A DNA stretch of 40,803 bases from NCBI GenBank assembly GCA_013150955.1, contig JAADJD010000056.1, forward strand, positions 1 to 40,803, written 5' to 3'. Shown here one piece after another: positions 1-40,803 of this stretch. The notes beneath the pieces are model-generated. The model worked only from the letters and a program-made list of their open reading frames with translations, was not told the origin of the DNA and did no database searches. The stretch comes from Calditrichota bacterium (GTDB lineage Bacteria; Calditrichota; Calditrichia; RBG-13-44-9; J042). Position 1 is the stretch's first letter. Every line of letters starts with the position of its first letter. Position numbers and translations under genes: made by a program.

Positions 1-94
1 ATTGCAATTCCCAAATAATCAATAGGTTAAAATAATTATTTTCTATTGCTACGCATTAGAAATTTCGTTCTATTGCGTAATCTGGGTTAAATAT
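1..94. repeat. Remnant of dispersed repeat family A (right end)
   Basis: The segment ends with TTGCGTAATCTGGGTT, which matches the right end of the family A elements found elsewhere in the window. The left part is AT-rich and not recognisable. No open frame of interest is seen here. Confidence 0.4.
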
Positions 95-117
95 CACATA
101 GTGGAATGAAACAAAAA

Positions 118-278
118 TAATGCATTAAACCGCGAATCCCGCGAATGAACCCCAAAAATATCAATAAAATCACGAATAAATCTCGAAGCGAATTTTCATC
201 CAGATCTAATCTAATGGATTTTATTGTTTTTATTTGTGTTTATTCGTGCAATTCGTGGTCTACTGCATAATCTGGGAT
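118..278. repeat. Dispersed repeat family A, copy 1
   Basis: About 160 bp, non-coding. The left end reads AATGCATTAAACCGCGAATC and the right end has AATTCGTGG followed by CTGCATAATCTGGG, an imperfect inverted repeat of the left end. The core contains the family's CATCCAGAT motif and an AT-rich stretch. The architecture (terminal inverted repeats, no ORF, many copies) is MITE-like; that label is inference. A short family B remnant (GGCTAAAGCCTGCACCTACC) follows near 360-380. Confidence 0.75.
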
Positions 279-438
279 AAAGGGATGGGGGAATTTTCCG
301 GCCATTGCTGGCTTCATACCGGTACCATGTGGCCAAGGATTCCCGATAATCCAAACCAAAGGCTAAAGCCTGCACCTACCCTGCCGGGAATACAAACCCG
401 ATGAGCGATAAGCACAGGCTTTGTGCTTTTGATCGTTG

Positions 439-912
439 CTATTTCTTCTGCTTTTTCTGGGGGATTCTCGTGGTATGAATATGCAGAATCTTCCAGTCAT
501 TGCCGGCTTTCTGAAGCACGATGGTGGCCAATCCCTTGCCCGTTACAGAACGATCCTTTAGCTCGATGGCAATGTGGTATTTTGCAGTGGCGACCGCCAG
601 GTTTCCGGATTGTTGAACCTGGATATCTTCGTACCGGTACTCGATCTTCCGAAACATCTTTAACTCCGGTGCTAAATGATGATCCCGATAATCCGCCCAT
701 CCCTGATTGACATGACCGTTCTCAAAAACGGAAAACGCCTCGCTGGTGACCACATACCGTTGCACCTGGGCAATGTCCATGCTTTCGATGGCGGCGGCAT
801 AATTCAACAGCGTTTGCTTTACTGCATCTTCGGGGGAACCTCCCATTGCCGCCCCCAAAAACAGGCCCAGTACCAAAATCGCGATGAGATAGAATCTATG
901 AACCGTGGACAT
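439..912 (-). CDS. Exported SnoaL/NTF2-like (DUF4440-type) protein
   Basis: 157 aa. The N-terminus is a signal peptide (hydrophobic core at about residues 8-24, LIAILVLGLFLGAAMGG). The rest fits the cone-shaped SnoaL/NTF2-like fold: an N-terminal helix starting SPEDAVKQTLLNYAAAIESMD, then a strand-rich half with FENGHV, AVATAKYHIAIEL and a C-terminal LQKAGNDWKILHIHTT, the usual WKI.H.H ending of this fold. Such domains bind small ligands or serve as assembly scaffolds; no catalytic residues can be assigned. A good ribosome site (AGGAGG, spaced well from ATG) fixes the start. It stands alone, with repeats on both sides. The lysine-rich tail RIPQKKQKK is odd for an exported protein. The fold is fairly sure, the function unknown. 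Confidence 0.75.
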   Translation of the reverse strand: MSTVHRFYLIAILVLGLFLGAAMGGSPEDAVKQTLLNYAAAIESMDIAQVQRYVVTSEAFSVFENGHVNQGWADYRDHHLAPELKMFRKIEYRYEDIQVQQSGNLAVATAKYHIAIELKDRSVTGKGLATIVLQKAGNDWKILHIHTTRIPQKKQKK

Positions 913-1017
913 ACTTTCCTCCTATTTGTATTTGTAAAAATTTTACGATAAGAAGAAATTACGAACCATTGATTCATTTTCCAACGGTCAATTTGTTTTT
1001 AGTGGAAACACAAAGAT

Positions 1018-1470
1018 CAGTTGGCAGTTGACAGTATGCAATGGTAGGCGCGGGCTTTATGCCCAATCCCCAGTTGGCAGTGGGCAGTATGCAGTAGGCA
1101 ATGGTAGGCGCGGGCTTTATGCCCGCGTAAAAGTTGGCCCATTTAGAAAACGCAGGCTAAAGTCTGCGGTGACCCTGATCATAATCAATGAAACGAAATA
1201 AGCCTCCTCCCTGGCGGGCGAAGGCTACCGACTCTGGAGAGTTGGGCTACACACGTAGCCGCGGGATTTATGTCCTATTACCAGTAAGCAGTTGGCAATA
1301 GGCAATGGTAGGCGCGGGCTTTATGCCCGCGTAAAGGCAGGCCTATCTGGAAAACGCAGGCTAAAGCCTGCGGCTACCCTGACCATCATCAATGAAAAGA
1401 AACAAGCCTTCGCCCTGGCGGGCGAAGGCTACCGACTCTGGAGAGTCGGGTTACAATAGAAAATGCAGGC
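1018..1470. repeat. Dispersed repeat family B, mosaic of GC-rich hairpins
   Basis: Two to three tandem, partly diverged units made of short hairpins. The modules are GCGGGCTTTATGCCCGC, GCAGGCTAAAGCCTGC, CTTCGCCCTGGCGGGCGAAG and CCGACTCTGGAGAGTCGG, linked by phrases such as CAGTTGGCAGTAGGCAATGG. The same modules recur in opposite orientation at 14481-14998 and 31991-32680. The segment is non-coding; short frames across it are accidental. Confidence 0.8.
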
Positions 1471-1471
1471 T

Positions 1472-1643
1472 AAACCCAGATTATGCATTAGCCTACGAAT
1501 TACACGAATTAAAACGAATTAAAATAATAAAATCCATCCGATGATCTCTGGATGAAAATGTGTTCCAGGGTTTATTCGCGATTTTGCAGACATTTTTTGG
1601 CTTCATTCGCGTGATTCGAGGTTTAATGCATAATCTGGGATTA
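1472..1643. repeat. Dispersed repeat family A, copy 2
   Basis: The left end is AACCCAGATTATGCATTAGC and the right end is GGTTTAATGCATAATCTGGG, nearly exact inverted copies. Inside are ACGAATTACACGAATT and its counterpart TTCATTCGCGTGATTCG. The element is flush with the family B block on its left. TCAGAC follows two bases after its right end (1645-1650), which could be the tail of an eroded CRISPR repeat. Confidence 0.85.
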
Positions 1644-1678
1644 ATCAGACAAGCGTCCCCGTGCTCTGCCGGATTTCG

Positions 1679-1743
1679 GTCTACCAGAAGGCAAACAGGC
1701 CAGCCTGGCGGCAGACAAACCATCCTGACCTCAACTTTCAGAC
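1679..1743 (-). repeat. Eroded CRISPR repeat remnant at the leader-distal end
   Basis: The segment begins GTCT and ends CTTTCAGAC like the array repeat. In between is an unrelated stretch containing the hairpin GCCAGCCTGGC. The length (65 bp) and the position next to the first recognisable spacer-like sequence (1744) suggest a decayed interrupted repeat. Confidence 0.35.
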
Positions 1744-2713
1744 ATGTGGGGTATAGGGGTATAGGGGCATACGGTATAGGGTAAAATAAACGTCTCAATC
1801 CCTCTGGCGCCCGTGGACGGGCGACATCCCAATCGTGCCTGGATGGCACGATTATCGGGATGAAAAGCGGGGCTTTTCAGGCATATGGGGTATAGGGGTA
1901 TAGGGATATACGGTATAGGATAAAATAAACGTCTCAATCCCTCTGGAGCCCCGGACGGGCGACATCCCGATCGTGCCCGGATGGCACGAGTATCGGGATG
2001 AAAAACGGGGCTCTTCAGACATGTAGGGTATAGGGGTATAAGGGTATAAGGCAAAACAAACGTCTCAATCCCTCTGGAGCCCCGGAAGGGCGACATCCCG
2101 ATCGTGCCCGGAGGGCACATTTATCGGGATGAAAAACGGGCTCTTCAGGCATGTAGGGTATAGGGGTATAAGGGTATAAGGCAAAACAAACGTCTCAATC
2201 CCTCTGGAGCCCCGGACGGGCGACATCCCGATCGTGCCCGGAGGGCACGTTTATCGGGATGAATAACGGGGCTCTTCAGACATGTAGGGTATAGGGGTAT
2301 AAGGGTATAAGGCAAAACAAACATCTCAATCCCTCTGGAGCCCCGGAAGGGCGACATCCCGATCGTGCCCGGAGGGCACATTTATCGGGATGAAAAACGG
2401 GGCTTTTCAGACCCAACCCTGGCTACTGGCAAGTATGTTTCCTACGATAACGATTCTCAACCCCCTCTGCTTGCCCAGACTGGCAAGCACTCCGGCACCG
2501 GACAGGCATGCTTCTTCGCGGGATGAAAAACGATACTCTTTAGACGTCCCAGCTGGATACAAGACAACGGTGGAGTGAATAGTCTCAATCCCCTCTGGCG
2601 CCCGTGGACGGGCGACATCCCGATCGTGCCCGGACGGCACGTTTATCGGGATGAAAAACGGGGCTCTTCAGACACACTGGTGGTGGCAAACGGAGATTAT
2701 GGCAAAGAATATC
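1744..2713 (-). CRISPR. Leader-distal part of the CRISPR array with seven hairpin-interrupted repeats
   Basis: Seven repeats (1792-1882, 1931-2020, 2062-2150, 2192-2281, 2323-2412, 2452-2545, 2582-2673) keep both outer parts of the array repeat. Each is split after CCTCTG by a 55-56 bp insert (1807-1862, 1946-2000, 2077-2131, 2207-2261, 2338-2392, 2470-2525, 2598-2653). Six inserts share sequence: a small GCCC/GGGC hairpin and then a longer one with outer arms ATCCCGAT and ATCGGGAT and inner arms CGTGCC and GGCACG. The insert in 2452-2545 differs in sequence but again forms hairpins. The spacer-like segments are 48, 48, 41, 41, 41, 39, 36 and 40 bp. The three 41-bp ones are identical and the two 48-bp ones are related to them, which points to tandem amplification. 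Frames across this region are artefacts. Confidence 0.9.
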
Positions 2714-4426
2714 GTCTCAATCCCCTCTGAAAAACGGGGCTTTTCAGACCTTATTGCGCGGCAGGTGGCACCGGTGATCCAATCAGCAACGTCTCAATCC
2801 CCTCTGAAAAACGGGGCTCTTCAGACGAGATCGACATTGGTGTCTTTCACAGTCTCAAAAGTTTGGGGTCTCAATCCCCTCTGAAAAACGGGGCTCTTCA
2901 GACTCTACAATGGCCTCCTTGATGTACTGTACCGCGAAAGTCTCAATCCCCTCTGAATAACGGGGCTTTTCAGACGAATATCTTACAAAGGACGCTTTGC
3001 GTCCTTTCTTTGTAAGTCTCAATCCCCTCTGAATAACGGGGCTTTTCAGACGTTGATCGGGAAAGAAGTGCAAGCGTCGCTGGTCATCGAGGAGTCTCAA
3101 TCCCCTCTGAATAACGGGGCTTTTCAGACACAATGATGAAGCTAAAAAGAGCGGCGACGTTCATGAGTTGAGTCTCAATCCCCTCTGAATAACGGGGCTT
3201 TTCAGACGTTTTATTGTCCGGGCGTTGGGAAAGTGTATTTTTCGCTTGTCTCAATCCCCTCTGAATAACGGGGCTTTTCAGACACAAATCAAAAAGCGTG
3301 CCACAACCTAAATCCAGTTAAAGTCTCAATCCCCTCTGAATAACGGGGCTTTTCAGACGTAACCAATTTTTTGAAGAAAAAGCAAATTCCCGATTCACCT
3401 TCAGTCTCAATCCCCTCTGAATAACGGGGCTTTTCAGACCGTCAACGGAATAGGCGCTTAAACGTATATTTGCAATCATGTCTCAATCCCCTCTGAATAA
3501 CGGGGCTTTTCAGACAGCCTTGACCGGCGAAATTGGTCATTGAAATTGGTCTATACGTCTCAATCCCCTCTGAATAACGGGGCTTTTCAGACAAGTTAAA
3601 ATTGATATTCCAGGAGCAAGAGCTATTGTGAAAAGTCTCAATCCCCTCTGAATAACGGGGCTTTTCAGACCTAAGGGGCAGGTCGTCCGTCAAAAAGCAT
3701 ATGTGCCGTCTCAATCCCCTCTGAATAACGGGGCTTTTCAGACCGAAAGGGATTGAAAGAGGGTTGCCAGCGCCGACGGCTGAGTCTCAATCCCCTCTGA
3801 ATAACGGGGCTTTTCAGACGGATTTACCATCTACTTCGGATCGGGATATTGGAAGGGAGGTCTCAATCCCCTCTGAATAACGGGGCTTTTCAGACATTTT
3901 CCAGTCATCCCAAGGCATTGAGCCCGGGAGTAAAGGTCTCAATCCCCTCTGAATAACGGGGCTCTTCAGACATTACCCATCACCAATTTGTTGTTGTTGT
4001 GCCTCCCCCCGTCTCAATCCCCTCTGAATAACGGGGCTCTTCAGACTGAGCGATAAACTCGAAGTATTCACATTCTTCGGGCAAGGTCTCAATCCCCTCT
4101 GAATAACGGGGCTCTTCAGACTGATTGTTTCCGATTTATGCTACGTTGATAATTCTGGTACTGTCTCAATCCCCTCTGAATAACGGGGCTCTTCAGACCG
4201 GAATATCCATCTGAGGCAACAACGGTTAAGGAAAAAATTGTCTCAATCCCCTCTGAATAACGGGGCTCTTCAGACAACTAAATGAGTGGGGGAAAGTTCT
4301 CGACAAAAACGAGTCTCAATCCCCTCTGAATAACGGGGCTCTTCAGACGGGGTTGAGTTGGGGGACTGGTCTCCCTCGCCTGGTGGCCCTGTCTCAATCC
4401 CCTCTGAATAACGGGGCTCTTCAGAC
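2714..4426 (-). CRISPR. CRISPR array, 23 intact 36-bp repeats
   Basis: The repeat starts GTCTCAATCCCCTCTG on the plus strand, continues AATA, and ends ACGGGGCTTTTCAGAC. Repeats start at 2714, 2791, 2868, 2940, 3016, 3094, 3172, 3248, 3323, 3404, 3480, 3557, 3635, 3708, 3784, 3860, 3936, 4011, 4086, 4163, 4240, 4313 and 4391. Spacers are 36-45 bp, mostly 39-42, and appear unique. Read on the minus strand the repeat ends GGGGATTGAGAC, close to the common ATTGAAAC-type crRNA 5' handle, so transcription is minus. Variants are phased: AAAAAC at 2714-2903, AATAAC with CTTTTC at 2940-3895, AATAAC with CTCTTC at 3936-4426. The decayed end is on the left and the AT-rich leader on the right. The spacer length and handle would suit type I or III; no cas gene is present to decide. 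Confidence 0.98.
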
Positions 4427-4487
4427 AGCACCCTCGTAAATGCCGATATTGCGTAAGCTCCAGAGCCGTTTGCGTGAACACCCCCCA

Positions 4488-4505
4488 ATTATAACAAATG
4501 TTATA
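4488..4505 (-). promoter_or_regulatory. Extended -10 box overlapped by a palindrome, CRISPR leader
   Basis: On the minus strand TGTTATAAT is a perfect extended -10 (TGnTATAAT), about 60 bp before the first repeat. It overlaps TATAACAAATGTTATA (4490-4505), two 7-bp arms around a 2-bp centre, which looks like an operator for a dimeric regulator. No good -35 is seen at normal spacing. A promoter here is likely; the operator is inference. Confidence 0.5.
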
Positions 4506-4646
4506 CCCGCTTTACCAAAAATTCCACCTAACATATTGAAAATAAAATGCGTAAAGCTTGTTTTTGTAAGTCCTTTATTTTCAATGGATAAAACATTCGT
4601 TATATTTCGTCCTTTTCCTTCAATGCATTTTTGATTCCCACCCATC

Positions 4647-4675
4647 ATTTTACCGAATTTTTCTCAATTTTTCAA
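4647..4675 (-). promoter_or_regulatory. Second promoter-like pair in the CRISPR leader
   Basis: On the minus strand TTGAAA is followed after exactly 17 bp by TAAAAT, a good sigma-70-type match. It would start transcription about 210 bp before the first repeat. Confidence 0.45.
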
Positions 4676-4709
4676 TACCCATCAATGGCTTTTGCGAATT
4701 TTCGGCTTT

Positions 4710-6053
4710 CTACGCTTCAATCCCAAACCGTTCCATCATGGAGTACAGGCGGCGACGGGTAATGCCCAGCAGTTGCGCCGCACGAGTCTTGTTTCCCCCG
4801 CTCTTCTCCAGCGCCTGACAAATCAAATCCCGTTCCAGCTCATCCAGCACAATGCCTTCCTCGGGCAATTCAAAGGGATGCGATTTTCCAGACGTCCGTC
4901 GCAACTGTCCCGGCAAATCCTGAATATCGATAACGCCGTTGCTTAAAATGGCTGCTCGTTCAATCACATTGCGTAACTCCCGCACATTTCCCGGCCAGTC
5001 ATACTCCATCAAACAGGCCAGCGCCTGTCGGGTGATGCTGTGGGCGGCGGTCTGTTCCAGAAAAAAATGCACCAATTCCGGAATATCCTCCTTGCGATCC
5101 CGTAGAGGAGGTAACGAAATAGGAAACACGTTCAGCCGATAATACAGATCCTCCCGGAACTGACCGCGGGAGACCATCGCCTCCAGCGGCTGATGGGTTG
5201 CGGCAATGATGCGAGTATCCACAATCAGGCGCTCGCTGCTGCCCAATCGATACACTTCTTTGTTTTGCAATACCCGCAGCAATTTGGCCTGGGTGGAAAG
5301 GCTCATGTCGCCAATCTCGTCCAGGAAGATGGTACCCCCGTTGGCCTGTTCGAACTTGCCGGCGCGCCGCTGAGTTGCCCCGGTAAAGGCACCCTTTTCG
5401 TAACCGAACAGTTCGCTTTCCAGCAGGGTTTCCGGCAACGCCGCGCAATTGACGGTAACAAACGGCTTACGGGCACGGTGGCTTTGTTGATGAATGGCCT
5501 GCGCAACCAGCTCCTTACCGGTACCGCTTTCGCCCAGGATTAACACGGTCACGTCGGTTTCGGCGGCCTTCTGGATTAAGCGAAACAGCTGCTGCATCTT
5601 CTGGCTTTTGCCTACCATTCCGCGGAAAATAAGCGGCGGTGTCTGTTGTTCTGTCGATTCGGCTTTAGCCAGGCGCTGCTTCTGCTCCAGTATGCGCCGC
5701 AACCGCAATACCAGTTCATCCATTTCGAATGGTTTGATCAGGTAATCATGGGCGCCTTTTTTCAGCGCCTCTACCGCTGTTTTCTGGGTGGCGTAGGCGG
5801 TCATGATCACCACTTCCGTTCGGGGAAAACGGGATTTGATGGCTTCCAGCAACTGCAACCCATCCATTCGATCCATGCGCAGATCGGTCACCACAATTTC
5901 CACGGGATGTTTTTCCAGAAATTCCAGTGCGGCCGCACCCGACGTACAATATGCCGCCGGTAACTGTTCCAGTGCCAGGGCCGCCTGCACCACCTTGCAA
6001 AACTTTTCTTCATTGTCCACAATTAAAATGCGGGGTGTGTCCATGACCACCAT
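4710..6053 (-). CDS. NtrC-family sigma-54-dependent response regulator
   Basis: 447 aa with the full three-part layout. The receiver domain (1-120) has the acidic pocket as DNEE and the phospho-acceptor Asp57 in VVTDLRM. The AAA+ domain (about 145-370) has Walker A GESGTGKE (174-181), the sigma-54-contacting GAFTGA loop (221-226) and Walker B FLDEIGD. A Fis-type helix-turn-helix (NKTRAAQLLGITRRRLYSMM) forms the C-terminus. It should activate sigma-54 promoters after phosphorylation by a histidine kinase. The gene starts 1 nt after the stop of the TPR gene 6055-7212, so the two are translationally coupled. No kinase gene adjoins it, so its partner is elsewhere. A second in-frame ATG (residue 4) is an equal start candidate. 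The CRISPR leader begins just after its stop. Confidence 0.95.
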   Translation of the reverse strand: MVVMDTPRILIVDNEEKFCKVVQAALALEQLPAAYCTSGAAALEFLEKHPVEIVVTDLRMDRMDGLQLLEAIKSRFPRTEVVIMTAYATQKTAVEALKKGAHDYLIKPFEMDELVLRLRRILEQKQRLAKAESTEQQTPPLIFRGMVGKSQKMQQLFRLIQKAAETDVTVLILGESGTGKELVAQAIHQQSHRARKPFVTVNCAALPETLLESELFGYEKGAFTGATQRRAGKFEQANGGTIFLDEIGDMSLSTQAKLLRVLQNKEVYRLGSSERLIVDTRIIAATHQPLEAMVSRGQFREDLYYRLNVFPISLPPLRDRKEDIPELVHFFLEQTAAHSITRQALACLMEYDWPGNVRELRNVIERAAILSNGVIDIQDLPGQLRRTSGKSHPFELPEEGIVLDELERDLICQALEKSGGNKTRAAQLLGITRRRLYSMMERFGIEA

Positions 6054-6054
6054 T

Positions 6055-7212
6055 CTATTTTAAAATCGCCCGCAACAGGATGATGAAACCCTTTTCGTTA
6101 CTCTTCACCTTCTCCAGAATCTCTCGTGCCTCCCGAAAATCCGGCTGCATTTCGATGGCCTTTTCGAATTCTGCAATGGCCTTCATGTACAAGCCGCGAC
6201 TGCGGATCAGGTTATACGTTCCCAGATCGTTCCAGTAGTCCGGATACCGTTCCCGCCGTTTGGTTTCGTCCAGAAAATATGGCTCGTAATGTTCGATGGT
6301 TTTCAAATCCAGTACCCGTCCCCCATACAAAAATCGAAGGTAAAATTCGTAAATCTTTTCCTTCTCGGCCAGCATCTCTACCAGTTTAAGCTGGAACCGC
6401 TCCAGCTGGGGAATGATAATCTCGTGGTTGTTGTCCTTCAACAGCTCCAGCAATTCATTGCATTCTTTTTCCCATTCCGGCGTGCGATATTTTTCCTGAG
6501 CACGCACCTGCTTCAAGTAGATGAACACCCGCGCGGGAACCGCTACGGCTCGCGGATCCTTTACCCCCTCCAGTGCAGACTTGTACAGGGCCACACCCAG
6601 ATTAAACTGGGCCTCCACATATTCCGGATTTAATTGAATGGCATTCTTGAACAGGGTGGTGGCGTGGTCGTAATCGCCCATGAACAGGTAGGTTAATCCC
6701 AGATAATTCAGAACGTCGGGATACTTTTCGTTCTTGATCAGCGCTTTCTGAAACACTTCCAGCGCATTGCGGAACTTGCGCGCCTTCAGGTAACTGATCC
6801 CCAATCCCACGTACGCCCGGATGTAATTCTTGTCCAGCGCAATGGCCGTACGGAATTGCTCGATGGCCTCTTCGTACAGATTGCGGCGTAAAAACAGCAC
6901 CCCCAGGTAATAATTGGATTTGGGATGTTTGAACCGTTTCAGTTTGGTGCGAATCCGATAAAGGGCATCCAGCTCCGAAATGATCCGCTCATGGAATTCG
7001 TTGGTCATTTGAGCCAGAAACTCGTAATTTTGCACTTTGCCTTCTCGCCGTAACTGGATGTTGTATTCGCGGGAGATGAGAAACATGCCCTCTTCGAAGA
7101 TCTCCGAAATGATCTTTCCCTGCTCCAGCAGGGTTCCCGTATGGACAATGAATTTGCGATTTTCGATTTCAATCGCATCGCGTAATCCAAAATCTTCCAC
7201 GATCCCCCTCAT
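6055..7212 (-). CDS. TPR-repeat protein coupled to an NtrC-type regulator
   Basis: 385 aa, no signal peptide or membrane segment, so probably cytoplasmic. Residues about 98-205 form three consecutive tetratricopeptide repeats (phrases such as SNYYLGVLFLRRNLYEEAIE and YPDVLNYLGLTYLFMGDYDH), and a further one lies near the C-terminus (YMKAIAEFEKAIEMQPDFRE). The N-terminal 80 residues are helical and of no family I recognise. TPR arrays are protein-protein scaffolds. Tight coupling to the response regulator suggests that this protein senses or scaffolds for that pathway; this is inference from position. No enzymatic motif is visible. Confidence 0.8.
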   Translation of the reverse strand: MRGIVEDFGLRDAIEIENRKFIVHTGTLLEQGKIISEIFEEGMFLISREYNIQLRREGKVQNYEFLAQMTNEFHERIISELDALYRIRTKLKRFKHPKSNYYLGVLFLRRNLYEEAIEQFRTAIALDKNYIRAYVGLGISYLKARKFRNALEVFQKALIKNEKYPDVLNYLGLTYLFMGDYDHATTLFKNAIQLNPEYVEAQFNLGVALYKSALEGVKDPRAVAVPARVFIYLKQVRAQEKYRTPEWEKECNELLELLKDNNHEIIIPQLERFQLKLVEMLAEKEKIYEFYLRFLYGGRVLDLKTIEHYEPYFLDETKRRERYPDYWNDLGTYNLIRSRGLYMKAIAEFEKAIEMQPDFREAREILEKVKSNEKGFIILLRAILK

Positions 7213-7359
7213 CTATTTTTAACCGCCCAACTTAATCTCGCTCACCGAATCAATGACTTATCAGGTGCCGATCGGTGATTTTCCTCACACCCCAGATGTA
7301 TCAGCAGATACCCCAGCGTGCCCTTTGCAATCGAGACGTGGAGTATCCAGCGGTTCTCC

Positions 7360-7698
7360 TCAGGGAACGGGACTGCCCGTATCCGATCGTTCCCTCTGTT
7401 TTAATCGTCGCAAATCGTTTTGAAAGGTCAATTGATCGGTGAAAATTTCTTTCAGCGCGGTTAATAACGCGGCGCTTAATTCTCGGTTCAGCCGATAATG
7501 CACCCAGATGTCCACCCGCCGGTCTTCCACCCAGCCCATGCGTTTCAACATGGCCAGATGCCGGGAAACGGTGCTCTGAGGCAACTGGAGCACTTCGACC
7601 AGATCCATAACGCGCAAAAAACGGGAATGGAGAAGCAGGTGAATAATCCGCAATCGTGTTTCGTCGCCCAGCGCCTTAAAGAAATCCACCAGATTCAT
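7360..7698 (-). CDS. ArsR-family winged-helix transcriptional repressor
   Basis: 112 aa. Residues 4-75 are a typical ArsR/SmtB domain: FKALGDETRLRIIHLLL at the start and the recognition helix QSTVSRHLAMLKRMGWV, followed by the wing EDRRVDIWVHYRL. The classic ELCVCDL metal site is replaced by RFLRVMDLVEVL, with no cysteines, so an arsenic/cadmium alpha3 site is absent. The signal could be another metal site, redox or a small ligand. The gene diverges from two small lipoprotein genes (7819, 8077) across 120 bp, and ArsR proteins often control a divergent neighbour. The tail after residue 95 (RLKQRERSDTGSPVP) looks disordered. Family assignment is firm, ligand unknown. Confidence 0.9.
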   Translation of the reverse strand: MNLVDFFKALGDETRLRIIHLLLHSRFLRVMDLVEVLQLPQSTVSRHLAMLKRMGWVEDRRVDIWVHYRLNRELSAALLTALKEIFTDQLTFQNDLRRLKQRERSDTGSPVP

Positions 7699-7818
7699 AA
7701 TCGTCGATAACTGTTTGATTTTCTTCCAAAATTAATGAAAATCGGCCATATATCCTATTGATTTTTTTCTTCGGCCACTCTAAATTTGGCTGTCCTAAAC
7801 TTAAAAGGAGGAGGCAAA

Positions 7819-8037
7819 ATGAAGACGTTATGGATTACCATAATGCTGGTCGTGGGCTTGCTGGTATTTTCCTGCGGCGGCGGTGGCGAAGGCACCACGG
7901 AGGAAGCACAGCCCGCCACGCAGGAGGTTCAACAACAAGCCGGGGAGGAACATCCCACCGGTAGCATGGAAGAACACCCCACGGGAGACACCCTCCAGAG
8001 CGGCGAACAAAAAACCAGCAGTGAAGCAAAAAACTAA
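7819..8037 (+). CDS. Small Glu/Gln/His-rich lipoprotein
   Basis: 72 aa. The ATG at 7819 is chosen because AAAGGAGGAGG lies just upstream; a longer frame from 7786 would include that ribosome site. A lipoprotein signal peptide is clear: basic start MKT, hydrophobic core, lipobox VFSC with lipidated Cys at about residue 19, then a glycine run. The mature part is low-complexity and acidic, with two EEHPTG repeats whose histidines could bind metal. It probably forms a two-gene unit with the YHS lipoprotein 39 bp downstream and may be controlled by the divergent ArsR protein. No family is recognised. Confidence 0.75.
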   Translation: MKTLWITIMLVVGLLVFSCGGGGEGTTEEAQPATQEVQQQAGEEHPTGSMEEHPTGDTLQSGEQKTSSEAKN

Positions 8038-8076
8038 CAAATTGTTCAGAAACGTAAACACAGCAGGAGGATATCG

Positions 8077-8403
8077 ATGAAAATTTTGATGGGTATGTTG
8101 ACGATTTTACTGGCCATTAGCCTGACGTCTTGCGGTGGCGGTAACGAACAGGCCGAACAGGGTGAACATCAAATGATGCAGGAAGCCGCGCCTGCCAAAA
8201 TGGATATTTCCGTGGATATGCTGGCGACCAACATGGATCCCAATTGCGGCATGAAACTGACCACGGAATCCATTAAAGATACCGCGGTTTATGAAGGGAA
8301 ATTGTATGGATTCTGTTCGTCGGGTTGCAAGGAAAGCTTTAAGAAGGATCCCCAGGCAAAACTTTCGGCCATGGAACAGAAAATGAAGGAAACCCATCAG
8401 TAG
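8077..8403 (+). CDS. YHS-domain lipoprotein
   Basis: 108 aa. The signal peptide ends in the lipobox LTSC (Cys at about residue 19), then comes a flexible Glu/Gln-rich linker. From about residue 52 there is a YHS domain: DPNCGMKLT, then YEGKLYGFCSSGCKESFKKDP. The Cys of the first motif and the two of FCSSGC are the usual metal-binding set of this domain, found in copper transporters, metal-handling proteins and some hydroxylases. A role in binding heavy metal at the membrane surface is a reasonable inference. The ribosome site is AGGAGG. A strong terminator follows at 8434-8463. Confidence 0.88.
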   Translation: MKILMGMLTILLAISLTSCGGGNEQAEQGEHQMMQEAAPAKMDISVDMLATNMDPNCGMKLTTESIKDTAVYEGKLYGFCSSGCKESFKKDPQAKLSAMEQKMKETHQ

Positions 8404-8433
8404 CACCTGTTGGACGGGGGTGGCTTAATAGAT

Positions 8434-8463
8434 AAGTGGGGGGCGTTGCTCCCCACTTTTATT
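8434..8463 (+). terminator. Rho-independent terminator after the YHS lipoprotein gene
   Basis: An 8-bp stem AAGTGGGG / CCCCACTT (8434-8441 and 8451-8458) has a 9-nt loop and is followed by TTATTTTAT. It begins 31 bp after the stop codon. Confidence 0.88.
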
Positions 8464-8464
8464 T

Positions 8465-8822
8465 TATCCCGGATTTTGCATTTACCTACGAATTACCCGA
8501 ATTCATACGAACAAAAATAATCCCAAATTCAGCTTGAGACCGTGATTCACGTGAACAATCCCCGATTATACATGAGACCACAAATGACACGAATTCACAC
8601 AAACAAACCCAGATTATGCAATAGCCTACGAATGACACGAATGAACACCAACAAAAATAATAAAGTGCACTTGATTCTATCTGGATGAAAATGTTTTCCC
8701 GGATACATTCGCTATTTTATTGATTTTTTTCAAATTTATTCGCGTGATTCGTGGGTTAACGCTTTATTGGAGTTTATTTTGTGATCATTCGCGCCCTTCG
8801 TGGTCTAATGCACAATGTGGGA
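8465..8822. repeat. Compound dispersed repeat family A, copy 3 plus flanking half elements
   Basis: A complete copy at about 8606-8785 (left end AACCCAGATTATGCAATAGC) is flanked on its left by two partial left arms (8465-8605: CCTACGAATTACCCGAATTC, ACCACAAATGACACGAATTC) and on its right by a partial right arm (CGTGGTCTAATGCACAATG, ending about 8820). This looks like elements inserted into or next to older elements. No gene is seen in 8404-8890. Confidence 0.7.
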
Positions 8823-8890
8823 GAAGATGTCCGGGAGGCGGTCACCGTTTTCTGGCAACATCTGGAGCGGTTCCGTGTACGGACGGCTCC

Positions 8891-9433
8891 TCAGGTTCGG
8901 GACGGCAGGTCAGACTGATGAGACGGGGAGACTTTCCGCGAACGACTGACTGACTGGATAATCAATGCCAGTCCAATAATAATCAGGAACACCGGCCAGT
9001 AATCATCCACCACCCGCACCAGAACACGCGATGGGATCAGTCCCAGATACCGCAACAAGAAAAGCAATCCCATGATGATCACCAGGTTCCCAACAATCAG
9101 ATATTCCCAGTTACGCGCTTTAAAAAAGAATAGGAAGTAGAAACCGATGCCCAGAAAGAGGGTGATAACCGAGATGTTCAATCCCCGACTGATCTCGTAC
9201 AATCCCCACTCAGCCAGCAAAAAATATCCGCCCAGTAAGAACAGGAATGAGGACAGATACACGCCGCGGGGCGATTTAAGGAAAAGGGTTCGCCACAGTC
9301 CAGCAGCGCCCAGCATTAAAAATCCGTAACTGCGAATGAAGTACCAGTCAATCTCCTGATATTGCAACACCAACAGCAACAATCCCGCAAAAACCAGAAA
9401 AAATCCCAGTATTTTTTGATTGTGGGCTGGCAT
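8891..9433 (-). CDS. Multi-pass membrane protein, LiaI/LiaF-TM-like
   Basis: 180 aa. The start at 9433 is chosen for its ribosome site (AGGGGGA, 7 nt before ATG) and the 16-nt gap after the upstream stop; a longer frame would overlap that gene. It consists mainly of paired hydrophobic helices (ILGFFLVFAGLLLLVLQY, YLSSFLFLLGGYFLLAEWGL, VITLFLGIGFYFLFFF, YLIVGNLVIIMGLLFLL, YWPVFLIIIGLALIIQSV). The last, YWPxFLIIIGL, is the signature of the DUF5668/LiaI-LiaF transmembrane domain seen in envelope-stress proteins. It is the last gene of a run with the tandem PspC gene, consistent with an envelope-stress role. The cytoplasmic tail is short and basic. No catalytic motif is visible. Confidence 0.75.
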   Translation of the reverse strand: MPAHNQKILGFFLVFAGLLLLVLQYQEIDWYFIRSYGFLMLGAAGLWRTLFLKSPRGVYLSSFLFLLGGYFLLAEWGLYEISRGLNISVITLFLGIGFYFLFFFKARNWEYLIVGNLVIIMGLLFLLRYLGLIPSRVLVRVVDDYWPVFLIIIGLALIIQSVSRSRKVSPSHQSDLPSRT

Positions 9434-9449
9434 CGAGTTCCCCCTGCAT

Positions 9450-10103
9450 CTAAGCAGTTTGTTCGCCGGGTTCTTCGGGAAAAACAAAGATTAAAAGAAT
9501 GTAGACCAGAATTCCCAGGCCAATGGAGGCCACACTGGCCAGCACCCAGGCCAATCGCACCAGGGAGGCATCCACATTAAAATAACGGGCAATACCGCCG
9601 CAAACCCCCGCCAGCATGCGATCTTCCCGCGATCGGTAAATTTTTACCGTCGGTGTCTCACCAGTCTCGCCTTCTTCCGATTCCGGTGGTGTTTCCGCTT
9701 TACGCGGCTGCGAAAAGATCAAAAACAGCCCGATGCCAATGAGAAAAATCGCCCAGATGACCGACCAGGGAAATTGATGGAAATGAAAGGAATAGAAGAA
9801 GCCAAACTGGCGCAACAGCAACAACACCCCCAGCGTGATGAGGAGCAACGCCCAGAACATGGTTTGATTGCTCTTGCGTCTCACCGTGGCCGCCTGATGG
9901 GGATTTTCCGGCACAATAATAAGCGCGGCCAGATACAGGATGATGCCTGCCCCTCCCATAAAGGCCAGTACCACAAATAATAAACGAATTAAATTGCTAT
10001 CGATGTTAAAATATTCTCCTAACCCACCACAAACACCCGCCAGGAAACGATCTGTGCGGGAACGAAACAGCTTTTTGACTGTGTCTTTGCTTGGTTCGGT
10101 CAT
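9450..10103 (-). CDS. Tandem PspC-domain membrane protein
   Basis: 217 aa. It has two PspC domains: residues about 9-67 (LFRSRTDRFLAGVCGGLGEY, then FNIDSNLIRLLFVVLAF) and 155-213 (IYRSREDRMLAGVCGGIARY, then FNVDASLVRLAWVLASV). Between them lie two hydrophobic helices and YSFHFHQFPWSVIWAIFLIG, again LiaI-like. PspC domains are inner-membrane sensors or effectors of phage-shock or envelope-stress responses; two copies in one chain suggest an internal duplication. The ATG at 10103 is preferred to one 12 nt upstream because of AGGATGAGGC spacing. It follows greA by 60 nt. The domain call is firm, the signal sensed unknown. Confidence 0.9.
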   Translation of the reverse strand: MTEPSKDTVKKLFRSRTDRFLAGVCGGLGEYFNIDSNLIRLLFVVLAFMGGAGIILYLAALIIVPENPHQAATVRRKSNQTMFWALLLITLGVLLLLRQFGFFYSFHFHQFPWSVIWAIFLIGIGLFLIFSQPRKAETPPESEEGETGETPTVKIYRSREDRMLAGVCGGIARYFNVDASLVRLAWVLASVASIGLGILVYILLIFVFPEEPGEQTA

Positions 10104-10163
10104 GCTCTGCCTCATCCTTTTTTATTTGAAAACAAAACGGAATCTCCGGGTTGATGTTTCATA

Positions 10164-10643
10164 TTATATCGATAATTTGATTTCCAGAACCTCGTACCGC
10201 AGGGTACCTGCCGGTACCTGGATCTCCACCACATCCCCAACCTTTTTCCCCAGCAGTGCCTTACCCACCGGGGAGGTGGTGGAAATCTTTTTTTGCTTAA
10301 AATCCGATTCTTCTGGCGACACCAGGGTGTATTGCACCTCTTGATTGCGTACCAGATCCTTCAGCAAAACGGTGGTGTAGATGGAAACCTGATCGTCGCT
10401 AAGATCCTTCTTGTTAATAATCTTTGCCCGCCGCAGGGTTTCTTCCAGTTGTGCAATGCGGTTTTCCAGTAAAGCCATGGCCTCCTTTGCGGCGTGGTAC
10501 TCCGCATTTTCCCGCAAATCGCCAAAATCCCGTGCCTCGGAAATCTTCTGGGCGATCTCGGGACGCTTGACCGATTTTAACTCCTCCAACTCCTTCTTCA
10601 ACTTATCATATCCTTCCTGAGAAAGATAGATAAATCCGCCCAT
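10164..10643 (-). CDS. greA: Transcription elongation factor GreA
   Basis: 159 aa, the normal length for GreA. The N-terminal coiled coil (residues about 5-77) carries the conserved tip EARDFGDLRENAEYHAAKEA, whose acidic residues coordinate the second Mg2+ in the RNA polymerase active site and stimulate cleavage of backtracked RNA. The C-terminal FKBP-like domain includes SPVGKALLGKKVGDVVEIQVPAG in two adjoining parts. The start is set by GAGGAGG six nt before ATG. The gene begins 9 nt after the stop of rel, so the two are cotranscribed. Confidence 0.97.
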   Translation of the reverse strand: MGGFIYLSQEGYDKLKKELEELKSVKRPEIAQKISEARDFGDLRENAEYHAAKEAMALLENRIAQLEETLRRAKIINKKDLSDDQVSIYTTVLLKDLVRNQEVQYTLVSPEESDFKQKKISTTSPVGKALLGKKVGDVVEIQVPAGTLRYEVLEIKLSI

Positions 10644-10652
10644 ATATCCTCC

Positions 10653-12878
10653 TCAATTAAGTTTTTTTCGACTTCTTACAGCGGCTTCGATGCGTTCGAC
10701 GCTGAGGACACCTTTGATCTTATTAATCGAATTGATGACCCGCGTTAAATGGGGTAAATTCTTGACTTCGATAATCAATTTGCCTTTCACCAGCTTGTCC
10801 TTGACCCGCAAATCCACATGCAGAATATTGGTATTATGATTGGCGATGGCCTGGGTAATATCCCGCAACAGATTCTTGCGTTCTTCCCCTAAAATGGCCA
10901 GCTGCACGCGGAATTCTTCCTCAGCCTCCACCGTCCAGTTCACCTGAATCGTGCGGTCTTTTTTATCCACCAGCCGCTGCATGTTGGGACAATTCACCCG
11001 GTGAATGGTAACCCCTTTTCCGCGAGTGATGTAGCCAATAATGTCGTCTCCCGGAACCGGTTGACAGCACTTGCCGATGTGCACCACAATGTTGTCGATA
11101 CCTTCCACCTGAATGGCCGAATGTTTCCGATTTCGCCGAAGAATTCGCGAAAGAATGGACGCCTTTTCTTCTTTTGGCTGATCCTCGGAAACCACGCTCA
11201 ACAGTTTCTCGATGGACACCTCGCCGCGACCCACGGCGGCTTTCAGATTGGTGGGATCTTCAAAGTTAAGTTTCTTGGCAATTTCTTTAAATTTTTCTTC
11301 CGTCAACTTGATGCGAAATCGCTTGAAATACTTGGTAATGATTTCCTCACCCAGCTTCACGCTGTGCTCAAACTGAACCTCCCGCAAATATTTTCGAATG
11401 TGATGCCGGGCTTTACTGGTTTTCACAAACGTCAGCCAATCCTGGTGCGGATGCTGGTTCACGCTGGTGATAATCTCCACCAGATCCCCGGAATGCAACT
11501 GATATTTGAGGGGGACAATACGCCCGTTTACCTTGGCACCAATACAATGCATGCCAATGTTGGTATGCACCGCAAAAGCAAAATCCACCGGCGTTGCCCC
11601 CTGCGGCAACCGAATGACGTCCCCCTTGGGGGTAAACACAAACACTTCGTCCTGGTAAAGGTCGATTTTCAGGGACTCTAAAAACTCCTGCGCATCCTGC
11701 ATTTCGTTATCGCTGTACTGTTCCAGCAACTGACGCACCCAGGTCAATCGGGAATCGATATCGTCCTTTTTACGGTCAGGCGTCCCCTCTTTATACCGCC
11801 AGTGAGCCGCAATTCCCATCTCCGCAATCCGGTGCATCTCCCAGGTGCGAATCTGGATTTCCACCATGTGACCGGTCTTGTCCACCACCGTGGTGTGCAG
11901 ACTCTGATACCCATTAAACTTGGGGCGGGAAATGTAGTCCTTAAACCGCTCAAACACAGGGGTATACAGATTGTGCACCAGTCCCAGTACGTAATAACAT
12001 TCTTCAATTTTTTCCACAATAATGCGAATGGCAAAGAGGTCGTAAATTTCTTCCAGCGGTTTATTGCGCAACTTCATCTTCCGGTAAATGGAGTACAGGT
12101 GTTTGGGGCGACCGGTAACCTCTGCTTTAATCTTGTGTGCTTCCAGCTCCTTCTTAATGGGTTCGATCACCGCCTGAATATAGGCCTCGCGTTCTTCTTT
12201 CTTTTGATTCAATCGCCGAACCAGTTCCACATACTGCTTATTTTCCAGATACTTAAAGGCCAGATCTTCCAGCTCACTCATCACCTGATGCATACCAAAC
12301 CGGTGCGCCAGGGGAGCATACACATCGCGGGTTTCCAGGGCAATGCGCAAGCGGTTCTTTGCCGGCAAATGTTGCAGGGTTCGCATGTTGTGCAACCGGT
12401 CGGCAAATTTGATGATGATGACCCGGACATCTCTGGCCATGGACAACAGCATTTTGCGGAACGTTTCCGCCTGACGCATCTCGTAACTCAAGTTCTTCCT
12501 CCCACTCAAAACCGTTATTTTGGTCACCCCATCCACCAGCTGGGTCACCTGCTTGCCGAATTCCTCTTCAATATCCTCCAGCGTAAAGCCGGTATCTTCC
12601 ACCACATCGTGCAGCAGCCCAGCGGCAATGGTGGTGCTGTCCATGCGCATGTCGGCCAGGATGTCCGCCACGTTCAAACAATGTTCAAAATACGGTTCAC
12701 CGGAAAACCGATACTGATCCTTATGTGCCCAGAGACCAAACTCGTAGGCGCGGGTTAACAGCCCTTTATTGCAATTGGGGTTATATGAACAAATCTTCTC
12801 CAGCAGCTGTTGAAAAAATGGATCAAATTGTTCCCGTAATTTTACGTACTTTTCTTCTTTGACATCGATCGATAACAT
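10653..12878 (-). CDS. rel: Bifunctional (p)ppGpp synthetase/hydrolase Rel/SpoT
   Basis: 741 aa, full length for the long RelA/SpoT family. The N-terminal HD hydrolase domain is intact (His52, His66 in YFEHCLNVADIL, and His90-Asp91 in GLLHDVVEDT, the Mn-binding set). The synthetase domain follows at about 240-360 (GRPKHLYSIYRKM, IYDLFAIRIIV, FNGYQSLHTTV). The TGS domain is near 415-475 (VFVFTPKGDVIRLPQGATPV), then a conserved-cysteine segment (KCCQPVPGDDIIGYITRGKG) and a C-terminal ACT domain. Both activities should therefore be present, so the protein makes and removes the stringent-response alarmone. It heads the operon with greA, the PspC protein and the LiaF-like protein. It has no clear strong ribosome site. 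Confidence 0.97.
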   Translation of the reverse strand: MLSIDVKEEKYVKLREQFDPFFQQLLEKICSYNPNCNKGLLTRAYEFGLWAHKDQYRFSGEPYFEHCLNVADILADMRMDSTTIAAGLLHDVVEDTGFTLEDIEEEFGKQVTQLVDGVTKITVLSGRKNLSYEMRQAETFRKMLLSMARDVRVIIIKFADRLHNMRTLQHLPAKNRLRIALETRDVYAPLAHRFGMHQVMSELEDLAFKYLENKQYVELVRRLNQKKEEREAYIQAVIEPIKKELEAHKIKAEVTGRPKHLYSIYRKMKLRNKPLEEIYDLFAIRIIVEKIEECYYVLGLVHNLYTPVFERFKDYISRPKFNGYQSLHTTVVDKTGHMVEIQIRTWEMHRIAEMGIAAHWRYKEGTPDRKKDDIDSRLTWVRQLLEQYSDNEMQDAQEFLESLKIDLYQDEVFVFTPKGDVIRLPQGATPVDFAFAVHTNIGMHCIGAKVNGRIVPLKYQLHSGDLVEIITSVNQHPHQDWLTFVKTSKARHHIRKYLREVQFEHSVKLGEEIITKYFKRFRIKLTEEKFKEIAKKLNFEDPTNLKAAVGRGEVSIEKLLSVVSEDQPKEEKASILSRILRRNRKHSAIQVEGIDNIVVHIGKCCQPVPGDDIIGYITRGKGVTIHRVNCPNMQRLVDKKDRTIQVNWTVEAEEEFRVQLAILGEERKNLLRDITQAIANHNTNILHVDLRVKDKLVKGKLIIEVKNLPHLTRVINSINKIKGVLSVERIEAAVRSRKKLN

Positions 12879-12942
12879 ACAATAAAACGCTCACTTTCTC
12901 TACTCAAATGATTCCACTATTATATAAAAAGAACCGGCGAAA

Positions 12943-13197
12943 TCAATTAGAATTGTTTTTTAGTAATCCCCGTTCGCGCAATACGCGCAGCATTCGGGGT
13001 TTATAGATGAGATCAAAGACTTCGCCTTTGCCGGGGAACAGGGATTCGGCAAACTTTCGGGCGGCCTGAATGTGCATGAGTCCCTGGGATAGCGTGAGAT
13101 CCTGATCCTGATACAGCAATTGAATGGTAAAATCGACCATCAACCGTAGCCGCCGTAACTTGCGGTTTTCTTCCAGCAATTCGGGTGTCCATTGCAT
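12943..13197 (-). CDS. Small conserved-looking protein of unknown function
   Basis: 84 aa, charged and helical, no signal peptide. I do not recognise the family. Features are an N-terminal helix rich in Arg (ENRKLRRLRLMVDFTIQLLY), a middle LTLSQGLMHIQAARKFAESL and a basic C-terminal segment (YKPRMLRVLRERGLL). It lies 64 bp upstream of rel on the same strand with a promoter-like pair of its own just before it, so it may be the first gene of the rel run. Codon use and reading direction match its neighbours, which supports it as real. Confidence 0.6.
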   Translation of the reverse strand: MQWTPELLEENRKLRRLRLMVDFTIQLLYQDQDLTLSQGLMHIQAARKFAESLFPGKGEVFDLIYKPRMLRVLRERGLLKNNSN

Positions 13198-13221
13198 GCT
13201 GTCATCCTCTCAATATTTTTC

Positions 13222-13250
13222 AAACTAAAGATTCTTTTTGACTATATCAA
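13222..13250 (-). promoter_or_regulatory. Promoter-like pair before the small unknown gene
   Basis: On the minus strand TTGATA (13245-13250) and TAGTTT (13222-13227) are separated by 17 bp, with the gene start 25 bp farther on. The -10 match is only moderate. Confidence 0.35.
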
Positions 13251-13352
13251 GTTTTAAATGGGCCGATTTTAACGCCTGCACCCGACCCTTTTATAACTCC
13301 ACATATCCGTTATCGTTTCAAAAGCTGCAAACATTGAGAATGGATTTGCCCC

Positions 13353-13469
13353 ATGCGGGAATTTTTAAAATTCATCTTACAATCTCGTGAAAAGTTCGCT
13401 AAAATTCAGCCCGGCGATCTGATGTTCAAGATTGCATGGCCTGGTGACGGGCAACAGCGATGGCAATAA
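13353..13469 (+). CDS. Possible 38-residue peptide upstream of the aminopeptidase
   Basis: A short frame from ATG at 13353 encodes a basic amphipathic N-half (MREFLKFILQSREKF) and ends with GDGQQRWQ, 33 bp before the aminopeptidase start. The upstream GGAT is a poor ribosome site. It could be an unannotated small gene or chance; the rest of 13198-13502 shows nothing else. Confidence 0.2.
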   Translation: MREFLKFILQSREKFAKIQPGDLMFKIAWPGDGQQRWQ

Positions 13470-13502
13470 AACAGGTGATGAATAATAAAGGAGTAACCGC
13501 CT

Positions 13503-14459
13503 ATGGATGCCCTTCATGAAGCGGCACTGGTAGCCGCACGGGATTGCATGGGAATTCAAAACCATGAGACGGTGCTGATTGTTACCGACACGCCCACGCG
13601 CAAGATTGGTCAGGCGCTGTTTGACGTCTGCACCGACTTGTGTCAGGAAGTGTTTATGCTGGAAATGATCCCCCGCCAGACCAACGGAGAGGAACCCCCG
13701 GAACCCGTGGCCGAAATGATGAAGATGGTGGATGTGGTCATCGCCCCCACGCGCATGTCCATTACCCATACCAATGCCCGCCGCAACGCCTGTAAAGCGG
13801 GAACACGCGTGGGTACCATGCCCGGCATTACCGAAGAAGTCATGATCCGCACCATGCGGGCGGATTACCATCGGGTTGCGCGATTGACCTACCAGGTGCG
13901 GGATATTCTGAACAAAGGCAAGATTGCCCACCTGACCAGCCCGAAAGGCACGGACATTGTGATTCCGATTGAAGGCATTTCCGCCATTGCCTCCACCGGA
14001 CTGATTCTGGAGCGGGGAACGTTTGGCAACCTGCCATCTGGTGAGGCCTATCTCATGCCGGAGGAAGGCAAGGCAGAAGGTGTTTTTGTGGTGGATGGCT
14101 CCATGGCAGGCATTGGCCTGATCCACGATCAGCCGATCCGTATTACGGTGGAAAAGGGCAAGGCGGTGAAAATTGAAGGCGGCACCGAAGCCCGTCAGCT
14201 GGAAGCAAAAATTAATGAGATTGGCGATCTGGCGCGGAATCTGGCCGAGCTGGGCGTGGGCACCAATTACATGGCAAAAATAACCGGGAAAATTCTGGAA
14301 GACGAAAAAGTGCTGGGCACCGTCCATCTGGCCCTGGGTAACAATGTGTCCATGGGAGGTACGGTCAACGTACCCTTTCACGTAGATGGGGTCATTCAGT
14401 CTCCCACCCTCAAAATCGACGATCAGGTGCTGCTGGAAAATGGCAAGCTGATGGTGTAA
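13503..14459 (+). CDS. M29-type (thermophilic) metallo-aminopeptidase
   Basis: 318 aa. Expected reaction: removal of N-terminal residues from peptides with a two-metal centre. The C-terminal half carries the M29 family hallmarks: GTFGNLPSGEAYLMPEEG (first metal-ligand Glu and following acidic pair), LAELGVGTN, VLGTVHLALGNN (His) and VPFHVDGVI (His and Asp ligands). The N-terminal half is shorter than in classical AmpS/PepS enzymes (about 400 aa) and resembles the shorter leucyl-aminopeptidase subgroup. Cytoplasmic, no signal peptide. AAGGAGT lies 8 nt before ATG. It stands alone between a divergent neighbour and a family B block. Substrate preference cannot be read from sequence. Confidence 0.85.
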   Translation: MDALHEAALVAARDCMGIQNHETVLIVTDTPTRKIGQALFDVCTDLCQEVFMLEMIPRQTNGEEPPEPVAEMMKMVDVVIAPTRMSITHTNARRNACKAGTRVGTMPGITEEVMIRTMRADYHRVARLTYQVRDILNKGKIAHLTSPKGTDIVIPIEGISAIASTGLILERGTFGNLPSGEAYLMPEEGKAEGVFVVDGSMAGIGLIHDQPIRITVEKGKAVKIEGGTEARQLEAKINEIGDLARNLAELGVGTNYMAKITGKILEDEKVLGTVHLALGNNVSMGGTVNVPFHVDGVIQSPTLKIDDQVLLENGKLMV

Positions 14460-14480
14460 GGTTCAAGGCATTAAATAGTC

Positions 14481-14998
14481 CGCGGGCGTGAATCCCGTGC
14501 ATATCAATTGTAGCCCGACTCTCCAGAGTCGGTAGCATCCGCCCGCCAGGGCGAAGGCTTGTTCGGTTTCATTGATCATAGTCAGGGTAGCCGCAGGCTT
14601 TCACCTGCGGTTTCCAGATAGGCCGGCCTTTGCGCGGGCGTAAAGCCTACCACTGCCTACTGCCAACTGCTAACTGAAAATTGGGTATAATGCCCGTGCC
14701 TACCGTTGCCTACTGCCAACTGAAAATTGGGCATAAATCCCGCGGCCACATTTGTAACCCGACTCTCCAGAGTCGGTAGCATCCGCCCGCCAGGGCGGAG
14801 GCTTGTTCGGTTGCATTGATCATGGCCAGGGTAGCCGCAGGCTTTAACATGCGGTTTCCAAATGGGGCCGGCCTTTGTGCGGGCGTAAAGTCTACCACTG
14901 CCTACTGCCAACTGCTAACTGAAAATTGGGTATAATGCCCGCGCCTACCGTTGCCAACTGCTAACTGTAAACTGGAAATTGGGCATAAAGCCGGCAGC
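14481..14998. repeat. Dispersed repeat family B, second block
   Basis: Two tandem units share GTAGCCCGACTCTCCAGAGT, CGCCCGCCAGGGCG, GTAGCCGCAGGCTTT and CTACCACTGCCTACTGCCAA. The orientation is opposite to the block at 1018-1470. The remainder up to 15168 shows no gene; it contains a C-rich run near 15137 and two copies of AACCGGG. Confidence 0.8.
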
Positions 14999-15168
14999 GA
15001 GTGGAATTAATCTAAATTCAATGCGCGGATTGGCTGAGGCAAATTCTGGCTTTTAACCTTTCGTTTCAATAACCGGGATTTGTTTAAAAAATTTTAACCG
15101 GGGCTCTTTTCCAGCACTTTTCAGGGGATGCATTCGCCCCCCCCGCTTCTACCAATCACCGGATATCC

Positions 15169-15849
15169 TCAGGAGCGAAAGCGGAGCTGGGCCAGTAGCA
15201 TTTCTGCCTTACTCTTATAAGGAGAGTCTTCATACTTTTCCATCAGGTGATCCAGCACCTTGCGCGCTTTCTCCAGCTCTCCCGCATCCATATAAGCCAT
15301 TGCGGCGCTGTACAGGTAGCCTGGTGCTTCGGGAAATTCAGGATTGACCTTGGCAGCCCGTTCATAATAGCGAGCCGCTTCGGCATAATTTTTTTCCAGA
15401 ATCAGGCAATCGGCATATCCCGCCAGGGCAGCCTGAGTGAGAAATTTATCGTCCGCGTAATTATCAATGTATCGCTTGAAATAGGTTTTGGCCTTCAGGG
15501 TATCGTTTTTCTGCCAGTAGAGCTTACCCAGTAAAAAGGTGGCGTAACCTGCAGACGGGGTACCTTCGTAACGGTCACTCAAATCGTTCAACTTGGCGAT
15601 GGCCGCATTCTCATCCCCCTGCCCCAGCGCAACCTGCGCCTCGCTTAAAAGAACGGAGGCTTCTTCCTGCGCCTTCTTTTTTGACTGGGAATAGAAAGAG
15701 GCCAGTAAAAAAATTACCAGAACCCCCAGAATGCCATATAGAATGGTTCGGGAGTGCTCCTCCAGTACCTCGCGGGCACGCAACACCGCCAGAACGAATT
15801 TGTCCTCCTTCAGCTCCTTTTTAGAAAGCTTCTTTTTGGGATTCAGCAT
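15169..15849 (-). CDS. Membrane-anchored TPR protein (YfgM-like)
   Basis: 226 aa. A basic cytoplasmic N-terminus (KKKLSKKELKEDKF) is followed by one membrane helix (TILYGILGVLVIFLLASFY, about residues 35-53), leaving a periplasmic domain. That domain is built of TPR-like helical pairs (AGYATFLLGKLYWQKNDTLK, ALAGYADCLILEKNYAEAAR, YLYSAAMAYMDAGELEKARK). The layout matches the YfgM/BepA-partner type of tetratricopeptide protein, which acts with the Sec translocon and periplasmic chaperones. That role is known for the enterobacterial protein and only inferred here. The ribosome site is AGGAGGA. The gene is followed by family B repeats. Confidence 0.8.
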   Translation of the reverse strand: MLNPKKKLSKKELKEDKFVLAVLRAREVLEEHSRTILYGILGVLVIFLLASFYSQSKKKAQEEASVLLSEAQVALGQGDENAAIAKLNDLSDRYEGTPSAGYATFLLGKLYWQKNDTLKAKTYFKRYIDNYADDKFLTQAALAGYADCLILEKNYAEAARYYERAAKVNPEFPEAPGYLYSAAMAYMDAGELEKARKVLDHLMEKYEDSPYKSKAEMLLAQLRFRS

Positions 15850-16144
15850 GGATGTCCGTCTCCTCCTGTCACCTGATATTTGTCATTCAAAATGCGCCTG
15901 AATTTATCGTAATTGAGGGGTTAAAGCAAGCGCCAATCAAAAAAGGAATCTCACAAACGGTTCCCAAAACCACGATTCGGAAACGCTGCAGTTGTGAGCC
16001 ACATTTCTTACTCCAATCCGGCTCACCCACAAAACAAAAGCCGACCACCCAATGCCCACCTTCAGAATGTCCATCCATTTTCCGGGAAAGGTTTGAAAGA
16101 AAAATAGGGAGAATGCATCGACATGTTGCGAAAATATTGCGACG
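15850..16144. other. Intergenic stretch without a supported gene
   Basis: Between the TPR gene and the tRNA terminator I find only short overlapping frames on both strands with no ribosome site or family resemblance. The part next to 15849 must hold the TPR gene's promoter. Confidence 0.5.
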
Positions 16145-16181
16145 TCCAAAAACAAAATAGGGTTCCCCACTCCGGAACCCC
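16145..16181 (-). terminator. Rho-independent terminator after tRNA-Arg
   Basis: Read on the minus strand, GGGTTCC and GGAACCC (16174-16180 and 16160-16166) pair with a 7-nt loop. They are followed by a T-rich tail TATTTTGTTTTT. Confidence 0.8.
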
Positions 16182-16200
16182 TTTTAAGCCCTATATTTTG

Positions 16201-16274
16201 TGCCCCCTGGGTGACTCGAACACCCGACCCTCGGATTAGGAATCCGATGCTCTATCCTCCTGAGCTAAGGGGGC
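16201..16274 (-). tRNA. tRNA-Arg, anticodon CCT
   Basis: The cloverleaf is complete on the minus strand. The acceptor stem GCCCCCT/AGGGGGC has discriminator A. The D arm is GCTC/GAGC. The anticodon stem TCGGA/TCCGA carries loop TTCCTAA (anticodon CCT, reading AGG). The T arm GGGTG/CACCC has loop TTCGAGT. The 3' CCA is not encoded (CAA follows A). A terminator follows directly. Confidence 0.97.
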
Positions 16275-16358
16275 ATCCATGTTTTGACTCCATCATTTAA
16301 ATTTAGTCATTCAACCGAACATTTTCCAACAGATTTTACGATCGTCCCACGGCAGACG

Positions 16359-16739
16359 TCAATTTCGCTTGAGATAAACCTTGTGGCTGGGATAGGTGCC
16401 ATTATACTTGCGAGCCACTTCCTCCAGAAATTTTCCCATTCGCACCAGGTTCTCTTCGGTAATTTCCATTTCAATGGAAAATACCACCGACAGGCGCCGG
16501 GTGCCGTCACTTTCCTGCTGGTGGATTTCGTACTCTTCAATTTCGAAACCGATTTCATCCAGGTACACGGTGGCTTTGCCCAGATCCTCCACCACCGTAA
16601 AATCCAGGGTATTCACCACCCGGCACCGTTCACCGGGCTGGACGGGGAACCGAAAAACTCGCATCAATAGCTGGTGAATGGTGTCGTCCTGACGATCATA
16701 ATTTCCTGTGGTATCGTGGGTGACGCCCCGGTTGTTCAT
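16359..16739 (-). CDS. Small alpha/beta protein, possibly RraB-like
   Basis: 126 aa. The start at 16739 is chosen because GGGAG lies upstream; the frame runs on much farther but overlaps the methyltransferase gene and loses sense there. Residues 35-126 form a compact domain with LDFTVVEDLGKATVYLDEIG, FEIEEYEIHQ, LSVVFSIEMEITEENLVRMG and the ending EEVARKYNGTYPSHKVYLKR. This strand-helix order and the YNGTY ending resemble the RraB/ribonuclease-E-inhibitor family, which is weak evidence. It begins 17 nt after the methyltransferase stop, so the two are cotranscribed. A role in RNA turnover would be speculation. Confidence 0.55.
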   Translation of the reverse strand: MNNRGVTHDTTGNYDRQDDTIHQLLMRVFRFPVQPGERCRVVNTLDFTVVEDLGKATVYLDEIGFEIEEYEIHQQESDGTRRLSVVFSIEMEITEENLVRMGKFLEEVARKYNGTYPSHKVYLKRN

Positions 16740-16756
16740 GATGGGCTCTCCCTTTA

Positions 16757-17452
16757 TCAAATGACATAGGGAATGAATCGTTTCACCCGCCGGGCATACG
16801 CCTGATACGCCTCGCCAAATTCTTCTTGCAATTGTTTTTCTTCGTACCGCGCCAACCAGACATACGCTGCAATCAGAATGGGCCACAAAATAAGGGTAAT
16901 CAGCGTGGGCCAGTGCAACACCCATCCAGTTATGAACAGCAGGATCCCGGTATACTGGGGATGACGCACCCAGCGGTAAATGCCATCTGTAACCAGTCCC
17001 TGCGCCCGATGAATGCGCTGCCAGCCCAGAGCAATGCACACCAGTCCAATCAGGCTTAACAGGGTACCAATCTTTGCCGGCCAGTGTCCCAGAAATCCAA
17101 AGTAATTTCGGGTCAATTCGGGAATGTCCACCAGCGGAGCGAATAAGAACAGCAACAATGGCCAGCCAAACATTTCGGTCATCAATGCAATGACAAAGGC
17201 AATGAACACCCCGCGAGAAGACCAGACGCCTTTGGTAGGGCGCCGATAGCGAAATAACAGCAAAAACGCCAGCACCATGGCAATATTGATAAAAATGAGC
17301 GCTTCCTTTCCCAGATGTTCCCGAATCCAGCGCACCGTAACGGGCGGCCCATGATGCGGCAATAACTCCACCCCGTAAATGATGAAAAACAACCCGATGG
17401 CTCCCAGTCCCACCACGGTCTGTATGGTCAGCCAGACGTTTCGTTCTCCCAT
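16757..17452 (-). CDS. Isoprenylcysteine-methyltransferase-like membrane protein
   Basis: 231 aa with about six membrane helices. The C-terminal half carries the ICMT/PEMT-type signature: GLVTDGIYRWVRHPQYTGIL (SAM-binding loop with RHPxY), then ARYEEKQLQEEFGEAYQAYA and the ending RRVKRFIP. Bacterial relatives methylate lipid-like or other small membrane substrates, and the true substrate here is unknown. The ATG at 17452 is chosen for the strong site AAAGGAGGCC; a longer frame from 17551 would add a Met/Glu/His-rich leader (GHPEETEMG) with no ribosome site. It is cotranscribed with the small gene downstream. Confidence 0.8.
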   Translation of the reverse strand: MGERNVWLTIQTVVGLGAIGLFFIIYGVELLPHHGPPVTVRWIREHLGKEALIFINIAMVLAFLLLFRYRRPTKGVWSSRGVFIAFVIALMTEMFGWPLLLFLFAPLVDIPELTRNYFGFLGHWPAKIGTLLSLIGLVCIALGWQRIHRAQGLVTDGIYRWVRHPQYTGILLFITGWVLHWPTLITLILWPILIAAYVWLARYEEKQLQEEFGEAYQAYARRVKRFIPYVI

Positions 17453-17732
17453 AAACGGCCTCCTTTTTTGGACGTGCTCTTTTTGCTTTCCAGAGGTGCC
17501 CATTTCCGTTTCTTCAGGATGCCCCATGATGCCATCCATTCCGATATCCATCCGTGGGCCAATCGATGGCTGCAGGCCGCGTTTGCTTCAAACGCATGTT
17601 CTCTTTTTTCTTTACAAAATAAAAAATTTTATCATCTTCTGCAAAACGAAACCGGCGGCAACGCAAAAAACCTCTCAGTTCATCCGAACCCCTGCCCTCA
17701 ATCTCCTTCACCCTGTCTTCTGTCTATATTAA

Positions 17733-17896
17733 AATCAAATTATGCAATAAACCGCGAATCGCGCGAATGAAATCAAAACATATCCCCAAAATCGCGAATA
17801 AGCCCTGGAACACATTTTCATCCAAACACAATCCAATGTAGGTTTTATTGGTGTTCATTCGTGTCATTCGTAGGCGATTGCTTAATCTGGGTTAAA
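17733..17896. repeat. Dispersed repeat family A, copy 4
   Basis: Left end AAATTATGCAATAAACCGCG, right end TCGTAGGCGATTGCTTAATC then TGGGTT. The CATCCA core is present. The element sits 60-90 bp upstream of the metH start. The rest of 17453-17982 is AT-rich promoter territory with no gene. Confidence 0.8.
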
Positions 17897-17982
17897 ATTT
17901 TAGGTAGTGGATCAAGTGTTTTTTTCCATACCCGATAAAATTTTATTAAATTAGCCGTCACATGAAACAGAAGGTAGGTATC

Positions 17983-20900
17983 ATGAAGCACCCATATTAC
18001 GCGGATCACCCCATTCACCGAATCCTTGAAAAACGCATCATGGTGCTGGATGGAGCCATGGGCACCATGATTCAACGATATAAATTGACCGAAGCGGATT
18101 TTCGGGGAACAGCGTTTCGGGATCATCCCAAGGATTTGAAAGGGAATAACGATTTGCTGTGTTTGACCCGTCCGGATGTGATTGAGGAAATTCATCGGGC
18201 ATATCTGGAGGCAGGCGCGGACATCATCGAGACCAACACATTTAACGCCAACGCCATATCCCAGAGCGATTACCAGATGGAAGCCCACGTTTACGAAATG
18301 AACCGTGCGGCAGCAGAAATCGCTCGTCGCGCCGCGGACGATTTCACCCGGCGCACACCAGAAAAACCCCGGTTTGTTGCCGGTGCCATCGGCCCCACCA
18401 ATCGAACCGCCTCCATGTCTCCGGACGTGAATCGTCCCGCATACCGCAATGTCACCTTCGACGATCTGGTGGCAGCCTACACCGAACAGGTGCGGGGCTT
18501 GATGGATGGTGGGGTGGACTTCCTGCTGGTGGAAACCATTTTTGATACCTTAAATGCCAAGGCAGCCTTTTTTGCCATTCAGTCTTATTTTGAAGAAACC
18601 GGGCGCCAGGTACCCATTATGGCCTCGGTAACCATCGTGGATGCCAGTGGACGCACGCTTTCGGGGCAGACCCTGGAGGCATTCTGGATATCGATTTCCC
18701 ATGTGCCCCTGCTGAGCATCGGGATCAACTGTTCGCTGGGGCCGGCAGAAATGCGCCCCCACCTGGAAGAATTGTCCCGGATGGTTCCCATTTACACCAG
18801 CGTGTATCCCAATGCGGGATTGCCCAACGAGTTTGGGGAATATGATCTGGAAGCCGGGCCCATGGCCCAATATCTAAAAGACTTCGCCGAAAGTGGATTT
18901 GTGAACATCGTTGGAGGCTGTTGTGGCACCACTCCCGAACACATCGGGCAGATTGCCCGGCTGGTGGCTGACCTTCCTCCCCGCACCCTGCCTGAAATTA
19001 AACCCCTTCCTCAATTTAGTGGACTGGAAGCCCTGACCATTCGACCGGATTCAAATTTTATTAACATTGGGGAACGCTGCAACGTGGCGGGCTCCCGTAA
19101 ATTTGCCCGCCTGATCCGGGAGGAACGTTTTGAAGAGGCGCTGGAGATCGCCCGTGTGCAGGTGGAAAACGGGGCTCAAATTCTGGACATTAACATGGAT
19201 GAGGCCATGCTGGATTCCCGGGCCGCCATGGTGCATTTCCTCAACCTGATCGCTTCCGAACCGGAAATCGCCCGGGTGCCCATCATGATCGATTCATCTA
19301 AATGGGAAGTCATCGAAGCGGGATTAAAATGCCTCCAGGGCAAGGGCATTGTCAACTCCATTAGCCTGAAGGAAGGAGAAGCGGCTTTCCGGGAACACGC
19401 CCGGCTCATCCGGCGTTATGGCGCCGCCATGGTGGTGATGGCATTCGATGAAAAAGGTCAAGCCGAGACCACTGAACATAAAGTTGAGGTGTGTAGCCGG
19501 GCATACCGCATTTTAACCCGAGAATTGGGCATTCCGCCGCAGGACATCATCTTCGATCCCAACATTTTTGCCGTTGCCACCGGTATTCCCGAGCACAACA
19601 CTTATGCCCTCAACTTCCTGGAAGCAACAAAATACATCAAAGCCCATTTACCGGGAGCCCTTGTCAGCGGAGGTGTGAGCAATCTATCGTTTTCCTTCCG
19701 GGGCAACAATGTCATTCGCGAGGCCATGCACTCCGCATTCCTCTACCATGCCATTCAGGCAGGCATGGACATGGGCATCGTCAATGCCGGCCAGATCCCG
19801 GTTTACGAAGACATCCCGCCGGAATTGCGCGAACGGGTTGAGGATGTGCTCTTTAATCGGCGTCCGGACGCAACCGAACGCTTAATTGCCTATGCAGAAA
19901 AAGTTAAAGGCCAAACCGTTTCCGAAAAAGAACAGGCGGCCTGGCGAAATGCCCCGGTGGAAGACCGCCTGATCCACGCCCTGATCAAAGGCATTACCGA
20001 ATACATTGAACAGGATGTGGAAGAGGCCCGGCAAAAATACGGGGATCCCCTTCGGGTAATTGAAGGGCCTTTGTTGAAAGGCATGAACATCGTCGGTGAT
20101 CTGTTTGGCACCGGAAAAATGTTTCTCCCGCAGGTGGTGAAAAGTGCCCGGGTCATGAAAAAAGCGGTGGCCTACCTGGTGCCGTATCTGGAAGAGCAAA
20201 AGCGCCGCACCCTGACGCCGACCGCGAAAAAGAAGATCCTTCTGGCAACGGTGAAAGGCGACGTGCACGACATCGGGAAAAACATTGTGGGGGTGGTACT
20301 TTCTTGTAACAATTACGAGGTCATCGATCTGGGCGTTATGACTCCCGCCAACAAAATCTTGGAAGTGGCCCGCAAGGAAAACGTGGATATTATTGGCCTG
20401 AGCGGACTCATCACCCCATCTTTAGAAGAGATGGTGCACGTGGCCGAGGAACTGGAGCGGGAGGGGATGGATATCCCCCTGCTCATCGGGGGTGCCACTA
20501 CGTCCAAGATTCACACGGCGGTGAAGATTGCGCCGCGGTACCATGCCCCCACCATTCACGTGCTGGATGCCTCCCGGGCCGTTGGCGTGGTGAGCAATCT
20601 ACTCTCCGCAAAAGATCGGGAACAATTCCTGCGGGTGATTCAGGAAGAATATGATCGCATCCGCAGGGAACATGAAAAGAAGATGGCCCATCGTCAACTC
20701 ATCCCACTGGAGGAAGCCCGTAAAAACCGATTGAAAATCGATTGGAAAACGGCTCCCATCCTCAAACCTCGATTCCTGGGCCACCGATTGTTTACCCATT
20801 ACCCGCTTGATCCCCTGCCCCGCTGGATTGACTGGACGCCCTTCTTCCAGACCTGGGAAATGAAGGGCAAATTTCCTGAGATTCTGGACGATCCCCGGTA

Positions 20901-21681
20901 CGGGAAAGAAGCGCGACAGCTTTATGAGGACGCCCGAAAAATGCTGGAAGATGTGGTTACGAACAAGAAGCTGGAAGCGCGGGCAGCGGTGGCATTTTAC
21001 CCCGCCAACAGCATCGGGGATGACGTTGAAGTGTACAGCGACGAAAGCCGCAGCCAATTGCTCACCGTTTTTCATTTTCTGCGGCAGCAAACCCGAAAGT
21101 CCAATAATCGGCCCAACCTGTGCCTGGCCGACTTCATTGCCCCGCGAGACAGCGGGCGCATCGATTATATCGGAGTGTTTGCCGCCAGCTGTGCATTCCA
21201 CATGAAGGAGCTGCAAACAGAATATAAAAAGCGACATGATGATTATCATTCGATCATGGTTAGCGCGCTGGCCATTCGGTTAACCGAAGCCCTGGCGGAG
21301 CACCTCCATTACATGGTGCGCACAGAGCTGTGGGGTTACGCACCGGACGAAAATCTATCCAGCGAAGATATTCTCAACGAAAAATATCAGGGTATTCGAC
21401 CGGCGCCAGGTTATCCCGCCTGTCCCGATCACTCGGAAACGCCTTCCATTTTTAAAGTACTGAACCTGCCGGATTCCATGGACATGCGGGTGAACGAAGA
21501 CGGTACCATTACCCCACCGATAATGATTTACGGCTGGTACTTTGCCAGTCCACACGCCGAATATTTTGGTGTGGGCCGATTGGCAAAAGATCAAATCATG
21601 GATTACGCGCGACGAAAAGGCGTATCCGTCGAACGCATTGAACGGCGTCTCCGCGTCCTGCTGGCGTACGATCCTTCCTGA
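17983..21681 (+). CDS. metH: Cobalamin-dependent methionine synthase
   Basis: 1232 aa, close to the usual 1230. It transfers the methyl group of 5-methyltetrahydrofolate to homocysteine through methylcobalamin. All four modules are present. The homocysteine domain (about 10-330) begins [10 protein letters not shown] and has zinc cysteines in GINCSLGP and GGCCGTTP. The folate-binding domain (about 345-640) has [16 protein letters not shown]. The cobalamin cap and binding domain contains [20 protein letters not shown], with the cobalt-ligating His near residue 762 and [13 protein letters not shown]. The C-terminal SAM-reactivation domain has [12 protein letters not shown] and [13 protein letters not shown]. 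The ATG at 17983 is preferred because AAGGTAGG precedes it; 17962 is an alternative. No cobalamin riboswitch was recognised upstream. A terminator follows. Confidence 0.97.
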
Positions 21682-21699
21682 ACAATTTTACTGCCTCAT

Positions 21700-21747
21700 C
21701 CCCCGCCGTTGAATTCGCTGTATTGTTTTCAACGGCGGGGATTTTTC
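21700..21747 (+). terminator. Rho-independent terminator after metH
   Basis: A 13-bp perfect stem CCCCGCCGTTGAA / TTCAACGGCGGGG (21701-21713 and 21728-21740) with a 14-nt loop is followed by ATTTTT. It begins about 20 bp after the stop codon. Confidence 0.93.
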
Positions 21748-21962
21748 ACCCACCAACAGAATGCATCTTGAAAAATCGGGCAATTTTTTTTAGATTTTGT
21801 TTGCATTCGTAAACAAAACCACGCAAGCAATTAATTTTCAACATACATTCGTATTCTTAGTACAGGAACGACTTTTCTGAATCAGGGCAGGGGAAGATTC
21901 TTTTCCCTGTGGACGATTCTTTGTTGTTTGGCAAGTCTTTCAACCACATTGTGCTATTTTGG

Positions 21963-21991
21963 TTGACAAAAAATTCGTGCACTTTGATAAC
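21963..21991 (+). promoter_or_regulatory. Promoter-like pair overlapping the kinase gene start
   Basis: A perfect TTGACA (21963-21968) and GATAAC (21986-21991) are spaced by 17 bp. The predicted transcription start falls at about 21998, next to ATG at 22001. This argues against the upstream TTG start and would make the message nearly leaderless. Confidence 0.4.
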
Positions 21992-22000
21992 TCGAATCTT

Positions 22001-24628
22001 ATGAACCAGCGGTTCAACCGACACCCATTAAACCCATTTTTTTATTTCCGGTTGCTTACGTTTCGATGGGTGATTTGCCTGATCGGTATCTGGCTGTTCA
22101 CCGGCTGTGGTTCGATTCAAATCAATCATCGACCGCTGGAATCTTATTATCGTTTTCCTTTTAAGAGTGAAATGAAGAAAAACATCGGAAAGCGTGTTAC
22201 CGGTCAAACCATCATTGCGGTTGATTTTGACGGGGATGGAAATGACGAATTCATTGATATGTATAACAGCTTTCCCCGGGGACTCTCTATGGTGACTTTC
22301 AAAACTCGATGGCTGGTTACCATCGATGGCATCCATGATACTGCTTTTTTTTCCTATATTGATCGCCTGGACCGGGATAATGATGGCCAGTATGAATTAT
22401 TATTCGGTCTGGAAAAAATCAATCATTATGAATTGTGGATGGTCACCCCGGTTTATCAACCCCGAATAAAAAAATGGATTGTTGGGAAAAAAAGTGAGGT
22501 CGTCCCTGGTTATTCAGGACAAATATCACTTTCAGAAAGCATTGTCCTTCAAAAAGACCCTTTAAAAGTGCTTCTGTCGATCATCCCAACATTCAGGCCT
22601 CTACCCCGGCACATTCTGTTATATAATACGGAAAGTCAACAAATTGAATGGAATGTTCCTGTTGGTCCCATTCCCAGAGGATATTGTGTGGGGAAATTTC
22701 TCCCGGATGGAGAAACGGGAATTCTGGTGGGCAGCTATGCCCCCGGGAACGGTGCGGAAGCCAATGGCATGTCTGATCACAATAGCTGGTTAATTCTGCT
22801 GGACTTCAATGGGCGCATTCGCTATAAAAAGTCGCTGGGAGAATACGGCTCATTTATCCACATCAGCCCCCGACCATTTCTGAATCCCCACAAAGAATGG
22901 AGCGTGTTGATCTTGCGAAACGCGTATTCCCGATTTCAGAAAGAACCGGATTTTGTGGCCGTCTGGAACTGGACCCATCGGGAAGATTTTCGTCGGCTTT
23001 ATTTTCGGGAGGGCATCCAGCACAATTCTCAGCTCTTTTACAAAAATGCAGAAACGGGTCACTGGGAAGTTGTTTTCACTCTCAAGAACGGTGCACTGGT
23101 GCGGGTAGATCAGAATCTGGAGATTCTGGCCTATGAGAAACCCGATTTTAAATTCAATCAGGAATCTGCCCGATTTGTTGTTGCCGAAAATCTAATTGGC
23201 GATTACCGCCAGGAATTTGTATTGGATGACAATGAGCACAGCTTTCTCTTGAATCCCGATTTTAAGCTCCTGGCCAAGGAAGATTTTCAAATAAACATAT
23301 ACTCTCTGTTTCACACCCGGCGGACGTACAGCTTTCTTCTGGTGTTGGATAAAGACCAGAATTACTATTTGATAAAGTTCAAACGAAACATTGGTTACTA
23401 CATTTTTAGACTGGGCCTTGCTTTGTTGATTTTAACCATGGCGTTTGCCGGAATTCGAATCCGTCGCGTCTGGAAAGCTTATCAAAACACGCTAAAGATG
23501 ACCCGCAGCAATGCGTTCCGCGCGTGGGTGCTGGAATCGCTGGATGTGGGCGTCCTGGTGTTCGATCGGGCCGGACGGCTGCAAACTATTAATCGAAAAG
23601 CACGGGAGATTCTGCAACTTCCCGACAAATTGCCAGAAAATTTGAAGACCCTGCACGAAAGTTTGAAACATTCCCCATTCACCCGAATCTCGCGCGTGGC
23701 CGAGAAATTGGAACGCGCCCGTACCACTTACATTCAGGAAGAATTTGAAGTCACAGAAGGCAACGAAGTCCGTCGATTCCTGATCACAGGCGAATTGCTA
23801 CTGGATGATGCCGGCCAGGTTCTGGGAAAAGCCATCTCGTTAAAAGATATTACCGAAAGTGCCCGATCGCGGGAAATTCAGGCCTGGTCGGAGATTGCCC
23901 GGCGGCTGGTTCACGAACTGAAAACCCCACTGTCCACCATGCTGCTGGCCGCCGAAAAACTGGAAAAATACCTCTCTGGACAATCCCACCCATCCTCATC
24001 AACAAATCTTCACACCTACCTGCATTACCTGTACCAGGAACTGGATCGGATTAAACAGATCAGCCTGTCTCTGATGCAAATTACCGACATGAGCCATAAC
24101 GAACGCCGTCCCATCAACTTAAACCTGCTCATTCGGGAGTGCCTGGATCAATTGCAGAATTTAATGAAAGACAAAGTGCGCCTTAAACTTCAACTGGATA
24201 ATCAGCTCCCAACGATAAACGGAAATTTTAACCAGCTGTCCCTGGCAATCAGCAACATCATCAAAAACAGCGTAGAAGCGTCCGGTGAAAACGATGTGAT
24301 CCACATTTCCACCTATTTGGCACACGGGTTGCCAGACGGTAAACGTGGCGAAAAACCATTTGTGGTAGTGGAAATTGCGGATACCGGTATGGGAATACCC
24401 GAGTCCCTAAAACCGAAAATTTTCGAACCCTACATCAGCGGCAAAGAACATGGCACCGGTCTGGGATTATCCATCGTGAAAAAAGTGGTGGACGATCATC
24501 AGGGATGGATTTCTTACGAAAGCAAAGAAGGGGTGGGGACCACCTTCTGGCTGTATTTTCCGGCCCAGGTCACCCAGGTGGCCCGGGACACCGACGAACA
24601 AAATACCATCCCAAAAACCATAAATTAA
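22001..24628 (+). CDS. Sensor histidine kinase with extracytoplasmic FG-GAP-like domain
   Basis: 875 aa from ATG 22001; a TTG 42 nt upstream is an alternative. The N-terminus has a hydrophobic helix ending in the lipobox-like FTGC (Cys36). The next 430 residues are outside the membrane and strand-rich, with calcium-site-like VDFDGDGNDEF and DRDNDGQYELLFG as in FG-GAP/VCBS propellers. A membrane helix (about 468-487) is followed by a PAS domain (506-620, VLESLDVGVLVFDRAGRLQT), a HisKA domain with phospho-acceptor His638 in RRLVHELKTPLST and an ATPase domain (N box IIKNSVEAS, G boxes ADTGMGIP and GTGLGLS). It is a NtrB/NtrY-like kinase and should phosphorylate the regulator encoded 12 nt downstream. 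The ligand is unknown. Confidence 0.9.
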   Translation: MNQRFNRHPLNPFFYFRLLTFRWVICLIGIWLFTGCGSIQINHRPLESYYRFPFKSEMKKNIGKRVTGQTIIAVDFDGDGNDEFIDMYNSFPRGLSMVTFKTRWLVTIDGIHDTAFFSYIDRLDRDNDGQYELLFGLEKINHYELWMVTPVYQPRIKKWIVGKKSEVVPGYSGQISLSESIVLQKDPLKVLLSIIPTFRPLPRHILLYNTESQQIEWNVPVGPIPRGYCVGKFLPDGETGILVGSYAPGNGAEANGMSDHNSWLILLDFNGRIRYKKSLGEYGSFIHISPRPFLNPHKEWSVLILRNAYSRFQKEPDFVAVWNWTHREDFRRLYFREGIQHNSQLFYKNAETGHWEVVFTLKNGALVRVDQNLEILAYEKPDFKFNQESARFVVAENLIGDYRQEFVLDDNEHSFLLNPDFKLLAKEDFQINIYSLFHTRRTYSFLLVLDKDQNYYLIKFKRNIGYYIFRLGLALLILTMAFAGIRIRRVWKAYQNTLKMTRSNAFRAWVLESLDVGVLVFDRAGRLQTINRKAREILQLPDKLPENLKTLHESLKHSPFTRISRVAEKLERARTTYIQEEFEVTEGNEVRRFLITGELLLDDAGQVLGKAISLKDITESARSREIQAWSEIARRLVHELKTPLSTMLLAAEKLEKYLSGQSHPSSSTNLHTYLHYLYQELDRIKQISLSLMQITDMSHNERRPINLNLLIRECLDQLQNLMKDKVRLKLQLDNQLPTINGNFNQLSLAISNIIKNSVEASGENDVIHISTYLAHGLPDGKRGEKPFVVVEIADTGMGIPESLKPKIFEPYISGKEHGTGLGLSIVKKVVDDHQGWISYESKEGVGTTFWLYFPAQVTQVARDTDEQNTIPKTIN

Positions 24629-24640
24629 CAGAGTGGGTCC

Positions 24641-26023
24641 ATGACACCACGGGCAACCATTCTTCTGGTAGAGGACGATCCGAATTTTCGTTCTCTGGTG
24701 AAGGAATTTTTACTGGAAGAAAACTACCAGGTGCTGGAATGTGAACGGGGAGAACAGGCGCTAAAATTGCTGGAAGACCATCGGGAAATTGACCTGGTCC
24801 TGCTGGATCTGCGCTTACCGGATATGGATGGGATTGAAGTCCTGCAACGCAGCCTGGAGGTACATCCGGAACTGGCCATCATTATCATCAGCGCGCATGG
24901 GACGATCGAAATGGCGGTTCAGGCGGTTAAAATGGGGGCATACGATTTTCTGGAAAAACCCGTTTCTTCCAGCCGTCTGCTTCTAACAGTGCAGCGGGTA
25001 CTGGATTACCTGAACGTTCAGCGGGATCGGGCCCGGCTCCTGGAGGAAATCCGCAAACAATACCGGCTGGTTTGCGGCAGCGAAACCATGAAGCACATCC
25101 TCTCGGTCATCGATCGGATTGCCAGGACCAAGGCCACGGTGCTGATTACCGGAGAAAGCGGCACCGGAAAAGAGATTGTAGCCCGCGCCATCCATTTAAA
25201 CAGCGACCGCGCAGCCTTTCCATTTGTCGAAGTCAACTGCGCAGCCATTCCGGACAACCTGGTAGAAAGCGAACTATTCGGACACGTGAAGGGGGCCTTT
25301 ACGGGTGCCCTGCACAGCCACGATGGAAAATTTCAACTGGCCCACCGGGGTACGCTATTCCTGGATGAAATTGGCGACCTCAGCCTGGCTGCGCAGGCCA
25401 AGGTTCTCCGGGCCATCGAGACCTGTGAGGTGGTCAAAGTGGGAGGCGAAAAGGTCGAAAAGATTGACGTGCGATTGATTGTGGCCACCCACCAGGATCT
25501 GAAGCAAAAAATTGAAAAAGGCGAATTTCGCAGCGACCTGTACCACCGTATTAACGTGGTACCCATCCACATTCCACCATTGCGCGAGCGTCTGGACGAC
25601 ATTGTGCCCCTGGCCAATCATTTTCTGGAAGAATTCTCCGCCCAGTACAACCGCAAACGCCCCTACCTGACGGCCGATGCCAAGGCAGTGCTCATGGGAT
25701 ACCAGTGGCCGGGAAACGTGCGAGAACTTCGCAATTTGATGGAAAAGGTGGTCATTTTCGTCGACCGCCAGGACATTCACGGAAGGGATATTTCTAAATT
25801 TTTGTTCGAAACGCCGCATCCGGTGGTGGAGGACAACCAGCTCACCTACCACGAGGCCAAACGCCTGTTCGAACGCTCGTTTCTAATCGATCAGCTGGGT
25901 CGACACAACTGGAACATTTCCCAAACGGCCAAGGCAATCGGCATCGAGCGGAGCCACCTATACAAGATCATGGAGCGGCTAAACATCAAGGTGCCGTCAA
26001 ATAAAGGCGTGAATCATTTGTGA
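24641..26023 (+). CDS. NtrC-family sigma-54-dependent response regulator
   Basis: 460 aa. The receiver domain has EDD near the start and acceptor Asp56 in LVLLDLRLPDMDG. The AAA+ domain has Walker A GESGTGKE (171-178), GAFTGA (218-223) and Walker B FLDEIGD. The C-terminal Fis-type helix-turn-helix is in HNWNISQTAKAIGIERSHLY. All parts needed for phosphorylation-dependent activation of sigma-54 promoters are intact. It starts 12 nt after the stop of the kinase gene, so the pair is one operon and one pathway. Its targets are not visible here. It differs enough from the regulator at 4710 that the two are paralogues, not recent duplicates. Confidence 0.96.
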   Translation: MTPRATILLVEDDPNFRSLVKEFLLEENYQVLECERGEQALKLLEDHREIDLVLLDLRLPDMDGIEVLQRSLEVHPELAIIIISAHGTIEMAVQAVKMGAYDFLEKPVSSSRLLLTVQRVLDYLNVQRDRARLLEEIRKQYRLVCGSETMKHILSVIDRIARTKATVLITGESGTGKEIVARAIHLNSDRAAFPFVEVNCAAIPDNLVESELFGHVKGAFTGALHSHDGKFQLAHRGTLFLDEIGDLSLAAQAKVLRAIETCEVVKVGGEKVEKIDVRLIVATHQDLKQKIEKGEFRSDLYHRINVVPIHIPPLRERLDDIVPLANHFLEEFSAQYNRKRPYLTADAKAVLMGYQWPGNVRELRNLMEKVVIFVDRQDIHGRDISKFLFETPHPVVEDNQLTYHEAKRLFERSFLIDQLGRHNWNISQTAKAIGIERSHLYKIMERLNIKVPSNKGVNHL

Positions 26024-26109
26024 TCTGTGTCAAATCACCCGCAACCCGTGATTTTCTTCGTGGATATTCTGACACATGCAGTGGAGGGAACTGCCTGTTC
26101 CCTGAAATT

Positions 26110-26206
26110 CGCATTTAACCCAAATGATGCATAAGCCTACGAATCACACGAATTCACACGAACAAAAATTATAACATCACCCGTTGTGCGAATTAGACAA
26201 CCCAAA
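26110..26206. repeat. Half element of family A joined to a family C element
   Basis: The left arm of family A (AACCCAAATGATGCATAAGC, then ACGAATCACACGAATTCACA) breaks off after ACAAAAATTATAA. It is followed by CCCGTTGTGCGAATTAG and then the family C palindrome. The same junction sequence occurs at 40614-40631. Confidence 0.7.
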
Positions 26207-26358
26207 CCGTTAAAACGGTTCTATCATTTAGTTATTACTGGCGTTGTTCACCCAGATAAATCTGGGTGTTAATGAATGAGAATTTCTATTAACTCCTGGC
26301 TTCAGCCAGGAGAATTGATGATGTGACGGATGAATGATGAACCGTTTTAATGGTTTTC
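26207..26358. repeat. Dispersed repeat family C, copy 1
   Basis: This is a chain of hairpins: the palindrome AACCGTTAAAACGGTT, then CACCCAGATAAATCTGGGTG, then CTCCTGGCTTCAGCCAGGAG, and a closing AACCGTTTTAATGGTTTT. It is about 150 bp and non-coding. A second copy with reversed interior is at 40654-40803. Confidence 0.8.
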
Positions 26359-26376
26359 TAAATACTTACTTTTATC

Positions 26377-26672
26377 GCAGATAATGCATTAAACCGCGAA
26401 TCACGCGAATGAAACCAAAAAATGTCGACAAAAACGCGAATAAGCTATGGAACACATTTTCATCCAGACACATTCCAATGTATTTTATTGGTTTTATTTG
26501 TGTTAATTCGTGTCATTCGTAGGCTATTGCTTAATCTGGGATTAATCTGGGATCAAATGGATTTTATTATTTTCATTCGTTTTAATTCGTGTAATTCGTA
26601 GGCTCATGCATAATTTGAGAATATTCGAATTCATTCGTGTGATTCATGGTCGAATGCATTATTTGGGTTTGA
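26377..26672. repeat. Dispersed repeat family A, copy 5 plus two right-arm fragments
   Basis: A full copy at about 26377-26552 (left ATAATGCATTAAACCGCG, right GGCTATTGCTTAATCTGGG) is followed by two partial right arms, ending near 26622 (GGCTCATGCATAATTTGAG) and 26670 (CGAATGCATTATTTGGGTTT). No gene is visible in 26024-26763. Confidence 0.75.
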
Positions 26673-26763
26673 AGCTAAAAATTGGGGTAAAACCATCTGC
26701 TGGGGAAAAATTTGTGCCCGGCTAAAGAGATAACTCCGGCATCATCGCCAGCAAGCGTCATTA

Positions 26764-27453
26764 TCAGGGATCCAATTCGCGAATTTTCTGGAGGGCCAGC
26801 TGGTAAATTTTGTCCACCTGCTCGGCAATGGACATATGGGTGGTGTCCAGAACGATGGCATCCGGCGCTTTTCGCAATGGGCCATGCTTACGGGTGAGAT
26901 CGGAACGGTCACGAGTCAGAATCTCCTGATAGACGGTATCATAATCGATGTCCACTCCCTTTTCCCGCAGTTCCTTCAGTCGGCGGCGCGCACGTTCCTC
27001 GGCGGTGGCTTCCATGTAAATTTTTAATTCCGCATCCGGGAAAACCACGGTTCCAATGTCCCGTCCATCCATAACCACCCCTCCCCTTCGGCCCATCTCC
27101 TGTTGCTTTTTTACCAGAATCTCCCGCACGCGGGGATTGGCGGCGACCGGATTAATATGAATATTCACTTCTGGAGACCGAATTTGCTCCGACACATCCT
27201 CGCCATCCAGCAACACGATGGTTTGATGATCATTGGGTCGGAATTCAATATGGCAGGTTTCTGCCAGTTGAGCGACTTTTTGGGCATCGGTAGTGGGGAT
27301 GCCCTCTTTTAATGCCTTCAACGTTACCGCACGGTACATGGCTCCACTATCGATATACAGATACCCCAGACGACGGGCCAGTTCCCTGGCCGTGGTGCTT
27401 TTCCCCGACGCCGCCGGGCCATCGATCGCTATTTTGATGGGTCGGCTTCCCAT
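26764..27453 (-). CDS. cmk: Cytidylate kinase
   Basis: 229 aa, normal length. It phosphorylates CMP and dCMP with ATP in pyrimidine nucleotide synthesis. The P-loop is IAIDGPAASGKSTTARELA at the N-terminus, followed by the CMP-binding YIDSGAMYRAVTLKA and the central MDGRDIGTVVFPDAELKIYM. The lid region has RRLKELREKG and the C-terminal part LTRDRSDLTRKHGPLRKA. The gene overlaps the end of rluB by 25 nt, so translation is probably coupled. It is the last gene of the scpB-rluB-cmk run. Confidence 0.97.
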   Translation of the reverse strand: MGSRPIKIAIDGPAASGKSTTARELARRLGYLYIDSGAMYRAVTLKALKEGIPTTDAQKVAQLAETCHIEFRPNDHQTIVLLDGEDVSEQIRSPEVNIHINPVAANPRVREILVKKQQEMGRRGGVVMDGRDIGTVVFPDAELKIYMEATAEERARRRLKELREKGVDIDYDTVYQEILTRDRSDLTRKHGPLRKAPDAIVLDTTHMSIAEQVDKIYQLALQKIRELDP

Positions 27454-28226
27454 TGTTGATCAATCTTCTCCCGTTGTTGTGCCACCAGTCGCTTCAGACG
27501 CTTGATTTCCTCCGGTGTCAGCTCCCGCCACTCTCCTGGCTTCATATCAGACACCCGAAGTCCCGCAAATTCGATCCGATGCAATTCTTCCACCTCGTAG
27601 CCCAGTTTGGAAAACATGCGACGGATCTGCCGATTCCGTCCCTCATGCAACTCCACCTCCAGATAACTGCGATTATCGATCCGGCGCAACTCCTCGGCGC
27701 GACAGGGAGCGGTCATGACCCCGTCCAGCTCGATGCCCGTCTGGAAGCGGTGTAAATCAATGGGACGAATCATTTTGTTTAACAACACCCGATACACCTT
27801 CTTCACTTCAAAACGGGGATGGGTGAGGTAATAGGTTAGTTCACCATCATTGGTAATCAACAATGCTCCGGTGGTATTATAATCCAACCGTCCCACCGGG
27901 AATAATCGTTCGGGAATTCCCAGCACATCGATCACCGTTTTTCGTCCCTTCTCGTCCTTAACGGTAGTGACCGTGCGCGGGGGTTTGTTCATTAAAATGT
28001 AAATGAAATATTTTATGGGATAGACGCGTTCGTTGTCGAACTCCACCACATCTTTCCGGGGATCGACCCGTGTCCCCAGTGTGGTGACCACCTGGCCATT
28101 AACTTTCACCCGGCCTTCCTGAATGTATTGATCGCACGTCCGGCGACTGGCAATGCCCGCCATGGCCAGAAACCGATTTAACCGGATTTTCCCCCGATTA
28201 TTCGGACGATTCATCTTCTTGCTCAT
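27429..28226 (-). CDS. rluB: Ribosomal RNA pseudouridine synthase, RluB/RsuA family
   Basis: 265 aa. An N-terminal S4 RNA-binding domain (RLNRFLAMAGIASRRTCDQY) is followed by the catalytic domain, with the RsuA-type motif GRLDYNTTGALLITNDGE containing the catalytic Asp, then KVYRVLLN and HEGRNRQIRRMFSKLGYEV. It converts a specific uridine in rRNA; RluB acts on 23S U2605 in E. coli, and I prefer that subtype from the position next to scpB and cmk. The start is ambiguous: GTG 28241, ATG 28226 or ATG 28214. I chose 28226, spaced 9 nt from GGGGGTGAG. It overlaps the end of scpB. Confidence 0.93.
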   Translation of the reverse strand: MSKKMNRPNNRGKIRLNRFLAMAGIASRRTCDQYIQEGRVKVNGQVVTTLGTRVDPRKDVVEFDNERVYPIKYFIYILMNKPPRTVTTVKDEKGRKTVIDVLGIPERLFPVGRLDYNTTGALLITNDGELTYYLTHPRFEVKKVYRVLLNKMIRPIDLHRFQTGIELDGVMTAPCRAEELRRIDNRSYLEVELHEGRNRQIRRMFSKLGYEVEELHRIEFAGLRVSDMKPGEWRELTPEEIKRLKRLVAQQREKIDQQWEADPSK

Positions 28227-28890
28227 GGTTGTGATACTCACCCCCGTTTTCTTTCATACCCAGAACTTCGGGATGAATCTCTTTCAGGAGATGATCTCCG
28301 AAACGTTCCTGTATTTCTTCATCAGCGGCGATAAGTTCATCAATCTCTTTTAGTTTGGGTAAATCTTTTAAACTCTTTAAACCAAAATATTCCAGAAAAG
28401 TTTTGGTGGTCTTGTACAGGAATGGGCTTCCGGGGGCCTCGGCCCGACCTGCAATGGTGATTAATCCTCGTGCCAGTAGCGTTCGAATGATCCCGTCGGA
28501 GTTCACCCCGCGAATGTCCTCGATCTCCTGTCGGGTAATGGGTTGTTTGTAAGCAATGATGGCCAGGGTTTCCAGAGCTTTCTGGGACAACTTACTTTTC
28601 TGCCGGGATTGGAAAAGTTGCTCAATGTACGGTGCAAACTCCGGCAGAGTGAACATCTGATAGCCGCCTGCCACCTCCTGAATCCGAAACGCTCGTCCGC
28701 TGGTTTCGTAGGCTTCGTTCAATTGATTAACGATCTCGCGAATTTTCCCATCGGTTAAATCGGGCACAATCTCGCGCATTTTTGCAGCGGTTAGTGGCCC
28801 CTCACTGCTGAACAGGAGAGCTTCCACCACCATGGCCTGAAACGCCGGCGGCATTTTCTCCACGGATGATGACGTTGTTGATTTACTCAT
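28198..28890 (-). CDS. scpB: Segregation and condensation protein B
   Basis: 230 aa. It is the winged-helix partner of the SMC-kleisin complex that compacts and segregates chromosomes. Two winged-helix domains are visible: residues about 14-95 (VVEALLFSSEGPLTAAKMRE) and 100-170, the latter with ALETLAIIAYKQPITRQEIE, IRGVNSDGIIRTLLARGLI and LYKTTKTFLEYFGLKSLKDL, the family signature. The C-terminal 40 residues are acidic and probably disordered. The partner gene scpA lies 441 bp upstream on the same strand, separated by a repeat element; in most genomes the two are adjacent. Confidence 0.97.
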   Translation of the reverse strand: MSKSTTSSSVEKMPPAFQAMVVEALLFSSEGPLTAAKMREIVPDLTDGKIREIVNQLNEAYETSGRAFRIQEVAGGYQMFTLPEFAPYIEQLFQSRQKSKLSQKALETLAIIAYKQPITRQEIEDIRGVNSDGIIRTLLARGLITIAGRAEAPGSPFLYKTTKTFLEYFGLKSLKDLPKLKEIDELIAADEEIQERFGDHLLKEIHPEVLGMKENGGEYHNHEQEDESSE

Positions 28891-29036
28891 TCGCGTTCAA
28901 CCTCTCCCAGGGTTACCCAGAGCCCAGGAACCGTATCCAGCAAAACCAAGAACCAGAAAACCATGGCCGGGATGGTGCGTTTTCTTCCACCCCCGTACCG
29001 CTCCAGGATTTTTTGAATTCCACCGTTGGTTGCCAA
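28887..29036 (-). CDS. Possible 49-residue membrane peptide ending in an ATGA overlap with scpB
   Basis: A short frame contains IQKILERYGGGRKRTIPAMV, then FWFLVLLDTVPGLWVTL and the ending GEVERE. Its TGA overlaps the scpB ATG as ATGA. The only start is TTG at 29036, without a ribosome site, and a stop lies just upstream, so it may be a remnant of a longer gene. A chance frame is also possible. Confidence 0.25.
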   Translation of the reverse strand: MATNGGIQKILERYGGGRKRTIPAMVFWFLVLLDTVPGLWVTLGEVERE

Positions 29037-29119
29037 TCGAAATCTTCATGATTTATTGCCATTCATTGCTGGCAAAATTACGGCATGGAACCCCGGTGAG
29101 CAAGAAGAGAAAAAAATGA

Positions 29120-29298
29120 TTAAACCCAAAAAATGCATTTAACCGCGAATCACACGAATAAAACCAAAATACATCCACAAAATTGCGAATAAATCAAGAA
29201 AGCAAGTTTTTCATCCAGAAACAATTCAATTTATTTTATTCATTTTATTTGTGTTTATTCGTGTGATTCGTGGTTTAGCGATTTATCCGGGTTTATCA
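29120..29298. repeat. Dispersed repeat family A, copy 6, between scpA and scpB
   Basis: Left end AAACCCAAAAAATGCATTTA then ACCGCGAATCACACG; right end GTGATTCGTGGTTTAGCG then ATTTATCCGGGTTTA. The core has TTCATCCAGAAACAATTC. The gap 28891-29331 holds this element, the small frame above and nothing else I can support. Confidence 0.8.
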
Positions 29299-29331
29299 AA
29301 TTTCCAATCGTAAAGCAGAAAGCACCCTTTC

Positions 29332-30102
29332 TCAACCCAGCGGCACTTCCTGATCCCGCAATTGCAGATACCGTTCCATGCTCATGGCACCCTGTGGCTG
29401 CAGACGAATTTCTCCAAAAATTTCCGTCTGCTTTGCGCGAATCATTCCCAGTCGCATCAGATCCAGCAACGCCATAAAGGTGACGATTAATCGAATCTTT
29501 TCGCGAATTGGGGCCACCAGTTCATCGAACAACAGATAGGCCTTTCCTTCCAGTTTCTTCAGGATGAATTCCACCTGATCTTCCAGGGTGACTTTGATGG
29601 TCTGTACATGATGAATGGTGACTTTGGGCATGTTGTCCAGGGCCCGTTTCATGGCGGTAAGGAGATCAAATAGGGTGGCATCCATCAGCGGTTCGGGCTC
29701 GGATGCGCTCTCAAACTGTTGTTTCAGGTGGCGTACATCGCGGGGAAATTCGCGTGCATGCAGTTCTTCCCTGGCCCGTAGATGTTCCGCTGCCTCCTTA
29801 AAACGCTTGTACTCCAGCAATTGCTCCACCAGGGCCTGACGGGGATCCTCCGGTTCGCTCTCCTCTTCACCAGGGGGTGCAGGCAGTAACATCCGGGTTT
29901 TGATGAGCATCAGGGTGGCGACCATCTCAATGAACTCGCCTGCAATTTCCAGATCCAGCATCTGCATCAGTTCAATATATTCCAGATACTGGCGGGTGAT
30001 TTCGGCGATGGGAATATCGTAAATATCAATTTCGTTCTTTTTGATCAGGTAAAGCAGCAGATCAAAGGGGCCTTCAAAAACGGGGAGTTTAATTTTGTAC
30101 AT
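29332..30102 (-). CDS. scpA: Segregation and condensation protein A (kleisin)
   Basis: 256 aa, normal length. ScpA bridges the SMC heads and binds ScpB. The N-terminal signature YKIKLPVFEGPFDLLLYLIK is followed by EIDIYDIPIAEITRQYLEYI and MATLMLIKTRMLLP-like text (VATLMLIKTRMLLPAPP). An acidic linker and a variable middle come next. The C-terminal winged helix runs through LIVTFMALLDLMRLGMIRAK and TEIFGEIRL. It starts 40 nt after trpS, so the two are probably cotranscribed. Confidence 0.97.
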   Translation of the reverse strand: MYKIKLPVFEGPFDLLLYLIKKNEIDIYDIPIAEITRQYLEYIELMQMLDLEIAGEFIEMVATLMLIKTRMLLPAPPGEEESEPEDPRQALVEQLLEYKRFKEAAEHLRAREELHAREFPRDVRHLKQQFESASEPEPLMDATLFDLLTAMKRALDNMPKVTIHHVQTIKVTLEDQVEFILKKLEGKAYLLFDELVAPIREKIRLIVTFMALLDLMRLGMIRAKQTEIFGEIRLQPQGAMSMERYLQLRDQEVPLG

Positions 30103-30142
30103 TCACACCTCAAATTTAGGCAGCAGAGTTTTTCCGGCCAGA

Positions 30143-31153
30143 CTACACGCTGGACACCTTAAAATAACGGTATTGTAAAACGCCGGCGGCCTTGCGAACA
30201 CGTTCCATCACCGCCTCCGCTCGTTCTCTGGCCCGCAGCGCTCCATCCCGTAACACCTGATACACATAGTCGCGATTTTTCAGCAGATCCTCCCGGCGCT
30301 TCCGATGCGGTTCGAAATACGTCCAGATTTTTTCCAGCAATTCCTTCTTTGCCTGCCCGTATCCATAGCCACCCGCCAGGAATTTCTGGCGCATATTTTC
30401 CGTTTCCTCGGGGGTGGCAAAAAGTTTGTACAGGGCGAAAATGGTCGATTTATCGGGATCCTTAGGTGCCTCCAGCGGAGTCGAATCGGTCACAATCCGC
30501 ATCACTTTCGATTTCAGGGTTTTATAATCCGCAAAAATCTCGATGGTGTTGTCGTAACTCTTGCTCATTTTCTGCCCATCGATGCCGGGCACCACCGCCA
30601 CTTCGGGTAAAATTAGTTCTTCGGGAATAACGAACGTTTCTCCAAATATGCCATTGAATTTCTCGGCCATGTCCCGGGTCATTTCCAGGTGTTGCTTCTG
30701 GTCTTTCCCAACGGGAACCAGCTCCGAATCATAGATCAAAATGTCCGCCGCCATTAACACCGGATAGGCAAACAATCCATGATTGGGTGAGATTCCCTTG
30801 GCGATTTTATCTTTATACGAGTGCGCCCGTTCCAGCAAGCCCATGGGTGTGATGGTGGACAGGATCCAGGCCAGTTCGGTAACTTCCGGCACATCGGATT
30901 GGATAAACAGCGTGGCCTTGTCCGGATTCAATCCCAGCGCCAGATAATCCAGGGCAACCATGAAGGTGTACTCCTCAAGCGTGCGCTTATCGTGAATGGT
31001 GGTCATCGCATGGTAATTGGCCACAAAATAATAGCACTCGTTATTCTCCTGCAACATGATGTGCTGGCGAATCGCTCCGAAATAGTTTCCAATGTGCAGC
31101 GCCCCTGATGGTTGAATACCGCTCAAAATGCGTTTTCCGGAAATGTTCAACAT
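30143..31153 (-). CDS. trpS: Tryptophanyl-tRNA synthetase
   Basis: 336 aa, class I aminoacyl-tRNA synthetase that charges tRNA-Trp. The HIGH-type motif is in SGIQPSGALHIGNYFGAIRQ and the KMSKS loop in GIDGQKMSKSYDNTIE. Between them are the usual family phrases SDVPEVTELAWILSTITPMG and HNHGLFAYPVLMAADILIYD-like text (PNHGLFAYPVLMAADILIYD). The AAGGAGGAG site fixes the start. The upstream HNH gene ends 18 nt before it, and scpA follows. Confidence 0.98.
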   Translation of the reverse strand: MLNISGKRILSGIQPSGALHIGNYFGAIRQHIMLQENNECYYFVANYHAMTTIHDKRTLEEYTFMVALDYLALGLNPDKATLFIQSDVPEVTELAWILSTITPMGLLERAHSYKDKIAKGISPNHGLFAYPVLMAADILIYDSELVPVGKDQKQHLEMTRDMAEKFNGIFGETFVIPEELILPEVAVVPGIDGQKMSKSYDNTIEIFADYKTLKSKVMRIVTDSTPLEAPKDPDKSTIFALYKLFATPEETENMRQKFLAGGYGYGQAKKELLEKIWTYFEPHRKRREDLLKNRDYVYQVLRDGALRARERAEAVMERVRKAAGVLQYRYFKVSSV

Positions 31154-31171
31154 CCTGCCCGCTCCTCCTTG

Positions 31172-31675
31172 TTAGTCCAGAAACAAATAGGGTTTCCACT
31201 TTTCATCCTTTATGCCAATAAAGTGTTGAAAATAAAAGAAATGATTGGGTTTTCTGGGCTTGCTGATTAGCCGCATACCGGCCTGCTCCGGTGTGCGGTT
31301 GGCCTTTCGATTGTTACACGGTAAACAGGCTACTACCAGATTTTCCCAGGTGTCCTTTCCGCCGTACTGCTTGGGAATCACATGATCTATGGTTAAAGGA
31401 ATGGTACGTTTACCGCAATATTGACAGGTGTAGTTGTCCCGAATCAGCAGATTTTTCCGGTTCAGTACAATTCGCTTCTTTGGCGCCCGAATGTACGAAA
31501 TCAGCCGAATAACGCTGGGAATCGGATAACGGGTATTAATGGAACGGATCCACCCACTATCCCGCTCAATGACCTCGGCTTTCCCCAGATAAAGCAAAAT
31601 CACCGCCTTTTTGATGTTGCAAACGCTCAGGGGCTCGTAATTTTGATTGAGTAACAGTACACTCTTGTTTAACAT
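31172..31675 (-). CDS. HNH endonuclease domain protein
   Basis: 167 aa. The C-terminal half is an HNH nuclease with a zinc ribbon: CQYCG and [11 protein letters not shown] supply four cysteines, and [20 protein letters not shown] contains the catalytic His and Asn. The N-terminal half ([20 protein letters not shown], then [13 protein letters not shown]) is typical of the widespread chromosomal HNH family near housekeeping genes, whose substrate is not known to me. GGGAG lies 6 nt before ATG. It heads the run HNH-trpS-scpA. It is not associated with phage or restriction genes here. Confidence 0.93.
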
Positions 31676-31758
31676 CTCGAAACTCCCAATAGAATAAAAA
31701 TATAAACGACTGTTAAAAGGATTGTCAAGCAGAATTCAGGGTTTGCCCGCTGGCTTTA

Positions 31759-31921
31759 TCCCCAATTATGCATGAAACCGCGAATCACACGAATAATACC
31801 AAAAATATCCACAAAATCACGAATAACCCCGGAAACAAAACTTCACCCGGATAAAATCCAATGTAATTTTTTATTTGTATTAATTCGTGTAATTTGTGGT
31901 TTCATGCATAATCTGGGTTCA
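31759..31921. repeat. Dispersed repeat family A, copy 7
   Basis: Left end CCCAATTATGCATGAAACCG, right end GTGGTTTCATGCATAATCTG then GGTT; the terminal arms are nearly perfect inverted copies. It lies directly before a family B block. Confidence 0.85.
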
Positions 31922-31990
31922 TACGGCTCAATGGGATACGAAAAATCGGTCGGGGTGGATGTCTTCTGGTAGGGATTTCGGATATCAATT

Positions 31991-32680
31991 ATTGTAGCCC
32001 GACTCTCCAGAGTCGGTAGCCGGAGGCTTGTTTGGTTTCATCGATCATGGTCAGGGTAGCCGCAGGCTTTCGCCTGCGTTCTCCAAATGGGCCTACCTTT
32101 ACGCGGGCGTAAAGCCCGCGCCTACCATTGCATACTGCTGACTGCCTACTGGAAATTGGACAAAAAGCCCGCACCAACGTGTGTAGCCCGACTCTCCAGA
32201 GTCGGTAGCCTTCGCCCGCCAGGGCGGAGGCTTGTTTCGTTTCATTGATCATGGTCAGGGTAGCCACAGGCTTTCGCCTGCGTTCTCCAAATGGGCCGGC
32301 CACTACGCGGGCGTAAAGCCCGCGACTACCATTGCATTCTGCCAATTGCAAACTGCCTACTGGAACATGGGCGTAAAGCCCGCGCCTACCAGTGCATACT
32401 GCTGACTGCCTACTGGAAATTGGACAAAAAGCCCACACCAACGTGTGTAGCCTGACTCTCCAGAGTCGGTAGCCGGAGGCTTGTTTGGTTTCATCGATCA
32501 TGGTCAGGGTAGCCGCAGGCTTTCTCCTGCGTTCTCTAAATGGGCCTGTCATTACGCGGGCATAAAGCCCGCGGCTACCATTGCATACTGCTGACTGCCA
32601 ACTGCCAACTGGAAATTGGACAAAAAGCCCGCGGCTATCCATTGCTCATCGCAGACTGCGAATTGCCTACTGCCAACTGT
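31991..32680. repeat. Dispersed repeat family B, third and largest block
   Basis: About three and a half tandem units of some 230 bp contain GTAGCCCGACTCTCCAGAGT, GATCATGGTCAGGGTAGCC, GCAGGCTTTCGCCTGC and GCGGGCGTAAAGCCCGCG. The long minus-strand frame across them is low-complexity and repeats with the DNA, so I treat it as an artefact. Confidence 0.85.
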
Positions 32681-32754
32681 GGACGGCAACTAATACGTGG
32701 AATTTCATCTAAAAAATACGCCATCAAAGTTTCGCAAATTAAAAATTAATGCCA

Positions 32755-32783
32755 TTGGAAAACCCACTTTCCCACCCTATATT
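32755..32783 (+). promoter_or_regulatory. Promoter-like pair for the FKBP lipoprotein gene
   Basis: TTGGAA and TATATT are separated by exactly 17 bp, 75 bp before the ATG. The predicted leader contains a hairpin CCGTTT/AAACGG (32802-32818) followed by TCTTTT, which could act as a weak attenuator. Confidence 0.5.
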
Positions 32784-32857
32784 CTCCTTTCAAAGATTTT
32801 CCCGTTTTGCAGAAACGGTCTTTTAAAAACGAACCAAATATCAAAAGGAGTCAGCAC

Positions 32858-33346
32858 ATGCGTTTATTTTTTATTTTGATTCTGGGCATTGCCCTTCTGG
32901 TTGGCTGCTCGAAAAATCAAGAAGAAAGCAGCACACCCCAGACCATGGATAATGAGCCCCAGGTGGAACAACCCCGAACCAGTGGCCCTCAGATGTTGAG
33001 TGAAGATGCCTACAAGGTCACTGCCTCGGGACTCCGTTATGCCATTCTAAAGCCTTCAGACGGCCCTCAGCCCAAACGCGGGGACAAGGTCATTGTCCAT
33101 TACGAAGGATGGTTGACGGATGGCACCAAATTCGATAGCTCTTACGATCGAGGTCAACCCATCATGTTCGTTCTGGGGCAGGGACAGGTGATTCCGGGAT
33201 GGGATGAGGGAATTTCCCTTCTGCATGTGGGAGAACGCGCTCAGCTTATTCTCCCGCCAGAACTGGCCTACGGAGAGCGAGGCATTGGCCCCATTCCCCC
33301 CAACTCCACCCTCATCTTTGAAGTGGAAATTGTGGGAATCGAATAA
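32858..33346 (+). CDS. FKBP-type peptidyl-prolyl isomerase lipoprotein
   Basis: 162 aa. The start at 32858 is chosen because AAAAGGAG sits 8 nt upstream; the frame is open farther but would hide this site. Signal peptide MRLFFILILGIALLVGC has lipobox LVGC (Cys17). After a 40-residue polar linker comes one FKBP domain (about 68-162): GDKVIVHYEGWLTDGTKFDS, then FVLGQGQVIPGWDEGISLLH, then PPELAYGERG and the closing strand STLIFEVEIVGIE. The aromatic pocket residues (Tyr, Phe, Trp of VIPGWDEG, Tyr of LAYGERG) are present. It should catalyse proline isomerisation in folding of envelope proteins. A strong terminator follows. Confidence 0.95.
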   Translation: MRLFFILILGIALLVGCSKNQEESSTPQTMDNEPQVEQPRTSGPQMLSEDAYKVTASGLRYAILKPSDGPQPKRGDKVIVHYEGWLTDGTKFDSSYDRGQPIMFVLGQGQVIPGWDEGISLLHVGERAQLILPPELAYGERGIGPIPPNSTLIFEVEIVGIE

Positions 33347-33365
33347 CATCGGTAAACACGCATTT

Positions 33366-33397
33366 AAAAAGCCTTCCTGATTCAGGAAGGCTTTTTT
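33366..33397. terminator. Bidirectional rho-independent terminator between convergent genes
   Basis: A 15-bp perfect stem AAAAAGCCTTCCTGA / TTCAGGAAGGCTTTTT has no spare loop bases beyond the centre and a T-tract on both strands. It lies between the FKBP gene (plus) and the M20 peptidase gene (minus). Confidence 0.92.
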
Positions 33398-33475
33398 CAT
33401 TATCCGAACGGATTCCCTTTTGCATCCAACCGATCCGTTGTTTGGCCAGCCCGGCGGAACCATTCCCACCCCACA

Positions 33476-34720
33476 TCACGCTTCCTGCAGAGCCACATGG
33501 GCAAACACTTTGGCATCATTCACCATATAGTCAATCACGGCATATTCATTGGGTTGATGGCACATGTCGTCCAGGGTTGACCACACAGCAACGGGCAAAC
33601 CGGCCTTGCGGAAAAAGGCGGCAACGGTTCCCCCACCAATACCTCTCGGTGTAGCGGTTACGCCATACACTTCCTGAATGGCACGTTGCAGTCGCTTCAC
33701 CACCTCTGCATCGGGTGGAGTTGGGGGAGCCGCCTCCAGCAATTGCACCGGCTCAAAGGTAATCGTTACCCCAAATCGCTTTTCAATGCCATCGCAAATC
33801 TGCCGGATGGCCGTCAGCAACTCATCCACCGAATATTCGGGCAGCAACCGGCAATCCAGATAAAAGACATCCTCTCCGGGAATGGTGTTCACATTTTGAA
33901 CATTGGGTTCTTTCTGAGTGGGCTCGAACGTGCTGATGGGCGGTTCAAACATCTCGTTACGGGCATTAAATTGCTGATACAGCGTATCCAGCTCTACCAT
34001 CAGATAAGACGCTGCCTTAAAGGCGTTTATCCCATGTCCGGGGAGGCTGGCGTGACATTGTTTCCCTTTGGTTACAAACTTCAACCAGACGATGGCTTTT
34101 TCCGCCACTTCAATCATGTCGGAGGTGGGTTCACCGGCGTCGGGTACGATGATGATATCTTCCTTTTTAAAAAGATCGGGATGATGCTTGAGCAGGTACT
34201 GGAGTCCGTACTCCGAACCCGTCTCCTCATCAGCCACCAGAACCAGCCCCAGATCAAAATAAGGCGATATGCCCGTCTCCAGAAACGCCTTTGCCGTAAA
34301 GATCGCACTGGTGAGTCCCTGTTGATTGTCCTCCGTGCCCCGACCATAAATTTTACCATCCTTCACCACCACCTGCCAGGGATCTGTTTCCCACAGTCCC
34401 CGATCGCCTTCGGGGACAACGTCCATGTGCGCCATGATCCAGACCGTTTTATGGGAATGTTTGCCCGGCAATCGGGCAATTAAATTGGGACGCTTGCCTT
34501 CCTTAGCTCGCGGATCCGGCGCATCGATCTGTTGTATATCGGTAAGCCCGATCTTTTTCAAATAATCTTTGATGAACAGCGCCCGATCCCATTCCCCTTC
34601 CCCACCGTTTTCCGGTGCCAGTGCCGGTATGGCCGTAATGGCCTGCTGAAAACGAACCATCTCTTCCCGAAGTTCATCCAGTTTCCGGCGTACGGTCTCA
34701 AATGCTTGTTTCGAAATCAT
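33476..34720 (-). CDS. M20-family metallopeptidase (ArgE/DapE-like)
   Basis: 414 aa, cytoplasmic. Metal-ligand and catalytic motifs are in the usual order: MAHMDVVPEGD (first His and Asp), YGRGTEDNQQG (bridging Asp), VADEETGSEYG (general-base Glu and ligand Glu), then PDAGEP and the C-terminal ligand His in TLDDMCHQPNEY. The lid/dimerisation domain starts near residue 215 (VWLKFVTKGKQCHASLPGHG). This is the fold of DapE, ArgE and peptidase-T-like enzymes. The sequence resembles the archaeal-type DapE/ArgE group, but the substrate cannot be fixed. AAAGGAGAGG precedes ATG. It stands alone with a terminator at its 3' side. Confidence 0.9.
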   Translation of the reverse strand: MISKQAFETVRRKLDELREEMVRFQQAITAIPALAPENGGEGEWDRALFIKDYLKKIGLTDIQQIDAPDPRAKEGKRPNLIARLPGKHSHKTVWIMAHMDVVPEGDRGLWETDPWQVVVKDGKIYGRGTEDNQQGLTSAIFTAKAFLETGISPYFDLGLVLVADEETGSEYGLQYLLKHHPDLFKKEDIIIVPDAGEPTSDMIEVAEKAIVWLKFVTKGKQCHASLPGHGINAFKAASYLMVELDTLYQQFNARNEMFEPPISTFEPTQKEPNVQNVNTIPGEDVFYLDCRLLPEYSVDELLTAIRQICDGIEKRFGVTITFEPVQLLEAAPPTPPDAEVVKRLQRAIQEVYGVTATPRGIGGGTVAAFFRKAGLPVAVWSTLDDMCHQPNEYAVIDYMVNDAKVFAHVALQEA

Positions 34721-34977
34721 TGGCCTCTCCTTTTGTATCCGTTTATCATGCTATTTCAATCTTTCCATCAATATAATCATTTCCTACTCGAAAAAGCCGA
34801 CAGAAATTTTCATTTCCAACTCCCAACGGCTTCTGCCTCGGGTAAGGTCATAAATGTGAATCCCCAAAACAAAGGGGCAAATCGAACCGGTGCCGGTTAT
34901 TCGCTCGCGGACATTCCTTGAAGCCATTCCGTGAATACACCCCTCTCACGCCCGTTTTGACTATGATTTCCTCCTGA
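34721..34977. other. Intergenic stretch without a supported gene
   Basis: Upstream of the M20 peptidase I see only short chance frames and a weak hairpin (CCCCAAAACAAAGGGG). It must contain the peptidase promoter. Confidence 0.4.
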
Positions 34978-34978
34978 T

Positions 34979-35152
34979 TAAACCCAGATTATGCATTAGC
35001 CTACGAATTACACGAATTAACACCAATATAAATAATAAAATGCACTTGATTCTATCTGGATGAAAATGCTTCCCGGGATATATTCGCTATTTTGTTGATA
35101 TTATTCGAATTCATTCGTGTGATTCGTGGTTTAACGCATTATTTGGGTTAAA
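34979..35152. repeat. Dispersed repeat family A, copy 8
   Basis: A well-preserved copy with left end AACCCAGATTATGCATTAGC and right end GGTTTAACGCATTATTTGGG then TTAA. The core TATCTGGATGAAAATG is identical to that of copy 3 at 8606-8785. Confidence 0.88.
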
Positions 35153-35190
35153 ATTACCTGCCATGTCGCATCGTGAATAATTTTCCGAAA

Positions 35191-35649
35191 CTAATCCAAT
35201 GGCACCCCCAGACGCCGCAATTTTTCCTTTAACCGGACAACATGGCCACCTTCCCAGTACACCCGTTGACATGATGGACAGCGATAAAATTGATCCACCC
35301 ACTGATAGACTTTTTCCGGCACGACCTGCTTTACCGCAGCTTTCTCAACCGGTTCAATCGCCACATTACACCGACTGCAGCGGCTGAGAAAATTCAAATC
35401 CTGCAGTATGGGCAGGGTTTGACACAACTGGCGGAACTGTTCTTCCAGACGGCCGGAGGGGATCAGGTGCTTTTGTGTTCCTGGCCAGAGATGCCAGTGG
35501 GCAGGACTGGTGGTTAAAAAAATCCGATCCTTGAAACAGGTATACCGACGATGGGCATCCGGAAACGAAGAAACCACTTCCACATCATGGCCCAAAAAGC
35601 GTAAGTATCGCGCCAGCCCGATTAACATGGAATCGCACAAAAATTTCAT
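35191..35649 (-). CDS. Mut7-C RNase-domain protein (DUF82)
   Basis: 152 aa. The N-terminal half has the PIN-like start MKFLCDSMLIGLARYLRFLG with an early Asp; the C-terminal half is a zinc ribbon with CSRC and FYRCPSCQRVYWEGGH. This is the Mut7-C arrangement, proposed from family analysis to be an RNase fused to a zinc ribbon. The catalytic site usually includes further Asp residues in the middle, which are less clear here (DRIFLTTSP). Start: ATG 35649 matches the family start; a GTG 15 nt upstream is possible. Cytoplasmic, single gene. Confidence 0.85.
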   Translation of the reverse strand: MKFLCDSMLIGLARYLRFLGHDVEVVSSFPDAHRRYTCFKDRIFLTTSPAHWHLWPGTQKHLIPSGRLEEQFRQLCQTLPILQDLNFLSRCSRCNVAIEPVEKAAVKQVVPEKVYQWVDQFYRCPSCQRVYWEGGHVVRLKEKLRRLGVPLD

Positions 35650-35794
35650 TGCCCATGATTCCACTTTTCTTTAATTTAGTGCAGCGCATTTCCGAAAACA
35701 AATCAGGATAAAAATGGCGATGTGATGGAAATCATTTGAAAACGTACGATTATATTCGTAAAATTTGAAAAATAATGAATACCAAAACGTTAAA

Positions 35795-36268
35795 ATGAAA
35801 GTGCACGAGTTGATTGATTCATTTGAGTCGAATTTCCGGGCGTACTACCAGCTACTCAACAAGCTGAATGAGGGGAATATCAGCTATATCCCGAACGATA
35901 GCTCCTGGAACATCCGGGACTTACTGGAAATGCTTGCGGATTTAGAAGACGAGATCATCGATTACCGCCTGAAAAAGATTCTGGAAGAAGAACATCCCTA
36001 TCTGCCTCAGATCCGCATGGAACGCATCCGGCAAAATCGTATTTACCGTAATTTTCCGCTATCCCGATTAATCAATCATATCTTACAACAACGGCGGTCG
36101 TTTTTGCAATTGTTATATACCCTGCCGCCGGAAAAGTGGGAACGCACTGGCGTTCATGAACTGGAAGGGCATATCACCTTCAAGGAATTTGTCCGCAGAA
36201 TGATCGAGAAGGACAAAGAAATTCTTTCCCAGTTAAGCCAGGCACTGGCTCCCCAGCATATCAAATAA
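35795..36268 (+). CDS. DinB-like four-helix protein
   Basis: 157 aa from ATG 35795; a TTG 30 nt upstream is possible. The helical pattern matches the DinB/YfiT superfamily: first helix (SFESNFRAYYQLLNKLNEGN), then PNDSSWNIRDLLEMLADLED, a third helix and a closing GHITFKEFVRRMIEKDKEIL. Family members are metal-dependent transferases or unknown. The metal-binding histidines normally found in the second and last helices (HLADxE, AEHDxxH) are replaced here (MLADLED, MIEKDKE), so metal-dependent activity is doubtful. It converges on the DUF502 gene with only 3 bp between the stops. Confidence 0.6.
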   Translation: MKVHELIDSFESNFRAYYQLLNKLNEGNISYIPNDSSWNIRDLLEMLADLEDEIIDYRLKKILEEEHPYLPQIRMERIRQNRIYRNFPLSRLINHILQQRRSFLQLLYTLPPEKWERTGVHELEGHITFKEFVRRMIEKDKEILSQLSQALAPQHIK

Positions 36269-36271
36269 CGA

Positions 36272-36898
36272 TCACCCATTTTTCAAATAGGGATTGGCCT
36301 CGGACTCGATTGTTTCCGGCGTCACAATTCCACCGGAAACGATCAGCTTCATGGCTTCTTCCACATGTAAGCGGGTAAAAACCACCTCTTCCGGCGGTAC
36401 CAGAACCAGATATCCCGACGTGGGATTAATCGAAGTCATGACCAGCACGCTCAGCAACGTCCGATGGTGAATGCGATCCTGCACCTCCCCATTTAAAAAT
36501 CCCAGCGAATAGATGCCCTTGCGGGGATATTCCAGTAACACCACCTTTTTGAAACTGCCCTTCTCCTGACCGCCAAAGGTCAATAGAATCTGCTTAACGC
36601 CGGAATAAACCGTCTTGGCAATGGGAATTTTGACAACAATGCTTTCCCCAAGATGAATGATCTTTTTACCAAAATAATTTTTGGTGACCACCCCGATGAA
36701 ATAAATCAGGATCAATCCCACGGCAATGCCCAATCCTGGCACATAAACGTCGTAATACTGATTAAGCCAGGGCAAAATCAAATTGTCAAAAAACCGGAAC
36801 ACCGCGCGCAACACCAGAATGGTGATGATGATGGGTACGGTTACCAGGAGTCCCGAAAACAGGTTGTTCTTAATATTGGATTTGATACGCTGCCACAT
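36272..36898 (-). CDS. DUF502-family inner-membrane protein
   Basis: 208 aa. Two N-terminal membrane helices (NLFSGLLVTVPIIITILVLR and LGIAVGLILIYFIGVVTKNY) are followed by the conserved segment ESIVVKIPIAKTVYSGVKQI, then VVLLEYPRKGIYSLGF and a C-terminal TSGYLVLVPPEEV. This is the DUF502 family, common in bacteria and also in plants, with no established biochemical role known to me. The weak ribosome site CAGGTAAG precedes ATG. It is not in an operon with a recognisable partner. Confidence 0.9.
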   Translation of the reverse strand: MWQRIKSNIKNNLFSGLLVTVPIIITILVLRAVFRFFDNLILPWLNQYYDVYVPGLGIAVGLILIYFIGVVTKNYFGKKIIHLGESIVVKIPIAKTVYSGVKQILLTFGGQEKGSFKKVVLLEYPRKGIYSLGFLNGEVQDRIHHRTLLSVLVMTSINPTSGYLVLVPPEEVVFTRLHVEEAMKLIVSGGIVTPETIESEANPYLKNG

Positions 36899-36927
36899 GG
36901 TTCTTACCTGCTGAATTTCTGTTCATT

Positions 36928-37101
36928 TACCCCAGATTATGCAATAGCCTACGAATGACACGAATTCATACGAATGAGGATATATTAAAATCCATTTGAC
37001 GATATCTGAATGAAAATGTGTTTCGAAATTTATTCACCATTTTAGGGATCTTTTTTGGATTCATTCGCGGAATTCGCGGTTTATTGCATGATTCGGGTTT
37101 A
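36928..37101. repeat. Dispersed repeat family A, copy 9, overlapping the PAP2 3' end
   Basis: Left end ACCCCAGATTATGCAATAGC, right end GCGGTTTATTGCATGATTCG then GGTTT. The last 41 bp (37061-37101) are also the final codons and stop of the PAP2 gene. Confidence 0.85.
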
Positions 37102-37660
37102 AGGGAAAAATTCTCATGCTTCCCTTGTAATATACGAAAGCCACTGTGATCCCCAGCAGATACCCCGCGGCCACGTCTGCCGGATAATGCACGCCAACAT
37201 AAATGCGGGACGTTCCCACCAGAAAGGCCACGACGATCCAGAACCATCGGCTTGCGGGATAAAACATGGCAAACAGTCCGGCCAAAGTGGCAATGTTGGT
37301 CGCATGCGAGGACGGAAAACTGTAAATCCCTCCGCAGGAAACCAGCAGCCGAAATCCCTCCAGCGTCTTACAGGGACGAAATCGCCCGACCCAGGGTTTC
37401 AGCAGATGGCTGGAAATGGCATCCGATGTACCCACCGCAATGGGCAGCAAAAGGGCCAGGATCCGCCCCCGGCGTCCGCCTTTCCAGATTAATACCCCCC
37501 ACAGGATGGCCAGCGGAATGTACCAGTTTTCCTTTTCGGTAATGAAAACCATGGCCCAGTCCAGAAACGGAAAATGCAATCGTCCGTTGATGAAAAAGAA
37601 TAAGAATTGATCCATTTGTTGAAGGGTTTGCCAGAAGTCAGCCATAAACGCGGGGATCAC
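37061..37660 (-). CDS. PAP2-family membrane phosphatase
   Basis: 199 aa with five to six membrane helices. All three phosphatase motifs are present: KPWVGRFRP, PSSHATN, and SRIYVGVHYPADV with the nucleophilic His. Typical substrates are lipid phosphates such as undecaprenyl pyrophosphate or phosphatidate; the one here is not known. The GTG start at 37660 overlaps the stop of the upstream REC-DHp-REC gene as GTGA; ATG 37645 is an alternative. The C-terminus (NPNHAINREFRE) is encoded by a family A element, so the original tail was probably replaced. Coupling to a signalling gene is unusual for PAP2 proteins. Confidence 0.92.
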   Translation of the reverse strand: MIPAFMADFWQTLQQMDQFLFFFINGRLHFPFLDWAMVFITEKENWYIPLAILWGVLIWKGGRRGRILALLLPIAVGTSDAISSHLLKPWVGRFRPCKTLEGFRLLVSCGGIYSFPSSHATNIATLAGLFAMFYPASRWFWIVVAFLVGTSRIYVGVHYPADVAAGYLLGITVAFVYYKGSMRIFPLNPNHAINREFRE

Positions 37661-38721
37661 GCATTTTCGGATGTATGGTAAAAGTAGACTTTTCGGATTA
37701 TATCCAGTAATTGCTGGGGATTAAATGGTTTTCGGATAAAGTGAATCGCGCCCTGGTGCAGGGCTTCCTGGATGGATTCATCCACATTGAACCCGGAGGT
37801 GAGCACCACTTTCACCCGGGGATTAATCTTCTGCAATCGCTCCAGCACCTGCAATCCATTGGCATCGGGAAGGTTAAAATCCAGAATCACTACTTCGATC
37901 AATCGTTGATCAGCCCGGTACAGATCCACCCCTTCTCGTGCCGTTTCCGCCAGAATCACCTTAAATTTTGCCGATTCCAGCACACTTCGGATGATCTTCC
38001 GAATGTTCTCCTCATCCTCGATGACCAGAATGTACTTACTTTCTACGCTGACGGCCGGTTCGCTGGTGCCGATGTCCACCATCTTCATTCCCAGAGGAAA
38101 TTCCTGGATCCGCGGAGAAGAAATGGAACGCAGGCGGCGCAAAATGTCTGCAATCCGGGTGGACGATTTGTTCAACAATTCCAGATAGTTGTGAATGCGC
38201 TGATTTTTTATCCCCAGTTTTTCCAGTTCCAGGCGAATCATCTCGATGGCGGAAATGATCACCGTCAGGGGCTGATTGATCTCGTGATTGGCAGTGGCAA
38301 TGGTGGCATTGTAGGTCAATTGACGTTCGGCTTCCTTCAGGCGGCGTTCCAGTTCCATCCGTTCGATCGTGCGCCGTAAACGGATGCGCAGTTCCTCCAG
38401 ATTCAGCGGTTTAATCAAATAATCACTGGCACCCAGTCGAACCGCCTGAATGGCCGTTTCGATGGAAGCATGGCCGGTCAGCAAAATAACTGCAATTTCG
38501 GGATTGGTCTTCTTGATTTTCTCCAGCAACTCGATGCCGCCGATGCTTTCCATGATCAGATCCGTTACCACCACATCAAAGGCCTGTTTGTCCAGGATCT
38601 CAATCGCTTCGATACCATCGCTGCAAATGGTCACCTGATACCCATCGTGTTCCAGCACTTTTTTCAGGAGCAACCGGCTGGCATAGTCATCATCGACGGC
38701 CAGGATTTTGTATTGCTTCAT
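37657..38721 (-). CDS. REC-DHp-REC protein lacking an ATPase domain
   Basis: 354 aa. The start at 38721 is chosen because GGAG lies 7 nt upstream; the frame is open farther. A receiver domain (1-118) has the DDD pocket and acceptor Asp54 in VVTDLIM. A coiled linker follows. Residues 135-200 form a HisKA-like dimerisation helix pair with phospho-acceptor-like His146 in ATANHEINQPLTVIIS. The HATPase domain that should follow is missing. Instead, a short linker leads to a second receiver (230-348) with EDEE and acceptor Asp281 in VVILDFNLPDANG. It cannot bind ATP by itself, so a phosphorelay role is inferred. It is cotranscribed with the PAP2 gene, and STAS and REC-HATPase genes lie upstream on the same strand. 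Confidence 0.9.
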   Translation of the reverse strand: MKQYKILAVDDDYASRLLLKKVLEHDGYQVTICSDGIEAIEILDKQAFDVVVTDLIMESIGGIELLEKIKKTNPEIAVILLTGHASIETAIQAVRLGASDYLIKPLNLEELRIRLRRTIERMELERRLKEAERQLTYNATIATANHEINQPLTVIISAIEMIRLELEKLGIKNQRIHNYLELLNKSSTRIADILRRLRSISSPRIQEFPLGMKMVDIGTSEPAVSVESKYILVIEDEENIRKIIRSVLESAKFKVILAETAREGVDLYRADQRLIEVVILDFNLPDANGLQVLERLQKINPRVKVVLTSGFNVDESIQEALHQGAIHFIRKPFNPQQLLDIIRKVYFYHTSENA

Positions 38722-38778
38722 ACCAAACTCCATATTTGAAATAAAATATACAGACCGGCTACTGAAATCAAGCGACAA

Positions 38779-39083
38779 ATTTTATGTCCCTGTGCGCGTT
38801 TTGTATGAATAAACAGGCACTTCAGGGATCATTTCCGGGGACAGCGATCGGCACTGGCCACCATGGCATGACCAGCAAACCGGATGTTGAACGAATGCAG
38901 GATTTGCCAGGCACCCAGTAAAGTCCCGGCCGATTATTCTGCCACTCTTCCACCCGGCAAGGCTTTATTGGATTTTCCCAATCCACTGGCAGGAATGGAA
39001 AAGACCCCACAGCCTTTGTAAGGGAGCCGACCCCGATTCCGGTGAAGTCGGCTCAGGAGGAGCAATGTGCGTGTAACACGCGC
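38779..39083. other. Intergenic stretch with two hairpins
   Basis: It holds an 8-bp stem GAGCCGAC / GTCGGCTC (39024-39031 and 39047-39054) and a small GCGTG/CACGC hairpin (about 39069-39081) just after the REC-HATPase stop. Neither has a T-tract on the coding strand. A 62-codon minus frame at 38822-39010 has no ribosome site or family resemblance. Confidence 0.4.
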
Positions 39084-39989
39084 CTAATTTCGATGTTTGA
39101 TGAGGGTAATGGAATTGCCTTTTTCGTTGAAATAGACCTCATCCATCACATTGCGAATAAACACGAAGCCGCGTCCGTGGGCCTTTAAATTCAAGGTATG
39201 CACTTTGTTGGTGGAAACGTATTTGCGCCAGTCGAATCCGGGGCCCTCATCTGTGATGTTTAAACTGAACAGCTCCGGATTGAACTCGAACGCAATGTAC
39301 ACTTTTCGCTCTCCATAGCGGGGATCTTTCAGGCGCTCCTCCCGCAATTGCTCAAACTGAGCGATTTTCTCAAAATCGCTCCCCTTGATGGTCGAAGACA
39401 GCTCCAGATTGCCGTGTTCAATGGCATTCACCAGCGTTTCGGTAAAAGCCAGATAATACTGATTGTACTCGCTTTCGGCGCAGAAACCTGCCTTCAGCAA
39501 CATGGACGCCAGATGATTGGCCACGATTCCCGGATCAATCTGATTGGTTGGAAATTCAAAATTCAACTTGATGTACTTGACGTACTCGTAAATCTTTTCC
39601 CGCTCCCGCGATTGATTCTTGAAGCGCAGAATCTTTTCCACCACCTTGCGCACATTGGACAGGTCAAATGGTTTGGTGATAAAATCGGTGGCCCCATTCT
39701 TAATGGCCGAAATCGCAAAATCCAGCGTTTTATGACCGGTAATCAGCACCACAGGAACTTCTGGCTTTAATTGACGCACAATCTGCAGGAGTTCAATTCC
39801 TGATTTACCCGGAAGATTGATGTCAGTAATGATCAGATCGATGGTATGTCCGTTCTGCAAAAACTTGATGGCATCTTCTGCGCTTTCGGCGGACTGGACT
39901 TCGTAATTCAGGCTCTGAAAATAATTCTCCAGAAGTTCAACGATCAATTCTTCATCATCAACAATCAGAATGCGATTTTTTTTCATCAT
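39084..39989 (-). CDS. REC-HATPase protein of the anti-sigma-kinase type
   Basis: 301 aa. The N-terminal receiver domain (1-120) has DDEE and acceptor Asp56 in IIITDINLPGKSG-like text (LIITDINLPGKSG). After a helical linker, residues 150-301 form an RsbW/SpoIIAB-like GHKL ATPase domain: N box ETLVNAIEHGN, G1 box ITDEGPGFDW, and G2 HGRGFVFIRN. There is no HisKA domain, so it is not a classical histidine kinase; this type phosphorylates serine on STAS partners. A STAS gene starts the same run, with 11 nt between the genes. The inferred job is a phosphorylation-controlled partner switch in the cytoplasm. Confidence 0.9.
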   Translation of the reverse strand: MMKKNRILIVDDEELIVELLENYFQSLNYEVQSAESAEDAIKFLQNGHTIDLIITDINLPGKSGIELLQIVRQLKPEVPVVLITGHKTLDFAISAIKNGATDFITKPFDLSNVRKVVEKILRFKNQSREREKIYEYVKYIKLNFEFPTNQIDPGIVANHLASMLLKAGFCAESEYNQYYLAFTETLVNAIEHGNLELSSTIKGSDFEKIAQFEQLREERLKDPRYGERKVYIAFEFNPELFSLNITDEGPGFDWRKYVSTNKVHTLNLKAHGRGFVFIRNVMDEVYFNEKGNSITLIKHRN

Positions 39990-40000
39990 GGACCGTGCCG

Positions 40001-40309
40001 TTACGATTTTTCAATTGGGAATAATTGATCCAGTTTGATGGATTTGAATAATTCGTACAAATTATCGTTAATGCCTTTAATCCGCATCTTGCGGCCTTTT
40101 GCCACCACATTCTTGTAAAAGATCAGAAATTTACCAATGCCAGAACTGGTAATGAATGGAACAAAGGACAAGTCAAAAACCGCTTCTTTGAAATCCTTGT
40201 TTAAAATTTCCTGGAAATGCTCCTTTAATTCCTCTGCCCCTGCATTATCCACCGCACCAATGATGGATATATTCAGGGTGCCATTTTGCTGCATCAAGTT
40301 AATTTCCAT
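40001..40309 (-). CDS. STAS-domain anti-sigma-factor antagonist-like protein
   Basis: 102 aa, a single STAS domain of normal length. The fold is shown by GTLNISIIGAVDNAGAEELK, FKEAVFDLSFVPFITSSGIG and KMRIKGINDNLYELFK. The motif TSSGIG aligns with DSSGLG of SpoIIAA/RsbV, so Ser56 is the likely phosphorylation site; the preceding Asp is Thr here. It should bind the HATPase domain of the next gene product. AAGGAGG lies upstream of ATG. No sigma factor gene is next to it in the window, so the final target may be a sigma factor or another output elsewhere. Confidence 0.92.
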   Translation of the reverse strand: MEINLMQQNGTLNISIIGAVDNAGAEELKEHFQEILNKDFKEAVFDLSFVPFITSSGIGKFLIFYKNVVAKGRKMRIKGINDNLYELFKSIKLDQLFPIEKS

Positions 40310-40567
40310 AAGAAAAAACCTCCTTACATTGATTCATGTCCATGCCTCTGAATCATGCGCCCTTTTATCTGCATAATCCAGTTTTTGAACACTAACAATT
40401 ATCGACACTCTGGCTGATTCTATTATCAACACCGTAATAATATTTCGACAGAAAGGCACAGATATTCAGTTAAAAATTTAACCCTATATTTTACCGGGTG
40501 TTCTGAACCTGCGGTTTTCGGGAGGTTACTCCATTTCCCTGCAAAAAACCGGACTCATCTTTTTCAA

Positions 40568-40640
40568 GCCGGATTAAGCAGAAGACCACGAATTGCACGA
40601 ATTAACACAAATAAAAATAACCCGTTGTGCTAATTCAGGA
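40568..40640. repeat. Half element of family A joined to family C
   Basis: GGATTAAGCAGAAGACCACG and ACGAATTAACACAAATAAAA are a family A left arm. It breaks off and is followed by CCCGTTGTGCTAATTCAGG, as at 26180-26200, and then the family C palindrome. In 40310-40567 I see only the STAS gene's upstream region. Confidence 0.6.
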
Positions 40641-40653
40641 TAAAGCAGATATT

Positions 40654-40803
40654 TAGAAAAACCGTTAAAACGGTTAAGAATCAATCGGTTACCTCATCTA
40701 TTTTCCTGGCTGAAGCCAGGAGTTAATCGAAATTATCATTCATTAACACCCAGATTTATCTGGGTGGACAACTCCTAAAGTAACAATAATTTACAGAACC
40801 GTT
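40654..40803. repeat. Dispersed repeat family C, copy 2 (cut by the window end)
   Basis: It starts with AAACCGTTAAAACGGTT, then CTGGCTGAAGCCAG, then CACCCAGATTTATCTGGGTG, and ends with AACCGTT at the window edge. The order of the inner hairpins is reversed relative to 26207-26358. Confidence 0.78.

Follow-up and report, generated by a model that had tools for sequence, protein, structure and literature searches.

Hairpin-forming insertions within leader-distal CRISPR repeats of a Calditrichota bacterium and its relatives

Results

The window array and its interrupted repeats

The stretch of DNA analysed here (the window) comprises the 40,803 nucleotides of contig JAADJD010000056.1, from the Calditrichota bacterium assembly GCA_013150955.1. 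It contains a CRISPR array, in which near-identical repeats at regular intervals separate unique spacers, one end is marked by a leader, and seven repeats are interrupted. Its features are listed below.

1792..4426, minus strand: CRISPR array, read right to left; 1792-2673 holds 7 interrupted repeats, 2714-4426 another 23 of normal form (36 bp)
about 1653..1743, minus strand: decayed outermost repeat X (unit 0), split by another hairpin insert
1806..1861, minus strand: insert A, unit 1, in repeat 1792-1882
1945..1999, minus strand: insert A, unit 2, in repeat 1931-2020
2076..2130, minus strand: insert A, unit 3, in repeat 2062-2150
2206..2260, minus strand: insert A, unit 4, in repeat 2192-2281
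2337..2391, minus strand: insert A, unit 5, in repeat 2323-2412
2469..2524, minus strand: insert B, unit 6, in repeat 2453-2545; divergent, without a significant overall fold
2597..2652, minus strand: insert A, unit 7, in repeat 2582-2673; unrelated spacers of normal length on both sides
1757..2412, no strand assigned: tandem array of period 131, 5 copies, each made of an interrupted repeat and a GGGTATAGGGGTATA 'spacer' that hardly varies
4427..4490, minus strand: leader-side flank, conserved by alignment with a second array on contig C18

As transcribed from the minus strand, the repeat reads GTCTGAAAAGCCCCGTTATTCAGAGGGGATTGAGAC, and its 3' end is ATTGAGAC, a typical 5' handle of a crRNA. 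The orientation of this handle, together with the flank shared with C18 from 4427 onwards, places the leader at the right, with transcription running from right to left; the seven split repeats therefore lie at the leader-distal, oldest end of the array. Both halves of GTCTCAATCCCCTCTGAATAACGGGGCTTTTCAGAC are retained in all of them, separated by 55-56 bp, as originally predicted, and the insertion point is constant, with ...CCTCT on its left and GAATAACGGGG on its right (the GAATAAC... side). The insert lies within the repeat and not beside its halves, the latter being a possibility that the original prediction had left room for. Six inserts out of seven are alike (insert A), while that of unit 6 differs (insert B).

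Insertions are regarded as very scarce in CRISPR loci, and the open-access literature yielded no report of repeats interrupted in this way, in line with the earlier statement that none was known. No cas genes were found among the larger ORFs scanned in the window; elsewhere in the genome, contig C12 carries a type I-B locus and contig C5 one of type III that includes Cas6-RT and Cas1. Contig C12 ends inside the type I-B cas1 (L103:1-300), and an adjoining array may be absent from the assembly.

Folding of the split repeats

The inserts fall, as had been proposed, in the loop that the CCCC/GGGG stem of the repeat closes. The predicted fold of insert A is well below that of shuffled sequences (z about -4.4), which bears out the hairpins described for the six similar inserts; insert B contains a 7-bp hairpin and folds no better than its shuffles (z = 0.3). 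The expectation that the native stem should survive was borne out in part: in the minimum free energy structures it is kept only in unit 7 (2582-2673) and in the C18 copy, whereas in units 2, 4 and 5 (1931-2020, 2192-2281 and 2323-2412) the partner of the repeat's (GA)GCCCCG arm is CGGGGC(TC), located in the insert. The base of the stem is the usual feature recognized by Cas6, and crRNA processing may, on this ground, tolerate the insert. Sequence variation within insert A leans to the loops, 3 of 8 unpaired columns being variable against 3 of 30 paired ones, a difference that is not significant (p = 0.09). An Rfam search returned no family at gathering score, the best hits being low-scoring matches to CRISPR repeat families and an sRNA match attributable to chance. 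Readings as an intrinsic terminator, a tracrRNA-like or a retron-like element were dropped, as the hairpins are not followed by a U-run, and no sign was seen of an antirepeat or of a reverse-transcribed RNA, respectively.

Tandem amplification and a copy in a second array

The spacers among the first five units are near-copies of each other (41/41, 41/41, 44/48 and 35/48 identical positions). These shared spacers and the period of 131 indicate that units 1-5 derive from one amplified unit, so that the seven split repeats are not independent cases. Units 6 and 7 have unrelated spacers, those of unit 7 being normal and unique.

The second array, on C18, has 21 normal repeats and a single copy of insert A, located in its last clear repeat and identical to that of unit 1 at 52 of 56 positions and to that of unit 7 at 54 of 56. 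In both arrays repeat X, with its other hairpin insert, follows about one spacer length past the last clear split repeat; the two homologues match at 38 of 49 positions in the aligned block, and no further occurrence of X was found in the genome. A deletion, CCC for CCCC, is common to the C18 copy and units 1-5 and is not found in unit 7; insert A therefore occupies repeats of at least two different origins. Since it is conserved between the arrays at 52-54 of 56 positions, against 38 of 49 for repeat X, and the spacers are unrelated, insert A has spread, or undergone homogenisation, at a later time than the sequence around it. Within its own genome it was found only at the tails of the two arrays of the window's repeat family, with no copy outside CRISPR arrays, and it is absent from 191 other genomes, where matches were short and weak.

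The sequence is tandem, palindromic and of metagenomic type, and several array contigs end nearby, features that could raise the suspicion of faulty assembly or binning. An artefact of this kind is extremely improbable. The insert is found on two contigs of the genome with different flanks, its copies differ among themselves, and comparable terminal inserts occur in three independent public assemblies. The split repeats are not an assembly artefact, an outcome that the original prediction had held open.

Degenerate, word-like micro-repeats (GGGTATAGGGG, AAATACAAAATA, CTTTGTGAG and CCCTTGCCCCTTG) adjoin split repeats in several Calditrichia genomes, at window 1757-2412, in L183 after 14260, at the tail of L175 and at the L102 inserts.

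Split terminal repeats in related genomes

In the relatives of the same class, arrays near Cas1 genes were scanned for split repeats. In genomes G023, G024 and G018, two hairpins, unrelated in sequence, were found to split the loop of the last CCCCGTTATTC-type repeat; a G022 array and a second G023 array, both found by searching for the insert, are also loop-split. All together, the last CCCCGTTATTCAGAGGGG repeat is loop-split in 7 arrays from 5 Calditrichia species and 4 families, the window's genome included. Three of these 7 do not count as independent: the window served as the starting point, and two others came from the insert search; the C18 array, G018, the first G023 array and G024 were found without selecting for inserts. 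A loop-split tail is present in every array of the main repeat family with a visible tail. Internally split repeats, proposed as a search target, recur in related genomes, with unrelated insert sequences.

The insertion point, GTTATTC^AGAG on the transcribed strand, is identical in three lineages (the window's genome, G022/G023 and G024), and lies on the opposite side of the loop in G018. Another G022/G023 array carries palindromes of 19 and 37 bp at a third point, also in internal and leader-proximal repeats. In L170, CGTC-type palindromes are found between the last two degenerate repeats. Three further repeat families (L166, L169 and L179) have unsplit tails. The folds of the relatives' inserts had z values of -2.8 (G024) and -2.0 (G023); between G023 and G022 the inserts are, by eye, about as conserved as their flanks.

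A split-repeat pattern, run over 385 genomes, gave true matches only in the window's genome, G022, G023 and G024; the other matches were read as chance, a reversed control having given similar scattered ones. A stricter pattern, run over 84,980 species, gave 3 matches, all of them in these Calditrichia relatives, and none in viral contigs. The exact normal repeat was found in no other GTDB species and in no viral contig.

A related element outside CRISPR

In G023, a 53-bp double-hairpin element (L229:1499-1551, contig C208; similar elements in L230 and L225, G022) is inserted in an rhs gene, where it separates GARYY from DPAIGRW (GARYY^DPAIGRW), a stretch of the rhs consensus. The flanks share one frame only when the 53 bp are removed. 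Over nearly its whole extent the element can be aligned with the G023 CRISPR insert, which has a few copies in that genome, some of them outside CRISPR. CGCCAGAGGCGGGCAGG, a palindrome similar in kind to those in CRISPR repeats, also occurs in non-CRISPR sequence. Judged from these sequences, the data point less to a component made for CRISPR than to small dispersed palindromes, for which CRISPR repeats would be one landing site out of several.

A second repeat family in the same genome

Five arrays, belonging to two repeat families, were found in the window's genome, and all 5 have split repeats near the tail. The C5 arrays (L102, corresponding to C5:48000-63395, at 3203-4850 and 10600-11710) and one C34 array (L164) share the repeat GTTTGAAATGGGCCTGTCGGCAGGCGATTGAGAC, and their leader-distal repeats are split in mid-repeat. 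The insert is here an unstructured, CCTTG-rich stretch (z = 0.2), with the repeat core GGGCCTGTCGGCA duplicated at its flanks. One C5 array has split repeats alternating with normal ones, its spacers being unique, and the C34 insert is long enough to be alternatively read as a repeat, a constant spacer and a repeat. Given unstructured inserts and a duplicated core, this family needs another mechanism than palindrome insertion, and the simplest reading is that its inserts spread by recombination via the duplicated core. The Cas6-RT-Cas1 frame of the same region (L102:6896-9829, plus strand) has one in-frame stop codon; its G001 homologue is an uninterrupted frame of 983 aa, 65% identical over 968 aa.

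Discussion

Comparison with known elements

Oldest repeats, at the trailer end, are known to gather mutations and indels (CRISPRDetect, PMC4869251). The changes described here also affect the oldest, leader-distal repeats, but consist of a complete, structured insert of 55-56 bp at one exact point, with nearly intact repeat halves, in several repeats of two arrays. Mobile elements in CRISPR loci have been reported as rare, and include ISH4 and a 132-bp MITE in euryarchaea, and ISC1359 in a spacer (PMC4390879). Insert A resembles these cases as a non-autonomous-looking element within a CRISPR locus; unlike ISC1359, it lies in the loop of a repeat, is repeated, and belongs to a phenomenon recurrent across the class. 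It has two internal hairpins, no inverted termini and no evident target-site duplication, its flanks sharing at most a TG dinucleotide, and does not conform to a MITE. In locus 121 of Sulfolobus tokodaii, two repeats are likewise longer than their neighbours, by 18 bp, but the next spacers are shorter and the unit length is kept (PMC4390879), whereas here the spacers do not compensate, and each unit is longer by about 55 bp.

Palindromic elements dispersed along genomes offer a closer parallel. REPs are abundant in their genomes, and insert A, found only in two CRISPR arrays of its own, lacks the many dispersed copies expected of them. It falls within the size range of a REP or REPIN (about 20-60 bp) and is hairpin-forming, as its z of -4.4 indicates; the GTAG or CGTC foot tag is absent, insert A starting with GGAG or GGCG on the plus strand. 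The inserts and REP/REPIN elements (PMC8266576, PMC3733652, PMC3116915), whose partners are the RAYT transposases, are both short, G+C-rich hairpins, often paired, and relatives are found at unrelated loci in G022/G023. A further likeness is to the Rickettsia palindromic elements (named in PMC3733652), hairpins of roughly 50 bp that lie inside genes, as hairpins of this size do here in functional sequence, the G023 rhs gene included. They differ in that they show no recognised sequence kinship to the inserts, and that the 53-bp rhs insert shifts the frame.

Origin of the inserts

The structure is real and unusual, and most likely results from the insertion of palindromes that were then preserved and multiplied where arrays are stable, at their tail. 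More specifically, we assign a probability of about 0.55 to REP-like palindromic mini-elements having inserted in the repeat loop, been retained at the array tail and then been amplified locally. Short elements made of two tandem hairpins (about 50-56 bp) would land in the loop of ageing, leader-distal repeats, moved perhaps by a transposase or by the processing of single-stranded DNA. Amplification probably came after insertion: one interrupted repeat, next to the last spacer of the array, would have been multiplied with that spacer by tandem duplication, producing units 1-5, while unit 7 and the C18 array may have received the insert by renewed insertion or by gene conversion. Inserts would persist at the tail, where terminal repeats escape the spacer turnover and the selection at work on the leader side. 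The effect on crRNA production would be minor, the last crRNAs probably carrying an enlarged 3' hairpin. Palindrome insertion is favoured by the element in the G023 rhs gene, by the occurrence of CGCCAGAGGCGGGCAGG outside CRISPR, and by the G022/G023 array with inserts at a third point and in internal and leader-proximal repeats, unexpected for a dedicated end cap. Against it count the lack of non-CRISPR copies of insert A in its own genome, unlike the abundant REPs, the absence of evident target-site duplications or terminal inverted repeats, the need of another mechanism for the second repeat family, and the finding of split terminal repeats in every visible tail of the main family, many for chance.

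This last finding also speaks for the main rival, a conserved element at the end of the array, in which the last repeat would be selected to hold a pair of hairpins in its loop; the pre-crRNA would then terminate in a stable, branched 3' structure with a protecting or end-marking role. The hairpins mostly differ in sequence across the 7 arrays, 5 species and 4 families, and four arrays besides the window were found without insert selection; the z of insert A and the leaning of its variation to loops go in the same direction. However, the loop bias is not significant, and palindromes can self-correct through intrastrand templating; insertion points and sequences vary between families, insert B lacks a significant fold, no U-run follows the hairpins, the G023 and G022 inserts are, by eye, about as conserved as their flanks, and in one array leader-proximal and internal repeats are also hit. 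We regard such an element as credible, if unlikely; its specific form for the Calditrichia CCCCGTTATTCAGAGGGG arrays, in which the Cas6 stem is kept, and two loop hairpins cap the pre-crRNA and set the end of the array, is a shade less probable still.

It is quite improbable that a split repeat was once leader-proximal and was copied by Cas1-Cas2 at each acquisition, normal repeats taking over after a precise loss of the insert. This would fit the oldest block of C27, made of interrupted repeats, and unit 7, which is flanked by normal unique spacers and whose repeat variant (AAAAAC) runs on into the next repeats. Yet the near-identical 'spacers' of units 1-5 are no acquisitions, unrelated spacers being absent there, split and normal repeats alternate in C5, and independent precise losses would be required in two arrays. 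Moreover, spacer acquisition measures repeat length in several type I and II systems, and a repeat of 91 bp should not be copied faithfully.

The suggestion that the inserts alter processing or create a new RNA element is not supported by the present data. The reading changes with three points absent from the original prediction: the split repeats are the oldest ones, they are mostly tandem copies of one unit, and loop insertions at array tails recur across the class with unrelated sequences. Recurrent insertion at one point of the loop, at array tails in four or more families of a single class, suggests either that hairpin-forming repeats are a target for small palindromes, or that array ends have an unrecognised RNA structure. 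Array-finding programs that permit only small indels would stop such arrays too early.

Other repeated sequences were observed in the window's genome. A dispersed repeat, bounded by AACCCAGATTATGCATTA and containing the motif CACGAATGAACAC, lies near several of its CRISPR loci (window 1-270, 1470-1640 and 8554-8655; L037, about 7350-7640; L102, about 2580-2930), and composite intergenic repeats, at window 1018-1455 and 14508-14992, contain CAGTTGGCAGT words together with GCGCGGGCTTTATGCCCGCG and CCGACTCTCCAGAGTCGG palindromes.
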